From positions 3,171,574-3,235,573 of the forward strand of contig NC_080168.1 in assembly GCF_950295315.1 (NCBI RefSeq): DNA of 64,000 nucleotides, given 5' to 3'. Origin of the DNA: Erinaceus europaeus. Lineage: Eukaryota; Chordata; Mammalia; Eulipotyphla; Erinaceidae. Every line of letters begins with the position of its first letter. Position 1 is the stretch's first letter. Below the pieces are notes generated by a model. The model ran no database searches. It saw nothing but the letters and a program-made list of their open reading frames with translations, and was not told the DNA's origin. A program made the translations under genes and the position numbers. Of this stretch, positions 1-64,000 are shown in pieces.

Positions 1-147
1 CCCCTGGCCCCCACCTGCAGGAAGAAATCTTCACAAGTGGTGAAGCAGTGCTGCAGGTGTCTCTCTGTCTCTCTCCCTCTCTATAACCCCCTTCCCTCTC
101 AGATTCTGACAGTCTCTATCCAGCAAATAAATAAAGATTTAAAAATT
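1..147 (+). mobile_element. SINE-B, cut by window edge
   Basis: tRNA-derived SINE-B lacking its tRNA-like head because the window starts inside it. Visible parts are the CCACCTGCAGG box, GGTGAAGCAG, the CT-rich body and an AATAAATAAAG tail followed by A-rich sequence. The tail has an AATAAA-type signal, as in the T+ class of mammalian SINEs. Confidence 0.85.
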
Positions 148-268
148 CCATATATACATACCCAGATAAAATAATATGGAGATTGAAGTGGCATCATCAT
201 AGAAATATAGAAAACCAAGGAGAGAAGTTGAGTATAATACAAGTAGTCTGAATTCTTCTAATTTGACT

Positions 269-292
269 TTTTAAAATTTTGTTTTATTATAT

Positions 293-323
<31 letters not shown>

Positions 324-546
324 TTGGATAGAGATAGCCAGATATCAAGAAGAAAGGTTAGGGAGAGAGAGAGAGAGGGAGGGAGAGGGAGAGAGAGAGG
401 GAGAGAGAGAGAGAAAGAGAAGAAACTATAGCACTGCTTTACCACTTGCAAAGCTTTGCCCCTGCAGGTGGGGCATGGGGGCTTGAACCTGGGTCCCTAA
501 GGATTGTAACACGTGAGATCCACCAGGCGTGCCACTACACAGCCCC
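269..546 (-). mobile_element. SINE-B with 12-bp target-site duplication
   Basis: Inverted SINE-B: a (TTTA)n tail at 288-325, a (GA)n stretch at 361-421 (complement of the SINE pyrimidine body), then CTGCAGGTGGGG and CTTGAACCTGGG, ending in the head CACAGCCCC. It is flanked by TCTAATTTGACT (257-268) and TCTTATTTGACT (547-558), one mismatch, so the insertion boundaries are well defined. Confidence 0.85.
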
Positions 547-779
547 TCTTATTTGACTCCTTAGGATCTTTCTCAAACTTCCAGTAGATTGTGCATGTTC
601 ACAAATCCTACCTAGAACAACAAAGCACATTAGCTATTTTCCAGGATTAGTTAAAAATGAATCTACAATAAATTTCAGAAACATCAGGAAGCATGGAAAA
701 TGACTGATACTCATTATAAACTGATGACAGTTAAAGGGAAAAAGTCTGTTTGTTTTAAGAATACATGTTGGTACAATAT
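547..779. other. Unique sequence, nothing recognised
   Basis: About 230 bases of AT-rich sequence between a SINE and an L1 with no repeat, open frame or RNA gene that I recognise. Confidence 0.5.
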
Positions 780-1897
780 TTCACCAGCCTAAGTCTTACT
801 TTGCATTTCCCCTTTCTGTTCTTGTTTCTTAAGTCATGCTCATGAGTGAGACCATTTCAAATTTATCCTTCTCTTTCTGGCTCTTCTCATTTTGCATGAT
901 TCCTTCAAGCACCACCCCAGACAACCTAAAGAAAGTGCACTGATCATTCCTAAAAGCTGCATAAGATTTCACTGTGTATATACACCACAATTTTATTAGT
1001 CACTCATATGCTGTTAGACACCTAGGTTGCTTTTTGATTTGGGCTATTAAAAAATTGTGCTGTTATGACATAGTTGAACATCGGTGATCTTTTGGGATGG
1101 GTGTGTTTGATTTCTTAGTATAGATCCCCAAGAAATAAATTGCAGAGTCATAGGGTAGGTCCATTCTGAGAGTTCTCCAGACTGTTCTTCATAGAAGAGG
1201 GATCCGTTTACCTTCCTACCAGCAGTGCAGGAGGGTTCCTTTGCCTTCACAGCCTCTCCAGCATTTGTTGTTGCTATCATTTCTGATGTATGAAATTCTC
1301 ACTGATGTGATGTGATGTGTATCTTATTATTGTCTTTATTTTCATTTATCTGATAGTCAGCAAGTTGCAGCATTTTTGCATGTCTATTGACACTTTCAGT
1401 GTCTTTTTGGGTGAATTCTGTTAATTTCTTCTCACTTTTGCATGGGACTTTTTATTTTTTGCTTCTGAGTTTGGTGAGCTCTTTGTATATCGTGATTATC
1501 AATCTTTTGTCTGATATATAGCATGTAAAAATAGTCTCCAATTCTCTAAGGAGTCTATTTAAGTGGTGATTTATTTTGCTGTGCAGAATATTTTCAGTCT
1601 ATTGTAGGTGGTGTATTGCACCACAGCAAAGGCCTCTTGGGAAGGAGGACAGAAGAAGGATTGGGGGAATTCAGGGTAATCAGGGGTGATGTGTGGGTGC
1701 GAAGGCTTGCAGATCCTGGTACATGGTGATGGATATGATTTGGGAGTGAGTATTTTGCAGACATCCTCTTGGTGAGATGAGAAATTGCATTCATATGCCA
1801 ACAACTGTACTGTAAACCATTAACTCCCAAATAAAATAAAATAAAATAAAATAAAATAAAATAAAATAAAATAAAATAAAATAAAATAAAATAAAAA
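780..1897 (+). mobile_element. 5'-inverted (twin-primed) L1, type 2 3' end
   Basis: Positions 780-1600 are L1 on the minus strand, covering the 3' UTR start and ORF2 C-terminal region (complement of the segment encoding MDLPYNPxIPLLG-like sequence). Positions 1604-1828 are the L1 type 2 3' UTR on the plus strand, ending in GTAAACCATTAACTCCC and a tail of (AAAAT)n at 1829-1897. The left end of the inverted part (near TCACCAGCC) and the start of the plus part (GGTGTATTGCACCA) are neighbours in the L1, the geometry expected of twin priming. I found no clear TSD, so it is probably old. Confidence 0.7.
1829..1897 (+). repeat. (AAAAT)n microsatellite at L1 tail
   Basis: About 13 uninterrupted AAAAT units directly after the L1 3' end; most simply an expanded poly(A)-derived tail. 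Confidence 0.9.
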
Positions 1898-2587
1898 GGA
1901 TCCATCTACATCAGCAGATGGCTGGATAGAGAAATCATGGGATAAGAACTCTGAGCTCAAACCAACAATGATTCAGAGTTTACACAGGATCTTGTGCTAA
2001 ATCTGAATATGTAAGGGCCCCATGTGAGGATGATGGGGATAAAAGGTGAGTGTTGTTCATAGATTTTCTTCAAGTTTCCAATCTAGCTTTCTAGCCCTAT
2101 CTTCAACTCTGATATCATCTTTCCAGACACTATGTTTGTACACCTTCATGTTAGCTATCAAACTCAAGCAAATCAAAGAAAGTCATGGGCCCTAGGAACA
2201 TACTTAATGTAGATTCCTCAGCTACTTTAAAATAGCTACCCTGAAATCACTATTTTTATCTACTCTATTCCTACTTTTTGGTTCCTCTTAATAATGATTT
2301 TGTTCTGCTTCATATCTTATCGCCTTTCAGCCTCCAAGTTGCAGATGTGATCATGATTCTATCCTAACTTCCCTGGGTAGACATACTCATCAATGTATCC
2401 CAAAATCTCACCTCCCCAGAGCCCTGCCCCACTAAGGAAACATAGAAACAGGCTGGGGATATGGATCAACCTGCCCTACTTTCATGTCCAGTGGAGAAGC
2501 AATACAGAAGCCAGACCTTCCACCTTCTGCACCCCATAAAGAATTTGGTCCATACTCCCAGAGGAATAAAGAATAGGAGAACTTCCA
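1898..2587 (+). mobile_element. L1 3' fragment, type 1 3' UTR
   Basis: Begins with an ORF2 C-terminal remnant (ACATCAGCAGATGGCTGGAT resembles the L1 segment ACAACAGATGAGTGGCTGAG) and runs into the type 1 3' UTR, sharing landmarks with the copies at 7.6 and 21.6 kb: GGGCCCCATG, CTAGCTTTCTAGCCC, CAGTGGAGAAGCAA, CCATACTCCCAGAGG. It stops abruptly at 2587 where a SINE head begins and does not resume. Confidence 0.75.
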
Positions 2588-2657
2588 GGGAGTCAGGCAG
2601 TGGCGCAGCATGTTAAGTGCAGGTGGTGCAAAGTCCAAGGACCGGCATAAGGATCCT
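2588..2657 (+). mobile_element. SINE-A head only, broken before the B box
   Basis: Head of SINE-A (AGTCAGGCAGTGGCGCAGCA, then GTGGTGCAAAGTCC and GGACCGGCATAAGGATCC). The B-box half, body and tail are absent; the sequence passes straight into a foldback at 2653-2726. Confidence 0.7.
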
Positions 2658-2726
2658 GCTACTGTGGAGGGTGGTTCAGGAGAAACCAATGAAATATTTC
2701 TAAACCACCCTCCACAGTAGCAGGAT
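2653..2726. repeat. Perfect 24-bp inverted repeat (foldback)
   Basis: Arms at 2653-2676 and 2703-2726 are exact reverse complements, separated by a 26-base loop. The first arm starts inside the SINE-A head (ATCCTG) and continues into sequence that is not SINE, so the arm was copied after the SINE arrived. I checked the arms base by base. Confidence 0.9.
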
Positions 2727-2842
2727 ACTATGTGTTTGAAAACATAGGGTAAATATATGCTTTTATTTTCAGTTTATGAAAAGTTTCATTTACCTAATTA
2801 TTTTTGTGAATAGATGCAACCATGTTTTAAAATACCATGCTG

Positions 2843-3058
2843 TTGTATTTTTTTTAAATAAATTTATGTATTTAATGCTGGTTACCGGAAATGTGGGGCA
2901 ACTTTAAAAAAAACATTTATAAAATGGAAATATTGACAAGTCTATAGGATAAGAGAGGTACATTTCCAAACAATGCCCACCCTCACAGCTACTTATGCAA
3001 TCCCCTCCCTTGATAGCTCTCCTATTCTTTTTATAAATTAAGTTTCCCTATATCGTCA
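2843..3058 (-). mobile_element. Old L1 type 1 3' end
   Basis: Inverted L1 3' end: a T-rich start, then ACATTTATAAAATGGAAATATTGACA-like sequence, ATAGGATAAGAGAGGTAC and CCCCTCCCTTGATAGCTCTC, which match the reverse complement of the type 1 tail seen at 17.3 and 57.6 kb with clear divergence. Confidence 0.65.
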
Positions 3059-3514
3059 TCCTGCCTCAGTGTTCCTTTGTCACATACTGTTAATCTTCTC
3101 CTTCCTGCCCCATCCTTACTTCTTTACTACTAGAGTCTTGTTTTAGTTGTGATATTGAAAGATCCATTTGAACTGTTTTCTCAAATTTTCCTCATGACCA
3201 GACATGGTCATTTGACCTAACTGCCACCTATGGAAGTCTGACCACTGATAGGAGATTATGGAGAACCTTTTTAGTGGACCCTCTTCCCTTTTCTAAAATA
3301 ATTGTGATATCTGAGAAGAAAGTTTATTGAGTAAGAAAACATCCCTAGTCCTCGATGATGATTTCCTTCCTGGACTTTGGTTTGATGAGGAAAATCAATC
3401 CGTATTACTAAACATTTTCTAACTAGGCCTTTACAGTTAACTAGCAGAGTTCCACAATATCTTGTTTCAGTTTTTAATCATCTCATTGTATTTGTTTTAA
3501 TTTTAATCATTTCA
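3059..3514. other. Unique sequence, nothing recognised
   Basis: AT-rich non-repetitive stretch without a convincing coding frame or RNA gene. Confidence 0.5.
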
Positions 3515-3712
3515 TTATGTATTTCTTTCTTTATTGGCTAGAGACAAAAAAAATCACAAGGAAAGGGGGAATTAGAGAGGGAAAGAAGGAGTGGCATCTG
3601 CAGTACTGCATTTTCCCCCTGCTGATAGGGAGTAGTAGCTTGAACCTGAGACTCTGTATACTATAATTTGCATGCTTAATTAGGTGTGTCATTATCCAGC
3701 TTTCTCTCAATC
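3515..3712 (-). mobile_element. Diverged SINE-B
   Basis: Inverted old SINE: TTTATTGGCTAGAGACA at the tail side, purine-rich body, CTGCTGATAGGGAGTAGTAG and CTTGAACCTGAGAC (complement of a B box), then TTAGGTGTGTCATTATCCAG head. Clearly more diverged than the neighbours. Confidence 0.6.
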
Positions 3713-3730
3713 TCCTAAGAAGTATTTATC

Positions 3731-3815
3731 CAGGGGTCTGAATTGTAGGGCACTGGGTTAAGTACACATAGTATGAAGTTAAAGGGCCCAGCTCAAGGAT
3801 TCCAGTTCAAATATA
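3731..3815 (+). mobile_element. SINE head fragment
   Basis: About 85 bases resembling a SINE head: GGGCACTGGGTTAAGTACAC, AGTATGAAGTTAAAGGGCCC and ATTCCAGTTCAAAT. The body and tail are missing. Confidence 0.5.
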
Positions 3816-3869
3816 TATATTCTTTCTAGACATTTTGTCAATTACACCTGCCACAAAGATATTCAAAAT

Positions 3870-3870
3870 A

Positions 3871-3913
<43 letters not shown>

Positions 3914-3915
3914 AT
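3870..3915 (+). repeat. (AAAT)n microsatellite
   Basis: About 11 AAAT units immediately upstream of a SINE-B head; probably the tail of an earlier insertion. Confidence 0.9.
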
Positions 3916-3919
3916 ACAG

Positions 3920-4137
3920 GGAGGGGCCGAGTGGTGGAGCACCTGTTGAGTACACACAGCAATGAGCAAAGACCCAAGTTCAAGCCCCCAGTCCCTATCT
4001 GTGGGGGTGGTGGGAGGTATTGGGGGTTCACAAGTAGTGAATCCTTGCTACAAGCATCTGTCTTCCTCTCTATCTTCCCCACTCCTCTTCATTTCTCTAT
4101 GTTCTATCAAATAAAGAAATAAATAAAACTTTAAAAG
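3920..4137 (+). mobile_element. SINE-B
   Basis: Nearly full SINE-B: GGGGCCGAGTGGTGGAGCAC head, AAGTTCAAGCCC B box, CT-rich body and AAATAAATAAAAC tail. A G-rich block (GTGGGGGTGGTGGGAGG) replaces part of the usual middle box. Confidence 0.8.
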
Positions 4138-4482
4138 TAGGGAGTTGTGTCCTCCCCCCATTCCCACCCCTTTAACCTCACAATGAGGTTTTAGGGAAAA
4201 AGAAATCGAGGAGAAAGAGCTCCTTTCATGGTCTTGCGTCCATCTTGGACAAAAGAAGGATAATGAGTCATTCAATAGAGCAGGAGCCCTTATATCCTAT
4301 CAGAAACCTTGGTTCACCTGGCTAAGAGAACAGTAGTATAATATTTAAAATTCTCTTCTGAAACTAATTGGATACAAGTGGTCAACATAGCTTGAATGTA
4401 GCCTATTCTGCTGATACGTAAAAGAAAGAAATGTTGAAAAGCTCTTGATTAGTTTAATAATATTCACTGAGTTATTATAAAA
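4138..4482. other. Unassigned sequence
   Basis: No feature recognised in this 345-base stretch. A short open frame runs through it on the minus strand but has no recognisable domain. Confidence 0.4.
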
Positions 4483-4676
4483 ATGACAGACCTTCTGCAT
4501 CCCACAATGACCTTGGGTCCATGCTCCCAGAGGGATAAAGAATAGGAAAGCTATCAGGGGAGGGGATGGGATATCTGGGAGATCTGGTGGTGGGAATTGT
4601 GTGGAGTTGTACCCCTCTAATGCTATGGTTTTGTTAATGTCTCCTTTTTTAAATATATAAAAATTTTTTTTTAAAT
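4483..4676 (+). mobile_element. L1 type 1 3' end
   Basis: 5'-truncated L1 tail: CCATGCTCCCAGAGGGATAA, GAATAGGAAAGCTATCAGG, GGTGGTGGGAATTGTGTGGA, ATGGTTTTGTTAATGTC and an A/T-rich tail. Confidence 0.8.
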
Positions 4677-5077
4677 GACAGACATTAAAGTAAGGTAGTT
4701 TACTAATGTCAAATTTGGATCTGATTTTTAAACAAATCCCCTGTGGTGAAATCTCAAGGCATCTCAAGGCAAAGCAAATCAGCAAAGCAGATAGATGAGA
4801 TCTGAGATCACTTTTTCTTTGGAGGATGCTAACCTGGGAAATGATTTCATTAAAGTAGCACTTTTCTTTGTACATGCACAAGATTTGAAAAAGAAAAAAA
4901 AAGGAGGATAAGTGGTATGAAATAAAAAGCAACTTGGATTAGACAAAACAAACCAAGGAAACTATTGTAGCTTACATATGCACTGTTTGCAAGAATCTGC
5001 AAGACTGTGATCTGAAAAGGAGGAGTGGCCTACTCTGAATAGCAGCTTCAGGGCTGGCAATAGTTAAGTGAGGGATT
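4677..5077. other. Unique sequence
   Basis: No repeat or gene recognised. A minus-strand open frame that spans 4345-4932 crosses both the L1 tail and unique DNA, so it is not a gene. Confidence 0.45.
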
Positions 5078-5088
5078 ACTGCACAGGT

Positions 5089-5320
5089 ATGGGCCCATTG
5101 AATTGCTATCGAACAGGCCATGGCCGGTGCGCCGCTATGTTCCATCGCTGGGGAGCCAGAGACGACCCGAACTGCCCCTGCGGCTCCAGACAGACTATGA
5201 CCCACATAGTCAACAACTGCCACCTCTCCGGATTCAAAGGAGGTCTCGAAACTTGACATCAGGCTCAACCTGACGCTGTTGACTGGCTACGGAAGAAGGG
5301 CAAATGCTAGAAGAAGAAGA
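5089..5320 (+). mobile_element. nLTR-K copy A: 5'-truncated non-LTR element, 11-bp TSD
   Basis: Insert of 232 bp between perfect copies of ACTGCACAGGT (5078-5088 and 5321-5331). It encodes the C-terminus of a non-LTR retrotransposon protein with RTGHGRCAAMFHRWG and a zinc-knuckle-like C-x1-C-x7-H-x4-C (CPCGSRQTMTHIVNNC). The frame has an in-frame TGA 18 codons before the natural-looking TAG, and the DNA then ends in AAGAAGAAGA with almost no 3' UTR. The TSD, 3'-anchored truncation and simple-repeat tail show target-primed reverse transcription. Ending and tail differ from L1. It is about 97-98% identical by eye to copies B and C and keeps many CpGs, which suggests recent insertion. The clade is not determined; the protein style resembles arthropod and other invertebrate elements that I recall being auto-named 'jockey-like'. 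Confidence 0.88.
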
Positions 5321-5331
5321 ACTGCACAGGT

Positions 5332-6217
5332 CCACTAACCTGCTTCAAAGAAATGGTTTGTGTGACTAAGGGAATGTTGAAACAGCAGAAGTAATCTGAG
5401 GACTCACTCCTGTCTTCCCCTGCCAATTCTGCGCTTGTAAACTTTTCTGAGAAATCCCTCATTTGTCTCCTCCTTCAACATTTGACTCATTGCTTTCTCT
5501 CAATTGTAACTCACAAGTTCTCAGGACCTTAAAGTTTTTCACAGCCATTTTAGAAGTCACTGTTATCATCCCTAACAGCACTGAGTGAGCAGACTCGGAT
5601 TCTTAAATGAGCTGACTTTGCTTCTCCACTTTTTCTTATTTCCCTGGGATTGATGGTGGAAGGTGTCTTCCTTACCTAATTGCAGATCCTGGTCTCCCTG
5701 CCTTCTTCCCAGATGCAGCAATGCTGACTCACCTCACACCTGGTGCTAACACAGCCCCACCCTCCAGGGCCACCCCCACACATCGGTCACACCCAGGAAG
5801 CCTGTAACCTGAGATGCCTTAGAATAAGAACAAAGTAAAAGGAAGGGTGTTCTTTTGTGCACAAGGAAGATGTTTCTCTTCACCATTTGCCTATCATTCA
5901 AACTGCATCCAAAACCATGTATCTTAGGGTCATCATAAGATGTATTTTCTGAGCCCAGCCTCCACCAAACTGGAGGAAACTTTGGTGCAATTACCGTCTT
6001 ACATTCCTTCCTTCTGCCCCCTTTTTCTACTTTGGGGAAATAACACAAAGTTTGGAACTGAAAAGTATTGCTGGTGACAAACAAAAACTATTTATTTTTC
6101 TTCAAATGATTCTATTACCTACTGAGTATTCAGCACACATTTAGATTTACTGCTTTCAGAACCATTGTCTCAGGACATTGAGAGTTCTGTTGAACTCCAC
6201 TGTGTTAGAAAGAGTTA
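5332..6217. other. Unique sequence
   Basis: About 890 bases without a recognised repeat or gene. A stretch near 5540-5600 (TGTTATCATCCCTAACAGCA) is faintly MIR-like, but too weak to call. Confidence 0.45.
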
Positions 6218-6419
6218 TCAGTGGCCAGGCCATGGAGTAACCAGTTGAGTGCACACATTACCATGCACAAGGAGCAGGGTTCAAGCCTCTGATCCCCAGC
6301 TGCAGGAGATCATGAGCTGTGAAGTCATGATACAGGTGTGTCTCATTCATTCTCCTGCTCTATCTTGCTTCTCCCTTTCAATATCTAACTCTATCCAGCA
6401 CAATAAAATAAGAAAGAAT
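6218..6419 (+). mobile_element. SINE-B
   Basis: Diverged SINE-B with GTGCACACATTACCATGCAC, GGGTTCAAGCCTCTGATCCC, CT-rich body and CACAATAAAATAAGAAAG tail. Confidence 0.7.
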
Positions 6420-6487
6420 TTTCACTTGCAAACTGTAGTTTTTGATCCTGTATATATAGGTACTCATTATTGTTTCTTCTTTTATGA

Positions 6488-6650
6488 TTATTTTTAGGAA
6501 ACTACTGGGTTACATAATAGTTGTTGACACATAGATACATTTTCTCAGCTCCCCAGGGTAGGTGTGTGCAAAACCCTCTTACTCCCAGCTCAAGCCTTTT
6601 GTGCCATCAAGCACCAGGATCCTAAAGCTCCCCTCCTCCCAAGCAACAAC
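6488..6650 (-). mobile_element. L1 type 2 3' UTR fragment
   Basis: Complement of the type 2 L1 3' end: GGGTTACATAATAGTTGTTG, then CAAAACCCTCTTACTCCC, CACCAGGATCC and CTCCTCC, parallel to the copies at 14.7 and 51.1 kb. Confidence 0.65.
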
Positions 6651-6745
6651 AACAACAAAATCCTGTCCTTGGTGCAATGTTTATCATTCATTCAAGTGTC
6701 TTAGTGAGGTGCATTGGGTCCACTCGGAAAGCAGAATCAATAAGA

Positions 6746-6749
<4 letters not shown>

Positions 6750-6789
<40 letters not shown>
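6750..6789. repeat. (AT)n microsatellite
   Basis: Twenty uninterrupted AT dinucleotides followed by GTAAAAAGAG. Confidence 0.95.
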
Positions 6790-6791
<2 letters not shown>

Positions 6792-6792
6792 A

Positions 6793-7115
6793 AAAGAGAT
6801 TTATTACAAGGAACTGACCATATATGTAGTGGAGTAGAGTAGCTTGGACACCCAGGAAGAATTCATACCCAGCTCCAGCACAACTACAGGAAGCCTGGGA
6901 CCCAGGAGAGTCTGAGGGCTGTCAGCTGAGGAGCATCTCCCATGGAAGCTGGGCTTTCATTATAATTGAGCCTTCAGCTGGTCACATGAGGCTTGTCCAC
7001 GTGTGTGAGCAAGGCAATCTTCTGGTCACAGTTCAACATTTTAAACACTAAGGTCACCACAAAGTTCTCATAACTAATCACCACATTGAAGTGTGGTCGA
7101 AGTCAAAGTCCTCAA
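6793..7115 (-). mobile_element. Ancient L1M-like 3' end
   Basis: GAGATTTATTACAAGGAACT and TCACATGAGGCTTGTCCAC plus GGCAATCTTCTGGTCACAG resemble the antisense of mammal-wide L1M 3' ends, as recalled. The divergence is much larger than in the hedgehog L1 copies here. Confidence 0.5.
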
Positions 7116-7139
7116 TAATGGTTGAATTGCCTTAGGAAA

Positions 7140-8606
7140 GCATCATAAATTATGTAATTGATTGGACTTAGACCAAATTAGCAGGACAGCCTAGCAGAAA
7201 ATCCCAAAGAAGACAGATCCCCAAAACCTAATCTGGTTGGGCTCAACAAATGATACTCAAAGCCTAAACAACTGCAAGAACATCTAAGATCATCAGATAG
7301 AGAGGACTATAAAAGTCAGATAAGGGCAAGAGACTGGCCCTTAAGAATGGCCTGTTTGGCCAATATAAGATCATCTGATCATCTGGGGCCCAAGTTAGGA
7401 AATCCTTGGATTCCCCTACACATATGATTGGCCTTGACCTCTAAAGTGTCCCGCTCTTCACTGCCACTGGTTGCTTCCATAAGGACCAGCATACTGTGGA
7501 CCCTCTCAGGACATTGGCTCTACCATAAAGCAGTGATAGTAGGGATAATCCCAGTCTCTGAAGGGAGGCCAGGCATATCCTGCCCTGCCACTTGACAAAA
7601 TTTGGTCCTGAAATGAGTGCAGCCTGCAGTGTTCCTCAGATGTGACCATGAGCTACAAGCTCAGACCAATAGGGACTCAGAGGTCACACAGGCTCTGGTG
7701 CTAAATATAGACATGTATTTACATATGGGCCCTGGATCAGGTGGATGGAGGCAAATTGTTAATTCCAGCCATATATATATGAATGGGAGCTACTCCCTGC
7801 CCTAATCCAACTTTCTAGCTTTTTTCTCCACTCTGACACCATTCTCTCAAACAATATTCTCATCCAACCTCAGGCTAGCTACCAAACTCAAGCAAAACTA
7901 CTATAGATGTTTTCCCACAGGAGCATGCCTAAAATGGTTCTTCTAGCTTTCTTCTACTCTAAAATCCCTAAGCTCATCTGCTCTGATCCTCCTTTCTGGT
8001 TTCTGTTCATTAACCATCTTGACTCAACTTAGGTCATGCCACCTTCCAGGCACCAGGCTGCAGATACTACCATGACTCCACCCAGACTTTTCTGGGCAGA
8101 TGACCTCACCAATGTGTCCTGGACCCTCACATCTCCAGAGCTCTGGTCCACTAGGGAAAGATAGAAACAGGTTGTGCGTATGGATTAACCTGTCAACACC
8201 CATGCTCAGTGGAGAAGCAGCTACAAAAGCCAGAACTCCTACCTTCTGCTCCCCATAAAAACCCTGATCCATACTTCCAGTAGGGGAGAAGTGATAGGAG
8301 GAAGATAAGAGGACTCTGTACTCCAGCTCCATCAGCACCCAGAGAGAGAGAGAAGGAAACTGTCCCTACATGTGGTAGTTTTGATGGCATGAGTAGCTTA
8401 GCAGGAAAGAGAGGATTGAATCAGGAAAAGAAGGGACAACTATGTATAAATGTGGACAGATAGTTATAGAGAAGATGATTGGCCCATGTCTGAAATGTTA
8501 GGGGAACTGTGGTGGATTGCAGTAGGGAGACTGAATATTCAGAACTTTGGTGGTAGGAATGGTGTGGATTCAAACCCCTGTTGACATGTAATTCTGTAAT
8601 ATAAAA
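7140..8606 (+). mobile_element. L1 3' UTR, type 1, about 1.4 kb
   Basis: Long plus-strand piece of the type 1 3' UTR. From about 7315 it parallels the inverted arm of the 17.2-19.7 kb element (AAGGGCAAGAGACTGGC at 7324 versus 19501), and from 7610 it parallels the complement of 17.24-18.1 kb, so it bridges the two arms and shows they are neighbours. It ends with TTTGGTGGTAGGAATGGTGT and an A-rich tail. Confidence 0.75.
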
Positions 8607-9095
8607 ATAATTTGAAAAAAGAATTCTATTATTTTCTTAGTATCTTGAGCAGAGCTTTTTAAAAGTTTTTCTTCATAATTTATTGGGTACTAATAAGGAT
8701 TTTTTTTTTTGTCCATTGTGTCCTTTAAGTGAAACACTGGAGAGTAAATATTGTCCATCAGACTTGTAGAGTTCTAGGCATCTGGATACAGAGAAAGTGC
8801 CTAATGACTCTTTTAAGTCTGTTTTGTCCATGGAGGGTTAGGCTTATGGACTGTTCTTATGGGAAAACTCATTTGATATTTTTGAATATTATAATGCATA
8901 GTTAATTTTACTCTTTGCACACCCTTACATTAACATAAGGATGCATATTTCTATTTCTTTGCTTATTGCTTTGAATGCAAATTAAAAATAAATAAATAGA
9001 ATAATATGAATAATGAAATGTACCTTGGCTTTATTCCCAAGAGTTAAGAAAACCCTGTTTCAATTTTTAATCCCCCCCCCAATTTTTCTTTTCCC
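8607..9095. other. Unique AT-rich sequence
   Basis: No gene or repeat recognised apart from a short T run near 8701 and a C run near 9073. Confidence 0.45.
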
Positions 9096-9301
9096 CTGAA
9101 ACACTGCAGGCATTTACCTTTCTGCATTTTATTTTCTCTTTATCTCTCTCTCTCTACCTTCTCTATTTATCCTTCTGTTTCTCATCCTCTATCAAAAACA
9201 GAAAGATAGTAATGGCAACCAGACTGATGAAGTTGTATAGATCCAAAGTCCTAGAGATAAGCCTGGTGTAGTAAGTAAATAAATAAATAATAAATAAATA
9301 A
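9096..9301 (+). mobile_element. SINE-A long form, 3' part
   Basis: Diverged 3' half: CTGCAGGCATTTACCTTTCTG, the CT-rich body, a trace of the long-form module (AGATAAGCCTGGTGTAG) and an AATAAATAAATAATAAATAA tail. Confidence 0.5.
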
Positions 9302-9607
9302 CTACTTTCAGCATCATTTCAAATTGACTCACTGTTTCATTACTTGGCCTACCTGTGAAAGATTAAATAAGTACTTTCTCCCTCATTATCTTAATCTCCA
9401 GAATTAATGATTTACTATGATTCAGATACTTCTCAAGGAACACAGAATTGAGTAGAATATAAGCTGAATTGTCAAGGAACTTTTAATGTAACTAGTAACT
9501 TGTTTTTTTTTTTTTAAAAAAAAACAAAGCATACAGAAATAGATGCCAAATAGAAGTATATGGCACATGCATTCAGAATATTAAACAAATATAATTATAA
9601 TTACAGA

Positions 9608-9787
9608 TAAGACCTGGAAGATCGCATAATGGTTACGCAAAAGATTTTCATACCCGAGGCTCCTAGGTCCCAGGTTCAATCCCCTGCACCGCAAGTCAAA
9701 GTTGAACAGTGCTGTGGTAAGGGCAGGGGGACCACAAGTAATAGGGGGATTTCACAGACTGTTGTCATTTGAACTAGAAATTAAATA
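9608..9787 (+). mobile_element. SINE-C
   Basis: Contains AATGGTTACGCAAAAGA, CCGAGGCTCCTAGGTCCCAG, GGTTCAATCCCCTGCACC and GAACAGTGCTGTGG, the landmarks of the third SINE family. It ends in AAATTAAATAA. Confidence 0.75.
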
Positions 9788-10667
9788 ATGAGGCTATATT
9801 CTTCATGCTAATAACGGAGGGAGAATAATAATGAACTTTCCATGATACATTGGATGAATGGAAGAACAAAGTGAAATACATGGAAAACAGAGACTAAGCT
9901 CTGGTTGTTCTCTGAAATGCATGAGAGGGGAAGCGTGTTACAAAGCTGAATTGAGGTCAGATTAATGAAAGACTGGAAGGATTTGTTGTCTTTGTACCAT
10001 GGACATGGATATTTAGACCTGTCAAATAGGTGTTTAAAATAGAAACATGATCAAAATTCAGCTTTACAAAGATTAAACCCGGGGAGAGTGTTAAAAGTGG
10101 GCTGGGAAAGTGATAGATCAGACACAGGGAGTCTTAAAAAGCCATTGCAAAAGTTCAGAAAGAGATCAAAAGAGTCCCTACTAAGCCATTGGATATAGGA
10201 ATTGGAAGACAGAAATCAATAGAAAGGTCATGTTGTATAGACAATTGATCAGACAGTGAAGTGCTTAGAAAGGACAGCTGAGAAAAATTCAGATATCAGT
10301 ATTGCTTTAAATTTTCTAGGCCGAGTAATTTGGAATGGGCTCCAAAGCTCTGTTCTGTAAAAGCAAACATAAGAGGTGAACAGAAGGCAATGCAGAAAAG
10401 GGCACAGTGTGTTCATGGCAGATACAATGTTAAAAAGTATCATCCAAAGCTTCTCTGATTACAGAAAAATAGAACAGGTCTATTCTTTGGGTTAACTGAT
10501 GATTTTCCTGTGTGAAGCATAGGTCTAGCTCCTTTATGTGGGTGATATGCTCCCGTTCTGGAGTTAGATGGAGCATAGATGAAAGATTGAAGTGAGCTGT
10601 ATCATGGACACTGAAATAATGGAATGCAAACAGAAGGAGTATCTCTCCAACAAAGAGGAATCATGAA

Positions 10668-10672
<5 letters not shown>
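9788..10672. other. Unique sequence
   Basis: About 880 non-repetitive bases with no recognised coding or RNA feature. Confidence 0.5.

Positions 10673-10722
<50 letters not shown>
10673..10722. repeat. (CA)n microsatellite
   Basis: About 24 uninterrupted CA units. Confidence 0.97.
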
Positions 10723-11485
10723 TCTCTCTCACTTGTGTCTGGCCATCTATGATGAGAAACCTGGGTGAGTGAGAATACAGGTAGTCCTCAACTCATGTCT
10801 GAAACACGGGGTTGGATTTGCCTTGGAATCACCAGTGCCTTAAAATCTTGTGATACAACCATGTCTGATTATGCAATTAAATATGTGCAAAGAGAAGAAG
10901 ACACCAATTATCTTAATTTCAGGCCTGCAGTCCAAGCAGAACCCAATTTATTTGGATGCTTTCATAATGGTCCACTGTTCCGACTCCTCCTCTGCCACCG
11001 CAGAGGGACACTTCCTGACTGGCCTTCGCTCGGTGGAAAAGAGAAACCCTTCATGGGAGCGGGACTTGAACATCAAGCACTGGAAGTGTTTCCTCACTGT
11101 GTAATCACAGCTGGTTACTCTTGGAGGCTTGGTATCAGTTAAAACCAGAGGAGGTGCTTCTCTTGTGACTGAACTCTTTGAAGATGTGAAGCTTTTTCAG
11201 TCTGATTCCAAAGAGCCTTCTGGAAAGCAGTAGTACAGACTTTATAGAAAATAAATAAAAGCAAGAATGCAATCTTTGCAAAAAGAATTTCTACCTCCCT
11301 GTGCCACCTTAATGGTCTGTTTTCATTACTTAATCCATCTGACCTAGTTACACTGAGCTAATTTAACTATAGCCATAATCTGCCAAATTTCCCCTTATCA
11401 TATTTCTCATCAGAGGGACCATCCCACCTTTTGTGAAAACACTCAGAGTATAGGTTAATAGCATGTTTCACAATTCCTTTGTAGG
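10723..11485. other. Unique sequence with a weak exon-like island
   Basis: Non-repetitive. Around 10905-11105 there is a TTAATTTCAG-like acceptor followed by a CpG-containing stretch open in two plus-strand frames (for example up to the stop near 11104). Neither frame resembles a protein I know, and there is no donor or partner exon that I can identify, so I do not call a gene. Confidence 0.25.
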
Positions 11486-11697
11486 GGGCAGGTGGCGGTG
11501 CACCTCGTGAAATGCACACATTACAGTGCACTAGGCCCTGGGTTCAAGTCCCTGATCCCCACCTACAGGGGCAAAGCTTCATGAGTGGTAAAACAAGGTT
11601 GAAGGTTTTTTTTTCTCTCTCTCTCTCTCTCTGCACCTCACCTCACAATTTATTTGTCTCTGTCCAATAAGAAATAAATAAACAATAAAAGAAAAAA
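11486..11697 (+). mobile_element. SINE-B
   Basis: GGGGCAGGTGGCGGTGCACC head, CATTACAGTGCACTAGGCC, GGGTTCAAGTCCCTGATCCC and AAGAAATAAATAAACAAT tail, with a (TC)n stretch in the body. Confidence 0.85.
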
Positions 11698-12424
11698 ATC
11701 AAAATTCCTTTCTACTTTCTTACTGTCTAGTTGTCACGTTTCTTGATCTTCTAAACCCCAATAAAATTAATTTCTCATGAATTTTCTTGATGCTAAATGT
11801 ATTATTATACTATAGCTTTGTTATAACATCTTTGCATAATGGGCTGTAGAGTGGCCTGAGATGATGTTGGAAATAAAGAGAATAAAATGAGAAATAACAA
11901 GATCTTTGCTAAAAGACCAAAGTTTTAATGGCAAGATATTTCAAATATTCCTTTGTGATTATCTCTGTGGCATGAGATAAAGCCTGTCTTCTCTAAAAAC
12001 TTCTTCTCCTTGGTTTTAGACTCGTAGTTCTTGGTTTTTATTACTTAGACACTTGGTGTTGAAGTAAGGATTTGTTTCATCCCTGAAAGAAAGTCTCAAA
12101 ACAGAATACTCCTGGTCATGCAAAGAAGCTTGTAGGACCTAGCCTCTGGATTCCTGTGTGAATACATAGAGAAGAAATATTTTGGACAGGTGACTCAATG
12201 GATTTAAGATTGAGGCTCAATGAAAATGGTGTCCAAGTGGGTTTGGGATAAGAAAATGGTATGATTTCTTGTAATATGTCTCAACGTTACATTAATGATA
12301 TTTTTTCACCAGAAAGTAGTTTATATGCTGGGAGAATTAATCACTATAATCTTTTTATAATCCCATCTCTTTGTATGTAGCTTTCTGGTTTATAAAACTT
12401 GGCATATATCAGATCTACTTTAAT
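11698..12424. other. Unique sequence
   Basis: No gene, RNA or repeat recognised in these 730 AT-rich bases. Confidence 0.5.
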
Positions 12425-12615
12425 CCTCCATTGGCCCTAGGCAGCAGGCTTCCATAGCCTCATTTTACAAAAGTGGAGACACAGAATCATAGAGATTCAA
12501 ACAATTTCCACAGGTCTTTCTCTCCTCATAAAATAATTCACCCAGTAAACCTTAACCACCATGCACTCAAATACCGGGACTCTTGTTTTAAGACCTCAAG
12601 AATGACTTTCAGGAC
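12425..12615 (-). mobile_element. MIR-like ancient SINE
   Basis: CTCATTTTACAAAAGTGGAG-ACACAGAATCATAGAGATTC and the later CAAATACCGGGACTC follow the antisense order of a MIR (GAGGAAACTGAGGCTCAGAG ... GGATTCGAACCC). Confidence 0.55.
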
Positions 12616-12954
12616 AGTCTCCATAGATGAAGGAACTCTTAGTGATTATATAACACTGAGCTGTATATTCCTTGATCATGTGGTTCCTACCATCCTGAGT
12701 ACATACTTTCTCCCTTGTGATGATAGTAGTTAGAAACTACTTGTCTTTCCGCTCTCAGCAGGGATACTGGCCATTTTCTCAAGCATTCTCTGACTTAGTA
12801 CCACCATGCCCCCTCATTCTACATTTCTGGGCATTTTGGGTTTCTCTTCCATGTGATTAGATAATTAATGTTTATATCTTCTGGAAGCCTGATATATCCA
12901 TTGAGAAGGAAATTCTGCCCTTGCTCACTGTTATGTCGCAGAGCCCACCAGTTT

Positions 12955-13000
12955 CTAGAACTCAGTATATATTTGTTGGATGGATGGATGAATAATTAAA
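12955..13000 (+). mobile_element. L2/MIR 3' end remnant
   Basis: ATATTTGTTGGATGGATGGATGAATAA is the classical ending shared by L2 and MIR elements; only about 45 bases are recognisable. Confidence 0.5.
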
Positions 13001-13582
13001 TCTTACTTGAATAAGTTGACCTATTTGTGCGAAAAGCAATAATTTTATAAGCCAGTACTGGAAATATCTTTAAAGACATTTTCCCCCTACTAAGCACATT
13101 TTCTTTGTGAAACAGACCATGAATCCAATTCCCCCAGTACTTACACTATTCCATAGAAGTAAATGAAGCTATATAAAATAGTTAAGTCAAGCAGAGGAGT
13201 ATTTAAGAAGTTTCTGTTTGAGCACATAAAACTAGTTTCATCCATTATGGATTAATGAATCTATTAAATATGTCAAATGCTTTTTTTCTTTACCCTTTAG
13301 GTTAGCCAGCACAAGAATCTTATCCCAGGTGGATCAAATTCATTTCTAAGTATACATTTTAGCTCAAGTTGGAGACAAATGTGTCTCAGCCAACCCAAAA
13401 CATAAATGTCAAAGTGTGAAGCATTTATATGCCGTGCATAAACTTTTCTCCTCAAGATGCTAGTGAACTGATGATCTTATTTTTTTTATTTTGTCTTTGC
13501 TTCTAATCTGTAGTAGGAATGAATGCATATATTGTCATCTACATAGAATTTTCATAGAGTAGGTGAGAAGATGCCACTGAAT
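13001..13582. other. Unique sequence
   Basis: No gene or repeat recognised. Confidence 0.5.
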
Positions 13583-13660
13583 TTCTTTTTTTATTTAATT
13601 TTTTATTAACAAAAAGGAAACATTGACTAAACCATAGGATAAGAGGAGTACTTTCTTATC
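13583..13660 (-). mobile_element. Short L1 type 1 3' end
   Basis: T-rich start, then AAACATTGACTAAACCATAG and GATAAGAGGAGTAC, complement of the type 1 L1 end; 5'-truncated to about 75 bases. Confidence 0.65.
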
Positions 13661-13954
13661 TTGGTTTGTGGTTTTTAGAATACTAACAGACCATTCAATG
13701 AAAGCAGGTTCTGTTCCCACTGCACAAAGTAAATGAGGCAGAACACATCCATGCACTTGATGAGCCAGAGAAATGCCTTTTGTGAAATGCTTTCCCTGCC
13801 TCAACTTGTGATAGAATTTTGTCTGAAAATTTGTTCTCTGGAAAATATGAATTTTCAGTGCCAGATTCCTTATGGAATCAATAGAAAGTTATAAGAAGTT
13901 GTATAGAGATTTCTGCGTGAAATCCACTAGTGTTTTGGATGTAGGCAGCCTCAC

Positions 13955-14090
13955 AGGAAGGGAAGGAGTAGGCATTGGGGGACCTGCATTCCAGTTCTGA
14001 TTCATAAGGACTTCCTGCATAGTCACTGGGAAATCCCTTTACAACTCTGGGTCTCAGTGTTTACATGAATAGAATAAATACAGGATGATT
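13955..14090 (+). mobile_element. MIR
   Basis: AGTCACTGGGAAATCCCTTTACAACTCTGGGTCTCAGTGTTTACATGAATAGAATAAATA-type order matches the MIR core and 3' half (GACCTTGGGCAAGTC ... CCTCAGTTTCC) with heavy divergence. Confidence 0.6.
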
Positions 14091-14095
14091 TCAAA

Positions 14096-14236
14096 TGTAG
14101 ATTTGTGTCAGAATACCCAAGGACTCTTGAAAATGCAAATTCTTGGCTTTTAACCAATATTTAAGACATTGGAACCTTTGGGAATCCATATTTTAATGGC
14201 TCCGTAGATGATACTTGTAATGAAACACAGATGGAA
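14096..14236 (+). mobile_element. MER5A-like DNA transposon remnant
   Basis: CTTGAAAATGCAAATTCTTGG, GGGAATCCATATTTTAATGG and GATGATACTTGTAATGAAAC parallel, in order, the MER5A (hAT-Charlie) consensus as I recall it. Non-autonomous, no coding capacity. Confidence 0.55.
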
Positions 14237-14565
14237 TACAGCCAGGCATGGGTTGTAAACGTTGGCACCCAAATTCAACAAGCTAGTCATGATCTATATC
14301 TCCAGGGTACGAGATAGATTGTTGGGAATATTTCTGAGTTTGAGAGAACACAACTGCTCATCAGGATATACTGTTTAAATTTTCTCAGCCTGCATGATTT
14401 AAAGGAGACTAAGATATACTATTATTAGTATTTTCAAGGCCCATAAAATGCCACAGAAAAGAGACAGAGCATAATTCTGTCAACAAGAAAGGCCCACATA
14501 AGACTTCAAATAGGGAGGGCTATCATAAGCCACTTTCTTTATAGATAGGTATCTCTTGGGTCTGG

Positions 14566-14697
14566 AAGATAGCTTATCCAGAAGACTCTGGCTTTGAGGA
14601 CTGACAATCAAAGGAAGCACCATGCTTAGTACCAGGGAAAGCTCCATGAATGGTGGAGTGTTTTCTTATCTCTCTCCTCTCTGTCTTTCTCGGGCAT
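14566..14697 (+). mobile_element. SINE-C-like fragment
   Basis: GGGTCTGGAAGATAGCTTAT, then TAGTACCAGGGAAAGCTCCATGAATGG and a CT-rich body; boundaries approximate. Confidence 0.45.
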
Positions 14698-14965
14698 TTT
14701 ATTTTTTATTGGGGAAATTAATGGTTTACAGAAAATATAGTTGTTGATACATGTGTCATATTTCTCAGGTTTTTTTTGCAAAACACGCTCACCCCCAACC
14801 TAGGTCCTCTGTCACCATCCACCACCAGGACCTGAAATTCTGTCCCCTCTGCCCCAGAGTCCTTTACTTTGGTACAATACACCAAACCTAGTCCAAATTC
14901 TATTTTGTGCTTCTCTGTTCTGTTCTTATCTCTCAACTTCTGTATATAAGTGAGGTTTTTCTACA
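14698..14965 (-). mobile_element. L1 type 2 3' end
   Basis: Complement of a 5'-truncated L1 tail: TTATTGGGGAAATTAATGG, TTTACAGAAAATATAGTTGT, GGTCCTCTGTCACCATCC, CACCAGGACCTG and TTTACTTTGGTACAATACAC. Confidence 0.8.
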
Positions 14966-15845
14966 CTTGGATACAGAGGAATCATCTCGACATATAATGC
15001 CAGTTAATATCCAGGGCAATACCTTTTCCTCAGGCATTAGAACACAAGAAGGGTTCTTTAAAAGTATCCCAAAAGGTCACCTTTAAGGAAACATGGCTCC
15101 CTGTGTAAGGCATCAGCCTGAGAACCCTCTACTGCATGATTTGCTTCTGAAACCAACCATTTATTGAGATACCTTTGTGAACTCTTGCTCTACCTGGTGT
15201 CTGTTGAGTAGAGACAAATATAAGAGAACTGCTTGGAAGCACAAGGCCAAAATCAGGTGTCATTTAAAAGTCCCTGGTATGACGTTGATATATTAAAGGT
15301 CACTTTTTGGGTTGTGAACATCCCAGTGGGTGACAGTCTGACCTCTCTAGGTAGAATAGAGGTGCTGCATGAAGGAAGTCAACAAATGAGCTGCATAGAT
15401 CCCACATTTTGCTAAAATCAAAGAGGAGCTCTCTCCTTTGTTGGAGGCCTTAATACACAAGAAATAAATCAGCAGGATACCAACATCTGAGATACTCATG
15501 CTTTTTTTTACCCAGCTCAAAGAGAGCCAGTTCTTAATGCTTTTATAAAGCAAGAAGATTCTTACCAGAAGATAGCTATTATTTTTTTTTCAGGAGAAAG
15601 TAGAATCTTATATAATTTAAGAGACAAAAGTAATGTTATCCACATGCTGTAATGAATGATGTCATTAAAAAACAAGAATAAAAAAATCCTTTTCATCAGC
15701 AGGTACTCTAGTACAAGAGACAAAGTAAGCAGTTTGGCATCAAAGAGAGCTCTATTTTAATTTCAAATCCACCATTTACTTTTCATATTACTTACAAGAT
15801 AAGCTAGCGTAACAAATCAGTAATATGAAGGAAATTATTTTAAAG
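14966..15845. other. Unique sequence
   Basis: About 880 bases without a recognised feature. A plus-strand open frame at 15233-15415 has no domain. Confidence 0.45.
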
Positions 15846-16407
15846 CAAGAGTGGAAATTACATATATGGGGCCCTCTGCCTCTGACACTTTACCATTCAA
15901 GGAAACATCCAACAGTAAGCTAATATAAATGCACAGAAGTAGAGACCTCCCCCAACAGGGAAAGGTAGAATCAGGCTGGGCAGGTGGATTCACCAGCCAA
16001 TGCTCATGTCCAGTGGAGAAGTACTTACAGAAACCAGAACTCTCCTCTTCTATACCCCCCAAATAATTTTGGTCCATACTCCCAGAGGAGGAGAAACAAT
16101 AGAGGAAGATAGCCAGAAGGCTCTTGATCTCCAGCTCTGTCAGGACTCTGAGAAGGAACAGGAATATATTGAAGGGCATTTGGAAGTAGAGATAGATTTA
16201 TTGTGACTTAGAAAGGAAAAGAAGGCAGGACCATAGGAAAAAAATGGGCAAATATATGTAAATATAGATAGATGGTTATAGAAATAATAGTTAACCCATA
16301 TATGAAACCATGTGAAAATAACTTCCCATGAAGGCTTCCCATGAAGGGAATGGGGACACAGAACCTTGGTGGTGTGAAAGGTGTGGAATTATATACCTGT
16401 CGTCATT
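15846..16407 (+). mobile_element. L1 type 1 3' UTR
   Basis: CAATGCTCATGTCCAGTGGAGAAG, CCATACTCCCAGAGGAGGAG, CTTGGTGGTGTGAAAGGTGT; same order as in the 7.6-8.6 kb copy, with an internal TTCCCATGAAGG-type short duplication near 16325-16350. Confidence 0.7.
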
Positions 16408-16714
16408 TTTAAAAATATTTTTATATTTATTTATTTTCCCTTTTGTTGCCCTTGTTTTTTTTAAATTATTGTTGTAGTTATTATTATTGTTGTTTGAATT
16501 GATGTCATTGTTGTTTGATAGGACAGAGAGAAATGGAGAGAGGAAGGGAAGACAGAAAGACAGAGAGGGGGAGAGAAAGATGGACACCTGCCGACCTGCT
16601 TTACCACCTGTGAAGGACTCCCCTGCAAGTGGGCTCCAACCGTGATCCTCATACAGGTCCTTGGATTTTGCGCCACCTGCACACTTAACCTGCTATGCTA
16701 TGGGCCGACTCCCA
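16408..16714 (-). mobile_element. SINE-A
   Basis: Full-length SINE-A on the minus strand, from the TTATTTTCCCTTTTGTTGCC tail module to the TGGGCCGACTCCC head. The complement of the A and B boxes is visible (CCACCTGCACACTTAACC; CTCCAACCGTGATCC). Confidence 0.9.
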
Positions 16715-16906
16715 GATGAGATGATCTTAAGAGGTATGTATGGTACATTCCATTACAAAAGAAGCGAATACATTCACAGGGATTGACAATATGGTGGGAC
16801 ATAAAGCCTTAGCAAATATGTAAATACTGAAACCGTAATAAATAAATAAATAGATAAATAAGTCTTTTCTTTAATGATAGTAAAGGGCTAGAAATTAATC
16901 ATGAAA

Positions 16907-17045
16907 AGTGGCTTCACCGCTCCAGGCTGACTTTTTCAGAGAGACAGAGACAGAGAGAGAGAGAAAGACATCACAGGAGTAATGCTTCCCTTACTTTGTG
17001 GAGGACCAGTATAGAAATCTGGCTTGTGAGCATGACAAGAGCATT
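16907..17045 (-). mobile_element. Diverged SINE-like fragment
   Basis: GCTTCACCGCTCCAGGCTGACTTTTTCAG followed by a GA-rich stretch and GGAGGACCAGTATAG. The first part recurs at 60218-60262 (GGCTTCACTGCTCCACGCC), so this is a fourth, older SINE type or a SINE-C relative. Confidence 0.45.
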
Positions 17046-17240
17046 CTCCAAGAAAGTCAACGTGCCAGCACAGAACTTACTTAGTACAAAGACAATCTTA
17101 CTAACCGTGTGTCTGCATGTTTGTTTTTGTTACTTATTTATTTATTTTCTTTAACCAATTCTGGGATTCAGGTCATCATGCATACTATTTAAAAAAAATA
17201 TCTAATTCGTCTTTAGGCATGCACCAGTCAAAAGGGTATC

Positions 17241-19724
17241 TTTTTTTATTTATGAAAAAGAAACATTGACTAAACCATAAGGTAAGAAGGGTACAACCCC
17301 ACACAATTCCCACCACCAGAACTCCGTATCCCCTCAACTCCCCTGATAACTTTCTTATTCTTTATCCCTCTGGGAGTATGGACCTAAGGTCATTGTGAGG
17401 TGCAGAAGGTGGAAAGTCTGGCTTCTGTAATTGCTTCCCCACTGAACATGGGCATTGACAGATGGATCCATACTCCCAGCCTCTCTTTCTCTTTCCCTAG
17501 GGGGGAAGGCCTCTAGGGAAGCAAAGCTCCAGGACATATTGGGGGGGTTGTCTGTCCAGGGAAGTCTGGTCAGCATCATGCTAACATCTGGAACCTGGTG
17601 GTTGAAAAGAGAGTTAACATACAAAGCCAAACAAATTGTTGAACAATCATGGACCTAAAGTCTGGAATAGTGCAAATAAAGAGTTGGTGGTTCCTTCATT
17701 TTGTAGATAGCTAGTAGGCATATTTCATTTATATTCCAGATGGCCTGTGGCTATATTAGGTTTTTTTTCTTTTTACCCCATGAGCCTGAAATCTTATATG
17801 CCAGTGGATCCAAGTTATTGTCAGGGGAGATGATGTCATGGCTGGCAAAAGGGCCAGAAAACTGCATCAGGGAAAACGAGTAGCTCCCTAATGTGGGAAA
17901 GGGGTATAAATATTGTTGTTTGTAAACCCCATTGATTTCATGTGATCTGGGGCCCATAATCAGCTTAGAAGCCTATGAGACCTCTATATCCCTGTAGATC
18001 TAGGCTCACAATTTGTGGTCATGAGTAGGAACATTCCAGGCTGCCCAAATATCGACTTATCTTCCTCAGGCGTAACATAGACTATTTTTGTTCTATCCAT
18101 CTGAATGGAGGAAATGAACATTCTGGAGAACTTCCACAAGGCTAGACATGGACCTTCCATATGACCCAGTAATTCCTCTCCTGGGGATATACCCCAAGGA
18201 CTCCATAATACCCAACCAAAAAGATATGTGCACACCTATGTTCATAGCAGCACAATTCATAATAGCTAAAACCTGGAAGCAACCCAAGTGCCCAACAACA
18301 GATGAGTGGCTGAGATAGTTGTGGTGTATATACACAATGGAATACTATGCAGCTATTAAGAATAATGAACCCACGTTCTCTTACCCAACTTGGATGGAGC
18401 TAGAAGGAATTATATTAAGTGAGCTAAATCAGAAAGATAAAGTATAAAGGATGATCCCACTCATAAAGAGAAGTTGAGAAAGAATAACAGAAAGGGAAAC
18501 TAAAAGCAGGATTTGACTAAATTTGGAGGAAGGCACCAAAGTAAAAACCCTGGGTTGAGGGTGTGGGTGGATACTTCACAAGGAGTGGGTGGGGATGGGA
18601 TGTGACACAGTCTTTTGGTGGTGGGAATGGTGTTTATGTACACTCCTATTGATTTATAGTCATATAAATCATTAATTAATCTGAGAGGGGAAAATTGATT
18701 GAATGTCTCAAATTTTTAAATTCACAGACTGAGTCTTTTTAATACATAGGCTGCGTCTTTGATATGTTGACTCTCTTAAAAGCTTAGACCAGAGAGGACA
18801 AAAGCAATCAGTGGCACAGCTATATACAAATAATGTCAAAGGACATAAATTATGGTGATGTTGTGTATGATACAGCAAATCCTATCAAAGGGATATTTCA
18901 AAGTTAACCCAATTACCAAATGATGTGATTATAGCAATAACTATCTATTGTCTTCTTAAACCCTAAGACAGCAGGAACTTCTCGCTTCCTCTATAGAGCC
19001 TAAATGCCTCCCAATCCTGGAACCTATAGGGTGGGGCTCACTTTCCTGCATGCTTCTCTCAATTCATACCAAATGATATTGCATCCGCCGATCCCAACCT
19101 AATAAATGCAACAATTTCCACTTCAGCATGCTTCATTTTAAACTGTGTCCAGATACGTCAGGCATGGAATGTCAACCCTTCAACCTCATTACTTGGGTGA
19201 GACCTTTCCTTTCATAGGATTCTCTAGTTCCATTCCAGGAGGTTCACTTCCTAACAAAGTCCCAAAACCTAGATATAGATCAGGTCCCATGAGATAGGGC
19301 ATATGTTCACATGTATACATAAACTAGGACAAAATATATACCTGAGAGCAAAAATACACAATAGTCTGTAGTGAGTGAGTATAAAGTTCATAATGAAATT
19401 ATATCTACTTAGATATCCTCCTCACCTAATTCCTATTACAGTTCTCTCACTCACTCCAAAGCTAATCTTAGCAAAGCAAGGACTGCAAAAGCTGAATAAG
19501 GGCAAGAGACTGGCATACTTAAATGATGAATTTTTCGTCACTATCAGGCCATTCCATCAGCTAGGGCCCTAATGGGGGAGTCCTGAGATTCCCAAACAGA
19601 CTTGATGGGCCTAGAACTGGAAAAAATTTCCCTCTCTCCATTTTTACTGGTCATTTATATCAGGAACAACACAATAGACCCCTTTGTGGACCCCCATAGG
19701 ACCTTGCCTTCAACTTGGACCAAC
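17241..19724 (-). mobile_element. Twin-primed L1, 2.48 kb, perfect 9-bp TSD
   Basis: Flanked by AAGGGTATC at 17232-17240 and 19725-19733. Arm 1 (17241 to about 18100) is the type 1 3' UTR in minus orientation, starting with the T-rich complement of the poly(A). Arm 2 (about 18105-19724) is inverted, running plus from the ORF2 C-terminus (ATGGACCTTCCATATGACCC at 18148) through the proximal 3' UTR. The last L1 bases of arm 2 are directly upstream, in L1 order, of the first bases of arm 1; the 7.1-8.6 kb copy carries both parts contiguously. This is the product expected when the second target strand primes internally on the L1 RNA. Confidence 0.92.
18148..18500 (+). pseudogene. L1 ORF2 C-terminal remnant
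   Basis: Reads MDLPYDPVIPLLGIYPKD, then AKTWKQPKCPTTDEW and YTMEYYAAIKNNEPT, the hallmark end of L1 ORF2p. It is broken by stops after DEWLR and beyond, and lies in the inverted arm of the twin-primed element, so it is dead on arrival. Confidence 0.9.
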
Positions 19725-19733
19725 AAGGGTATC

Positions 19734-21014
19734 ATTTTTTTTCCAGCTTATTTTTCTGTTGCTTTTATAAGTACTTAATTGAGATGCACTTCGGGGAAAA
19801 AAAAAAAAAAAGAAGACAATGTGTCACGTTCTTATTTGCTTTGCAACAAAGGTATATGGGTTGGAAGAAACCTTGCCCTTAGATGATTAGAGAGCCTGTG
19901 TGACTAATAAGAATATTTTCCCTCAAGGAAAATGGAACATCTTATGAATACAAGAGCTCTCAATTAAGAGTTTTAAATTAGAATGTAATTATATGTTTTT
20001 TTCCTTCTTTCTTCTTCTTTTTTTTTTTTTTTTAGGAAGAAACAGAGAGAACTTTTAATCTTTTATGTACCTTCATTTTGATGAAGAAAAAATAAGGAAG
20101 TGTTTAAATTTAAGAATCTATTCTTCATGTTGCTTAATTTTGGACATAATCCAACTCCTGAAGGCCTAAAAGCATATAAGTTTGCTTCTACTGGACTTTT
20201 TAAAAAACAGCAATTTATAATTCAAAACAGGGATGAGTTGTTGATATGGATTACCGTACTCAGTATAATGAAACTGTCAATACGCTTAGAGTTGCACCGC
20301 ATGTGATCAGGCATGTAGGGAAATAGCCCATTCAACCTCTGAAACAAAGGATTTGCCTTTGAGACCAGGACTGTACAAAAGCAACCCTACTCTTTATCTA
20401 GGAAATAAACTGGAACATGAATAGTCCTATACAAGGGAATCCAAGGAAATCCTTTGTCCCTGAGAGTCTCCCATTTATAGAGAACAATAGCATGGTTGGC
20501 AAAACCCAGCAGGGTTATCCATGAATCTATTGGTTTCAACCTCCTCCCATTCTACTACTACCTGGACTGCCATGCAAGCAACTACTTAGGGGATACAGTT
20601 CTTGTAAGGAAAGCCACACGTCTAGCGGATTTCACGAGCACTCTAGTCTAAAGAGGGTGTGAACAGCCATCTGATTAATATGGACCAGTTCTTTCCTTTC
20701 CTAAAGTCTATGCCCCCCCCCCCCCCCGTGATGGAATTGCTTGCTGACTCAGTTCTGTCCATTAGCTCTGGTGTTTTCTTATTGAAGACTAATGGAAGTT
20801 GTCGGTTCAGTTCTGCAATGTCCTGGGTAGGGGATATAAGTCATGTATGTATGTAGTCTGTGAACAATGTTCTCAAGATTATATGCTTAGACTTTGTGTC
20901 TCTATTCTACAGATTACAGATAAATTGCAGTGGCTCTTCAAATTTTTAGCTATTACATAATAGAAGCCAGGCTTACCTGTCCATATACTTTTATAATTTT
21001 ATATTCAAGTTATT
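19734..21014. other. Unique sequence with homopolymers
   Basis: No gene recognised. Contains an A run near 19797-19811, a T run near 20018-20035 and a 17-base C run near 20712-20728. Confidence 0.5.
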
Positions 21015-21525
21015 TATTGATTGATTGATTTTGTGATACATAGTGGTTTACAAGATTGGAAGATCAGGACCTAGTTTCTCATTGAACCCACAAACAAAGT
21101 TATGTATCCTCTATATTCCAAATAATAACTACTATAGTTCTCCAAATGGTCTTAGAGACAATTTATTTACTTCCAGTTTTATTTTGTTTTATTTTGCTTG
21201 ACCTTTTCTTCAAGTGCATATGTGTTATTTCTATAGATTTCACATTTGAGAGAAATCATCTGGTAGTTTTCTTTCACTTCTTGTTTTTCTAAGCACCATC
21301 ACCTCCCATCATATCCAGTTTGTTTCAAAGATCAATGGCTTCTTTCTTCAGTCATCTGTTAATGGTATTACATTGTTTCGACCCTATGGCTACTGTGAAT
21401 TATGCAAATATGACCACGAGGGTGCCTATGTGCCTTCAGAGACATATCTGCATGCCCTTTGGATAAATGTCTGTCTAAACTTTTAATCATACAATGGTAG
21501 CCATCAAAGATTCCTCTTTTTCCTA
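21015..21525 (-). mobile_element. Ancient L1 (ORF2 end and 3' UTR)
   Basis: Antisense L1 landmarks with heavy divergence: CATTTGAGAGAAATCATCTGG, CTACTGTGAATTATGCAAATATGA and CTTTGGATAAATG correspond to GAACCATCATG / GTGAATAGTGCTGCAAT / TCGGATAAATACCC in known mammalian L1M. Confidence 0.6.
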
Positions 21526-21589
21526 TAGGGCCATGGGAAAAAGTGCAGACTGGTACATTCTGTTAGTTCTCCTCTGGTCAAACTGGACT

Positions 21590-22625
21590 GAAGGTCAATC
21601 TCTATCTGTGCTTTGAAAACTCTAGCCATGTGGGCCCTAGGTCAGATCGATGGAATAAATAGTTAATGGTGTTTATGTACTTTCCTCATATTGGGGAGCT
21701 ACCCTCTGCCCTAATCCAACTTTCTTGCCCTCTGACACCATCATCTCAGACAATGAGTTTAGTTCACCTGCATGTTTGCCACCAGGATTAACCAAAAATT
21801 ACTAAAGTTATGGACCCCTTGGAACATACTTAAAATAGTTTTCCTAGCTTCTTCCCATATGAAGATCCCCAATTTCATCTGCTCTAGTCCTACTTTCTGG
21901 TTCCTGTTTATTAAACAATTTGTCCAGCTTTATATTGTATAACCTTAAGCCACCAATTTGCAGATGCTACCCTGATGCCAACCTGGCTTCCCTGGGCAAA
22001 TGACCTCACCAATATGTCCCAAAGTCTTACCTCTCTAGAGTCCTACCCCAGTAGGGAAAGATAGAAACAGGCTGGGGTTATAGATTAACCTGCCAAATTC
22101 ACGTCCAGAGGAGAAGCAATTACAGAACCCAAAACTCCCACCTTCTGAACCCCGTAAAGATCTTTTGGTCTTGAGAGTCTGGCAGTAGCACAGTGGGTTA
22201 AATGCATGTGGCACAAAGCACAAGGACCAGAGTAAGGACAGAGGTTCCAGCCCCCAGCTCCCTAGCTGCAGAGGTGTCACTTCACAGGTGGTGAAGCAGG
22301 TCTGCAGGTGTCTATCATTCTCTCCCCCTCTGTGTCTTCCCCTCCTCTCTCCATTTCTCTATCTTATCCAACAACAATGACAACATCAATAACAATAACA
22401 ATGGTAACTACAACAACAATAAAAAACAACAAGGGCACCAAAAGGGAAAATAAATTAAAAAATATTTTAAAATATTTAAAAAACTATTTTTGAGTCCATA
22501 CTCCCAGAGTGGTAAAGAATAGGGAAGCTTCCAATAGAGGGATGAAACACAGAACTTGGTGGTAGGGACTGTGTAGAATTGTACCCCTGTATCTCACAGT
22601 TTTGTTAATCATGATTAAATCACTA
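21590..22625 (+). mobile_element. L1 type 1 3' UTR split by a SINE
   Basis: Plus-strand type 1 3' UTR: GGGCCCTAGGTCAGATCG, GGGGAGCTACCCTCTGCCC, CCCTGGGCAAATGACCTCACC and GGAGAAGCAATTACAG up to 22173. It resumes after the SINE at 22491 with AGTCCATACTCCCAGAG and ends at ACAGTTTTGTTAATCATGATT. Confidence 0.85.
22174..22490 (+). mobile_element. SINE-A nested in L1
   Basis: Complete SINE-A: GTCTGGCAGTAGCACAGTGG head, GAGGTTCCAGCCCCCAGC B-box region, CT-rich body and AACAAGGGCACCAAAAGGG module. It splits the L1 between TTTTGGTC and GTCCATACTCCC, so it arrived later than the L1. Confidence 0.9.
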
Positions 22626-22699
22626 ACAAAAACAAAACTAGTCATGCACTTATTTAGGAAACATTTTTCTAAGTGTTCAAAAAAAATTCACTGTTCAAA

Positions 22700-22840
22700 A
22701 TATCAGGAACCCAAGTGAGGGTCTGAGAGGCAAAGTAATAAAAGGATGGAAAGTGTTGCCCAGATTCACTTGGGAGTAAGCCACAGATATGAAATTAAAA
22801 CCCACTCCTTTCTGCAGAGCCTGCATTACTCTGCCTCCTT
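22700..22840 (-). mobile_element. MIR
   Basis: GGTCTGAGAGGCAAAGTAAT, TTGCCCAGATTCACTTGGGAGTAAG, AATTAAAACCCACTCC follow the antisense MIR order. Confidence 0.55.
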
Positions 22841-22879
22841 CCTATTAATGACATTACTCTGCCTCCTTCCTATTAATGA
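22824..22879. repeat. 28-bp perfect tandem duplication
   Basis: Two exact copies of a 28-base unit starting CATTACTCTGCCTCC, at 22824-22851 and 22852-22879, at the edge of a MIR. Confidence 0.95.
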
Positions 22880-23935
22880 CATATTTGCATCTTTACTTGT
22901 TTTCAAGGACATATGACAGATTTTTTCTTTCAGATAGGGAGGGTGAAATTACATTTTCAAGGTCTGTTTCTTTCCTTTTTTTTTCTCTATAAAATTACGT
23001 AGGGATTTAAAAATTTCTTGTTGAGAAAATAATTACAGATGAAAACAGAAATAATTGCAATGCTATTTCTAGACATCTGAAACCATAGTAGGAGACTGAA
23101 AGTAACTGAATAAACAACTCTGTAAATGCCAAAGCTGAAAATGGCTTTAAAAGCCATACTGTTCAGTGTTTTTCCGAAGCATAACAGGAGCAATGCTCAG
23201 GTGGTGGGGTAATTAGGGAGTGAACATAATGGATTTGGGGGGGGGGCATAAACAGATTTTAATATCTGCTTTCATGCCACTGACATACACATACACATAC
23301 ACATGTACTTGGTGTAGAGGTCTGTCTATCTCTGCCTAGTGGATTTGTGGGTATATATTCTGAGCTGTTACCATGATCCACGAATTGTCATTGGAAACAT
23401 GAACAAATAGAGAAGATAAGGATCCTTGCTCTCAAGAAGGTGAAACAGACCCATGAGAATTGCCAACAATCCAAGGACAGGTCTGAATCTGAAATCTAGC
23501 CTTTATTCGTGCCTTTTACATTAAGACCCAGGCTTTCTTTTTCAGTCAAACGTGGGTAGAGCCCTTGACAGGAAATGGAGCGTGAAACTCTTCTGCTATG
23601 TCCAGTTTCTATCACAATAGATGGACCTCATTAGCCATTCTCAGCTTCATAATGCAGTCGGGATGGCATCATTTGGTCCAGTAAAGAATTGCCCAGGAGA
23701 TTGTGTTGACATCTAAGATTTATTTTAATCCTCCTTTTGCTGATTTCATAACCAGCCATGTAACAAAGTATGCCGGAGAATCATTACAGATCTTATCAAA
23801 TCTTAATAATCCAAAAATTAGAGACGTTTTTCATGCATCTGTTCCATTTCTTCAGAAGTCACAGATCTCACCCTGCTGATCTGCACATGGTGAACTGTGA
23901 GAGTACCCTGACTTCAAGGGGTCTTCTGTCTGTAT
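22880..23935. other. Unique sequence
   Basis: About 1.05 kb with no recognised repeat or gene apart from a G run near 23237 and a short (CATACA)n near 23284. Confidence 0.5.
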
Positions 23936-23951
23936 TGCCAAGCACAATTCT

Positions 23952-24014
23952 TATGCGGGTCCTTGCGGTTTGCGCCACATGCACTTAATCCGCTGCGCTA
24001 CTGCCCAACTCCCC
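23952..24014 (-). mobile_element. Tailless SINE-A head (63 bp) with 16-bp TSD
   Basis: Only the tRNA-like 5' part of SINE-A is present, on the minus strand: complete 5' end (complement of GGGGAGTTGGGCAGTAGCGC), then nothing past the complement of GACCCGCATA. B-box half, body and A-rich tail are all missing. It is bounded by TGCCAAGCACAATTCT (23936-23951) and TGCCAGGCACAATTCT (24015-24030), 15 of 16 matching, so it inserted in this short form instead of eroding in place. Confidence 0.85.
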
Positions 24015-24154
24015 TGCCAGGCACAATTCTGCTGTGAATATTGTTTATGCTTCCAGGCTGAGCTGGTCAAGTCCTGAAGCATGGGCAACTATGCAGAAAG
24101 ATGCATTTGATTTTTCTCTCTCTCTCACTTGTTCACTAAATGTTTACCAATCGG

Positions 24155-24318
24155 GGGTCCAGGCAGTGGAGCACCTGGTTAAACGCACATAGTACTAAGT
24201 GCGAGGGCATGTGCAAGGACCTGAGTTCAAGCCCTCAGCTCCCCACCTGCATGGGAAATGTTTCACAAGTGGCAAAACGGTCTGCAGGTGTCTGTCTTTC
24301 TCTCTTCCTCTCTGTCTG
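24155..24318 (+). mobile_element. SINE-B, 3'-truncated
   Basis: Head and middle (AGGCAGTGGAGCACCTGG, GAGTTCAAGCCCTCAGCTCC, GGTCTGCAGGTGTCTGTC) present; it stops in the CT-rich body with no A-rich tail. Confidence 0.75.
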
Positions 24319-24817
24319 TGAGTCAACTCAGTGCAATTCCTTCAAGGTCCACACACGATGAAGTGAAGTAGGTGTCTTTTTAGTTTTTGAATGTGATGAC
24401 TTGAATTTTTAAATCCCATGAGGCTCTCCATGTATTCTACAGGAAGATCTGTGGAGAAATTCCAGTATGAAAAGTGACAGGATGTTCACTCTTGAATGCT
24501 TTGTACCCTGTATTTGCATGTCTTTTAGGTTAGAGAAAAGCCATTGGAAGATTTTGTGCTGCTATTTCCTAACAGATTCCTTCTGGCTACTTTTCTATAA
24601 GCTGTAGGAGGACAAGGAGGAACTTGAGGACATTCCATGAGGAACATTCCAGGAGAAACACCACAAGAACCCAGGCTAGAGGTGTGACTAGCTTGGGAAG
24701 CATCAGAAACCACATATGTTAATTAATCAGTTTTTAAAAACCCTGTTTATTCTGAACTCCGTAGTTACAGCAAGATGTTTGTTAATCATTGTGGGTAAAT
24801 TCATGATTAGGGTCAGC
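24319..24817. other. Unique sequence
   Basis: No gene or repeat recognised. Confidence 0.45.
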
Positions 24818-24990
24818 AAACAGCTCAGTATGTAAGAGCACCAATTCCAATGCACGAGCCTCCAGAGGCCACAGGGTCAAGCCCTTGCACGGCCACATGC
24901 CAGAGCTGGGTAGAGCTCCAGGAATGGCTCTTGCCTTCTGCTTTCTCCTCTTTTTTCTCCCCTTTGTCACTCATAATAAAATAAATAAGC
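24818..24990 (+). mobile_element. SINE-C-like
   Basis: CAGCTCAGTATGTAAGAGCA, GGGTCAAGCCCTTGCACGGCC (B-box-like), CAGAGCTGGGTAGAGCTCC and an AATAAAATAAATAAG tail. Confidence 0.6.
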
Positions 24991-25611
24991 AGAGCTTCTT
25001 TTAAAAAGTCAAATGTAAAGTGCATTTTTCCATAGACAGATAGAAGTCCTCATTTAAATTTACGAATTGCACTTCAATGAACTCTTAGAGATGCTGCAAT
25101 TTTAATAAATTACTTGAGATTCTGGGGATCTCAGTATTATAGTTTGTCATAAATTATCTTCATCTGCTACTGAATTTCTACATTTTATATTGCTTTAATT
25201 TTCAAATGCTACACTTGAAAAGTTCCAATGATAGTTATTTAGAGCTCTTAATATAGACGGGGCTGCTCTGATACAGACCTTCTGAACACACAGCATAAAG
25301 ACATTTGCAGGCATTCTTGACCTTGACTTCTAGAAAAATATGCTTCTCACATGTCTTCTTATTGCTGAATTTGGAGTCATCTCCTCTGAGGCCTCTGAGT
25401 CTCTTTCTCACTTTCCATCTAACCAACATGATCTTTTCTTAAAAGGAAAGATTTCACAGAGGGAGAGAAAGCATAAACTGAATGACCACAAACAGGATGA
25501 TATAGATTATCCTACTGCAGAATACCTCAAGTACAATGAGGATTATTATCGGTTTCTTTTTAGACTTGGAACATCTATGTACTTATTTCTCTCCAGTTAG
25601 CCAATGGGCAG

Positions 25612-25660
<49 letters not shown>

Positions 25661-26384
25661 AGGGGGGTGTTTCTCTGAAACTATGCTAAGTCATGGTACC
25701 TGGGGAAAAAAGAGGCTCACTTTTTCTGCTTCTGATTCCTTGATATCACAGTGGAGTAATTAGTACTCACGTCATAGGATTGTTGAAAAGTTATTACCTG
25801 CTAAACACTAATCGTGCCTAGCTAAGTACTCTTTTACAGTTAGCTATTTTAGTCTATTTACTATCTATCCATCCACTAATCTACCCATCATGATTCATAC
25901 TTTGAAAGTGTTAGCATGGAAGTGTGCTCTTATTTTACACACACACACTTTTTTCTGGAAAGACACTATCCTTCTGAGATGCTAAGACACTGAAGATATT
26001 CCTTAAACCTCATATTCCTCAGCTTCTAGGTTAGTCTGATCTTTGATTGTTCAGCCTGATCTACTGACTGGTCACTTAGCAATGGTATTTAAATTAAAAT
26101 CCAATCATTAGCACAATCCTAGAATCCCTCTATCTCAACTTTAGTGATGTATGTGCCGTATGACACACTTGTCATCCCTTCTGGAAGTTTCTGTGTGTGT
26201 GCTCCAGAAACAAACAAACACAATGTAGAAGTCAAGATGGAGGAACAGAAATCAGATTTACCCTTTGTGCCAGAAACAACCAAAAGAGTAGTTGCCATAT
26301 GTGACAAATGCTTTGTGGAAACTTAGACAGCTGGTAGTGAAGCACAAAGTCCCTGACAGACGAGAAGCAGCAGAAGTCCACCGA
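24991..26384. other. Unique sequence with a (TG)n
   Basis: About 1.4 kb without a recognised gene. Short open frames at 25340-25600 and 26144-26326 show no domain or splice context. Confidence 0.5.
25613..25659. repeat. (TG)n microsatellite
   Basis: About 22 uninterrupted GT units followed by GGAGGGGGG. Confidence 0.97.
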
Positions 26385-26660
26385 AACCTGGTCCAGTGAA
26401 CTCAGTTAAGTGCTCATAGTACTAAGCAAAAGGATCCCTGTTTGAGACCCCAGCTCCCCACCTGCAGGGAGGGACACCTCACAAGAGGTGAAGCAGGTCT
26501 GCAGGTGTCTATCTTTCTCTCTCTTTCTCTATTCCCCCCCTCCTCTCTCAGTTTCTCTCTATCCTATTCAATAAAATGTTCAAAAAAAAAAAAAAAAAGA
26601 CCACCAGGGGTAGTAGATTCATTATGGTGGCATCAAGCGCCTGGGATAACCCTGTAGGCA
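26385..26660 (+). mobile_element. SINE-A, long form
   Basis: Head AACTCAGTTAAGTGCTCATAG, B box TGTTTGAGACCCC, body, an A run at 26582-26597 and part of the long-form module (AGATTCATTATGGTGGCATC, GGGATAACCCTGTAGGC). Confidence 0.75.
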
Positions 26661-27046
26661 AAACAATCCAACAAACATCATTTAACTGCCAAGCAACCAC
26701 TAATACGAAATTAATATTTATAGCTGACAATATAGCAAAGGAGCTAAAACATCATCAAGAAAAGTATCATATCCCATGTACATTTTGCTTCAAATAAAAT
26801 TTCAAAATTGCAACTAGACTTCTGGAAATGCATTCCTTCAAAAACAGAATAGTTAAACTTGAAGAAATTATAACAATATTACACTTGGAAGAGTTTATTT
26901 TATTCTGACATCAGGGTGTATCAATTGTCCTTGTATTACAAATCATCTGGAAACATGAAGCTTATCTCATGACTATAACAGAAAATTGTTTGAAATTCAG
27001 CAGTGTGGACTCATATGAGAAGTAGGTTAGGAAAGGAGAGTTTTAG

Positions 27047-27243
27047 GGGTCAAGCGGTAGCTCACCTGGTTAAGCGCACACACTACAGTGCACAAGGCCT
27101 GAGGTTCAACCCCCTGGTCCCCACCTGCAGGGCTAAAGCTTTGTAAGTGATGAAGCAGGTATGCAGGCCTCTCTCTCTCTCTCTCTGTCTCCTCCCCTTT
27201 CAATTTTTCCCTGTCTCTGTCCAATAATAAATAAATTAATTGT
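27047..27243 (+). mobile_element. SINE-B
   Basis: GGTCAAGCGGTAGCTCACCTGG head, CACTACAGTGCACAAGGCC, GAGGTTCAACCCCCTGG B box and AATAATAAATAAATTAAT tail. Confidence 0.85.
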
Positions 27244-27276
27244 TTTCAATTACAAAGAAGAAATGAGAGTTTTATA

Positions 27277-27411
27277 ACTGGGGAGATAGTGTAAGAATTC
27301 TTCGAAAAGACATTCCTGCTTGTGGCTATCATGTTGTAGATTCAGTTGAACCCCAACACCTGCACAAATCAGAGCTGAGCAAGGCTCTGATATAAAAAAT
27401 TAAACAAAACC
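27277..27411 (+). mobile_element. SINE-C
   Basis: GGGGAGATAGTGTAAGAATTC, TTCAGTTGAACCCCAACACC, CAGAGCTGAGCAAGGCTCTG and an AAATTAAAC tail. Confidence 0.7.
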
Positions 27412-28190
27412 ACAAGAAGAGTTTCAATTCCAGGTTTACAGATGTGTTAGGCTGAATCCGCTAAAGTACGGTCAACCTGAAGCCTCCCCGGACAGATCCC
27501 ACCAGAGACATGAAAGGCAAGTGGAGACTGGAGAGAAAGCAGTTCACTCCTTACCAGCAGGTGGTCATTTTAACAATCCAGGGAAAAAGTCAAGGATTTG
27601 TTCTGGGCACAAAAACAAGTCCTTTTCTGCACTCACCTGCCAAAAGTTTAAAGGTGGATAGTTGAGGCTTATGTGGATTTACTCACATACCCTACGCAGG
27701 TGATGTCAGCAATATACGTTATCCCCAGTTTATGTCCTAAGGCAACTTCTTGGAGAAGGAAAGACATCAAGACATCGGGTCAGAGAGAGCAAAGTCCCTC
27801 CCTCTGTCATCCAGCTCATGGGGTAGCAGACAAGCCCACCAGCTTGCCTTCCTCAGGAGCAAGGCAGGAGTTGACTGTCTTTTCCCATCGCCCCTGTCTA
27901 AAAAAAAAAAAATTGCCTGCTAAGTGTTGATTCCCCAGTCAGGATAATGGAATACAAAATAGGTTTGAGTCTGTAGAGTAGGATGGCATTTTTTTTTGAG
28001 AAGATAATAGTAAAAATGTGCAAATATCAGTCACCCAGAGAACTTTTCCGAGCTGGCTTCCGCTGGCTTCAGCCTTGGAGGATGGATGCCTCGGACACAG
28101 TGCTGAGCTCAGGGCCCTGCCTGCTCAGTTAAGTCTCCCTGCGGAGAAGCTCACTGGAGCCTGCATACACCTGAACAAGCTTTTGGACTG
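27412..28190. other. Unique sequence
   Basis: No gene or repeat recognised; an A run lies at 27900-27912. Confidence 0.5.
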
Positions 28191-28194
28191 TGGA

Positions 28195-28315
28195 TAGATT
28201 TTTTTTTATCATTTTTTTTATTAGTGATTTACAAAATTACAAAAATAACGGTACAGTTCCACACTGCTCCTACCCACCAACAGAGTTCTGTGTCCCATTC
28301 ACACCATTGGTTTTT
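28195..28315 (-). mobile_element. L1 3' end, diverged
   Basis: T-rich start, then TTAGTGATTTACAAAATTAC, TACAGTTCCACACTGCTCC and GAGTTCTGTGTCCCATTC; it resembles the copy at 50.8 kb. Confidence 0.55.
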
Positions 28316-28321
28316 CCTTTT

Positions 28322-28920
28322 TTTTTTAAATTGCCAACAGGATTATCCCAAGAGCTCAGAGCTGGTATTAATATTATGAATCCACCCATTCCGATGGCCT
28401 TTCTCTTTCTTTTTTGCTTCTTTTTTTCTTCCTATTTTATTTGATAGCACAGAGATAATTTGAGACTTGAGACAAGAGGGAGGGAGGGAAGGAGAGAGAG
28501 AGAGAGAGAGAGAGAGAAGACACTTGCAGAGCTGCTTCAGTCTTCACTGGTCATGAAGAGTCCCCCTGCAGGACAGACCCCTGCAAGCGTCAACCCGGCT
28601 TTGACCTAGCACGTTATGACTGGGCCCTCCTCAATCGCTATCGAACAGGCCATGGCCGGTGCGCCGCTATGTTCCGTCGCTGGGGAGCCAGAGACGACCC
28701 GAACTGCCCCTGCGGCTCCAGACAGACTATGACCCACATAGTCAACGACTGCCACCTCTCCAGATTCAAAGGAGGTCTCGAAACTTGACATCAGGCTCAA
28801 CCTGACGCTGTTGACTGGCTACGGAAGAAGGGAAAACGCTAGGAGGTGAGGAGTGGGCCTAGATCCGGGTCCTTGAGTTAGGGAACCAGCGTGTTTAACA
28901 AGGTTGCTAAGATCAGCTGG
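28322..28920 (-). mobile_element. SINE long form interrupted by nLTR-K copy B
   Basis: Minus-strand SINE: AACAGGATTATCCCAAGAGC and ATGAATCCACCCATTCC (complement of the long-form module), GA-rich body at 28480-28516, then CCCCCTGCAGG at 28562-28572. The SINE resumes after the nLTR-K insert with TGAGGAGTGGGCC, GATCCGGGTCCTTG and a head remnant ending near 28920. Confidence 0.7.
28573..28846 (+). mobile_element. nLTR-K copy B, nested in a SINE
   Basis: 274-bp 5'-truncated copy starting at ACAGACCCCTGCAAGCGTC and ending at the TAG stop (28840-28842) plus GAGG. It carries the same zinc-knuckle (CPCGSRQTMTHIVNDC) and the same in-frame TGA as copies A and C. It differs from copy C at about 5-6 positions in 200 by eye. 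The AAG tail is very short here, and at most 3-5 bases (AGG) could be a TSD. Insertion inside a SINE dates it after that SINE. Confidence 0.85.
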
Positions 28921-29123
28921 CACGTAAGCACATGACATGAAACACACAGGTAGAAAACCCTGTCAGAAGGAAAAAAAAAAGTGATTCATAAGTAAGTTAA
29001 AGAAATATGTCAATGGCCTAAAAACATCACATATGTTATATTAACTTAAATAAGAGGACTCTGAAAAATAGGTCATCAGCAGTAGGGAGAGAGTTCCTGA
29101 CAAGCAACTAAGAATATAACTTA

Positions 29124-29420
29124 GGGAGTCGAGCAGTAGCACAGCAGGTTAAGCACACGTGGTGCAAAGCACAAGGTCTGGCATAAGGATCCCGGTTCGA
29201 CCCCCCAGCTCCCCACCTGCAGGGGAGTCGCTTCACAGTCAGTGAAGCAGGTCTGCAGGTGTCTGTCTTTCTCTCCCCTTCTCTGTCTTCCCCTCCACTC
29301 TCCATTTCTCTCTGTTCTATCCAACGATGATGACATCAATAACAACAACAATAATAACTACAACAATAAAAACAAGAAGGGCAAACAAAAAGGGAAAATG
29401 AATAAATAAATATTAAATAA
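29124..29420 (+). mobile_element. SINE-A with 12-bp TSD
   Basis: Full SINE-A (GGGAGTCGAGCAGTAGCACA head, GATCCCGGTTCGACCCCC B box, AAGAAGGGCAAACAAAAAGGG module). It is flanked by perfect AAGAATATAACT at 29110-29121 and 29421-29432. Confidence 0.95.
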
Positions 29421-29433
29421 AAGAATATAACTC

Positions 29434-29525
29434 AGCTGGTCAGGGAAAATATTCACATGTCTGGGGACCCTAGCTAACCCCTTATATCATATATACCAGA
29501 ATAGTGCTCTGGTTTGAAATCTCTT
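29434..29525 (+). mobile_element. SINE-C fragment
   Basis: AGCTGGTCAGGGAAAATATTC, CAGAATAGTGCTCTGGTTTG; diverged and truncated. Confidence 0.45.
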
Positions 29526-29544
29526 TTCTTAATGTTTAATTTTT

Positions 29545-29690
29545 TCAATTGTCATTAATTTATTTATTGGACACAGTCTATAGTAAAGAGGAAAGGGGAA
29601 CATAGAGAGGAATAAGGAAAGAATGACACATCAAAACTCGTTTTTGTTTTGCTTATCTCATATCAAATAAATAAAATGATTCTTGAAAAA
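29545..29690 (-). mobile_element. Diverged SINE-B tail
   Basis: TTATTTATTGGACACAGTC followed by a purine-rich body, as in other inverted SINE-B copies; the head is not recognisable. Confidence 0.4.
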
Positions 29691-30107
29691 ATATATAGGA
29701 AGGCGGGCGGGGGGGACTTACTGGGTAGGGTTGGATGAGTCTTCAGCTGCATTTCTGCTATTCAGATTTGCATCACATGAGCAGTGCTAGAGGCAGCCCT
29801 GGTGCTGTCCTGTTTCCATCTGTATGAAAATGTGCCTGTAAGCTGATGAGCGAATTGTTGGGATGCTCAGAGTCAGTTCAGTCACACTGTGAACTGGTGG
29901 CCTGGTGGCCTGTCCCATCTTTGTTTTTAATTATTTTGCCTTTATTATAATGGCTGTTTAAAAATACAATGATTGCTGTAAAACAGTGCAAGTATAAGAT
30001 AAAATGTTGCCATTACTGTGATAATACATTCTTTCTTGTTACCACAAAGTCAGACCCTCTGAATAGAGAACTGCACTGCTTTGGGGTAGCCCTTTACATT
30101 CAGATAG
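29691..30107. other. Unique sequence
   Basis: Nothing recognised apart from a short G-rich stretch near 29702-29715. Confidence 0.45.
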
Positions 30108-30343
30108 ACAGGCAGAAATGTCCGTGTTCAGTGGGGAAACAATTACAGAAGCCAGACCTTCCACCTTCTGCAACTATAATGACCCTGGGTCCATACTCCC
30201 AGAGGGTTAAAGAGTAGGAAAGCTATCTGGGGAGGGGATGGAATATAAAGTTCTAGTGGTGGGAATTGTGTGAAGTTATACCCCTCTCATCCTATGGATA
30301 TTGTCAGTGTTTCCTTTTTATAAATAAAAATTAAAAAAAAATA
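30108..30343 (+). mobile_element. L1 type 1 3' end
   Basis: TTCAGTGGGGAAACAATTAC, CCATACTCCCAGAGGGTTAA, AGTGGTGGGAATTGTGTGAA and TTTATAAATAAAAATTAAAA tail. Confidence 0.85.
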
Positions 30344-30450
30344 GACAGGCAGAGAGCACCCTGTTACAATGGTGTTACCATATGGCTCTGGGGCTGGAAC
30401 TAGAGTAGTAAGGCAGCCACTCTAGCAGTGAGCTATCTCTCTGGTCCTAA
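30344..30450 (-). mobile_element. SINE-C
   Basis: AGAGAGCACCCTGTTACAATG, GCTCTGGGGCTGGAACTAG and GTGAGCTATCTCTCTGGTCC read as the complement of a SINE-C; it sits at the L1 A-rich tail. Confidence 0.55.
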
Positions 30451-30479
30451 TAGTGGTACAGTCTCTTTAATTAAATAAA

Positions 30480-30501
30480 TCTATCTATCTATCTATCTAT
30501 A
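30480..30501. repeat. (ATCT)n
   Basis: Five CTAT units at the tail side of the SINE-A dimer. Confidence 0.9.
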
Positions 30502-30504
30502 TTT

Positions 30505-30962
30505 AATATTTATTTATTTATTCCCTTTTGTTGCCCATGTTGTTTTATTGTTGTATTTATTATTGTTGTTGTTATTGATGTCATTGTTGTTGGATAGGAC
30601 AGAGAGAAATGGAGAGAGAAGGGGAAGACGGAGAGGGGGAGAGAAAGACAGACACCTGCAGACCTGCTTCACCGCCTGTGAAGTGACTCCCCTGTAGGTG
30701 GGGAGCCAGGGGGCTTGAACTGAGATCCTTACACCAGTCCTTGTAGTTATTCTTATTGCTGTCATCATTGGATAGAGAGAAATGGAGAGAGGAGGGGAAG
30801 ACAGAAAAGGGGAGAGAAAGACAGACACCTGCAGACCTGCTTCACCGCCTGTGAAGTGACTCCCCTGCAGATGGGGAACCAGTGGCTCGAACCGGGATCC
30901 TTACGCCTATCTCTGCGCTTCGCGCCACGTGCGCTTAACCCGCTGGGCTACCACTGGACTCC
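30505..30962 (-). mobile_element. Tandem SINE-A dimer
   Basis: Two SINE-A units in the same orientation share one head (right end, CACTGGACTCCC at 30951-30962) and one tail (left end, TTCCCTTTTGTTGCCC). The 5' unit runs from the head to the GTAGTTATTCTTATTG module and then joins the 3' unit at its CCAGTCCTTG position. The 3' unit therefore lacks about the first 50 bases including the A box, but keeps its B box and body. Confidence 0.85.
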
Positions 30963-31002
30963 CAACAAATATATATATTTTTAAAAAACAGGAATCTAGT
31001 AG

Positions 31003-31075
31003 CCTAGGAGTTTAACTGGCTGAACAAAGAACTTGGGTGCCTGAGGCTCCCAGTTCAATCCCCCCAAAATTGAGA
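31003..31075 (+). mobile_element. SINE-C fragment
   Basis: TAACTGGCTGAACAAAGAAC, TGCCTGAGGCTCCCAGTTCAATCCCCC; 3' part missing. Confidence 0.55.
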
Positions 31076-31232
31076 TTGGTGGGGAGTTAGGGAGGGGAAG
31101 AGCCAAAGAGACATCTATAGCTTTGTTTCACCACTGATGAAGCTTTCCCCCGAAGGTGGGGCCAGGGGCTTGAACCCCGGGTCCTGATGCACTGTAACAT
31201 GAGTGTGTAGCCAGGTGCATCTCTCCCCCCCT
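31076..31232 (-). mobile_element. SINE-B
   Basis: Purine-rich body, CATCTATAGCTTTGTTTCACC, CCGAAGGTGGGGCCAGGGGC, TTGAACCCCGGGTCC and GTGTAGCCAGGTGCA; the tail is missing. Confidence 0.7.
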
Positions 31233-31263
31233 CTCTCCTTTAACTCATGAAATATAAATCTTT

Positions 31264-31512
31264 AGAGATCAGGCCCAGTGGTCCTGCACCTTCTTGAAGG
31301 CACACAGTACAGTGCTCAAGGATCTGGGTTCAAGCTCCTCCTCTCCACCTTCAGAGGAAAGTTTCAGTGGAGGTAAAACAGGGTTGTTGATCTCTCTCTC
31401 TCCCTCTCCCTCTCCCTCTCCCTCTCCCTCTCCCTCTCCCTCTCCCTCTCCCTCTCTCTCTCCTTTCTATTCCCCTTCCCTCTCAATTGACCCCTGTCTT
31501 ATCAAATAGAGT
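31264..31512 (+). mobile_element. SINE-B with expanded hexamer
   Basis: Head CCAGTGGTCCTGCACC, CAGTACAGTGCTCAAGGATC, GGGTTCAAGCTCCTCC; the body contains a (CTCTCC)n run of about 11 units at 31391-31460. Confidence 0.8.
31391..31460. repeat. (CTCTCC)n hexamer array
   Basis: Nearly perfect hexanucleotide repeat grown from the pyrimidine-rich body of a SINE-B. Confidence 0.95.
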
Positions 31513-31557
31513 TCTACAATTATATAGAAAGTCAATTTGATTTTCAAACAATAGGGG

Positions 31558-31680
31558 TCAACCCAGGAGATGGATCAGAGGATGAAGCACATGAGGTCTG
31601 AAGTTTGATCCCCGGCACCTCAGGTGCCAGAGTTGATAGCATTACATTTCAAAACCGTGGTTATGAATAAAAGTTCCCTG
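31558..31680 (+). mobile_element. SINE-C
   Basis: ACCCAGGAGATGGATCAGAGG, GAAGTTTGATCCCCGGCACC, GTGCCAGAGTTGATAGC; ends near AATAAAAG. Confidence 0.55.
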
Positions 31681-32224
31681 TTCTTATCCTTCACACAGGT
31701 TAAGGGAAAACACCATATGACTTTATAATTCAGAAAAGCACATCCTGAAAGGACCACTTCATAGTCTGGACCCCTCCTGTGGTAGAAAATCCTGACAGAG
31801 TTGATAAATGGTTGAAATTCTAGACCATTCTTATCAATAATTCTCTTTGCCTGCTCTTTTTATTCTGGGCTTAGAGAGAAAAAAAAATACTGCTGAATTT
31901 CATTTAGTTTTGGTTGGTTTACGATGTCACCCATCTGTGAAGATAAACCCATAAATAGTTTCATAGGGACATATTTATAATGCCAATCACAATATCTTTT
32001 GGCATTTTTTTCTGACTGGAAACTGAAGTGAATTAATAGTAGGATGAGGTAGCTATACTCAAGTAAGCCCCCCCCATCACTATTTTCAGAGGTAGTTTGG
32101 ATTCATGTAACATACTTCAATAGACTTATTTTAAAGAGTAGGACATCCATTAGTATACGGTCTTAGGAAAATCAGAATTAAGCCTGGAGATGACTCCTCT
32201 AGCATTTGTAGAGATATTCTCTTT
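31681..32224. other. Unique sequence
   Basis: No gene or repeat recognised. Confidence 0.5.
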
Positions 32225-32233
32225 TGACATTTT

Positions 32234-32493
32234 ATTATTAATTAATTAATTAATTTTCCCTTTTGTTGCCCTTGTTATTGTAGTTTTTGTTGTTGTTATT
32301 GATGTCATTGTTGTTGGATAGGACAGAGAAAATGGAGAGAGGAGGGGAAGACAAAGAAAGGGAGAGAAAGATAGACACCTGCAGACCTGCCACTTGTGAA
32401 GCAGCTCCCCTGGGGGCTCAAACCAGGATCCTTAGGCCAATCCTTGTACTTCATGCCACTTGTACTTAACCGGCTGTGCTACCGCCCAACTCC
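32234..32493 (-). mobile_element. SINE-A with 9-bp TSD
   Basis: Minus-strand SINE-A between TGACATTTT at 32225-32233 and 32494-32502. The tail is (TTAA)n-like; the middle lacks several bases around GACCTGCCACTTG and the B-box flank. Confidence 0.9.
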
Positions 32494-32621
32494 TGACATT
32501 TTTTTTATGATTTCATGTCTAGTGTATTGGAGAAATTAACAAAAATCAAAGCCATGACAAAAATGGAGTTTCAAGAAAAAATATATTCCCGAGGGACAGA
32601 CTGACAGACTCATCTCTGATT

Positions 32622-32853
32622 TTTTTTTACTTATCTTTATTGTATTTGATAGATATCTTTATTTCATTTGATTTGATAGATAGCCAGAAATTGAAAGGAG
32701 GGGGAGATAGAGAGGGAGAGAGACAGAGAGACATCTGAAGCATTGCTTCACTGCTTGTGAAGCCACCCCCCCACAGGTGGGGACCAGGACTTGAACCTGG
32801 GTCCTTGTGCACTGAAACATGTGCGTTCAAGCAGGTGCACCACCACCCAGCCC
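32622..32853 (-). mobile_element. SINE-B
   Basis: Inverted SINE-B with two tandem versions of the ATTTGATAGATA tail segment, then GA-rich body, CACAGGTGGGGACCAGGAC, TTGAACCTGGGTCC and CACCACCCAGCCC head. GGGACAGACT occurs at both sides (32593 and about 32856), a probable TSD. Confidence 0.85.
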
Positions 32854-33624
32854 GTGGGACAGACTCAGTTATACAGAAGGTGTTGACTCCAGTGTTAACA
32901 CAACTAATAACACTGAAATACATCCTTTAGTTACGTAAATCAGAGAAGTGAAGACGTATGTTTTTACACGATATCATAAAGCCAAATTCATATCTCATCA
33001 AGTTATATAACCACAGAAGGACATTTCTACTTTCTGCTTTTTATTTATTTATTTTTTGGTTTAGTAATCCTTTTAAAGAATAAAAAAAATAGCTTGCTAG
33101 AGCTGAAGTGAATACATCGAATGCCGCATAATCAGCTTCTAAATCTACTTAACTAGAGTCCCATCGTGAACTCAGAACACTGAATCAATGACATAAATAG
33201 GAAATCCATTATAATGAGAACTGGGTGGATTTTGTGAGATTAAAACTTCACTTCCCTGAAATGCTTTTTAAGCATCTGATTCTGAAGTCAAGTACAGTTC
33301 AATTTGCATACTTGTCTATTTGCATCTGACCTAGACACCTGCATTCTTTTGGGGGAGAATTCTGGCGTTTTGGAATACTTGAGCGCCACCTGCTAGGACC
33401 AAGTACACGTTCCTTGCCGGGGCTCTTTGTGGGGTGCACACTGGAGTTATTTTTAACCTTTCATTTGTGTTCATTCAAGTGAAGAGCAAACTGTTTACTT
33501 GTACGACAAACGTGTTTTCTTTCACACAGGTTTATTTTACTTTTTCACTCAATTTTTTCAAAACGACCTGGATTTGTAGAGGAATGGGTCTTTTCTGAAC
33601 ATGGAACGACCCTATGGTATCCCT
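32854..33624. other. Unique sequence with a CTCF-like site
   Basis: Non-repetitive. The only element I would mark is the CTCF-like motif at 33380-33400. Confidence 0.5.
33380..33400 (-). promoter_or_regulatory. Candidate CTCF motif
   Basis: GAGCGCCACCTGCTAGG matches the reverse complement of the CTCF core (AGCGCCCCCTGGTGG) at most informative positions. It lies in non-repetitive DNA. A motif match alone does not show binding. Confidence 0.4.
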
Positions 33625-33976
33625 CCCCTTTTTTTTTGCCTCCAAGGTTATTGCTGGGGCTCAGTGCCTGCACTACAAATCCACTGCTCCTGGAAGCTAT
33701 TTTTTCTCTTGTGTTGCCCTTGTTGTTTTATCCTTGTTGTAGTTATTATTTTTGTTGTTGATGATGGCATTGTGTTAGATAGGACAGAGAGAAATGGAGT
33801 GAGGAGGGGAAGACAGAGAGGGGGAGAGAAATAACAGACACCTGCAGACCTGCTTCACTGCTTGTGAAGCAACTCCCCTGCAGGTGGGGAGCCAGGGGCT
33901 CGAACAGGGATCCTTATGCTGGTCCTTGCGCTTTGCACCACGTGCGCTTAACCTGCTGCGCTATTGCCGGACTCCA
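33625..33976 (-). mobile_element. SINE-A, long form
   Basis: Complete minus-strand long SINE-A: poly(T), CCTCCAAGGTTATTGCTGGGG, CCACTGCTCCTGGAAGC, GTTGCCCTTGTTG module, body, CTCGAACAGGGATCC and TGCCGGACTCC head. Confidence 0.92.
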
Positions 33977-34035
33977 CATCTATGATACTCCTAGTTAGCA
34001 AAAAAGGCTACCGCCTTTAGTGATATAGGTGTTTG

Positions 34036-34686
34036 CTTCTTCTAGCATTTGCCCTTCTTCCGTAGCCAGTCAACAGCATCAGGTTGAGCCTGATGTCAAG
34101 TTTCGAGACCTCCTTTGAATCTGGAGAGGTGGCAGTCGTTGACTATGTGGGTCATAGTCTGTCTGGAGCCGCAGGGGCAGTTCGGGTCGTCTCTGGCTCC
34201 CCAGCGATGGAGCATAGCGGCGCACCGGCCATGGCCTGTTCGATAGCCATTGAGGAGGGCCCAATCATAACGTGCTAGGTCAAAGCCGGGTTGACGCTTG
34301 CAGGGGTCTGTGATGAGGTGTTTGTTCTTTACCTCAGCTGACTGCCAGCTCCGTTTCCAAGAGTCTGGAACAGAGAAGTTCAGTGTAGGCATAGGGGACC
34401 AGATTGGGTGACGAGACGTCAAGCGTTGGACAGGGTGGGCGAAGATATCTGCGTAGATTGGCAGGTCCGGTCAAGCGTAGACGTGGGAAATGAACTTAGA
34501 TGATGCCGCATCCCGACGAATATCTGGCGGGGCGATGTTGCTAAGAACTGGCAGCCATGGAACCGGGGTGGAACGGATGGTTCCAGAAATTATCCTCATG
34601 GAGGAGTATAATTTGGAATCTACCAAGTGGACATGGGGGCTACGGAACCATCCTGGGACACAGTATTCTGCAGTGGAATAGCACAT
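34036..34686 (-). mobile_element. nLTR-K copy C, longest (about 650 bp)
   Basis: Minus-strand copy, 3' tail of AAGAAG at 34036-34041 immediately after a TAG stop (34042-34044). The other end, near 34686, is a 5' truncation by comparison with the protein. It carries the most sequence of the three copies, and its coding part is described separately. Many CpGs survive (for example GCCGGTGCGCCGC), which fits a recent insertion. No convincing TSD was found. Neighbour: a SINE-A ends 60 bases away. Confidence 0.88.
34042..34686 (-). pseudogene. C-terminal ORF of a non-L1 non-LTR retrotransposon
   Basis: About 215 codons in one frame, broken only twice. It starts in the connector region after the reverse transcriptase (CYSTAEYCVPGWFRS), continues through MRIISGTIRSTPVPWLPVLS and RPGFDLARYDWALLN-like sequence, and ends with RTGHGRCAAMLHRWG and the CPCGSRQTMTHIVNDC zinc knuckle. 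One TGA (34468-34470) is not testable in the shorter copies. The other (34093-34095), just after GGLET, is present in all three copies. The reverse-transcriptase core and endonuclease lie beyond the truncation. Such C-termini bind nucleic acid in non-LTR proteins; here it is a relic. Confidence 0.82.
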
Positions 34687-34689
34687 GAT

Positions 34690-35355
34690 ACATTTTGTTT
34701 TTCTGTCTTTACTGATCTGGAGGGGATATATATTCAAAATTCACATGTTTCAAATGAAACTATCTGCTTTTTACTGTGATCTGCTGTAGAAATGCATTAT
34801 TTTAAATACAACTACCTTGGCTCCTCTTGTCCAATTAGGAAACGTGGAGTTAATCTCAATTATTTTCTTTTCTAGTCAGTCATCAGACAGTCAAAGGATC
34901 TTCCTCTCAATCACAACCTATCTCAGTAGCTATTCTGGCCGTATAGTTTGGGCATCACCTGAGTGATCTCCTTGGTGAGACAGATTATCACCGTCTGAAT
35001 CGGATCATTTCCCCATCTTCATTATTGTGCTCTCTGCACCCAGCATTCCTCTTTTCTAATGCAGCCGCTTCTCCACAACTAAAATGCAAACAGCACAGGA
35101 ATCATTCAAAATGCAAGAGGACAGATATAATGCGATTGCCGTCAGGATAGAGGCCAAGCAATCATCATGTTGTGTGATCATATCTAGCTCTTGATTGGGT
35201 AGCCTACTTCTCGTGACTCTGCCCTTTCTGTCATATTTTAGTCACAGGGAATCCCTTATTCCTGCACTTATCTCTCAGACACGTGTGCAGCTGTTGTGCT
35301 AAGAATATCCATTTCCTACGTGAATGTCAGCTGCTGTCTGTCAAGAAAATGATCC
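34690..35355. other. Unique sequence
   Basis: About 660 non-repetitive bases without a recognised gene. Confidence 0.5.
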
Positions 35356-35361
35356 GGCGCT

Positions 35362-35720
35362 GGGAGTCCGGCGGTAGCACAGTGGGTTAAGCGCAGGTGG
35401 CGCAAAGCGCAAGGACCGGCATAAGGATCCTGGTTCAAGTCCCCCGGCTCCCCACCTGCAGGGGAGTCACTTCACAGGCGGTGAAGCAGGTCTGCAGGTG
35501 TCTGTCTTTCTCTCCCTCTCTCTGTCTTCCCCTCCTCTCTCCATTTCTCTCTGTCCTATCCAACAACGAATAACATCATCAATGGTAATAGTAATAACCA
35601 CAACAAAGCTAAGGCAACAAGGGCAACAAAAGGGGAAAAAAATGGCCTCAGGGAGCGGCGGATTCATGGTGCAGGCACCGAGCCCAGCAATAAGCCTAAA
35701 GGAAAAAAATAAATAAAAAA
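35362..35720 (+). mobile_element. SINE-A, long form, near-complete
   Basis: TGGGAGTCCGGCGGTAGCAC head, GGTTCAAGTCCCCCGGC B box, body, AACAAGGGCAACAAAAGGGG, then the long module (GGAGCGGCGGATTCATGG, GCACCGAGCCCAGCAATAAG). Flanked by AAGAAAATGATCC and AAGAAAATGACCC, one mismatch. It keeps many CpGs, so it is young. Confidence 0.95.
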
Positions 35721-35734
35721 GAAAATGACCCAGC

Positions 35735-35920
35735 ATGTGGAAACATTGTGGCACATCTAGTTGGGTGCATGTATTAGCAAACTCAAGGGCCCAGGTCTGA
35801 GCCCCTGCTTCCCACCTGCGGAGGATTTACTTCAGGAGAGAGTGAAGCAGGTCTGAAGGTGTCTATCTTTCTCTCTCTCTCTCCATCCTCTCTCATTTTA
35901 TTAAAAATAAAATGTAAAGA
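35735..35920 (+). mobile_element. SINE-B
   Basis: ATTGTGGCACATCTAGTTGG, CAGGTCTGAGCCCCTGC, GTGAAGCAGGTCTGAAGG, CT-rich body and AAAATAAAATG tail; diverged head. Confidence 0.7.
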
Positions 35921-35949
35921 GAAAAAAATGACCTTTAAAATACAGATGG

Positions 35950-36150
35950 CAGTAGGGAATCTCTTTTCCAGTTCTCCAACTCACTAACTAGAGGACCTTG
36001 ACTGAATTCTCAGTGTTCTTATCTGCAAAATTACAATGGTAGTGCTCCAGATCTCAGGGGGGTTTTGTGTGTACAGAGTGAAGTTTAGTGTCTGGCAAAT
36101 GGCTATCAATGCGGCTAGTTATCATCAACATTAATTATTAGGAACAATCT
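35950..36150 (+). mobile_element. MIR
   Basis: CCAACTCACTAACTAGAGGACC, CTCAGTGTTCTTATCTGCAAAATTACAATGG, AGTGTCTGGCAAATGG follow the full MIR order. Confidence 0.65.
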
Positions 36151-36433
36151 TGTCAGGAGCATCAAAGCTATTAAGGACATGCTGTTGCATTTCACATCAA
36201 TTGCCTAGAGCTATCCTTGATAGCTATGGAAAAAAAAAAGAAACAAAAAAGAGCCATTCGTTTTTTTTTGCTCTGATTCCTTAAATAACCATCTAATTTG
36301 TAAGTCAAATCTGTGTGATTACATATAACCTAATTCATCTCCTATGGATGTCCTTGGATAAGACTGAGAAATTAGGCACCAGAAAATGCCAACTCTTACA
36401 TATGCCTTATTTGATTAATAAATCATAAAGTTT

Positions 36434-36720
36434 TGGGAGTCGGGCGGTAGCGCAGCAGGTTAAGCGCACATGGTGCAAAGCACAAGGACCGGCGTAAGGA
36501 TCCTGGTTTGAGCCCAGGCTCCCCCACCTGCAGGGGAGTCGCTTCACAAGCGGTGAAGCAGGTCAGCAGGTGTCTTGTCTTTCTCTCCCCCTCTCTGTCC
36601 TCCCCTCCTCTCTCCATTTCTCTCTGTCCTACCCACCAACAACAATATCAATAATAACAACAAAAATAACTACAACAACAAGGGCAACAAAGGGAAAATA
36701 AATATTTAAAAAAAATTTTA
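36434..36720 (+). mobile_element. SINE-A with 10-bp TSD
   Basis: GGGAGTCGGGCGGTAGCGCA head, B box, body and tail; flanked by AAATCATAAA at 36420-36429 and 36721-36730. Confidence 0.95.
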
Positions 36721-36870
36721 AAATCATAAATTTTCAAATCCCACTGTCTTCATCTTTGTTTTGCAAAAGAAAAAAGTTGTTAGCAACTTCCTGCAAGTCC
36801 CTGTAAAGGTGGACTTACAGAGAGAGTCTCCTGAGAGTTACAAGATGACATTGTAACTTTAGCCTGGAAA

Positions 36871-37005
36871 ACGCTGCTGGTTCCACACCCTTTTTTTTTC
36901 ACCCTGTTACTTTCTTTTACTCCTCCTTTGCCTCTGAACGCTGCTGGTTCCACACCCTTTTTTTTTCACCCTGTTACTTTCTTTTACTCCTCCTTTGCCT
37001 CTGGG
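36871..37005. repeat. 67-bp tandem duplication
   Basis: The unit ACGCTGCTGGTTCCACACCC...CCTTTGCCTCTG occurs at 36871-36936 and 36938-37005. The only visible difference is the length of an internal T run (9 versus 11) and one spacer base. Confidence 0.95.
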
Positions 37006-37467
37006 TTCAGACCCCAGAGCCTTCCCAGAGGGGAGCAAGGGTGGCCAAGAGAAGTCCTTGATTTTACAAGTTCTGCAAACCCTCCCTACAGGTTTGCCCA
37101 AAGGGCTGCATTGTTTCATTTCTATTCCCTCTAACAGTCTGACAGTCTGTTCTGGGTTTCATCACTACATTGCGCCAGAGTTACCTCTTCTATTGAAATG
37201 ACCCCTTCACCTCCATCCCAGAGAAGTCATTAACAAGCCCCTCTGGCTAGGCCAGAGAGCAGGAAAAGGTCCCCTCCCCATCCCACTATTGTTGAAAAGA
37301 AGTAAATACTATAGTTCTGAACCTTGGTCAGAATGTTGTTAAAAAAGAGACTGTGTGGGGCTCTTCGAAGGTTTATCATAGGATTCTAGATTTAGGGGTG
37401 TTTCATTTTAAGTTCTCATACTGACCAAAACGTATTTTTTAAAAAAATCTCAACATAGAAATGAAGA
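37006..37467. other. Unique sequence
   Basis: No gene or repeat recognised. Confidence 0.5.
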
Positions 37468-37612
37468 GATAAACTGGGTTTGAGGCCCTGCTCCCCACCT
37501 GCAGTAGGGATGCTAAATGAGTTGGGAAGCAGGCCTAAGGTACCCATTTTTCTCTCTCCCTCTCTATCTCCCATTCCCCTTTCAACTTCTGTCTGCCCTA
37601 TGAAAGAAAATA
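37468..37612 (+). mobile_element. SINE-B, 5'-truncated
   Basis: Starts at the B-box region (GGGTTTGAGGCCCTGCTCCCC) and continues through the CT body to GAAAGAAAATAGG. Confidence 0.7.
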
Positions 37613-37614
37613 GG

Positions 37615-37803
37615 AAATGGGGCTGGGTTGAGCACCTGTGTTACAGGGCACAAAGACCCAGGTTCAAGGCCCCAGTTCCCGCCTGCAGGGGGAAAGCTTC
37701 GTGAGTGGTGAAGCAGGGCTGAAGGTGTCTCTTTGTCTCTCTCCCTCTATATCACCCCTTCCTCTCAATTTCTGGTTGTTTATAGTCAATACATAAAGAT
37801 ATT
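37615..37803 (+). mobile_element. SINE-B
   Basis: GGGGCTGGGTTGAGCACC head, GTTCAAGGCCCCAGTTCCCG, AAAGCTTCGTGAGTGGTG, CT body and CAATACATAAAGAT tail. Confidence 0.8.
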
Positions 37804-37807
37804 GGTG

Positions 37808-38098
37808 GGAGGGGAGTCGGGCGGTAGTGCAGCGGGTTAAGCACATGTGGCGCAAAGTGCAAGGACTGGCGTAAGGATCTCGGTTCGAGCCCCCAGCTCC
37901 CCACCTGCAGGGGAGTCGCTTCACAGGCGGTGAAGTAGGTCTGTAGGTGTCTATCTGTCTCTCCTCCTCTCTGTCATCCCCCCTCTCCATTTCTCTCTGT
38001 CCTATCTAACAAGGAGGACGTCATCAACAACAATAACAACTACAACAACAATGAAAAACAACAAGGGCAACAAAAGGGAAAATAAATATTTAAAAAAA
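37808..38098 (+). mobile_element. SINE-A
   Basis: GGGAGTCGGGCGGTAGTGCA head, CTCGGTTCGAGCCCCC B box, body, ACAACAAGGGCAACAAAAGGG and AATAAATATTT tail. Inserted at the tail of the preceding SINE-B. Confidence 0.93.
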
Positions 38099-38099
38099 T

Positions 38100-38505
38100 T
38101 AAGGAGTCAGGCAGTAGTTCAGCCGGTTAAGTGCAAGTGGCACACAAGGACCGGTGTAAGGATCCCAGTTCGAGCCTCCGGCTCCCCACCTGCAGGAGAG
38201 TCGCTTCACAGGTGGTGAAGCAGGTCTGCAGGTGTCTGTCTTTCTCTCCCCCTCTCTGTCTTTCCCTCCTCTCTCCATTTCTCTCTGTCCTAGCCAACAA
38301 TAATGACATCAATAACAACAAAAATAATAAAAAAAACCCAATAAAACAACAAGGGCAACAAAAGGGAATAAATAAATATATATTTAAAAATTAAAAAGTT
38401 GTTTAATAAAAGTATATTAATAAAGAGATAAAATAGGAAAATAAAAGGCCACTGGGAGTGGTGGATTTGTAGTACAGGAACCGAACCACAGCAATAACCC
38501 TGGAG

Positions 38506-38537
<32 letters not shown>
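38100..38537 (+). mobile_element. SINE-A plus long-form module and (GA)n
   Basis: Full SINE-A to about 38395, an AT-rich spacer, then a long-form module (GGGAGTGGTGGATTTGTAG, GAACCGAACCACAGCAATAA) at 38437-38507 and a (GA)n tail at 38508-38537. The spacer suggests an expansion or insertion between the tail module and the long module. Confidence 0.85.
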
Positions 38538-38541
<4 letters not shown>

Positions 38542-38721
38542 TTCAGAAAGAAAGCAAGTTCAACAGACAGCCCGCCCCAGCAAGAAACATGGAGGTTCCA
38601 ATCCCTGAACATAGATGCTGAGATTCTTCCTGGGGGACAGTTCAGCCAGGACTCAAGTCTACATTCCTATCTGCACAAAATGGCAGATACTGTGCAGCTC
38701 TACCTGTAAGAAGAATACATC

Positions 38722-39058
38722 TGGGGGTCGGGCAGAGCGCAGTGGGTGAAGCGCATATGGCGCAAAGCAGGAGGACTGGGTAAGGATCACTGAATAAGGA
38801 TCTCAGTTCCAGCGCGCGTGGGGGGGGGTGCTTCACTAGTGGTGAAGCAGGTCTGCTAGTGTCTTATCTTTTGCTCCCCTCTCTGTCTTCCGCTCCTCTC
38901 TCGATTTATCTCCAACAACAAAGACATCAATAACAACAACAATAATAACCACAAGAATGATAAAACAACCAGGGCAACAAAAAGGGGAAAAATGGCCTCC
39001 TAGGAGCAGTTGATTCATGGGTTCAGGCACTGAGCCCCAACAATAACCCTGGAAGCAA

Positions 39059-39101
<43 letters not shown>

Positions 39102-39172
39102 GAAGGAAGGAAGGAAGGAAGGAAGGAAGGAAGGAAGGAAGGAAGGAAGAAAGAAAGAGAGAGAGAGAAAAA
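38722..39172 (+). mobile_element. SINE-A long form with GAAA/GGAA tail
   Basis: Head GGGGGTCGGGCAGAGCGCAG (base lost in the A box), a duplicated TAAGGATC segment near 38780-38800, body and the long module. The poly(A) tail has become (GAAA)n at 39061-39101 and (GGAA)n at 39102-39146. Confidence 0.85.
39061..39146. repeat. (GAAA)n-(GGAA)n compound microsatellite
   Basis: About ten GAAA then eleven GGAA units, grown on the A-rich tail of a SINE-A. Confidence 0.95.
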
Positions 39173-39332
39173 GAACAATCCATCTAAGAGGGAAATGGGG
39201 TGATGAAAGAGCTCTGGCCTCAAACCGTGGCACAGTGGCTGGCAATCCTGGGGTCTTGCTGACATGCCTTAGTGGTCATAGAAGACGAAGTTTTGGAGGG
39301 AAAAAAGAAGACTGAACTTGAGGTAAAGGACT

Positions 39333-39527
39333 TCATTAATTTTTTTTGATAGACACAGAGAAATGAGAGGGAATTAGGGCAGATAGAAGGAGACAGAGAG
39401 ACAACTGAATTCCTGCTTTACTGCTTATGAAGCCTCTCCTCTGCAGGTGGGGACTAAGGACTTGAACCTGGATCCTTGCGCACTGTAATGTGTGCACTCA
39501 ACCAGGTGCACCACCATCTGGTCCTGG
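39333..39527 (-). mobile_element. SINE-B
   Basis: TTGATAGACACAGAGAAATG, purine body, CTGCAGGTGGGGACTAAGG, CTTGAACCTGGATCC and CACCATCTGGTCC head. Confidence 0.85.
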
Positions 39528-39708
39528 CATGTTCCAGCAGAGCTCTGCGTACATCCCTCATCAATTGGACACTTTTTTTTTTTAATTGAGAACATTCGTG
39601 TGCCATTCAGAATGCTGGTGCTAGACTGGGATTCAGCCTCTGCTCTTGCATAAGGTTGAGAAAGGACTATGGATGGGTGGGGGTGATGGGACACAAAGAA
39701 ACTGCAGT

Positions 39709-39984
39709 TAGGGAGTCGGGCTGTAGCGCAGCAGGTTAAGCACAGGTGGCACAAAGCACAAGGACCGGCATAAGGATCCTGGTTCGAACCCCGGCTCCCC
39801 ACCTGCAGGGGAGTCGCTTCACAGGCAGTGAAGCAGGTCTGCAGGTGTCTGTCTTTCTCTCCCCCTCTCTGTCTTTCCCTCCTCTCTCCATTTCTCTCTG
39901 TCCTATCCAACAATAATAACTACAACAATAAAACAACAAGGGCAACAAAAGGGAATAAATAAATTAAATAAATATTTAAAAAAA
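39709..39984 (+). mobile_element. SINE-A with 14-bp TSD
   Basis: Full SINE-A flanked by AAAGAAACTGCAGT (39695-39708) and AAAGAAACTACAGT (39985-39998), 13 of 14 matching. Confidence 0.95.
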
Positions 39985-40047
39985 AAAGAAACTACAGTGA
40001 GTGAATTTTATGGAAACAGGTTAGAATAGAGAGGTTAGGACAAGGGA

Positions 40048-40200
40048 TGGGGAGACAGCCTAAAGATTATGCAAAAGACTTGGGGGTTCTGAGATACTGG
40101 GTTCAATCTCCGGTACCACTAGCTGAGTAGTGTTCTGGTGTTTCTCTCTATGCCTTTCTCTCTGCATGTCTCTCTCTAATTAAAATAAAATAATCTCTCT
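40048..40200 (+). mobile_element. SINE-C, near-complete
   Basis: GGGGAGACAGCCTAAAGATT-ATGCAAAAGACTTGG, GGGTTCAATCTCCGGTACC, GAGTAGTGTTCTGGTG, CT-rich body and AATTAAAATAAAATAA tail. The best model of this family in the window. Confidence 0.85.
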
Positions 40201-40261
40201 CTCCATATATATATTCCATAGTAGTTCAAAAAGAAACACTCAAGATAAAGATACATTATTT

Positions 40262-40725
40262 ATTTTTCATCAAGGAATTCACTAGGACTCAGTGCCTACA
40301 CAACTCCATCATTACAAGCAACCACTTCCTTCCTTTTTTTTTTTTCTCCTTCCACCCTTCCCTTCTTCCTTCCTTCTTTCCTTCCTTCCTTTCTTATTTT
40401 GTTACCAGCTGGGGCTCAATACCTGCAGAAGGAATCTACCACTCCTGGTGGGGTGACTATTATTCTTTTGTTCTCTCTTTTTATTTGTTAAGACTGGGAG
40501 AAATTGAGAGGAGAGGTGGAGATAGAGAAGGAGGGATCAAGAGAAGCACCAACAGACATGCTTCATTGCTTTTGAACCTTCCTTCCTGCAGGCGGAGATT
40601 GGGGGCTTGAACCCAGGTCCTAGAGATGGAGAGGAGAGTCACCTACTTCACTGCTTCACTGCTCATAAAAGGGACTGAGGCTTGAACCCTGGTTCTCTTG
40701 ACGGCTCTTTATCTGGCTCTAATAT
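40262..40725 (-). mobile_element. Two diverged long SINE-A fragments
   Basis: 40262-40328 is a long-module fragment (ACTAGGACTCAGTGCCTAC). After a pyrimidine run (40338-40398) a second diverged copy follows: CCAGCTGGGGCTCAATACC, purine body, CTGCAGGCGGAGATTGGGGG, CTTGAACCCAGGTCC and a further CTTGAACCCTGGTTC, implying an internal duplication of the B-box end. Confidence 0.55.
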
Positions 40726-41735
40726 AAAGCATTGTTAATATTAATAAAATAATAGCTGCAGGATCCCAGAGACTGTTGCTAGACCTGAATGTCCTTCCAC
40801 CTTCAGTCCAAGCTCTCCAGCCAGCATTGTGTATTGTGAGAAGCTTTTTCCTCTTGCAACATCCCTCCAGCACTAGTAACTAGGGAAGACGGACATCTTG
40901 CTGGCTTTAAGGAAGAAGTACCTAAAGGGACCATTGTTTCACTGGAAGCATAAAGGGCAGGGTGCGCTTGAAGCTGGAAGGCATGTACATTGATAATTTG
41001 TGCAGGAGACCTGCAGAAGAAGTGAAATGAAAGCAAACCCTATTCTAACTTGCTGGCATTACTTACCAGTAAAGTTCCGGACCTTCACTTCTGACCTTTA
41101 TGTTTATCAGAAGATGAATTAATCCCTGACCTTGTACCTCACCTCCATCTTGGAGTTTCTAGCTTGTTCCCTGGACCTCAGTGTCTACTTTCACTTTCTT
41201 TCTAGGTGAGAGGTCTTGGAACAGGGGTCCAGCTCTGCTATCTTTGCATTCCTCTCATTCCTTCCCAGGAGTCTCCCCCTGAGCACCAGAGCAACATCTG
41301 GCATCTTACCTTCCCTGAGGACTTCCAGGGCCCCACTGCCTGGCTGCCAGTCAGAGTCACAGAGAAGATATTCCAGAGCCAGATATTCCCCCCTAGCATT
41401 TTGCAGGACCTCCCTTCTCAGCAGTATCTGCCCTGGGGAAATGGAAGTTGTTCCAGAGGAAAGAGCTCTGGAGCAATCCCATTGAAGAACTGTTGCAAGA
41501 AATGATGGAAGAACAATGTGAAATGCAAAAAATATTTATTTAGCATAATGCCTGGTAAAAAGCAAGCACTCAGATCAAGTTAGTTTATTTGTAGCCCAAG
41601 GGAGAACTCCTAGTCCTCTATTCAACCTCTCCTTGCTGTATGAATGCTTTGCTAACTAGCAAGATCTTGGTAAGTTAAAAATGTATCAACAACAAAAGTA
41701 ATAGTTGGAAGTGAAAACAAGCACTAAGCAGAACT
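40726..41735. other. Unique sequence, MIR remnant at 41528-41590
   Basis: No recognised gene. Overlapping plus-strand open frames at 41206-41505 have no known domain and end in ordinary non-coding sequence. AATATTTATTTAGCATAATGCCTGG at 41531 is a MIR/L2-type end. Confidence 0.4.
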
Positions 41736-41885
41736 TGGACTGGAGTTGGTGCATTTCACCCAAGTAAAGGACTCTGGGGGTCAAGGGACTGTTCAGATCC
41801 TGGAACGTAATGGCAGAAGAGGACCTGGGGCTGGGGGATCAGATGCTTATTTGGAAAACTGGAAAATATTCACATGTACAAACTA

Positions 41886-42187
41886 CTAGGGGCTGGGTGG
41901 TGGCACACCTAGTTGATCACACATGAGTAACAATACACAAAGATATGGGCTCCAGTTCCTGGTCCCCACCTGCAGGGGAAAAGCTTGGTGAGTGGTAAAG
42001 CAGTGCTACAGATCTCTCTCTCTCTCTCTTTCTGCCTGAGAGTGAAATCATCCCATATTCATCCTTCTGTTTCTGACTTATTTCACTTAACATGAATTTT
42101 TCAAGGTCCATCCAAGATCGGCTAAAAATGATGAAGTCACTATTTTTTATAGCAAAGTAGTATTCTATTGTGTATATATACCTCTGG

Positions 42188-42235
<48 letters not shown>

Positions 42236-42292
42236 TCCATTCCTCTCTATTTATCCAATAAATAAAGATAATAAAAATTAAGAAAAAGGAAA
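41886..42292 (+). mobile_element. SINE-B nested in L1, itself carrying an L1 piece
   Basis: Flanked by ACAAACTA at 41878-41885 and 42293-42300. Head GGGGCTGGGTGGTGGCACACC and middle are plus strand up to a (CT)n at 42016-42030. The body resumes at about 42182 and ends with CAATAAATAAAGATAATAAAAATTAAG-type tail. Confidence 0.9.
42032..42181 (-). mobile_element. Internal L1 fragment inside the SINE-B
   Basis: About 150 bases of antisense L1 (TGCCTGAGAGTGAAATCATC, CATCCAAGATCGGCT, GTAGTATTCTATTGTGTATA), from the ORF2 end/3' UTR boundary. It has neither the L1 3' end nor a poly(A), so it is not an ordinary 3'-anchored insertion. Confidence 0.85.
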
Positions 42293-42404
42293 ACAAACTA
42301 TTGTATTTTATTGCCAATTGTAAACCATGAACCCCCCCCCATAAATAAAAATATATATGAAAAAAAAGTTGCTGTTTGAGGTGCCCTCGATTTTAGGGGT
42401 TTAT

Positions 42405-42515
42405 AAGCATCAACTCATTCACAGCATTTAAACAGCATGGCGGGGTGATGCATATATTTCTTTGAAGAAAAGAGGACATTGGAGCTCAGGAAAGCTGCTG
42501 AGGTATTACCTCTTA
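42405..42515 (-). mobile_element. MIR-like remnant
   Basis: CAACTCATTCACAGCATTTAAACAGC, GAGGACATTGGAGCTCAGGAAAGCTGCTGAGG resemble an antisense MIR. Confidence 0.4.
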
Positions 42516-42534
42516 GTGGGGCTGCTCACTAAGC

Positions 42535-42850
42535 TGCAGTATTAATTATTGATTAGCAATCCTGTCTCTGGGGAAGTGGCCCCAGGTCACACCAGCCATC
42601 TTCTGTGAAGGGCCCTCCCCCCTGGTCTATTTTTCCCTGTGCCATGGGGAAAGCATTTAATGCCCTGGGTGCTAGATGTGTTGTCATAAAGATTAATTAG
42701 TGGATCTTGGTAAAGCACTTTGAGGGAGAGTGATTTAGATGTAATCACAAGCCTTACCTCTCATTGATCTTCAGCATCCTTTTTATTTAGTATTGACCCA
42801 ATATCATTGACCGGCTTGCTGGTCATTAATCAGGCTGGCTCAGGTTTTTG
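42535..42850. promoter_or_regulatory. Homeodomain-site-rich unique stretch
   Basis: Non-repetitive, moderately GC-balanced stretch with three groups of homeodomain-like sites: TAATTA at 42543-42548 with GATTAG just after, TAATTA at 42694-42699, and CATTAATCA at 42824-42832. Such clustering is common in developmental enhancers, but this is motif density by eye only. Confidence 0.25.
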
Positions 42851-43221
42851 TTGTTTTTTTTTTCATTTCCAAGTATGTTTCTACACAATGGTGGTAGGAG
42901 CTATTGTTGTCACCAGGTATCTACAGTTCCAGATGCCATTTTAACCAAGACTCACAAGGGGCCAGTTACTGAATTCCTTCAGTTCACAAACTGTTAGGGA
43001 GTCGCCTCTACAGAAGCTCTGGAGGAAGGACCTTAGCAAGCAGCCACTCCCCTGTCCTCTGAAGGAGGCCTGGAAGAGGGGTCAGCCTCCAAGATGCCTT
43101 GTCCAAGATGCTCCCTTCCTCAGGACTGTCAAGGCCACACAATGCAGATGAGTGCAGGTGGGTGCACCTGCAGACAACCACTAAAGCTGTGCTTCAGAAT
43201 CCCTGGAACCAGCAGTGAAGT
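42851..43221. other. Unique sequence
   Basis: No gene or repeat recognised. Confidence 0.45.
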
Positions 43222-43318
43222 TGGAGAACAGAAAAACTGAGAATTGTACATATGTATAAACAACTGTATTTTCTATAAACCACCAATTCCCTGAATAAAT
43301 AAAAAATGAAAAAAATAA
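43222..43318 (+). mobile_element. L1 type 2 3' end, short
   Basis: AAAACTGAGAATTGTACATATG, CAACTGTATTTTCTATAAACC, ACCAATTCCCTGAATAAATAAA; 5'-truncated tail. Confidence 0.75.
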
Positions 43319-43385
43319 AAAGAGAAAGATATACAAATAGGCGCATTTAAGCCAAAAGAGAGAGACAGAGGGAGAGAACAGGAAA

Positions 43386-43556
43386 ACTCCTCTCCCTCTC
43401 CCTCTCCCTCTCCCTCTCCCTCTCCCTCCCCCTCCCCCTCCCCCTCCCCCTCCCCCTCCCCCTTCCCTCCCCTCCCCCTCCCCTCCCCTCCCCTCCCCTC
43501 CCCTCTCCCTCTCCCTCTCCCTCTCCCTCCCCCTCTCCCTCTCCCTCTCCCTCCAC
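43386..43556. repeat. 170-bp polypyrimidine tract, (CCCTCT)/(CCCCTC)
   Basis: Uninterrupted C/T on the plus strand: CTCCCT units, then C-richer CCCCTC and CCCTCC units, then CTCCCT again. The minus strand has many GGG and GGGGG runs spaced by one to three bases, which fits G-quadruplex patterns; the mirror-like purine/pyrimidine tract also fits triplex DNA. Confidence 0.9.
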
Positions 43557-43833
43557 CCTAGATACTCCTCCATTTTCAGGTGCCAGGAACAGAAAGCCCA
43601 GCCCACCCTACCCCAGAGTTTGGCTTTTGAACAAGGTGCAATACACCAGACTCAGTCCAAGCTCTGTGTGTTTTCCCATTTTATTCTTATTTCTTAACTC
43701 CTGTCTATGTGTGGGATCATCCCATATTCATCCTTCTCTTTCTCATTTATCTCACTTAACATGATTCTTTTAAGGTCTGCCCAGGATGAGAGGAAGTAAG
43801 TGACTTCATCATTCTTCATAGCTGAGTAGTATT

Positions 43834-44036
43834 TCATTGTGTATTTAGAACACAACTTTCTAACCGCTTATCTGTTGTTAGACACCTGAGTTGCTTCCAG
43901 GTTTTTGCTATTACATTTTGTGCTGGTATGAACATAGCTGTACACAGGTCTTTTAGGATGGGTGTGTTTGGTTCTTTAGGATAGATCCCCAGGAGAGGAA
44001 TTGCAGGGTTATAGGGTAGGTCCACTTATAGCCTTG
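43834..44036 (-). pseudogene. L1 ORF2 C-terminal remnant
   Basis: Reads MDLPYNPAIPLLGIYPKEPN, then AKTWKQLRCLTTDKR; an L1 ORF2p C-terminus in arm 1 of the twin-primed element. It ends early compared with an intact L1. Confidence 0.9.
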
Positions 44037-44073
44037 TGAGCATTCTCCAGACTGCTCTCCACAGGGGTTGGAC

Positions 44074-44575
44074 TGTAAGGGGAGATACCCATGGTCACGT
44101 GTGACAGCTGAGTCCCCCAATGTCTGTAGTGGCTCCAGTGAAAAAGAACTTCCAGGGGAGTTTAGGCATACGTTTTTTAAATTCTTTATTTAGATGTGCA
44201 AAGTAAAAGTTTAGAAAAAGGGTTTGGGAGATAGATTCCCTGAGGGTCTTTGGGCCCCAAATTCCAGGCTCAAGAAACCCAAGGTCAATGACCAAGGCCC
44301 AAGACCCCTCCTTGTTCAAAAAACACCACTCCTTTATAGTCCTGCTTAGGTCACTTTTCATTGGGTCTATGGAGTAAACTCCTTCCCCTTCATACGGGGC
44401 TAAAGGGTAAGGGGAACCCTTCCCCAATCATATCTTCACTTCACATGTGCAAATTCAGTGAGAGCAAACTATACGCTAGCAATGTGTGACGTGCATCCCA
44501 GTTCTATGTGTGCAAAGCTAGAAAAGAAAGGCTGTACTCCCCAGGACCCCCTGTGTCCTAAATAGTCCCTCAAGA
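44074..44575 (-). mobile_element. Solo LTR, class I-like, 4-bp TSD, inside L1
   Basis: 502-bp block interrupting L1 between GGAC at 44070-44073 and GGAC at 44576-44579. On the minus strand it has a TATA-like ACTATAAAG (complement at 44331-44339) and, about 145 bases downstream, AATAAA (complement at 44185-44190), and it ends CCCCTTACA. The first bases (TCTTGAGGG) are an imperfect inverted match to the end and have lost the TG. A 4-bp TSD is usual for gammaretrovirus-like ERVs. No internal viral gene is present. Confidence 0.75.
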
Positions 44576-44962
44576 GGACCAGTTTACATGCCCACCAGCA
44601 GTACAGAAGAGTTTCTTTATCCCCACAACATCTCCAACATTTGTTGTTACTATTGTTTCTGATATAGGACATTTACAGCAGTGAAGGGATATTTCATTGT
44701 TGTCTTTATTTGCATGTCTATAATAATCAATGTCTTGAAGCATTTTTTTCAGATACTTATTGGTGTTTTAGATATTTTATTTGGTGAATATTCTGTTCCT
44801 ATCCTCTCCTCACTTTTAGATGGGTTCGTTTGTTTCATGGTTACTGAGCGTGGTGAGCTCATTATATATTTTGGTGATGTGCGTCCTTTTTGTCGGAAGT
44901 GTGCCGTGTACAGCTCTTCCCCTCTCTGTAAAGAGTCTTTTTGTTTGGGTGCTAGTTTCTTT

Positions 44963-45254
44963 TTTTTTTTAATTTATTATTATTTTATTTATTTATTCCC
45001 TTTTGTTGGCCTTGTTGTTTTATTGTTGTAGTTATTATGGTTGTTGTCGTTGTTGGATAGGACAGAGAGAAATGGAGAGAGGAGGGGAAGACAGAGAGGA
45101 GGAGAGAAAGACAGACACCTGCAGACCTGCTTCACCGCCTGTGAAGCGACTCCCCTGCAGGTGGGGAGCCGGGGTTCGAACCGGGATCCTTATGCCGGTC
45201 CTTGTGCTTTGCGCCACCTGCGCTTAACCCGCTGTGCTACAGCCCGACTCCCAA
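44963..45254 (-). mobile_element. SINE-A nested in L1
   Basis: Complete minus-strand SINE-A, with AGTTTCTTT-type duplicated target (about 44949-44962 and 45255-45269, two mismatches in 15). CpG-rich head (CGGGGTTCGAACCGGGATCC complement), so young. Confidence 0.93.
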
Positions 45255-45334
45255 GGTGGTGGTTTCTTTCGATGTGCAGAAGCTTTTCAATTTGATGTAG
45301 TCCCATCGGCTTTTTTTTTTTTTTTTTTTGCCTT

Positions 45335-46060
45335 CTTAAACGTTTATCTGGAACCAGATATCACCAAGACTCGCCAAGTGCTTTTGAGAATAGAAAACAT
45401 AACTGGAGGCATCACAGTCCCAGGTATGAAACTAAATAATGGATCCATTATCAGAACTTCCTTGTACTGGAATAAAAATAGGCAAATGACCAATGAAGTA
45501 GAATTGAGAACCCAGAAATAAGTCCCCACACTTATGTAAATCTAATTTTTTTTTCCCCTCCAGGGTTATTGCTGGGCTCGGTGCCTGCACCATGAATCCA
45601 CTGCTCCTGGAGGCCAGTTTTTTCCCCTTTTGTTGCCCTTGTTGTTGTAGCCTCGTTGTGGTTATTATTACCATTGTTGATGTTGTTCGTTGTTGGATAG
45701 GACAGAGAGAAATGGAGGGAGGAGGGGAAGACAGAGAGGGGGGATAGAAAGATAGACACCTGCAGACCTGCTTCACCGCCTGTGAAGCAAGTCCCCTGCA
45801 GGTGGGGAGCCGGGGGCTCGAACCGGGATCCTTAGGCCAGTCCTTGCGCTTTGCACCACGTGCGCTTAACCCACTGTGCCACAGCCTGACCCCCGTAAAT
45901 CTAATTTTTAACAAGAGGGACCAAACTGAATAAAGGAAAGTCTCTTCAATAAATGGTGTTGGGAAAATTGGATTAAAATGTGCAAAAGAATGAAACTGAA
46001 CAAACGTCAATTTCAAATGAATCAAGGACTTGGATGTTAGACCAGAAGCTATCAAATCAT
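45335..46060 (+). pseudogene. L1 ORF2 internal remnant, inverted arm
   Basis: Plus-strand pieces such as [20 protein letters not shown] and NQGL-C, typical of the ORF2 region upstream of the cysteine-rich end. It has several stops and a SINE at 45551-45894. Confidence 0.75.
45551..45894 (-). mobile_element. SINE-A long form with 15-bp TSD
   Basis: Perfect GTAAATCTAATTTTT at 45536-45550 and 45895-45909. Long module (CTCCAGGGTTATTGCTGGGC, CCACTGCTCCTGGAGGCC), body and head (GCCACAGCCTGACCCC) all present. Confidence 0.96.
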
Positions 46061-46100
46061 TAAATACTTAGGCAAACACTGACAGAACACCTCTTTCTTT

Positions 46101-46384
46101 TCCCTGCTTTACTTCAATAAGCACCGAATAAAGCAATCTGGTAAACAGTAAGCATTACTTCAGCACTGCATGAGAAGTAACTGGAGCTCACACAGCTGAG
46201 AGACTTGCTGAGTGGGGGTGGAAGTGGTGGATTTCCTGTGCAGACTCCTCAAGCCCCAGTTATGGCATTGATTACAATGGAAATAAATAAACAAAGAAGC
46301 TTAAAAATGGAAAGAAAGAGCAGCTAGGCCTAGGAAAACCTTGGTTTCTAAGCTCCTAATGTTTTTCATCAACACACACACACA

Positions 46385-46424
<40 letters not shown>

Positions 46425-47062
46425 GGAATATCATAATATCCATTTATATTACATGGCAGAAATAAAAAAAGAAAAAGAAGTCAAAACATGAATGAGACAG
46501 GTATAAGCTATACCTCTTTTAAATGTTATAAGTTCAAGCCACCCTGAATGATGCCATCATGTCAATTCTGAAAAAATAGTCCAAACTGATGGTAGAATCA
46601 AAATTATTTGGAATAAAGACTTACTTTAAATCCTGCCGAGTGTATTAAACAGCAGTGGTCCTAATCTCCTTTATTCTGTTTACTGTGTTCCATCCAGCTC
46701 TCAAATTGCCTAGCAGATTGTTCAAGGGTGGTTTGAGATGGTTGCAGATGGATCCACCTCCAGCCAGTGCCTGTGTCTGTTCACTTTGCCAGTGGCCTTG
46801 GTCATGATCTTCTAACAGCTTAGAAGGAACCATGGGGCATTCCTGTTCACATTTCACTTAGGCTTATTGTCTAATTTTCTATTGCCCTGGATATGGTGGT
46901 GCAATGAGGTAGACAACTACTGATCATGTCTGTTGGAAATGCATTGACTGTAAGCACAAGGAATGATGGGCAATGTACATAATTAGCATTTGGCAGATGT
47001 CTTGGCCTATAGCAAAGGCTGTAAACTCACTAGGGACTGTGGGTATGAGAGGTTACTTAAAC
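46101..47062. other. Unique sequence
   Basis: No gene recognised; contains the (CA)n below. Confidence 0.5.
46374..46421. repeat. (CA)n microsatellite
   Basis: Two (CA)n blocks separated by one TA. Confidence 0.95.
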
Positions 47063-47072
47063 AAGCCCCTGG

Positions 47073-47316
47073 GGGAGTCGGGCGGCAGCACAGAGGGTTA
47101 ATTACAGGTGACAAAAAGCACAAGAACCGGCATAAGGATCCCGATGTGAGCCCCTGACTCCCCACTTGCAGGGGAGTCACTTCACAGGCATTGAAGCAGG
47201 TCTGCAGGTGTCTGTCTTTCTCTCCCCCTCTCTGTCTTCCCCTCCTCTCTCCATTTCTCTCTGTCCTATCCAACAACAATGACATCAATAACAACAACAA
47301 GGGCGACAAAAGGGAA

Positions 47317-47347
<31 letters not shown>

Positions 47348-47364
47348 ATACAAAAAAATTTAAA
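47073..47364 (+). mobile_element. SINE-A with 10-bp TSD
   Basis: Flanked by AAGCCCCTGG at 47063-47072 and 47365-47374. The tail carries (AAAT)n at about 47317-47351. Its B box is decayed (GATCCCGATGTGAGCCCC). Confidence 0.95.
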
Positions 47365-47374
47365 AAGCCCCTGG

Positions 47375-47674
47375 AGGAAGTTCACCCTTTTTGCCTTTTA
47401 CCTCCTTTGTTAGTTGCTGTTCCTGTCTGGTCTTCTCCTGGGACTTGCATGTGTTGTAGATGAACGCTGTGGTGAACTAAGTTTAAGGGCTCATAACTCA
47501 TCCAACATGTCTAGCTAGCTCTTTCCTCATGACTATGTTCCCATCCTGTTTTGTAATTTATTTTTTTTCTTTGTATCTAATAAGTCTTCTGTTTTGATAA
47601 ACCCCTAACAATAGCCCCCAGAAGATTTTTTCAGTACCAGTCATCCAAGATTATTTTAAATTTATTTTAAAGAC

Positions 47675-47679
<5 letters not shown>
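47375..47679. other. Unique sequence
   Basis: No gene or repeat recognised. Confidence 0.45.

Positions 47680-47717
<38 letters not shown>
47680..47717. repeat. (AT)n microsatellite
   Basis: About 18 AT units at the tail of an inverted SINE-C. Confidence 0.95.
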
Positions 47718-47718
<1 letters not shown>

Positions 47719-47872
47719 TTTTTTTAGAGAGATGTAGAGAAACACACAGAGAGAGAAACATTAGAGCACTGCTCATCTCTGGCTTATGGTCATGTGGGGG
47801 ATTGAACATGGGACTTTGGAGCTTAAGGCATGAGATTCTGTTTGTATAACCATTATTCTATATCCCTTGCCC
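47718..47872 (-). mobile_element. SINE-C
   Basis: GAGAGAAACATTAGAGCACTGC, TCATGTGGGGGATTGAACATGGG and TTGTATAACCATTATTCTATATCCC read as the complement of SINE-C. Confidence 0.75.
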
Positions 47873-47886
47873 TTTAATTATTTCTT

Positions 47887-48919
47887 TTTGTTTTCGCTTT
47901 TTTATTTATTTATAAAAGTGAGATATTAACAAAAACCATTGGTACAACTCCACACAATTCCTACTACCAAGCTCTCTGTATCCCACCCCCTCCCCTGATA
48001 GCTTTCCTATTCTTTATCCCTCTGGGAGTATGGACCCAGGGTCATTGTGGGGTGCAGAAGGTAGAAGGTCTGGCTTCTGTAATTGCTTCCCCACTAAATA
48101 TGGGTGTTGACTACTCTATTCATACTCCCAGTCTGCCTCTCTCTTTCCCTAGTAGGGTGGGTCTCTGGGGAAGTGGAGCTCCAGGACACACTGGTGGGGT
48201 CATCTACCCAGGGAAGTCTGGTCGGCATCCTGCTGGCATCTGGAACCTGGTGGCTGAAAAGAGAGTTCACATACAAAGCTAAACAAATTGTTGACCACTC
48301 ATGAACTTAAAGGCTGGAATAGTGCAGATGAAGTGTTGGAGCATCCTCCATTTTGTAGATAGCTAGTAGACATATTTTAGTTATATTCCAAAGGGCCTGT
48401 GGCTATACTAATTTTTTTTCTCCCTGAGCTTGAACTCTGATATGCCGGTGGATCCAAGTCTGGGAAGGTGCTGTAATGCCTGGAAAAGGGACAGAAAATG
48501 CCTGGAAAAGGGACAGAAAGCTGGATCAGGGAAGAAAGTAGATCCCTAATATGGTAAAGGGGTATAAATATTGTTGACTGTAAACCCCATCGATTTGATT
48601 TGGTCTGGGGCCCATGGGTCCATATCCATGCTCTCCATGGAGAGCAGTCTGGAGAATTCTCACAAGGCTAGACATGGGCCTTCCATAGGACCTCTCCTGG
48701 GCTTATACCCCAAAGACTCCATAACACCTAACTAAAAAGATATCTGTACACCTATGTTCATAGCAGCACAATTCATAATAGCTAAAACCTGGAAGCAACC
48801 CAGGTGCCCAACAACAGATGAGTGGCTGAGAAAGCTGTGGTACATATATACAATGGAATACTATGCAGCTATGAAGAACAACGAACCCATCTTCTCTGAC
48901 CCATCTTGGATGGAGAAAG
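47887..48919 (-). mobile_element. Twin-primed L1 with 10-bp TSD
   Basis: Perfect ATTATTTCTT at 47877-47886 and 48920-48929. Arm 1 (47887 to about 48640) is the type 1 3' UTR in minus orientation. Arm 2 (about 48640-48919) is inverted ORF2 C-terminus (GCCTTCCATAGGACC to CCCATCTTGGATGGAG). Compared with the 17.2-kb element, about 1 kb or more of L1 is missing between the priming points. Confidence 0.9.
48475..48518. repeat. 22-bp tandem duplication inside L1
   Basis: AATGCCTGGAAAAGGGACAG-AA occurs at 48475-48496 and 48497-48518 without a mismatch; the 17.8-kb L1 has only one copy of the equivalent segment. Confidence 0.93.
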
Positions 48920-48954
48920 ATTATTTCTTATAGCACGAAGAGGAAGACTTACTG

Positions 48955-48993
48955 TTTAATAGTTATATTTATTTGTTTTGGATAAAAAGAGGA

Positions 48994-49033
<40 letters not shown>

Positions 49034-49145
49034 GCAACACAACTTCTGTACTTGAGAAGCCTGTTCCTGCTGTTGGGGACCAGGGGTTTGAACAGGGTCT
49101 TGCCCATGTCAAGATGTGTACTCAAACAAGTGGCCACCAACACCT
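48955..49145 (-). mobile_element. SINE-B
   Basis: TTTATTTGTTTTGGATAAAAAG tail side, (GA)n at 48998-49031, TGTTGGGGACCAGGGGTTTGAAC and CAAGTGGCCACCAAC head. Confidence 0.75.
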
Positions 49146-49525
49146 CTTTCTTTTTCTATTGTTTAAATCTTTTTTTTCAATGGAAGAGTCACATAATTCT
49201 GTATGTATGCCCCAGAGTACTAAAATGTTCTGGATGAATAGCTGTCAAGTGTTCAAGTCTTCAATACTTATTGATGTACAGCTTAATTTAGGATTATCAG
49301 AACTGTTGAGATGAGGTGTAATCTGAACTCATCTAAAGCATCTAAGGGTGATTGTTAGGGTTCTAGATTAATGTTATATGTACAATGAATGAGTTATCAG
49401 GTCTTTCAGCTTTTTTTTTAAATTTAAAAATGTCTTAGATAATCCATGAGGAACATTGTTTGAATTTAATGTTTTAAATATAACCAATAAATACTCAAGT
49501 TATTTTCAATTTTTTAATCATAATA

Positions 49526-49654
49526 ACTCTCTCTCTCCCTCTCTCTCTCTCCATTTCTCTCTCTCCCTGTCTCTCTCTCTCCCTCACTCTCTCCCTCTCT
49601 CTCACCCCTCTCTCCCTGTCTCTCTCTTCCTCTCTCTCTCCCCCTCTCTCCCTG

Positions 49655-49685
<31 letters not shown>

Positions 49686-49716
49686 CCTCTCTCTTTCTCT
49701 CTCTCTCTTTCTCTGG
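49526..49716. repeat. 190-bp (CT)-rich polypyrimidine tract
   Basis: CTCTCT and CTCCCT units with scattered CTGT, CATT and CACT interruptions; long frames on both strands here are artefacts of low complexity. Confidence 0.93.
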
Positions 49717-50215
49717 GACAATGTTTGCATATTTTGGAAGACTCACAGGAAAGCAGTAGCAAAGAAAACTACTCTTTAAAACATAATTTCCCTCCCCAAA
49801 GTCTGAGTATTTTGACACTAAGTAAAAATAAATTCTTGGTCTCAGTCAAATTGTAGTCTGCACTATACACGTCTATACTCCCAGTGCAGTGGGAAGTACA
49901 TGCACTCTCTCAGCCAATTCAAGTCTTTGTTTGACTTTCCCATATAATTGAAAGAAATAAAAACACTGGATAATTATGGATGCTTCAGTGCATCATTTCA
50001 TGATGAGACCACAATTGTACCTTATATTTTTCCTATACTTTATATTAGAGTGTTCTAAAATAATTATCAGAAAGAGAGAGGGGATATCAATATAGAACTG
50101 GGAGAGGAGTAGAGAGACAAAGCCCAGAAGCATCTAATAAAGATTAAAAGAGTTCTTAAATATGCTCACATTTTGTGGTTATCTGATGAAAACTAGTGAA
50201 ATTAGGAAAAAAACA
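49717..50215. other. Unique sequence
   Basis: No gene or repeat recognised. Confidence 0.45.
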
Positions 50216-50224
50216 AAAGTTCCT

Positions 50225-50494
50225 GGGAGCCTAGGTGGTAGTGCAGTGAGTTAAGCGCAGGTGGCACAAAGCACAAGGACTGGTGTAAGGATCCCAGTTC
50301 GAACCCCCAGCTCCCCACCTGCAGGGGAGTCGCTTCACAGGCGGTGAAGCAGGTCTGCAGGTGTCTGTCTTTCTCTTCCCCTCTCTGCCTTCCCCTCCTC
50401 TCCATTTCTCTCTGTTCTATCCAACAATGACGTAAATAATAACTATAGCAATAATGGAACAAGGGCAACAAAAAGGGAATAAAATATATATATT
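50225..50494 (+). mobile_element. SINE-A with 9-bp TSD
   Basis: Flanked by AAAGTTCCT at 50216-50224 and 50495-50503; head GGAGCCTAGGTGGTAGTGCA, intact B box, body, AACAAGGGCAACAAAAAGGG. Confidence 0.94.
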
Positions 50495-50796
50495 TAAAGT
50501 TCCTTTTCGAGTCACCTCTAAAGCTACTGTAATAATTTCACTCAGCTCTTTCTTGCTGTTGTTATTAAAAAAATACTCCTTATGGATTTTGTTTTATTTT
50601 TTTTTTCAAAAAATATGAACTTTCAGGAAATTTCAGTCACTTGGAACCTGACAAGGAAAAAAAAAAAACAACAAATAAAAATCAAGGATTTTGTAAAGTG
50701 GAAGACAGGGCAATTTAATGTCAGGTATTTTGGAACAGAAAAATCAAATACAAAATGTAATGTTTAGCAAACCTGTAGTTAAGAGCTTAGAATTTC

Positions 50797-50915
50797 TTTT
50801 TTTTTATTATTAAAATATTTATTAGAGATTTACAAAATACAAATAATAGGAATACAACTCCACACTGTTCTCATCACCAGAGTTCTGTGTCTGCATTCAC
50901 TGCAATGGAAACTAG
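50797..50915 (-). mobile_element. L1 3' end, diverged
   Basis: T-rich start, ATTTATTAGAGATTTACAAAA, GGAATACAACTCCACACTG and CACCAGAGTTCTGTGTC. Confidence 0.6.
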
Positions 50916-51024
50916 CTCTGCGTTAGGTCTTTCAAGAACACAGAAATGTGTTGACTACTATTTCTATAAGGATCTATCTACATAAATATATTTCCCTCAC
51001 ATTTTATTTTTTAAACATTTTTCT

Positions 51025-51210
51025 GTTGTTGGAGGATTGATTTTTTATAGTCTACAGTAAAGACAATACTTTGCACATGCTAACATTGCTCAGTTTTCCA
51101 CGTATCAATACAACCCCCACTAGGTCCTCTGTCATCCTCTTCCAGGACCTGGACTTTGTCCTGCCATCCACTCCAGAGTCTTTTACTTTGGTATAATACA
51201 CCAAAGAAGC
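51025..51210 (-). mobile_element. L1 type 2 3' end
   Basis: TTTTTATAGTCTACAGTAAAG, TCAGTTTTCCACGTATCAATACAACCCCCA, GGTCCTCTGTCATCC, CCAGGACCTGG and TTTACTTTGGTATAATACACC. Confidence 0.75.
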
Positions 51211-51568
51211 TTAGAATTATGAGATAATTTAACAGATATAAATACATATTTGATAAATAAAATACATAGTTCATCTATCTAAGGAAAAATCCATTTATAA
51301 ATATCACTTGAAGGGTCTATTATTAGTATGATATAAAATTTTCTTTTTCAAATAGCATAGTCTAAATCCTAAAGTAAATCTACCACTAATGAAAATAAAT
51401 TATTTAAAAAAATCATCAACGAAATAAAGTCAAAACTGTGTCCTTCAAACAAAATGTGGATGACATCTTAACATAGGACTATAAAACAAGTCAAATTTGA
51501 ATTTCTTTTCTCCTAATCTCTTCTCACTTTGCAGGATTTTTCTAGACTCTGAGGACAAAGGTGTGTGT

Positions 51569-51601
<33 letters not shown>

Positions 51602-52495
51602 TTTCTGTTTGTTTGTTTAATGCAGGGAAGGGGAGTGTCTTTCTTGTCCGTCACTCACTACACAAATACAAATAAATGCAGGACTAAAAATTCAATAAAG
51701 CTAGGAACTTTGTTCATAGTAACTTTAAGAGTTACTTTAACAATAAGTAACACTAAATGTTAATTTTTAAGTTGATAAGTTTTGTATAGCCTGAAAATAG
51801 TTTTATAAACATCTGAATATCCCCACCTGGGCTTAATGGTACTTATCAGAAAAAATATATATATACATAAACTATTTTATAGTTGGACATATAAATGAAT
51901 CAACACAAGTCACTTTATTTTTCATAAAAGAAGGACTGGCAGGACTTGTATCTTTTAGTGCTTTAAATGTGACGCGCTTTTAGACATACCATTTGTGTTC
52001 AAGGTAAAGCTGGAGAAATGACAATGATAAGGAGAAGGTCAATTGCTTGTCTAGACACTGTCTTTGATAACAATAAGTATTTCAGATAAGCAAGGAAATC
52101 ATATCCCTTTCAGAAAGGTAACTAGATAGGTGATGTATTCTTCTATTACCAATAATTGGCCTTAGAATTAAAAGCAGATCTTTTCCCCCTTCTGAAGCTG
52201 GTTTATGCATCAAAGTACATATTGCCTCCATAAGTGGGATTCAGGAAGAGGAGAATAATTCTAGTGTTAATGAAGGCAAGCCATTGTTAAGAAACAAGTG
52301 ACTGTGTTCCATATTCATTATGATAGACACTATGTGGATTTTTTATAATAACCTCTTTTAGTTGACAATATGAATCTGTATAACCTAATAGCATTCACAA
52401 TCCCTGTTATCATTTGTTCTTTAACAGCTTTCTTTAGTTCTTGGTTTTTATGGTTTTGTGTGGAATATGGGTGTAATTTACCTTTTGCTCATTTT
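51211..52495. other. Unique AT-rich sequence with a (TG)n
   Basis: About 1.3 kb without a recognised gene; (TG)n at 51560-51603 has one GA interruption. Confidence 0.5.
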
Positions 52496-52498
52496 AAT

Positions 52499-52500
52499 AT

Positions 52501-52544
<44 letters not shown>

Positions 52545-52545
52545 C
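52499..52545. repeat. (AT)n microsatellite
   Basis: Alternating AT with one ACAT interruption. Confidence 0.95.
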
Positions 52546-52979
52546 TTATTTCCTTTTTTTTTAATTTCACCTTATTGAAAAGGTGAGCTTTGCTGGGACT
52601 GTGAGTAGAATTCAGCTGGCAAAATCATGCTGGAACTAGCTGGATATAAGCTTCATCAGGTTACTATGCAAAAAAAAAAAATATATATATATATCATGAC
52701 AAAAGCCTGTGTTTCATCTTGTCTTTTGATGAGCACAGCACAAATATAAAATGTTCTCTTTTAACACCGTCTGCCAGCTTTATAAAGGGGTGCCCCAATT
52801 GCAGCCTTGTACTGTGAAAGCTTGTCCCTTTGCACCTCTGAGGAAGAACAAACCCAACAGTCCACTGGGGCAGTGGTGCTGCCAGCATGAGCCAGAGGAG
52901 TGGGTAAGTGGCTCTTTTTCTAGTCATTGTTTCTCCCAATGTCTTATGATGGCATTCAAATACACAGCCTAGTCTGATA
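52546..52979. other. Unique sequence
   Basis: No gene recognised. The minus-strand frame at 52694-53149 extends into the LTR and is not a gene. Confidence 0.45.
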
Positions 52980-52983
52980 TATT

Positions 52984-53476
52984 TGTCAGCGTGCCGGGCT
53001 AGCTTTGTAGGAGAGAGAGAGAGACGAAGAACTCGTGGGGTCATGGTAATACAATTCTTTATTAATGTGGATGCCCCAGAGTTGGGCTCAAGCACATTAG
53101 GTTTAGGCCACATGGATCTAGCAAAATGGCCACCTCCCGCTATGCACACTAGCTCTTCTCCAGGTTGGGACTAAGAAGAGAAAGAGAGTGAAACCAGGAA
53201 CAGCAGTGGGCTTTATAGGGTAAAGACAGAAGTGGCAAGTCAGGAACAGGATTGGCTAGGAAATGGGATGGAGAGAGGCAAAAGGCATGCTGGGAAGGTG
53301 GAAGTGACCTTAGCAACTACTGTGATGGTTTTAACTGAATTAGCAGTACCCTGAGGGGATAACATGGTGGGGATCTTTCAGGCAAAACAATCATTATGTA
53401 AATGGACCATAGTGGCAGAATGGAGCATGGAGCAGAGCAAGGAGGGGCTGGCTTTAAGACCCGACATCAGCAGACA
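52984..53476 (-). mobile_element. Solo LTR, class I-like, TATT TSD
   Basis: 493-bp LTR on the minus strand with TG...CA ends (TGTCTGCTG at its 5' end, GCTGACA at its 3' end), flanked by TATT at 52980-52983 and 53477-53480. TATA-like CCTATAAAG (complement around 53211-53219) precedes AATAAA (complement at 53058-53063) by about 150 bases. A 4-bp TSD fits a gammaretrovirus-like ERV. There is no internal gene. Confidence 0.82.
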
Positions 53477-53480
53477 TATT

Positions 53481-54015
53481 TTCCACCTGAAGTCTGCCAT
53501 TTACTTTATCCTGCATTTCTCTATCAAATTTTTATCCATTTCTCTCCCTGTTCAATCCATCTTATTTTTATGACACATTTCAAAGTGAATTCCCCGAAAT
53601 ACTGCAGCCTGTTACAATGCTTTAGATGAAGAAAATAGGTACATTTCTCTCAACTAACTTTGAAAATGAGATTTTTTTAGAGAGATGAATAAAGGTAAAA
53701 AGGCATTGTTTTTTAGGAACAAAGGAAGGGAAATGAGGTTTCAGACACCACACAGGGTCATTTTATAGAATGCTGTTCCAACCTTGCTTGAATTTAAATC
53801 AATATGACTTTTTTTTGTTATTGTTCTTAGAAACCATAGACAGTCATCATCAGATTTATATGACACGCTCTTTAAAAAAATATATTCTTGTTGTTAATAG
53901 TTGTTGTGAAATTTTAAGACTACAGTGTAGAGTTCCACACCACACCAACAACTGAACTTCCATATCTTCAGCCACAAACCTTCCAAAGATAACCAAGATA
54001 GTCTTAAAAATTTGC
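53481..54015. other. Mostly unique sequence
   Basis: No gene. 53870-53985 faintly resembles a diverged L1 3' end (TAGAGTTCCACACCACACCA). Confidence 0.4.
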
Positions 54016-54207
54016 TAGGGAACCAGGTGGTGACACAGCTAGTTAAGTGCACACACTACAGTGCACAAGAATGCGAGTTCAAGTCCCCAGACACCAACAC
54101 CTGCAGGGGAAACCTTCAAGAGTTGCAGGTTTCTGTCTATCTCCCTCTCTTCTTCTCAATTTATCTCTGTCTCTATCCAATGATGAATAAATAAAGCTTT
54201 TTAAAAG
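54016..54207 (+). mobile_element. SINE-B
   Basis: GGGAACCAGGTGGTGACACAGC head, CACTACAGTGCACAAGAATG, GAGTTCAAGTCCCC, short middle and GATGAATAAATAAAG tail. Confidence 0.8.
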
Positions 54208-54254
54208 TCCACATTAAAAGCAAACAGGTTGCCTGCTTCTGTTTTGTTTCTCTC

Positions 54255-54940
54255 TCTCTCTCTCTTTGAATCGGATATCTATATTCCACATATGAGTGAA
54301 ACCATCCAATAGTTGTCTTTCATATCTTAACTTATTTAGCTAACAACAATGACTTTCAGCTCCATCCATTTTGTCCCAAAGGACACAATGGCATCTTTTT
54401 TTTATTGCAGAGTAGTATTCCATGGAATAGAGATTTCATAATTTCTTTAGACACTCATCTTTCTATGGGCATTTAGGTTGCTACCACTATTTGGCTATTG
54501 TGAACAATGTGAATATGAGCAAAAGGGGTCTATCTGTCCCTTCTAGTTAGCGTTTGAGTGTCCACTGGATCATAAGATACTTCCGTTTTAATTTGTTCAA
54601 GGACTCTCCATATCGGGGCTACACTAGTTTGCATTCTCAGCATCAGTGAAGCAGAGCCACCTTTTCTCCACCACCCACAGTTCTGTAGAGAAGTGCTGCA
54701 TTTTTCCTAAACATTTCCTCTCCAAGAGTTTTAAATTCACAGTGTGATGGGTGTGTCTTCTAGTGTGGATATTCTCTCCTCTACCTGGTTGATGTTATTT
54801 CCAAGGCCCTTACCTCAACCCGAACCACATCCAAAGCATTCTTTAGCACCTGCAGTTCTGTTTGGAGTTTTCCATTGCTTGTTTGTTTTTGTACTTTGTA
54901 ATTCTTTTGTAAACAATCACCAACTTCTTCAATCCTTTTT
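54255..54940 (-). mobile_element. Ancient L1 (ORF2 end and upstream 3' UTR)
   Basis: Antisense L1: CCACATATGAGTGAAACCATC, GTAGTATTCCATGGAATAGAG, CATTTAGGTTGCTACCACTATTTGG, GTGAACAATGTGAATATG and TCTCCATATCGGGGCTACAC. Diverged; resembles mammal-wide L1M. Confidence 0.75.
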
Positions 54941-54945
54941 TTAAA

Positions 54946-55224
54946 AATATTTTTTTCTTTTTGTTGCCCTTGTTTTATTGGTGTTGTAGTTATTACTATT
55001 CTTGTTATTCATGAGCTTGTTGTTGGATAGGACAGAGAGAAATGGAGAGAGGAAGGGAAGACAGAGAAGGGGAGAGAAAGACAGACACCTGCAGACCTGC
55101 TTCACCGCTTGTGAAGAGACTCCCCTGCAGGTGGGGAGCCGGGGGCTTGAACTGGGATCTTTACTCCAGTTCTTGAGCTTTGTGCCACTCGCACTTAACT
55201 CACTGCACTACCGCCCGACACCCT
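54946..55224 (-). mobile_element. SINE-A
   Basis: Complete minus-strand SINE-A (TTTTTGTTGCCCTTG to ACCGCCCGACACCC), inserted at the end of the old L1; AATC(C)TTT occurs on both sides. Confidence 0.92.
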
Positions 55225-55887
55225 AATCTTTAATTTATTGAAGTGATTTCATAATGAAGTTTCTATACTTTCACCCTGTTGTTTTTTTCTACGTCTGTGT
55301 CTGTCTGGTCATTTAGGTTTTCTTTTCATTTCTGTCTGTGTATTTCTGTTCCCTCATTCAGTTGCTCTTGTTGTGCCAGCAGGAGGCACTGTGGCTGAGT
55401 TGTTCAATTTCTCTGTTCCTATATATTGATGGGGGAGGGGAGATTTTATTCTGAGTCACCAAGCTGGTTCAGTGTTCCTGATGTCAACATAAGGTCTCCC
55501 TGCTACTATTCCAGCTTCTTTGGAGCAGTGGCAATGAAAACTCAAGAACTCCCAGTTGTAAATTGTTGACACAGTTGTAAATTAGGAGATTTTTCTTTTT
55601 AACAGTTCTTTGTTGCTTTAACATGAACCAGAAATGCTGTGTTTCAGCCACCCGTCTCCCAGTTTGATGCCAGCTGTTCTGAACACCAGTTTTTAGTCCT
55701 GGAAATCTGTCCCTCACCCCTTTTCTGTCCACAAGCCACACATATCTGTACCCACCTGTGGCCTGGACAGTTTCCAAAAAAGATTTTGGTCCTAATTTGC
55801 TGAGTTAAGGTGATTTTTGTTGCTTTTCCTAGTTGACAGGAAAGGGTGAAAAGTGGATGTTACTACTTCATAGCCACACCACACCTT
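55225..55887. other. Unique sequence with a CTCF-like site
   Basis: No gene recognised; the minus-strand frame at 55484-55777 has no known domain. Confidence 0.45.
55374..55392 (+). promoter_or_regulatory. Candidate CTCF motif
   Basis: TGCCAGCAGGAGGCACTG fits the CTCF core CCASYAGRKGGCRS with one mismatch, on the plus strand in non-repetitive DNA. Confidence 0.45.
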
Positions 55888-55896
55888 GTGTGGCAC

Positions 55897-55961
55897 TCTT
55901 ATGCTTGTCCTTGTGTTTTGTGTCACCTGCGCTTAACCCTCCACACTGCTGCTTGACTCCC
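55897..55961 (-). mobile_element. Second tailless SINE-A head (65 bp), 9-bp TSD
   Basis: Minus-strand SINE-A head with intact 5' end (complement of GGGAGTCAAGCAGCAGTG) that stops after the complement of GCATAAGA, just before the B box. It has no body and no A-rich tail. GTGTGGCAC flanks it at 55888-55896 and 55962-55970. Its 3' stop is within one or two bases of the stop in the copy at 23952-24014. The target lies in a small palindrome (GCCACAC...GTGTGGC, 55873-55894). Confidence 0.82.
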
Positions 55962-55970
55962 GTGTGGCAC

Positions 55971-56939
55971 CCTGTAGAAACAGAAATATATCAATATCAA
56001 GATGACACTAGATGATGCTTGAATATGGGAACTGCTAGTGTGTCGTGTTGTTATAGGACTAAGTACACATAAGATAATTTTGTCCATTAATGCTTTTGAT
56101 ATCCAACAGTACAACTGACATAATCTGACTTTGGGATGAGGTAACTCTTCTTTTCATTAGATACTTTTCCCCCCTAAAGCTAGGAACATTAAATATCTAG
56201 CAAAGTATCTGACATATTCATTCATCTCTGAATGTAATATTTTTCTCTGTCCAATTATTTAACTTGGTGGGAAATGGCTGAACAAATTACCAAGAATTCC
56301 CCAAGTATGGACACAAAGAATGAAACAATGAATCAGACTAACCCATTCGGTAGACATTTCCACCATGGAAATACAGGCACAAGATACAGGTCAATTCTCA
56401 ATCTGTCAAGTAAATAGAATACAAGGTGACTTAACCAGTGGAATGGTCCATGTTTTGCAATTCAGTAATTAAGTACCAGGAATCAGGAGGACATTTAATG
56501 TGAAATGATTGTGACATGCAGCTAATGTGGGAAGGAGAAGAAGAGATATCCTTAAATGACTGTAGGGTATATATATATATATATTTAAAAAATCTTGAAA
56601 AACTGGAGCTATTTACTGGATTGAACCCAAAGGTGAAAGTACTGAGATCCCACCATGGTTAGACAAGAAAGGAAGAACATTCTGGGTGTACACAACAACA
56701 ACAAAAACAAAAACTGATTGAATGGAAATTAAGGAAAGAAAACTGATTCATGAGAGGGAAATAAAAAGACAGATAGATATCTTTGTTTTGAGAAACACCC
56801 TGGAATGAGGTCTTCACTGTCCTGTAGAGCTGGTTCCCTAGTTATTTCTTTTGCCCAGAAATTTGTACATTCTGTGTTTTTGTTGGAAACATCTGACTTG
56901 GATCCTTCTGTCAAGCTTCCCCAGTTCTTCTGTACAAAT
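55971..56939. other. Unique sequence
   Basis: No gene recognised; short (AT)n at about 56571-56585 and (AAC)n near 56694-56712. Confidence 0.5.
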
Positions 56940-57115
56940 CTATTTATTTTTAAAATTATTTTATAAGTTATTTAATAATGGTTTACAACACTTAAGATTC
57001 CAATAGAATAGTTAAAAACTGTACCTATCAGAACAATTCTGTGTCTTCTCCTCACCCCCCCCCAACTCTCCCCCTTAGCCCAGAGGATAAGCACCATAGC
57101 CTCAGCAATGGATTT
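56940..57115 (-). mobile_element. Diverged L1 3' end
   Basis: TTATTTAATAATGGTTTACAACA, AGAACAATTCTGTGTCTTCTCC and CCCTTAGCC; weak similarity to other inverted L1 ends. Confidence 0.45.
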
Positions 57116-57141
57116 ATATTCTTTTTAAAATAAGTCCACAT

Positions 57142-57349
57142 GGGAGATTCTCAGAGGGGGGCTATGAAGCAGCAGCAGCTGTGTTTCTCTCTTCTCCTCT
57201 CCCAGATCCAACCAACAAAGGATGACAGAGGACCTAGCAGGGGTTGTATTGTTATGTGGAAAACTGAGAAATGTTATCCTTGTACAAACTATTGCATTTA
57301 CTGTTGAATGTAAAACATTTATTCCCCCAATAAAAAAATTTAAAAAAAA
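57142..57349 (+). mobile_element. SINE-A/L1 chimeric insertion with 10-bp TSD
   Basis: 208-bp insert between AAGTCCACAT at 57132-57141 and 57350-57359. The first about 80 bases look like a shortened SINE-A middle and body (GAAGCAGCAGCAGCTGTG, TTTCTCTCTTCTCCTCTCCC, ATCCAACCAAC). From about 57220 on it is the L1 type 2 3' end (GACCTAGCAGGGGTTGTATT, GAATGTAAAACATTTATTCC) with a poly(A). One TSD for both parts implies one event. Confidence 0.65.
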
Positions 57350-57464
57350 AAGTCCACATACTTCCGTTCTTTACATCGCACATATGAGTTCAACTACACC
57401 TTTGCTTTTCTGAGAAAGGCAGGCCATTTGGTAACAGATATAAACTACAGCAGAAGAGTACTTG

Positions 57465-57468
<4 letters not shown>

Positions 57469-57510
<42 letters not shown>
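57469..57510. repeat. (CA)n microsatellite
   Basis: About 21 uninterrupted AC units. Confidence 0.97.
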
Positions 57511-57511
<1 letters not shown>

Positions 57512-57600
57512 CAAATTAAAGAGCCTCAAGACACTATATATGTTAGGAATGAATAAAATGAAGAGAAGTTGTAAAGTACTTGAGAGAAAAGTGACATCAT

Positions 57601-57959
57601 GTTTTTTCTTTTTTTAAAAATTTATTTAAGAAAGGAGACATTAACAAAATTATAGGATGGGGGGGGGGGGAATACAATTCCACACAATTCCCACCACCCA
57701 ATCTCCATATCCCACCCCCTCCCCTGAGAGCTTTCCCATTCTCTATCCCTCTGGGAGTATGGACCCAGCGTCATTGTGGGATGCAGAAGGTGGAAGGTCT
57801 GGCTTCTGTAATTGCTTCCCCTATGAATATGGGCTTTAACTGGTCAATCCATACTCCCAGTCTGTCTCTCTCTTTCCCTAGTAAGGTTGGTCTCTGGTGA
57901 AGTGGAGCTCCAGAACATATTGGTGGGGTCGTCAGTCCAGGGAAGCCTGGCCGGCAAAA
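57601..57959 (-). mobile_element. L1 type 1 3' end with TSD
   Basis: 5'-truncated 359-bp L1 tail in minus orientation between TGACATCAT at 57592-57600 and 57960-57968. Contains CACAATTCCCACCACCC, CTCTGGGAGTATGGACCC, GAGCTCCAGAACATATTGG. It proves that type 1 ends are retroposed as ordinary poly(A)-tailed units. Confidence 0.93.
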
Positions 57960-57968
57960 TGACATCAT

Positions 57969-58827
57969 TTAACAAGACAGTGAGGACTGTACACAAATCT
58001 CCAAAGACTGGCTTTGTGAGAGGAGAGAATAGGCGGCACTCACTGACTGCAGTTTTGTTACATAGGGAGACATCGCTAGGTGAGAAAGCTACAGCTCTGT
58101 GGATATTGTGATGCGTTAGAAGAACAAGCATTTCCCTGATGTTTACACAGGACATGGCATAGCTCCCCAATTGTTTCTTTCCTAACATTTCAAATACAGT
58201 TTATTTCACAGGGCACACCCATTCAAGTAAAACAATCTTCTTAGAGGATAGCTTTTAAAAATTTAGTATAAATTAATTGCATATATATTTGTGTTAATTT
58301 TCTTAAAATGAAAAGGATAGAGCTTTCTTCTAGCAAATAAGATGCTGAATTAGAGTCAAGGAACACACACACACATACACACACTAAGCTACCTCCACTA
58401 AGTAGTTCCTTTTATAGATGAACTAGATTATACATAATTCACTCTTGTTTTCATGGGCTAACAAAATGACTTGATTTGTGATTACTGTAAATGTCCTTGG
58501 TTCACAGCATTCTCTTTAAAAAGGAAAATAATGTCACAGTTTTAAAATGTTATAAAATCTGATAGTGGATCTTATTTCCCTACCTCGTTTTAGTTTCCAA
58601 CATTCTGTCATTGTCCTGACAACAACCGCCATGGTATAGGATGAGAATGTCACTTGGAATTGTCTACAAGATTCTTCATTAACCCCTGATATCATAGTTC
58701 TTCTTTGCCACCCAGGGAGGAGTGGTCACCACCACAGGCTGTCTTATCTCCCCTGTTTCCCTGCCCTTTCTTGACATGTTAACTCCTTGTTAACTAAATC
58801 TTTTATTGATTAACATTTTATTTTTCA
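57969..58827. other. Unique sequence
   Basis: No gene recognised; short CA stretch near 58364-58384. Confidence 0.5.
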
Positions 58828-58958
58828 TTAAGCATTGTTCAGCTCTGGTGTATGGTAGTGCTGGGGATTAAACCTGAGACCTGGGAGTCTCAGGTATGAT
58901 TTTTTTTTTTTTTTTTTTTTGCATGACCACTATGTTATCTCCCAAACTCTGCTTTTTA
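58828..58958 (-). mobile_element. SINE-C
   Basis: GCATTGTTCAGCTCTGGTGTATGG, GGGGATTAAACCTGAGACCTGG and CATGACCACTATGTTATCTCCC, with a T run at about 58899-58920 inserted in the head region. Confidence 0.8.
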
Positions 58959-59319
58959 TTTTGACATGGGAATGTTTTTAACTGTATTATGTGAAAATGT
59001 ATTTTTTTTGTCTTCTTTGCTCTTTTTCCCCAAACTGGGTCAATACTAATTTATTTCATAGTCATCTTTGCCGGAACCCATATGCTGTCTATGTGTTAAA
59101 GGAAGACATTTGAATTTTAGCAAAAGTATCACTTAGTCAAGGTAGAGTCAATAAGCAGAGAATATAATCCCCCACAGTGATTTAGATAACAAATATCTCT
59201 TCGTCATTATGCATGCTGAAAGAATGATCAAGACAGAATGAAAAGGATTGAAGGGGTAAATTAAGTACACAAACAACTTTGCACTTCTGTCTACACAGAG
59301 TCATTTAAGCAGAGCTTTA
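58959..59319. other. Unique sequence
   Basis: No gene or repeat recognised. Confidence 0.45.
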
Positions 59320-59325
59320 CTTTAC

Positions 59326-59750
59326 TGTTGGATAGTATGCCAGCTCCCCCTGGCTTCTGCTTAACCATATGCCTATATAGGGATAGATTTAATCCCATTC
59401 AGAGCTTTGGTCTATTTACATAAATCACTTTTACATTTACATAAAGCACTCCCTCCAGGGCATTGGTGGTTCAGTGATAGGATTCTCGCCTGCTCCACCC
59501 CTTCCTTGTCACACTCTGATTTTCGCCAGTCACTTTTCTCTCCACCCTCTCTATGTCACATCCTGTTTCCACCCTACTTGGCAAGTATATATAATGACAG
59601 CATTGTGAGTTTTACAGTACCTTGAGTTTAACTTAGCTCGGCTTAGATTGTGCTGCGTCCTGCATGAATAAAGAGATACTGCCTACAGCTCAACCATGAG
59701 TCCCTGGTCGTCTGTTACCCGCCCGTGAAGCCAGCCCGGCGAAAACAACA
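59326..59750 (+). mobile_element. Solo LTR, class II-like, 6-bp TSD, with tRNA-Gly half
   Basis: 425-bp LTR with TGTTG...CAACA ends, flanked by CTTTAC at 59320-59325 and 59751-59756. TATA-like TATATAA at 59588-59594 and AATAAA at 59667-59672 are only about 75 bases apart, followed by a GC-rich U5-like end (ACCCGCCCGTGAAGCC). A 6-bp TSD and this end resemble betaretrovirus/IAP-type ERVs. The U3 part carries a tRNA-Gly-like segment (listed separately). CpGs are well kept. No internal viral gene remains. Confidence 0.88.
59460..59492 (+). other. 5' tRNA-Gly-like half inside LTR U3
   Basis: GCATTGGTGGTTCAGTGATA and the following GGATTCTCGCCTGC match nucleotides 1 to about 34 of mammalian tRNA-Gly (GCC type) at all but two positions, as I recall it. 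Similarity stops in the anticodon loop; the 3' half, including the B box, is missing. It holds an A-box-like TGGTTCAGTGA. Confidence 0.8.
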
Positions 59751-59756
59751 CTTTAC

Positions 59757-60217
59757 ATCATATATGAGCTGGTCACAACTATATCAACTAGATTGCAGTA
59801 CTATGAGAAATACAAGTTATCGCATTAATTCCAGCCAATGTTTCAAGGACTACTAGGAATTTGACATGGTTTGTTTTCTGTGTTCTATAGTTTTTCACTC
59901 TTTATTCGCTCAAATATTTTCCCATCCATCTATCAGTCATCCATCTACCAACCTATTCATTCATTTGACTGATGTGTAATATATTTGAGGCACGTGCTTC
60001 GGTTTCAAAGAGCAATTCCCTACCTGAGTGAGTTTTTAGTGTAATAAAATATGTTGCCTTTCAATGTAGTACTCAATCCCATGGGTTTTGGCTGGTCCTC
60101 CAATTCAGAAGGTAAACATGAGATTTTATAAGATTTAAATTGCATTATAAGGCTCATCTCCTGGGGAAATTAATTTACAGATTATATAAACATTTTATAA
60201 TTTAGTTGTGAATGTCA
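59757..60217. other. Unique sequence
   Basis: No gene. ATTCATTCATTTGACTGATG near 59958 is faintly L2/MIR-like. Confidence 0.45.
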
Positions 60218-60262
60218 CCAGGGCTTCACTGCTCCACGCCAGCTTTTTTTGAAGGATGGAAA
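60218..60262. mobile_element. Old SINE fragment
   Basis: ACCAGGGCTTCACTGCTCCACGCCAGC matches the fragment at 16907 (GGCTTCACCGCTCCAGGCTG). Confidence 0.45.
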
Positions 60263-60272
60263 GAGAAATGGA

Positions 60273-60484
60273 GAGGGGCCGGGTGGTGGTGGTTCACCTG
60301 GTTGAATTTACATGTTACAATGTGCAAGGACCTGAGCTCCCAGTCCCCGCTTGTAGGAAGAAAACTCTTGAGTGGTGAAGCAGTGTTGTGGGTGTCTCTT
60401 TGTCTCTTTCCCTCTCGATCTCCCCAACCCTCTCATTTTCTGACTATCTCTATCCAGTAAATAAATAAAGGTAAAAATTAAAAA
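60273..60484 (+). mobile_element. SINE-B
   Basis: GGGGCCGGGTGGTGGTGGTTC head, ATGTTACAATGTGCAAGGACC, altered B box (GAGCTCCCAGTCCCC), CT body and CAGTAAATAAATAAAG tail. Confidence 0.85.
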
Positions 60485-60504
60485 GTCATTCTTAAAAAAA
60501 TAAG

Positions 60505-60655
60505 ACACACAGCACACAGAGGAGGGGAAGAGGGAGGGAGGGAGAGGGCTTCTGCAGCACTGTAGCTTTCTCCAGTGTGATAGAGGTTAGACTCAGGCCT
60601 GGATCGTGTACACAAGAAAGCAGACACACTATCCAGGAGAACTATCTCCCCAGCC
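60505..60655 (-). mobile_element. SINE-C-like fragment
   Basis: Purine-rich body, CTTCTGCAGCACTGTAGC, GAGGTTAGACTCAGGCC and GAACTATCTCCCCAGCCCC head. Confidence 0.6.
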
Positions 60656-61477
60656 CCGGGTGAACATTTTCAAGGACGTTTTAATGATTGTGTGTGAGAG
60701 GAGAAAGATAAGAACTGACATTCCTTTTCTGGATCCAGGAATAAACCCAGGTTTTCTCGCCTGCAGGGAATGAGTTCTACTGTTGAACTTAAACATTTTA
60801 AAGAGAAAGGGAATAGAGATGTTTAATAAATAATGGTGAGACATCAACACTGTGCAGAGACCAGGAAGAAGTTGTGTGAAGATTATTGGGGGGTGGGGGG
60901 GAGTATGAGGCCAGACCTATAGAAGGAAGTAGCAGGTATGAGTGCCCTAGCAATGGCCTTGAGATCTGGGCTTGCTGGGTAGGTGGAGGCAGCCTGGGAA
61001 GGGCTCCACACTGTGCTGACAAATTTGGACTTCATCCCGGAGACTCCAGGAAGTCACTGCAGAACCCACACAGTGCAAGTCCCAGGATGCTTTTGCTGGC
61101 TTTGATAAGCTGATACCAGACATTGTCTGAGGCTTTCTTGCTGAGACAGCCAAATCAACTGGGCACTGTGCTATCCTCTGTGGGTCAGGACACCTCTCTT
61201 CTGCTTCCTTTCACCACCAACTGTGCAGATGTACTCACTCAAGTGCCCAGACCTGCCTGGGACTGTTCCCTTTTCCTAGCAGAGGCTAGACAAGCAGCTG
61301 CCCTTCCGTCCCTCCGAGGACACTGTATGATGCCAGAGGGGCACTGCCATGATGGTTCTCTGAGCAAATAGAGACCTGGGAAGAGACTCAGGGTGAGTCA
61401 CTAGTAGCAAGCATCCAGTTCCTATTTCCTTCACTTCTCATTAGTCTATTTTTTAAAAGCTATCTCTTTAATTTTTA
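60656..61477. other. Unique sequence
   Basis: No gene recognised. A G-rich run (GGGGGGTGGGGGGGAG) lies near 60888-60903. Confidence 0.45.
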
Positions 61478-61664
61478 TTTTTATAATTATCTTTACTTAT
61501 TTATTAGATAGAGACAGCCAGAAAGCCAGAGGGAAAGGGGGAGGGGGAAGAGAGAAAGTGAAACAGAGAGACACCTGCGGCCCTGCTTCACCACTCACAG
61601 AGCTTTCCCCTGTGCAGGGACCGGGGCGGGGGCTTGAGCCGAGGTTCATGTGCATTATAACAAT
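61478..61664 (-). mobile_element. SINE-B
   Basis: TTATTTATTAGATAGAGACAGCC, GA-rich body, CCTGCGGCCCTGCTTCACC, GGGGGCTTGAGCCGAGG and GTGCATTATAACAAT; the end of the head is missing. Confidence 0.8.
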
Positions 61665-61689
61665 CTTCTTTTAAATCTTCTTTCTTCCT

Positions 61690-61760
61690 CCATCATCTAT
61701 CTATTTATAAATCTATCATCCCTCTATCTATCACCTATCATCTCTCTCTCTCCACAATCC
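61690..61760. repeat. ATCT-rich low-complexity stretch
   Basis: Degenerate ATCT and ATCC units plus a (TC)n. Confidence 0.7.
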
Positions 61761-62012
61761 TTAGTCAGGATTACAGGCTCATGTTTTTGTTTCTCTTTAT
61801 TTTCCACATCTGAGCATGGCCACTAGTGCAATAATTCAGCAGCATTCAGGAATCATTTCTTGCATGACTCCATCCCTTCCCAGAGCCAGGAGATTGACAC
61901 CTAGCCCTGTTTGTCTCCTACCTAAAGAAACAGAGTCCCCACATCCCCACTGCTTCTTATGTATTTATTTAACACAAATGTCATATATATCACTATATGT
62001 ATCTCTCTCAGA

Positions 62013-62302
62013 AAACACACACACACTCACATACACACCACCCACACACATACACACAAACACCCACACACATACACAAACACACATACACACTCACATA
62101 CACACTCTCTCACACACACACACTCACACACTCACACACACACACACTCACACACACTCTCTCACACACACACAAACTCACACACACACACACACACTCA
62201 CACACACACACACTCACTCACACACACACACACACAGTCACAGACACACTCACACACACACTCACACACACACACAGTCACAAACACACTCACACACACA
62301 CA

Positions 62303-62339
<37 letters not shown>

Positions 62340-62376
62340 ACACTCACAAACACTCACACTCACACACTCACACACC
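62013..62376. repeat. 360-bp CA-rich tract with CTCA interruptions
   Basis: (CA)n blocks of 4-14 units interrupted by CT, forming irregular CACACTCA higher-order units. All three plus frames read as His-Thr repeats, which is an artefact. Alternating purine-pyrimidine of this length can form Z-DNA. Confidence 0.95.
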
Positions 62377-62486
62377 AGAGTTACCACTTGAGCTCTGTGA
62401 CTGTGTTACTCTATGATTCCTGGCAGCCATTTTTCTCTTCTTTTTCTTTGGTTTTTGGTTGAAAGGAATAGACAGAAATGAGGTGG

Positions 62487-62842
62487 GGGAGATGGGGGCC
62501 CAGTGGTGGCTCATGGAGTTAAACACACATAGTATGAACACAAGGACTGGTGCAAGGATCTGGTACCAGGTGATCTGGTTTGAGCCCCCAGCTCCCCACC
62601 TGCAGGGGGGTCAATTCACAAGTGGTGAAGCAGTTCTGCAGGTGTCTGTCTTTCCTCCTGTCTCCATGTCTCTCTGTCCTATTCAAAAATGATGACATCA
62701 ATAACATCATGAATAATGACAACAATGATAAAACAACAAGGGCAATAAAAGTGAAAAATTTAGTTCCCAGGAGCAGTGGATTTGTGGTGCAGGCACTGAG
62801 CACCAACAATAAGCCTGGAGGCAAAAAAAAAAAAAAAAAAAA
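62487..62842 (+). mobile_element. SINE-A, long form
   Basis: Head GGCCCAGTGGTGGCTCATGG, ATCTGGTTTGAGCCCCC B box preceded by a short duplication (GATCTGGTACCAGGTGATCTGG), body, long module (GGAGCAGTGGATTTGTGG, GAGCACCAACAATAAGCC) and a 20-base A run. Confidence 0.88.
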
Positions 62843-62957
62843 GAATAGGAAAGCTATCAGGGATGGGACGGGATACAGAGTTCCCACCAGGTGGGAATTG
62901 TGTGGAGTTTTATCCCTCTTATCCTATGGTCTTGTCAGTGTTTCCATTTTATAAATA
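62843..62957 (+). mobile_element. L1 type 1 3' end
   Basis: AATAGGAAAGCTATCAGGGATGG, GGTGGGAATTGTGTGGAG, TTTTATAAATAAAG; abuts the SINE poly(A) directly. Confidence 0.8.
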
Positions 62958-62965
62958 AAGAGAGA

Positions 62966-63001
<36 letters not shown>
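62958..63001. repeat. (GA)n microsatellite
   Basis: About 20 GA units between an L1 tail and an inverted SINE-C. Confidence 0.95.
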
Positions 63002-63002
<1 letters not shown>

Positions 63003-63113
63003 GTCAGATTAGGCTCAGGTCTGGCTAGTGGTGGTGAAGGGACTGGACTTGGGAGCTCTGAGTCCTGAGGCATGTGAATCCTGTCCTCTAAGATAATGAA
63101 CTACTTCTTGAGC
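63002..63113 (-). mobile_element. SINE-C fragment
   Basis: TCAGGTCTGGCTAGTGGTGG, GGGACTGGACTTGGGAGC, GAGTCCTGAGGCATGTGAATCC as complement of SINE-C; tail side is the (GA)n. Confidence 0.55.
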
Positions 63114-64000
63114 CCTGCTTTTGCCTTCTTATCGCCCCCCCCCCCCAAGAGCTTCTCTTAGAAGCTAAAAAGTTACATCCTAAAAGATACATTTTCCTCT
63201 GCTTACCCCTTGGAGATGACCCCTATAGGTTTCCACCAAGTTATTCATCTCATTTCAGATTTTCCTGATCACTGTTTCTTCCTCTCTTTTCTGTTTCACC
63301 CTGAATCCCAATCTCATAACAATTAAGTATAACTGTTATATATTATCTTACTTTCTTACCATTTTACTCACATCTCAAACATTAAATGTGTCCTCACATT
63401 GTACAGCAATAGTGTCTGGAAAGGGAACAGGAAAGCTAAAACTTCTTTTTGTCCCTGAACTACAGGAAGTCCTGAAAAGGTAGGGTGAACTGTCAGGAGA
63501 TTACTTGTAAAACAACACAGGTGGGCTGGAATAACAGAGGAAGGGGGGGACTGAGGGGTTCCGGGCAGCCATGAATAACTTCTCAGAAGCATCTGAGTCA
63601 GTCTCACCAAGAGGGAGGCACGGAAGAACCTTAAAAGAAAGAGAACTCATTCATTTATTTTATCCATCTAGTTAATTGTTGCTCATGGTGTTTCAAAAAC
63701 GACTGGAGACAGATCTCCAAATCTCAGGAACACAGGCCAAAACCCTGGTATTAAGACGAGAGAGCAGGGGGAGATTAAGCCACACAGAAGAGCAGGGTGA
63801 AGTCCTTGCACTTGCTCACTAGAACCAGCTTATCGATTTGCACAGTCTAAGAGAACACTTAGCTGCTGGAAGCCACCAGACTGTGTGCAAGATAGACACA
63901 AGTCAGCTCTAAGGAGATTCCTTGTTGGTGCCTTGCTGAGAACACAGGGGAAACGTGACAGATGATCATTTTAACAATATCACTGTCGTCAACACAACAG
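63114..64000. other. Unique sequence to window end
   Basis: No gene or repeat recognised. A C run lies near 63136-63147. Confidence 0.5.

What the first reader, a model, noticed from the sequence alone, without database searches (positions are those of the whole stretch)
34036..34686. A second, non-L1 non-LTR retrotransposon family in a mammal (nLTR-K), possibly horizontally acquired
Seen: copy C encodes a protein C-terminus with CYSTAEYCVPGW, RTGHGRCAAMLHRWG and a C-x1-C-x7-H-x4-C knuckle, ending in a stop and an AAG tail. Copies at 5089-5320 and 28573-28846 are about 97-98% identical by eye and CpG-rich. Known: placental mammals usually carry active L1 only, plus BovB/RTE in some lineages, and old L2/CR1; this C-terminus does not look like L1. 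Inference: a recently active second lineage, and the style of the protein recalls arthropod and other invertebrate elements, so horizontal transfer (for example through ticks or other parasites) is worth testing. I cannot exclude that it is already catalogued.
Basis: partly seen in the sequence, partly recalled or inferred. Interest (0 to 1): 0.87.

Follow-up and report, generated by a model that had tools for sequence, protein, structure and literature searches.

The report
Truncated hedgehog Vingi retrotransposon copies
This window holds three short copies of the tail end of one jumping gene, very likely the Vingi family that was catalogued in hedgehogs in 2011, so the find is real but probably ordinary.

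Summary
Copy C (34036-34686, minus strand) encodes the C-terminus of a non-LTR retrotransposon with the stated C-x1-C-x7-H-x4-C knuckle; two more 3'-end copies (5089-5320, 28573-28845) are 97-98% identical and CpG-rich. Copy A has a perfect 11-bp target-site duplication; copy B interrupts a SINE. A 95%-identical protein from an unnamed contig carries a reverse transcriptase domain. Longer kin of about 1000 aa carry endonuclease plus RT, and no RNase H was found in the nine proteins scanned. A young non-L1 family in hedgehogs is already in print as Vingi (2011), and horizontal transfer was already suggested for it (PMC5753468, PMC3183009). An arthropod or tick source is not supported: on two trees the element falls with all three named vertebrate relatives, apart from the named arthropod ones. 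A detail not in the passages I read: all three copies share one in-frame TGA, 18 codons before the last stop, where most relatives have leucine; they probably descend from one defective or shortened master. Limits: the host genome search did not complete, the 2011 paper is not held, and the Repbase consensus could not be compared, so the family name and the host are inferred.

The parts
34036..34686 (-). Copy C: 3' end of the element, about 213 codons of the ORF's C-terminus plus a short AAG tail
   Evidence: blastn and translation; 95% identical to P0027 over 212 residues
28573..28845 (+). Copy B: shorter 3' end, inserted in a SINE
   Evidence: 97.1% to copy C over 273 bp; joined flanks align across the junction to SINE copies
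5089..5320 (+). Copy A: shorter 3' end with AAG tail
   Evidence: 97.7% to copy C over 216 bp of it (5101-5316); start and end set by the target-site duplication
5078..5088 (+). Target-site duplication of copy A, 5' member
   Evidence: Perfect 11-bp repeat, reached by 0 of 200 shuffles; checked
5321..5331 (+). Target-site duplication of copy A, 3' member
34132..34179 (-). C-x1-C-x7-H-x4-C knuckle of copy C
   Evidence: Translation CPCGSRQTMTHIVNDC; zf-RVT below cut-off, E 0.14
34096..34098 (-). In-frame TGA shared by the three copies (copy C)
   Evidence: leucine in P0027
28786..28788 (+). The same shared TGA in copy B
5254..5256 (+). The same shared TGA in copy A
34471..34473 (-). Further in-frame TGA in copy C; copies A and B do not reach this place
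   Evidence: arginine in P0027

Best explanation
The window holds three copies of only the 3' end of one non-LTR retrotransposon family, very likely the Vingi family catalogued in hedgehogs, each likely left behind by target-primed reverse transcription that stopped early. The element's protein would bind its own RNA, nick the target with its endonuclease and copy the RNA from its AAG-type 3' end; here copying ended within the last few hundred bases of the ORF. Shown: a common 3' end, early 5' ends, an AAG tail in copies A and C, an 11-bp duplication at copy A and insertion of copy B into a SINE. Inferred: the Vingi name, the hedgehog host and the enzymology, which rest on relatives and on established knowledge. 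The TGA shared by all three copies probably came from a common defective or C-terminally shortened master. All three fragments are predicted to be unable to move by themselves, as they lack endonuclease and RT.
For: Three 3'-end copies at 97-98%. Perfect 11-bp duplication, 0 of 200 shuffles. Joined flanks of copy B cross the junction in 24 of 81 reported alignments to window sequence, one row per alignment. P0027 is 95% identical and has RVT_1; longer kin have endonuclease plus RT, and RNase H was found in 0 of 9 proteins scanned at E 0.01. Literature: Vingi reported in hedgehogs and reptiles (PMC5753468); Vingi-1N3_EE, 311 copies under 1% from consensus, in the European hedgehog (PMC3183009).
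Against: No target-site duplication above chance at copies B and C: 198 and 105 of 200 shuffles reach the best match. No Repbase consensus and no named Vingi protein could be compared. The host was not identified by any search: the genome search did not complete, and the hedgehog assignment rests on recall of its tRNA-derived SINE and on the match to the literature. The organism of P0027 is unknown.
Confidence: 0.88

Rival explanations
1. The family came into the hedgehog lineage by horizontal transfer from an arthropod such as a tick.
For: Arthropods carry relatives: Phlebotomus, Cordylochernes and Nilaparvata at 47-49% to P0027, Uroleucon at 41% to the C-terminus. Vingi is reported in locust and Lepidoptera (PMC3391268, PMC4016481, passages).
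Against: Copy C or P0027 shares a strongly supported split with 3 of 3 named vertebrates and is separated from 3 of 3 and 4 of 4 named arthropods. The best non-self match is only 55% (C-terminus) or 61% (P0027).
Confidence: 0.03
2. The family came into the hedgehog lineage by horizontal transfer from another vertebrate, for example a reptile, and then expanded.
For: PMC3183009 calls hedgehog Vingi a likely horizontal transfer; PMC5753468 reports Vingi in hedgehogs and reptiles; the element groups with vertebrate relatives.
Against: No close donor was seen: about 50% identity to the three named vertebrates. PMC5753468 lists an old human Vingi, X12_LINE, and PMC9004415 one pre-amniote Vingi fossil in human, so vertical descent with loss elsewhere stays open.
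Confidence: 0.4
3. It belongs to another known non-LTR clade of hedgehogs, such as RTE-BovB, and not to Vingi.
For: RTE-BovB is annotated in the African hedgehog with 1333 copies (PMC12026660, passages). RTE proteins have a similar length and the same two domains (recalled).
Against: The only non-LTR-derived name I recognise in the under-1% hedgehog list of PMC3183009 is Vingi-1N3_EE. A C-terminal CxC...H...C knuckle is not typical of RTE (recalled). No named RTE protein was compared here.
Confidence: 0.06

Closest known systems
Vingi-1 of the European hedgehog (Vingi-1_EE; the non-autonomous Vingi-1N3_EE), Kojima, Kapitonov and Jurka 2011, Mol Biol Evol 28:17-20 (title seen as a citation; the paper is not held; the name Vingi-1_EE is recalled)
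   Same: Young non-L1 non-LTR family of hedgehogs; Vingi-1N3_EE has 311 copies under 1% from consensus (PMC3183009); endonuclease plus RT without RNase H (recalled definition; fits)
   Different: Not compared base by base; the shared TGA could mark a subfamily
Vertebrate relatives: Latimeria P0002, Trachemys P0008, Synaphobranchus P0038
   Same: Same C-terminal region and motifs, same side of both trees
   Different: Only 48-52% identical to copy C
L1 (human LINE-1 ORF2p)
   Same: Non-LTR retrotransposon with a related RT core, E 5e-9
   Different: P0027 matches R2 proteins better, E 4.7e-12; short AAG tail, not poly-A, at copies A and C

Membership tests
Vingi clade | Reverse transcriptase of the non-LTR kind | tested here: met
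   Not in the window; RVT_1 at E 1.7e-32 in P0027, 95% identical to copy C
Vingi clade | APE-type endonuclease at the N-terminus | tested here: inconclusive
   Absent from the window and from the partial P0027; present in 5 of 9 relatives scanned, the longest ones
Vingi clade | No RNase H domain (difference from Ingi, recalled) | tested here: met
   0 of 9 proteins scanned at E 0.01; none in the Pfam column of the 120 rows listed
Vingi clade | RT tree: sister of Ingi | not testable with these tools
   No named Ingi or Vingi protein came back; trees hold no clade references
Vingi-1 of hedgehog | High DNA identity to the Repbase consensus | not testable with these tools
   Repbase is not on hand; PMC3002237 not held
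Vingi-1 of hedgehog | Host is a hedgehog | tested here: inconclusive
   The genome search 'own' did not complete; the SINE type is recalled as hedgehog
L1 | Protein closer to L1 ORF2p than to other non-LTR elements | tested here: not met
   R2 proteins E 4.7e-12, L1 ORF2p E 5e-9
RTE / BovB | Close relation to named RTE or BovB proteins | not tested
   No named RTE protein was obtained

The most novel reading that the evidence does not exclude
All three copies descend from one master whose ORF is cut 18 codons early by the shared TGA, yet which kept amplifying: either the conserved C-terminal end is dispensable, or a defective Vingi lineage is copied in trans by an intact one. P0027, which has leucine there, could represent such an intact lineage, making the hedgehog a mammal in which a non-L1 machine drives its own parasites.
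Probability: 0.35. Interest if true: 0.3.

Novelty: already known. Interest (0 to 1): 0.14.

Why it matters
A young non-LTR lineage other than L1 in a placental mammal is unusual, but for hedgehogs it has been in print since 2011. The modest additions here are that the relatives point to a vertebrate rather than an arthropod background, and that a stop codon shared by all three copies may mark a subfamily that could be traced through hedgehog species.

Tried and rejected
Viral contigs: 2 stretches matched a pattern, none confirmed. Prokaryote genome contigs: 32 stretches, none confirmed. Rfam at gathering thresholds: no match in the window. NCBIfam: only matches far below the cut-offs. tblastn of 12 relatives against the window found the three copies and one antisense match of the first 20 residues of P0027 to copy C. 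Low-complexity artefact: rejected, as the copies encode a conserved protein segment. Arthropod source: not supported. Papers on Vingi were sought, on hedgehog repeats. No bootstrap tree and no AU test were run on the longer alignment: one search is the quick method with SH-aLRT only.

Full report
WHAT IS THERE. Copy C reads on the minus strand as about 213 codons of a protein C-terminus, with CYSTAEYCVPGW, RTGHGRCAAMLHRWG and CPCGSRQTMTHIVNDC, then TAG (34042-34044) and AAGAAG. Copies A (5089-5320) and B (28573-28845) are further 3' ends on the plus strand. blastn gives 97.7% over 216 bp (A against C, from 5101 to 5316) and 97.1% over 273 bp (B against C). CpG observed/expected is 0.72, 0.79 and 0.68 in A, B and C against 0.19 for the window.

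BROKEN FRAME. Copy C has a TGA at 34471-34473. All three copies have a TGA at one aligned place, 18 codons before the TAG. Among 145 aligned relatives that place holds L 111, I 13, F 11, V 4 and a gap in 6, and 136 of 145 have ten or more residues from that column on. These rows are predicted proteins, which could not show a stop there; the count shows only that the end is conserved. P0027, identical to copy C at 201 of 212 residues, has leucine at the shared place and arginine at the other. As all three copies share the stop, it was most likely in their common source (inference).

HOW IT GOT THERE. Copy A is flanked by the perfect direct repeat ACTGCACAGGT (5078-5088, 5321-5331), reached by 0 of 200 shuffles; the best matches at B and C are no better than chance, 198 and 105 of 200. 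The joined host flanks of B align across the junction to other window sequence in 24 of 81 reported alignments, at 60-73% identity; many of these are copies of the abundant SINE. That this is the hedgehog tRNA-derived SINE is recalled. The copies begin inside the ORF; A and C end in a short AAG tail, and B does not show one clearly. This is the anatomy of 5'-truncated target-primed reverse transcription (established for non-LTR retrotransposons, recalled).

AGE. Differences: 8 of 273 (B-C), 5 of 216 (A-C), 7 of 213 (A-B); of these 4, 3 and 5 are of CpG type by my script's rule. The three pairs are not independent. Without the CpG type 8 of 702 remain. With the rate of 2.2e-9 per site per year used in PMC12026660 (passage) this is about 2.6 million years, or 6.5 million with all 20 differences: rough figures.

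RELATIVES. The 213-residue query found 26 proteins among 60 candidates; the named ones are Latimeria (51%) and Trachemys (48%). With longer candidates admitted it found 45 among 168: P0027 (95%, 582 aa, unnamed contig of 2072 bp), then 55% and less; named are Synaphobranchus (52%) and the aphid Uroleucon (41%). P0027 as query gave 2384 matches among the 7983 candidates scored, of which 120 are listed; named in that list are Phlebotomus, Cordylochernes and Nilaparvata at 47-49%, and the best non-self match is 61%. Pfam at E 0.01 finds RVT_1 in 9 of 9 proteins scanned, an endonuclease domain in 5 of 9 (the five longest) and RNase H in none. Copy C alone matches only zf-RVT, below its cut-off (E 0.14). 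Solved structures: R2 proteins at E 4.7e-12, human L1 ORF2p at E 5e-9. P0027 is probably hedgehog DNA in a metagenome (inference). Its first 20 residues match the antisense of copy C at 15 of 20, as a 5' inversion or a chimeric contig would give.

TREES. C-terminal tree: of 159 proteins fetched, 145 had enough of the segment; with copy C and after dropping unnamed rows 90% or more alike, 131 rows remained. Copy C and P0027 pair at 100/100. A 65-row set (97/91) holds them and 3 of 3 named vertebrates; a 60-row set (95/91) holds 3 of 3 named arthropods; the aphid row was not in this tree. RT plus C-terminus: 134 rows cut to 93 at 80% identity, named rows kept, quick method. One split (SH-aLRT 100) has P0027 and 3 of 3 named vertebrates among 34 rows on one side and 4 of 4 named arthropods among 59 on the other. 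The Latimeria row fills only 38% of its columns. The place of the hedgehog element within the vertebrate side differs between the trees.

LITERATURE. All papers were seen as passages found by term, not read whole. [quoted passage not shown] X12_LINE is listed as human Vingi. PMC3183009: 'older likely horizontal transfers in mammals such as Vingi TEs in hedgehogs', and Vingi-1N3_EE with 311 copies under 1% from consensus. PMC9004415: one pre-amniote Vingi fossil in human. PMC3747384: Vingi-2_Acar as partner of an anole SINE. PMC7561263: Vingi in anole, rare and mostly fixed. PMC3391268 and PMC4016481: Vingi in locust, Heliconius and Bombyx. PMC12026660 (outline and passages): in the African hedgehog paper the word Vingi does not occur; it lists 4476 I-Jockey copies, 1333 RTE-BovB copies and 51 unclassified LINE consensus sequences. 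PMC6542046: RTE1_Sar of the shrew was not found in hedgehog reads. PMC3500645 only cites the 2011 paper; PMC6036668 does not mention hedgehogs. The 2011 paper is not held; what I say of it beyond its title is recalled.

VERDICT. A real, young non-L1 retrotransposon, very likely the catalogued hedgehog Vingi. The idea of horizontal transfer is already in print, and an arthropod source is not supported here. Already known.

Noticed in passing
window 36870-37003: A 67-bp unit is tandemly duplicated with 100% identity, so the duplication is very recent or is an assembly effect.
   Followed up: partly
P0027 residues 1-20 against window 34404-34463 (+ strand): The start of the 95%-identical protein matches the antisense of copy C at 15 of 20 residues: a 5'-inverted insertion or a chimeric contig.
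   Followed up: partly
window, many places (for example 33690-33980, 35361-35660, 45705-45833): Dense copies of one tRNA-type SINE (type recalled as hedgehog); copy B sits inside one.
   Followed up: partly
PMC12026660 (African hedgehog repeat survey, 2025): The survey does not use the word Vingi and proposes an unknown species-specific LINE family from seven unclassified consensus sequences; some of its unclassified or I-Jockey entries may be Vingi (inference).
   Followed up: no
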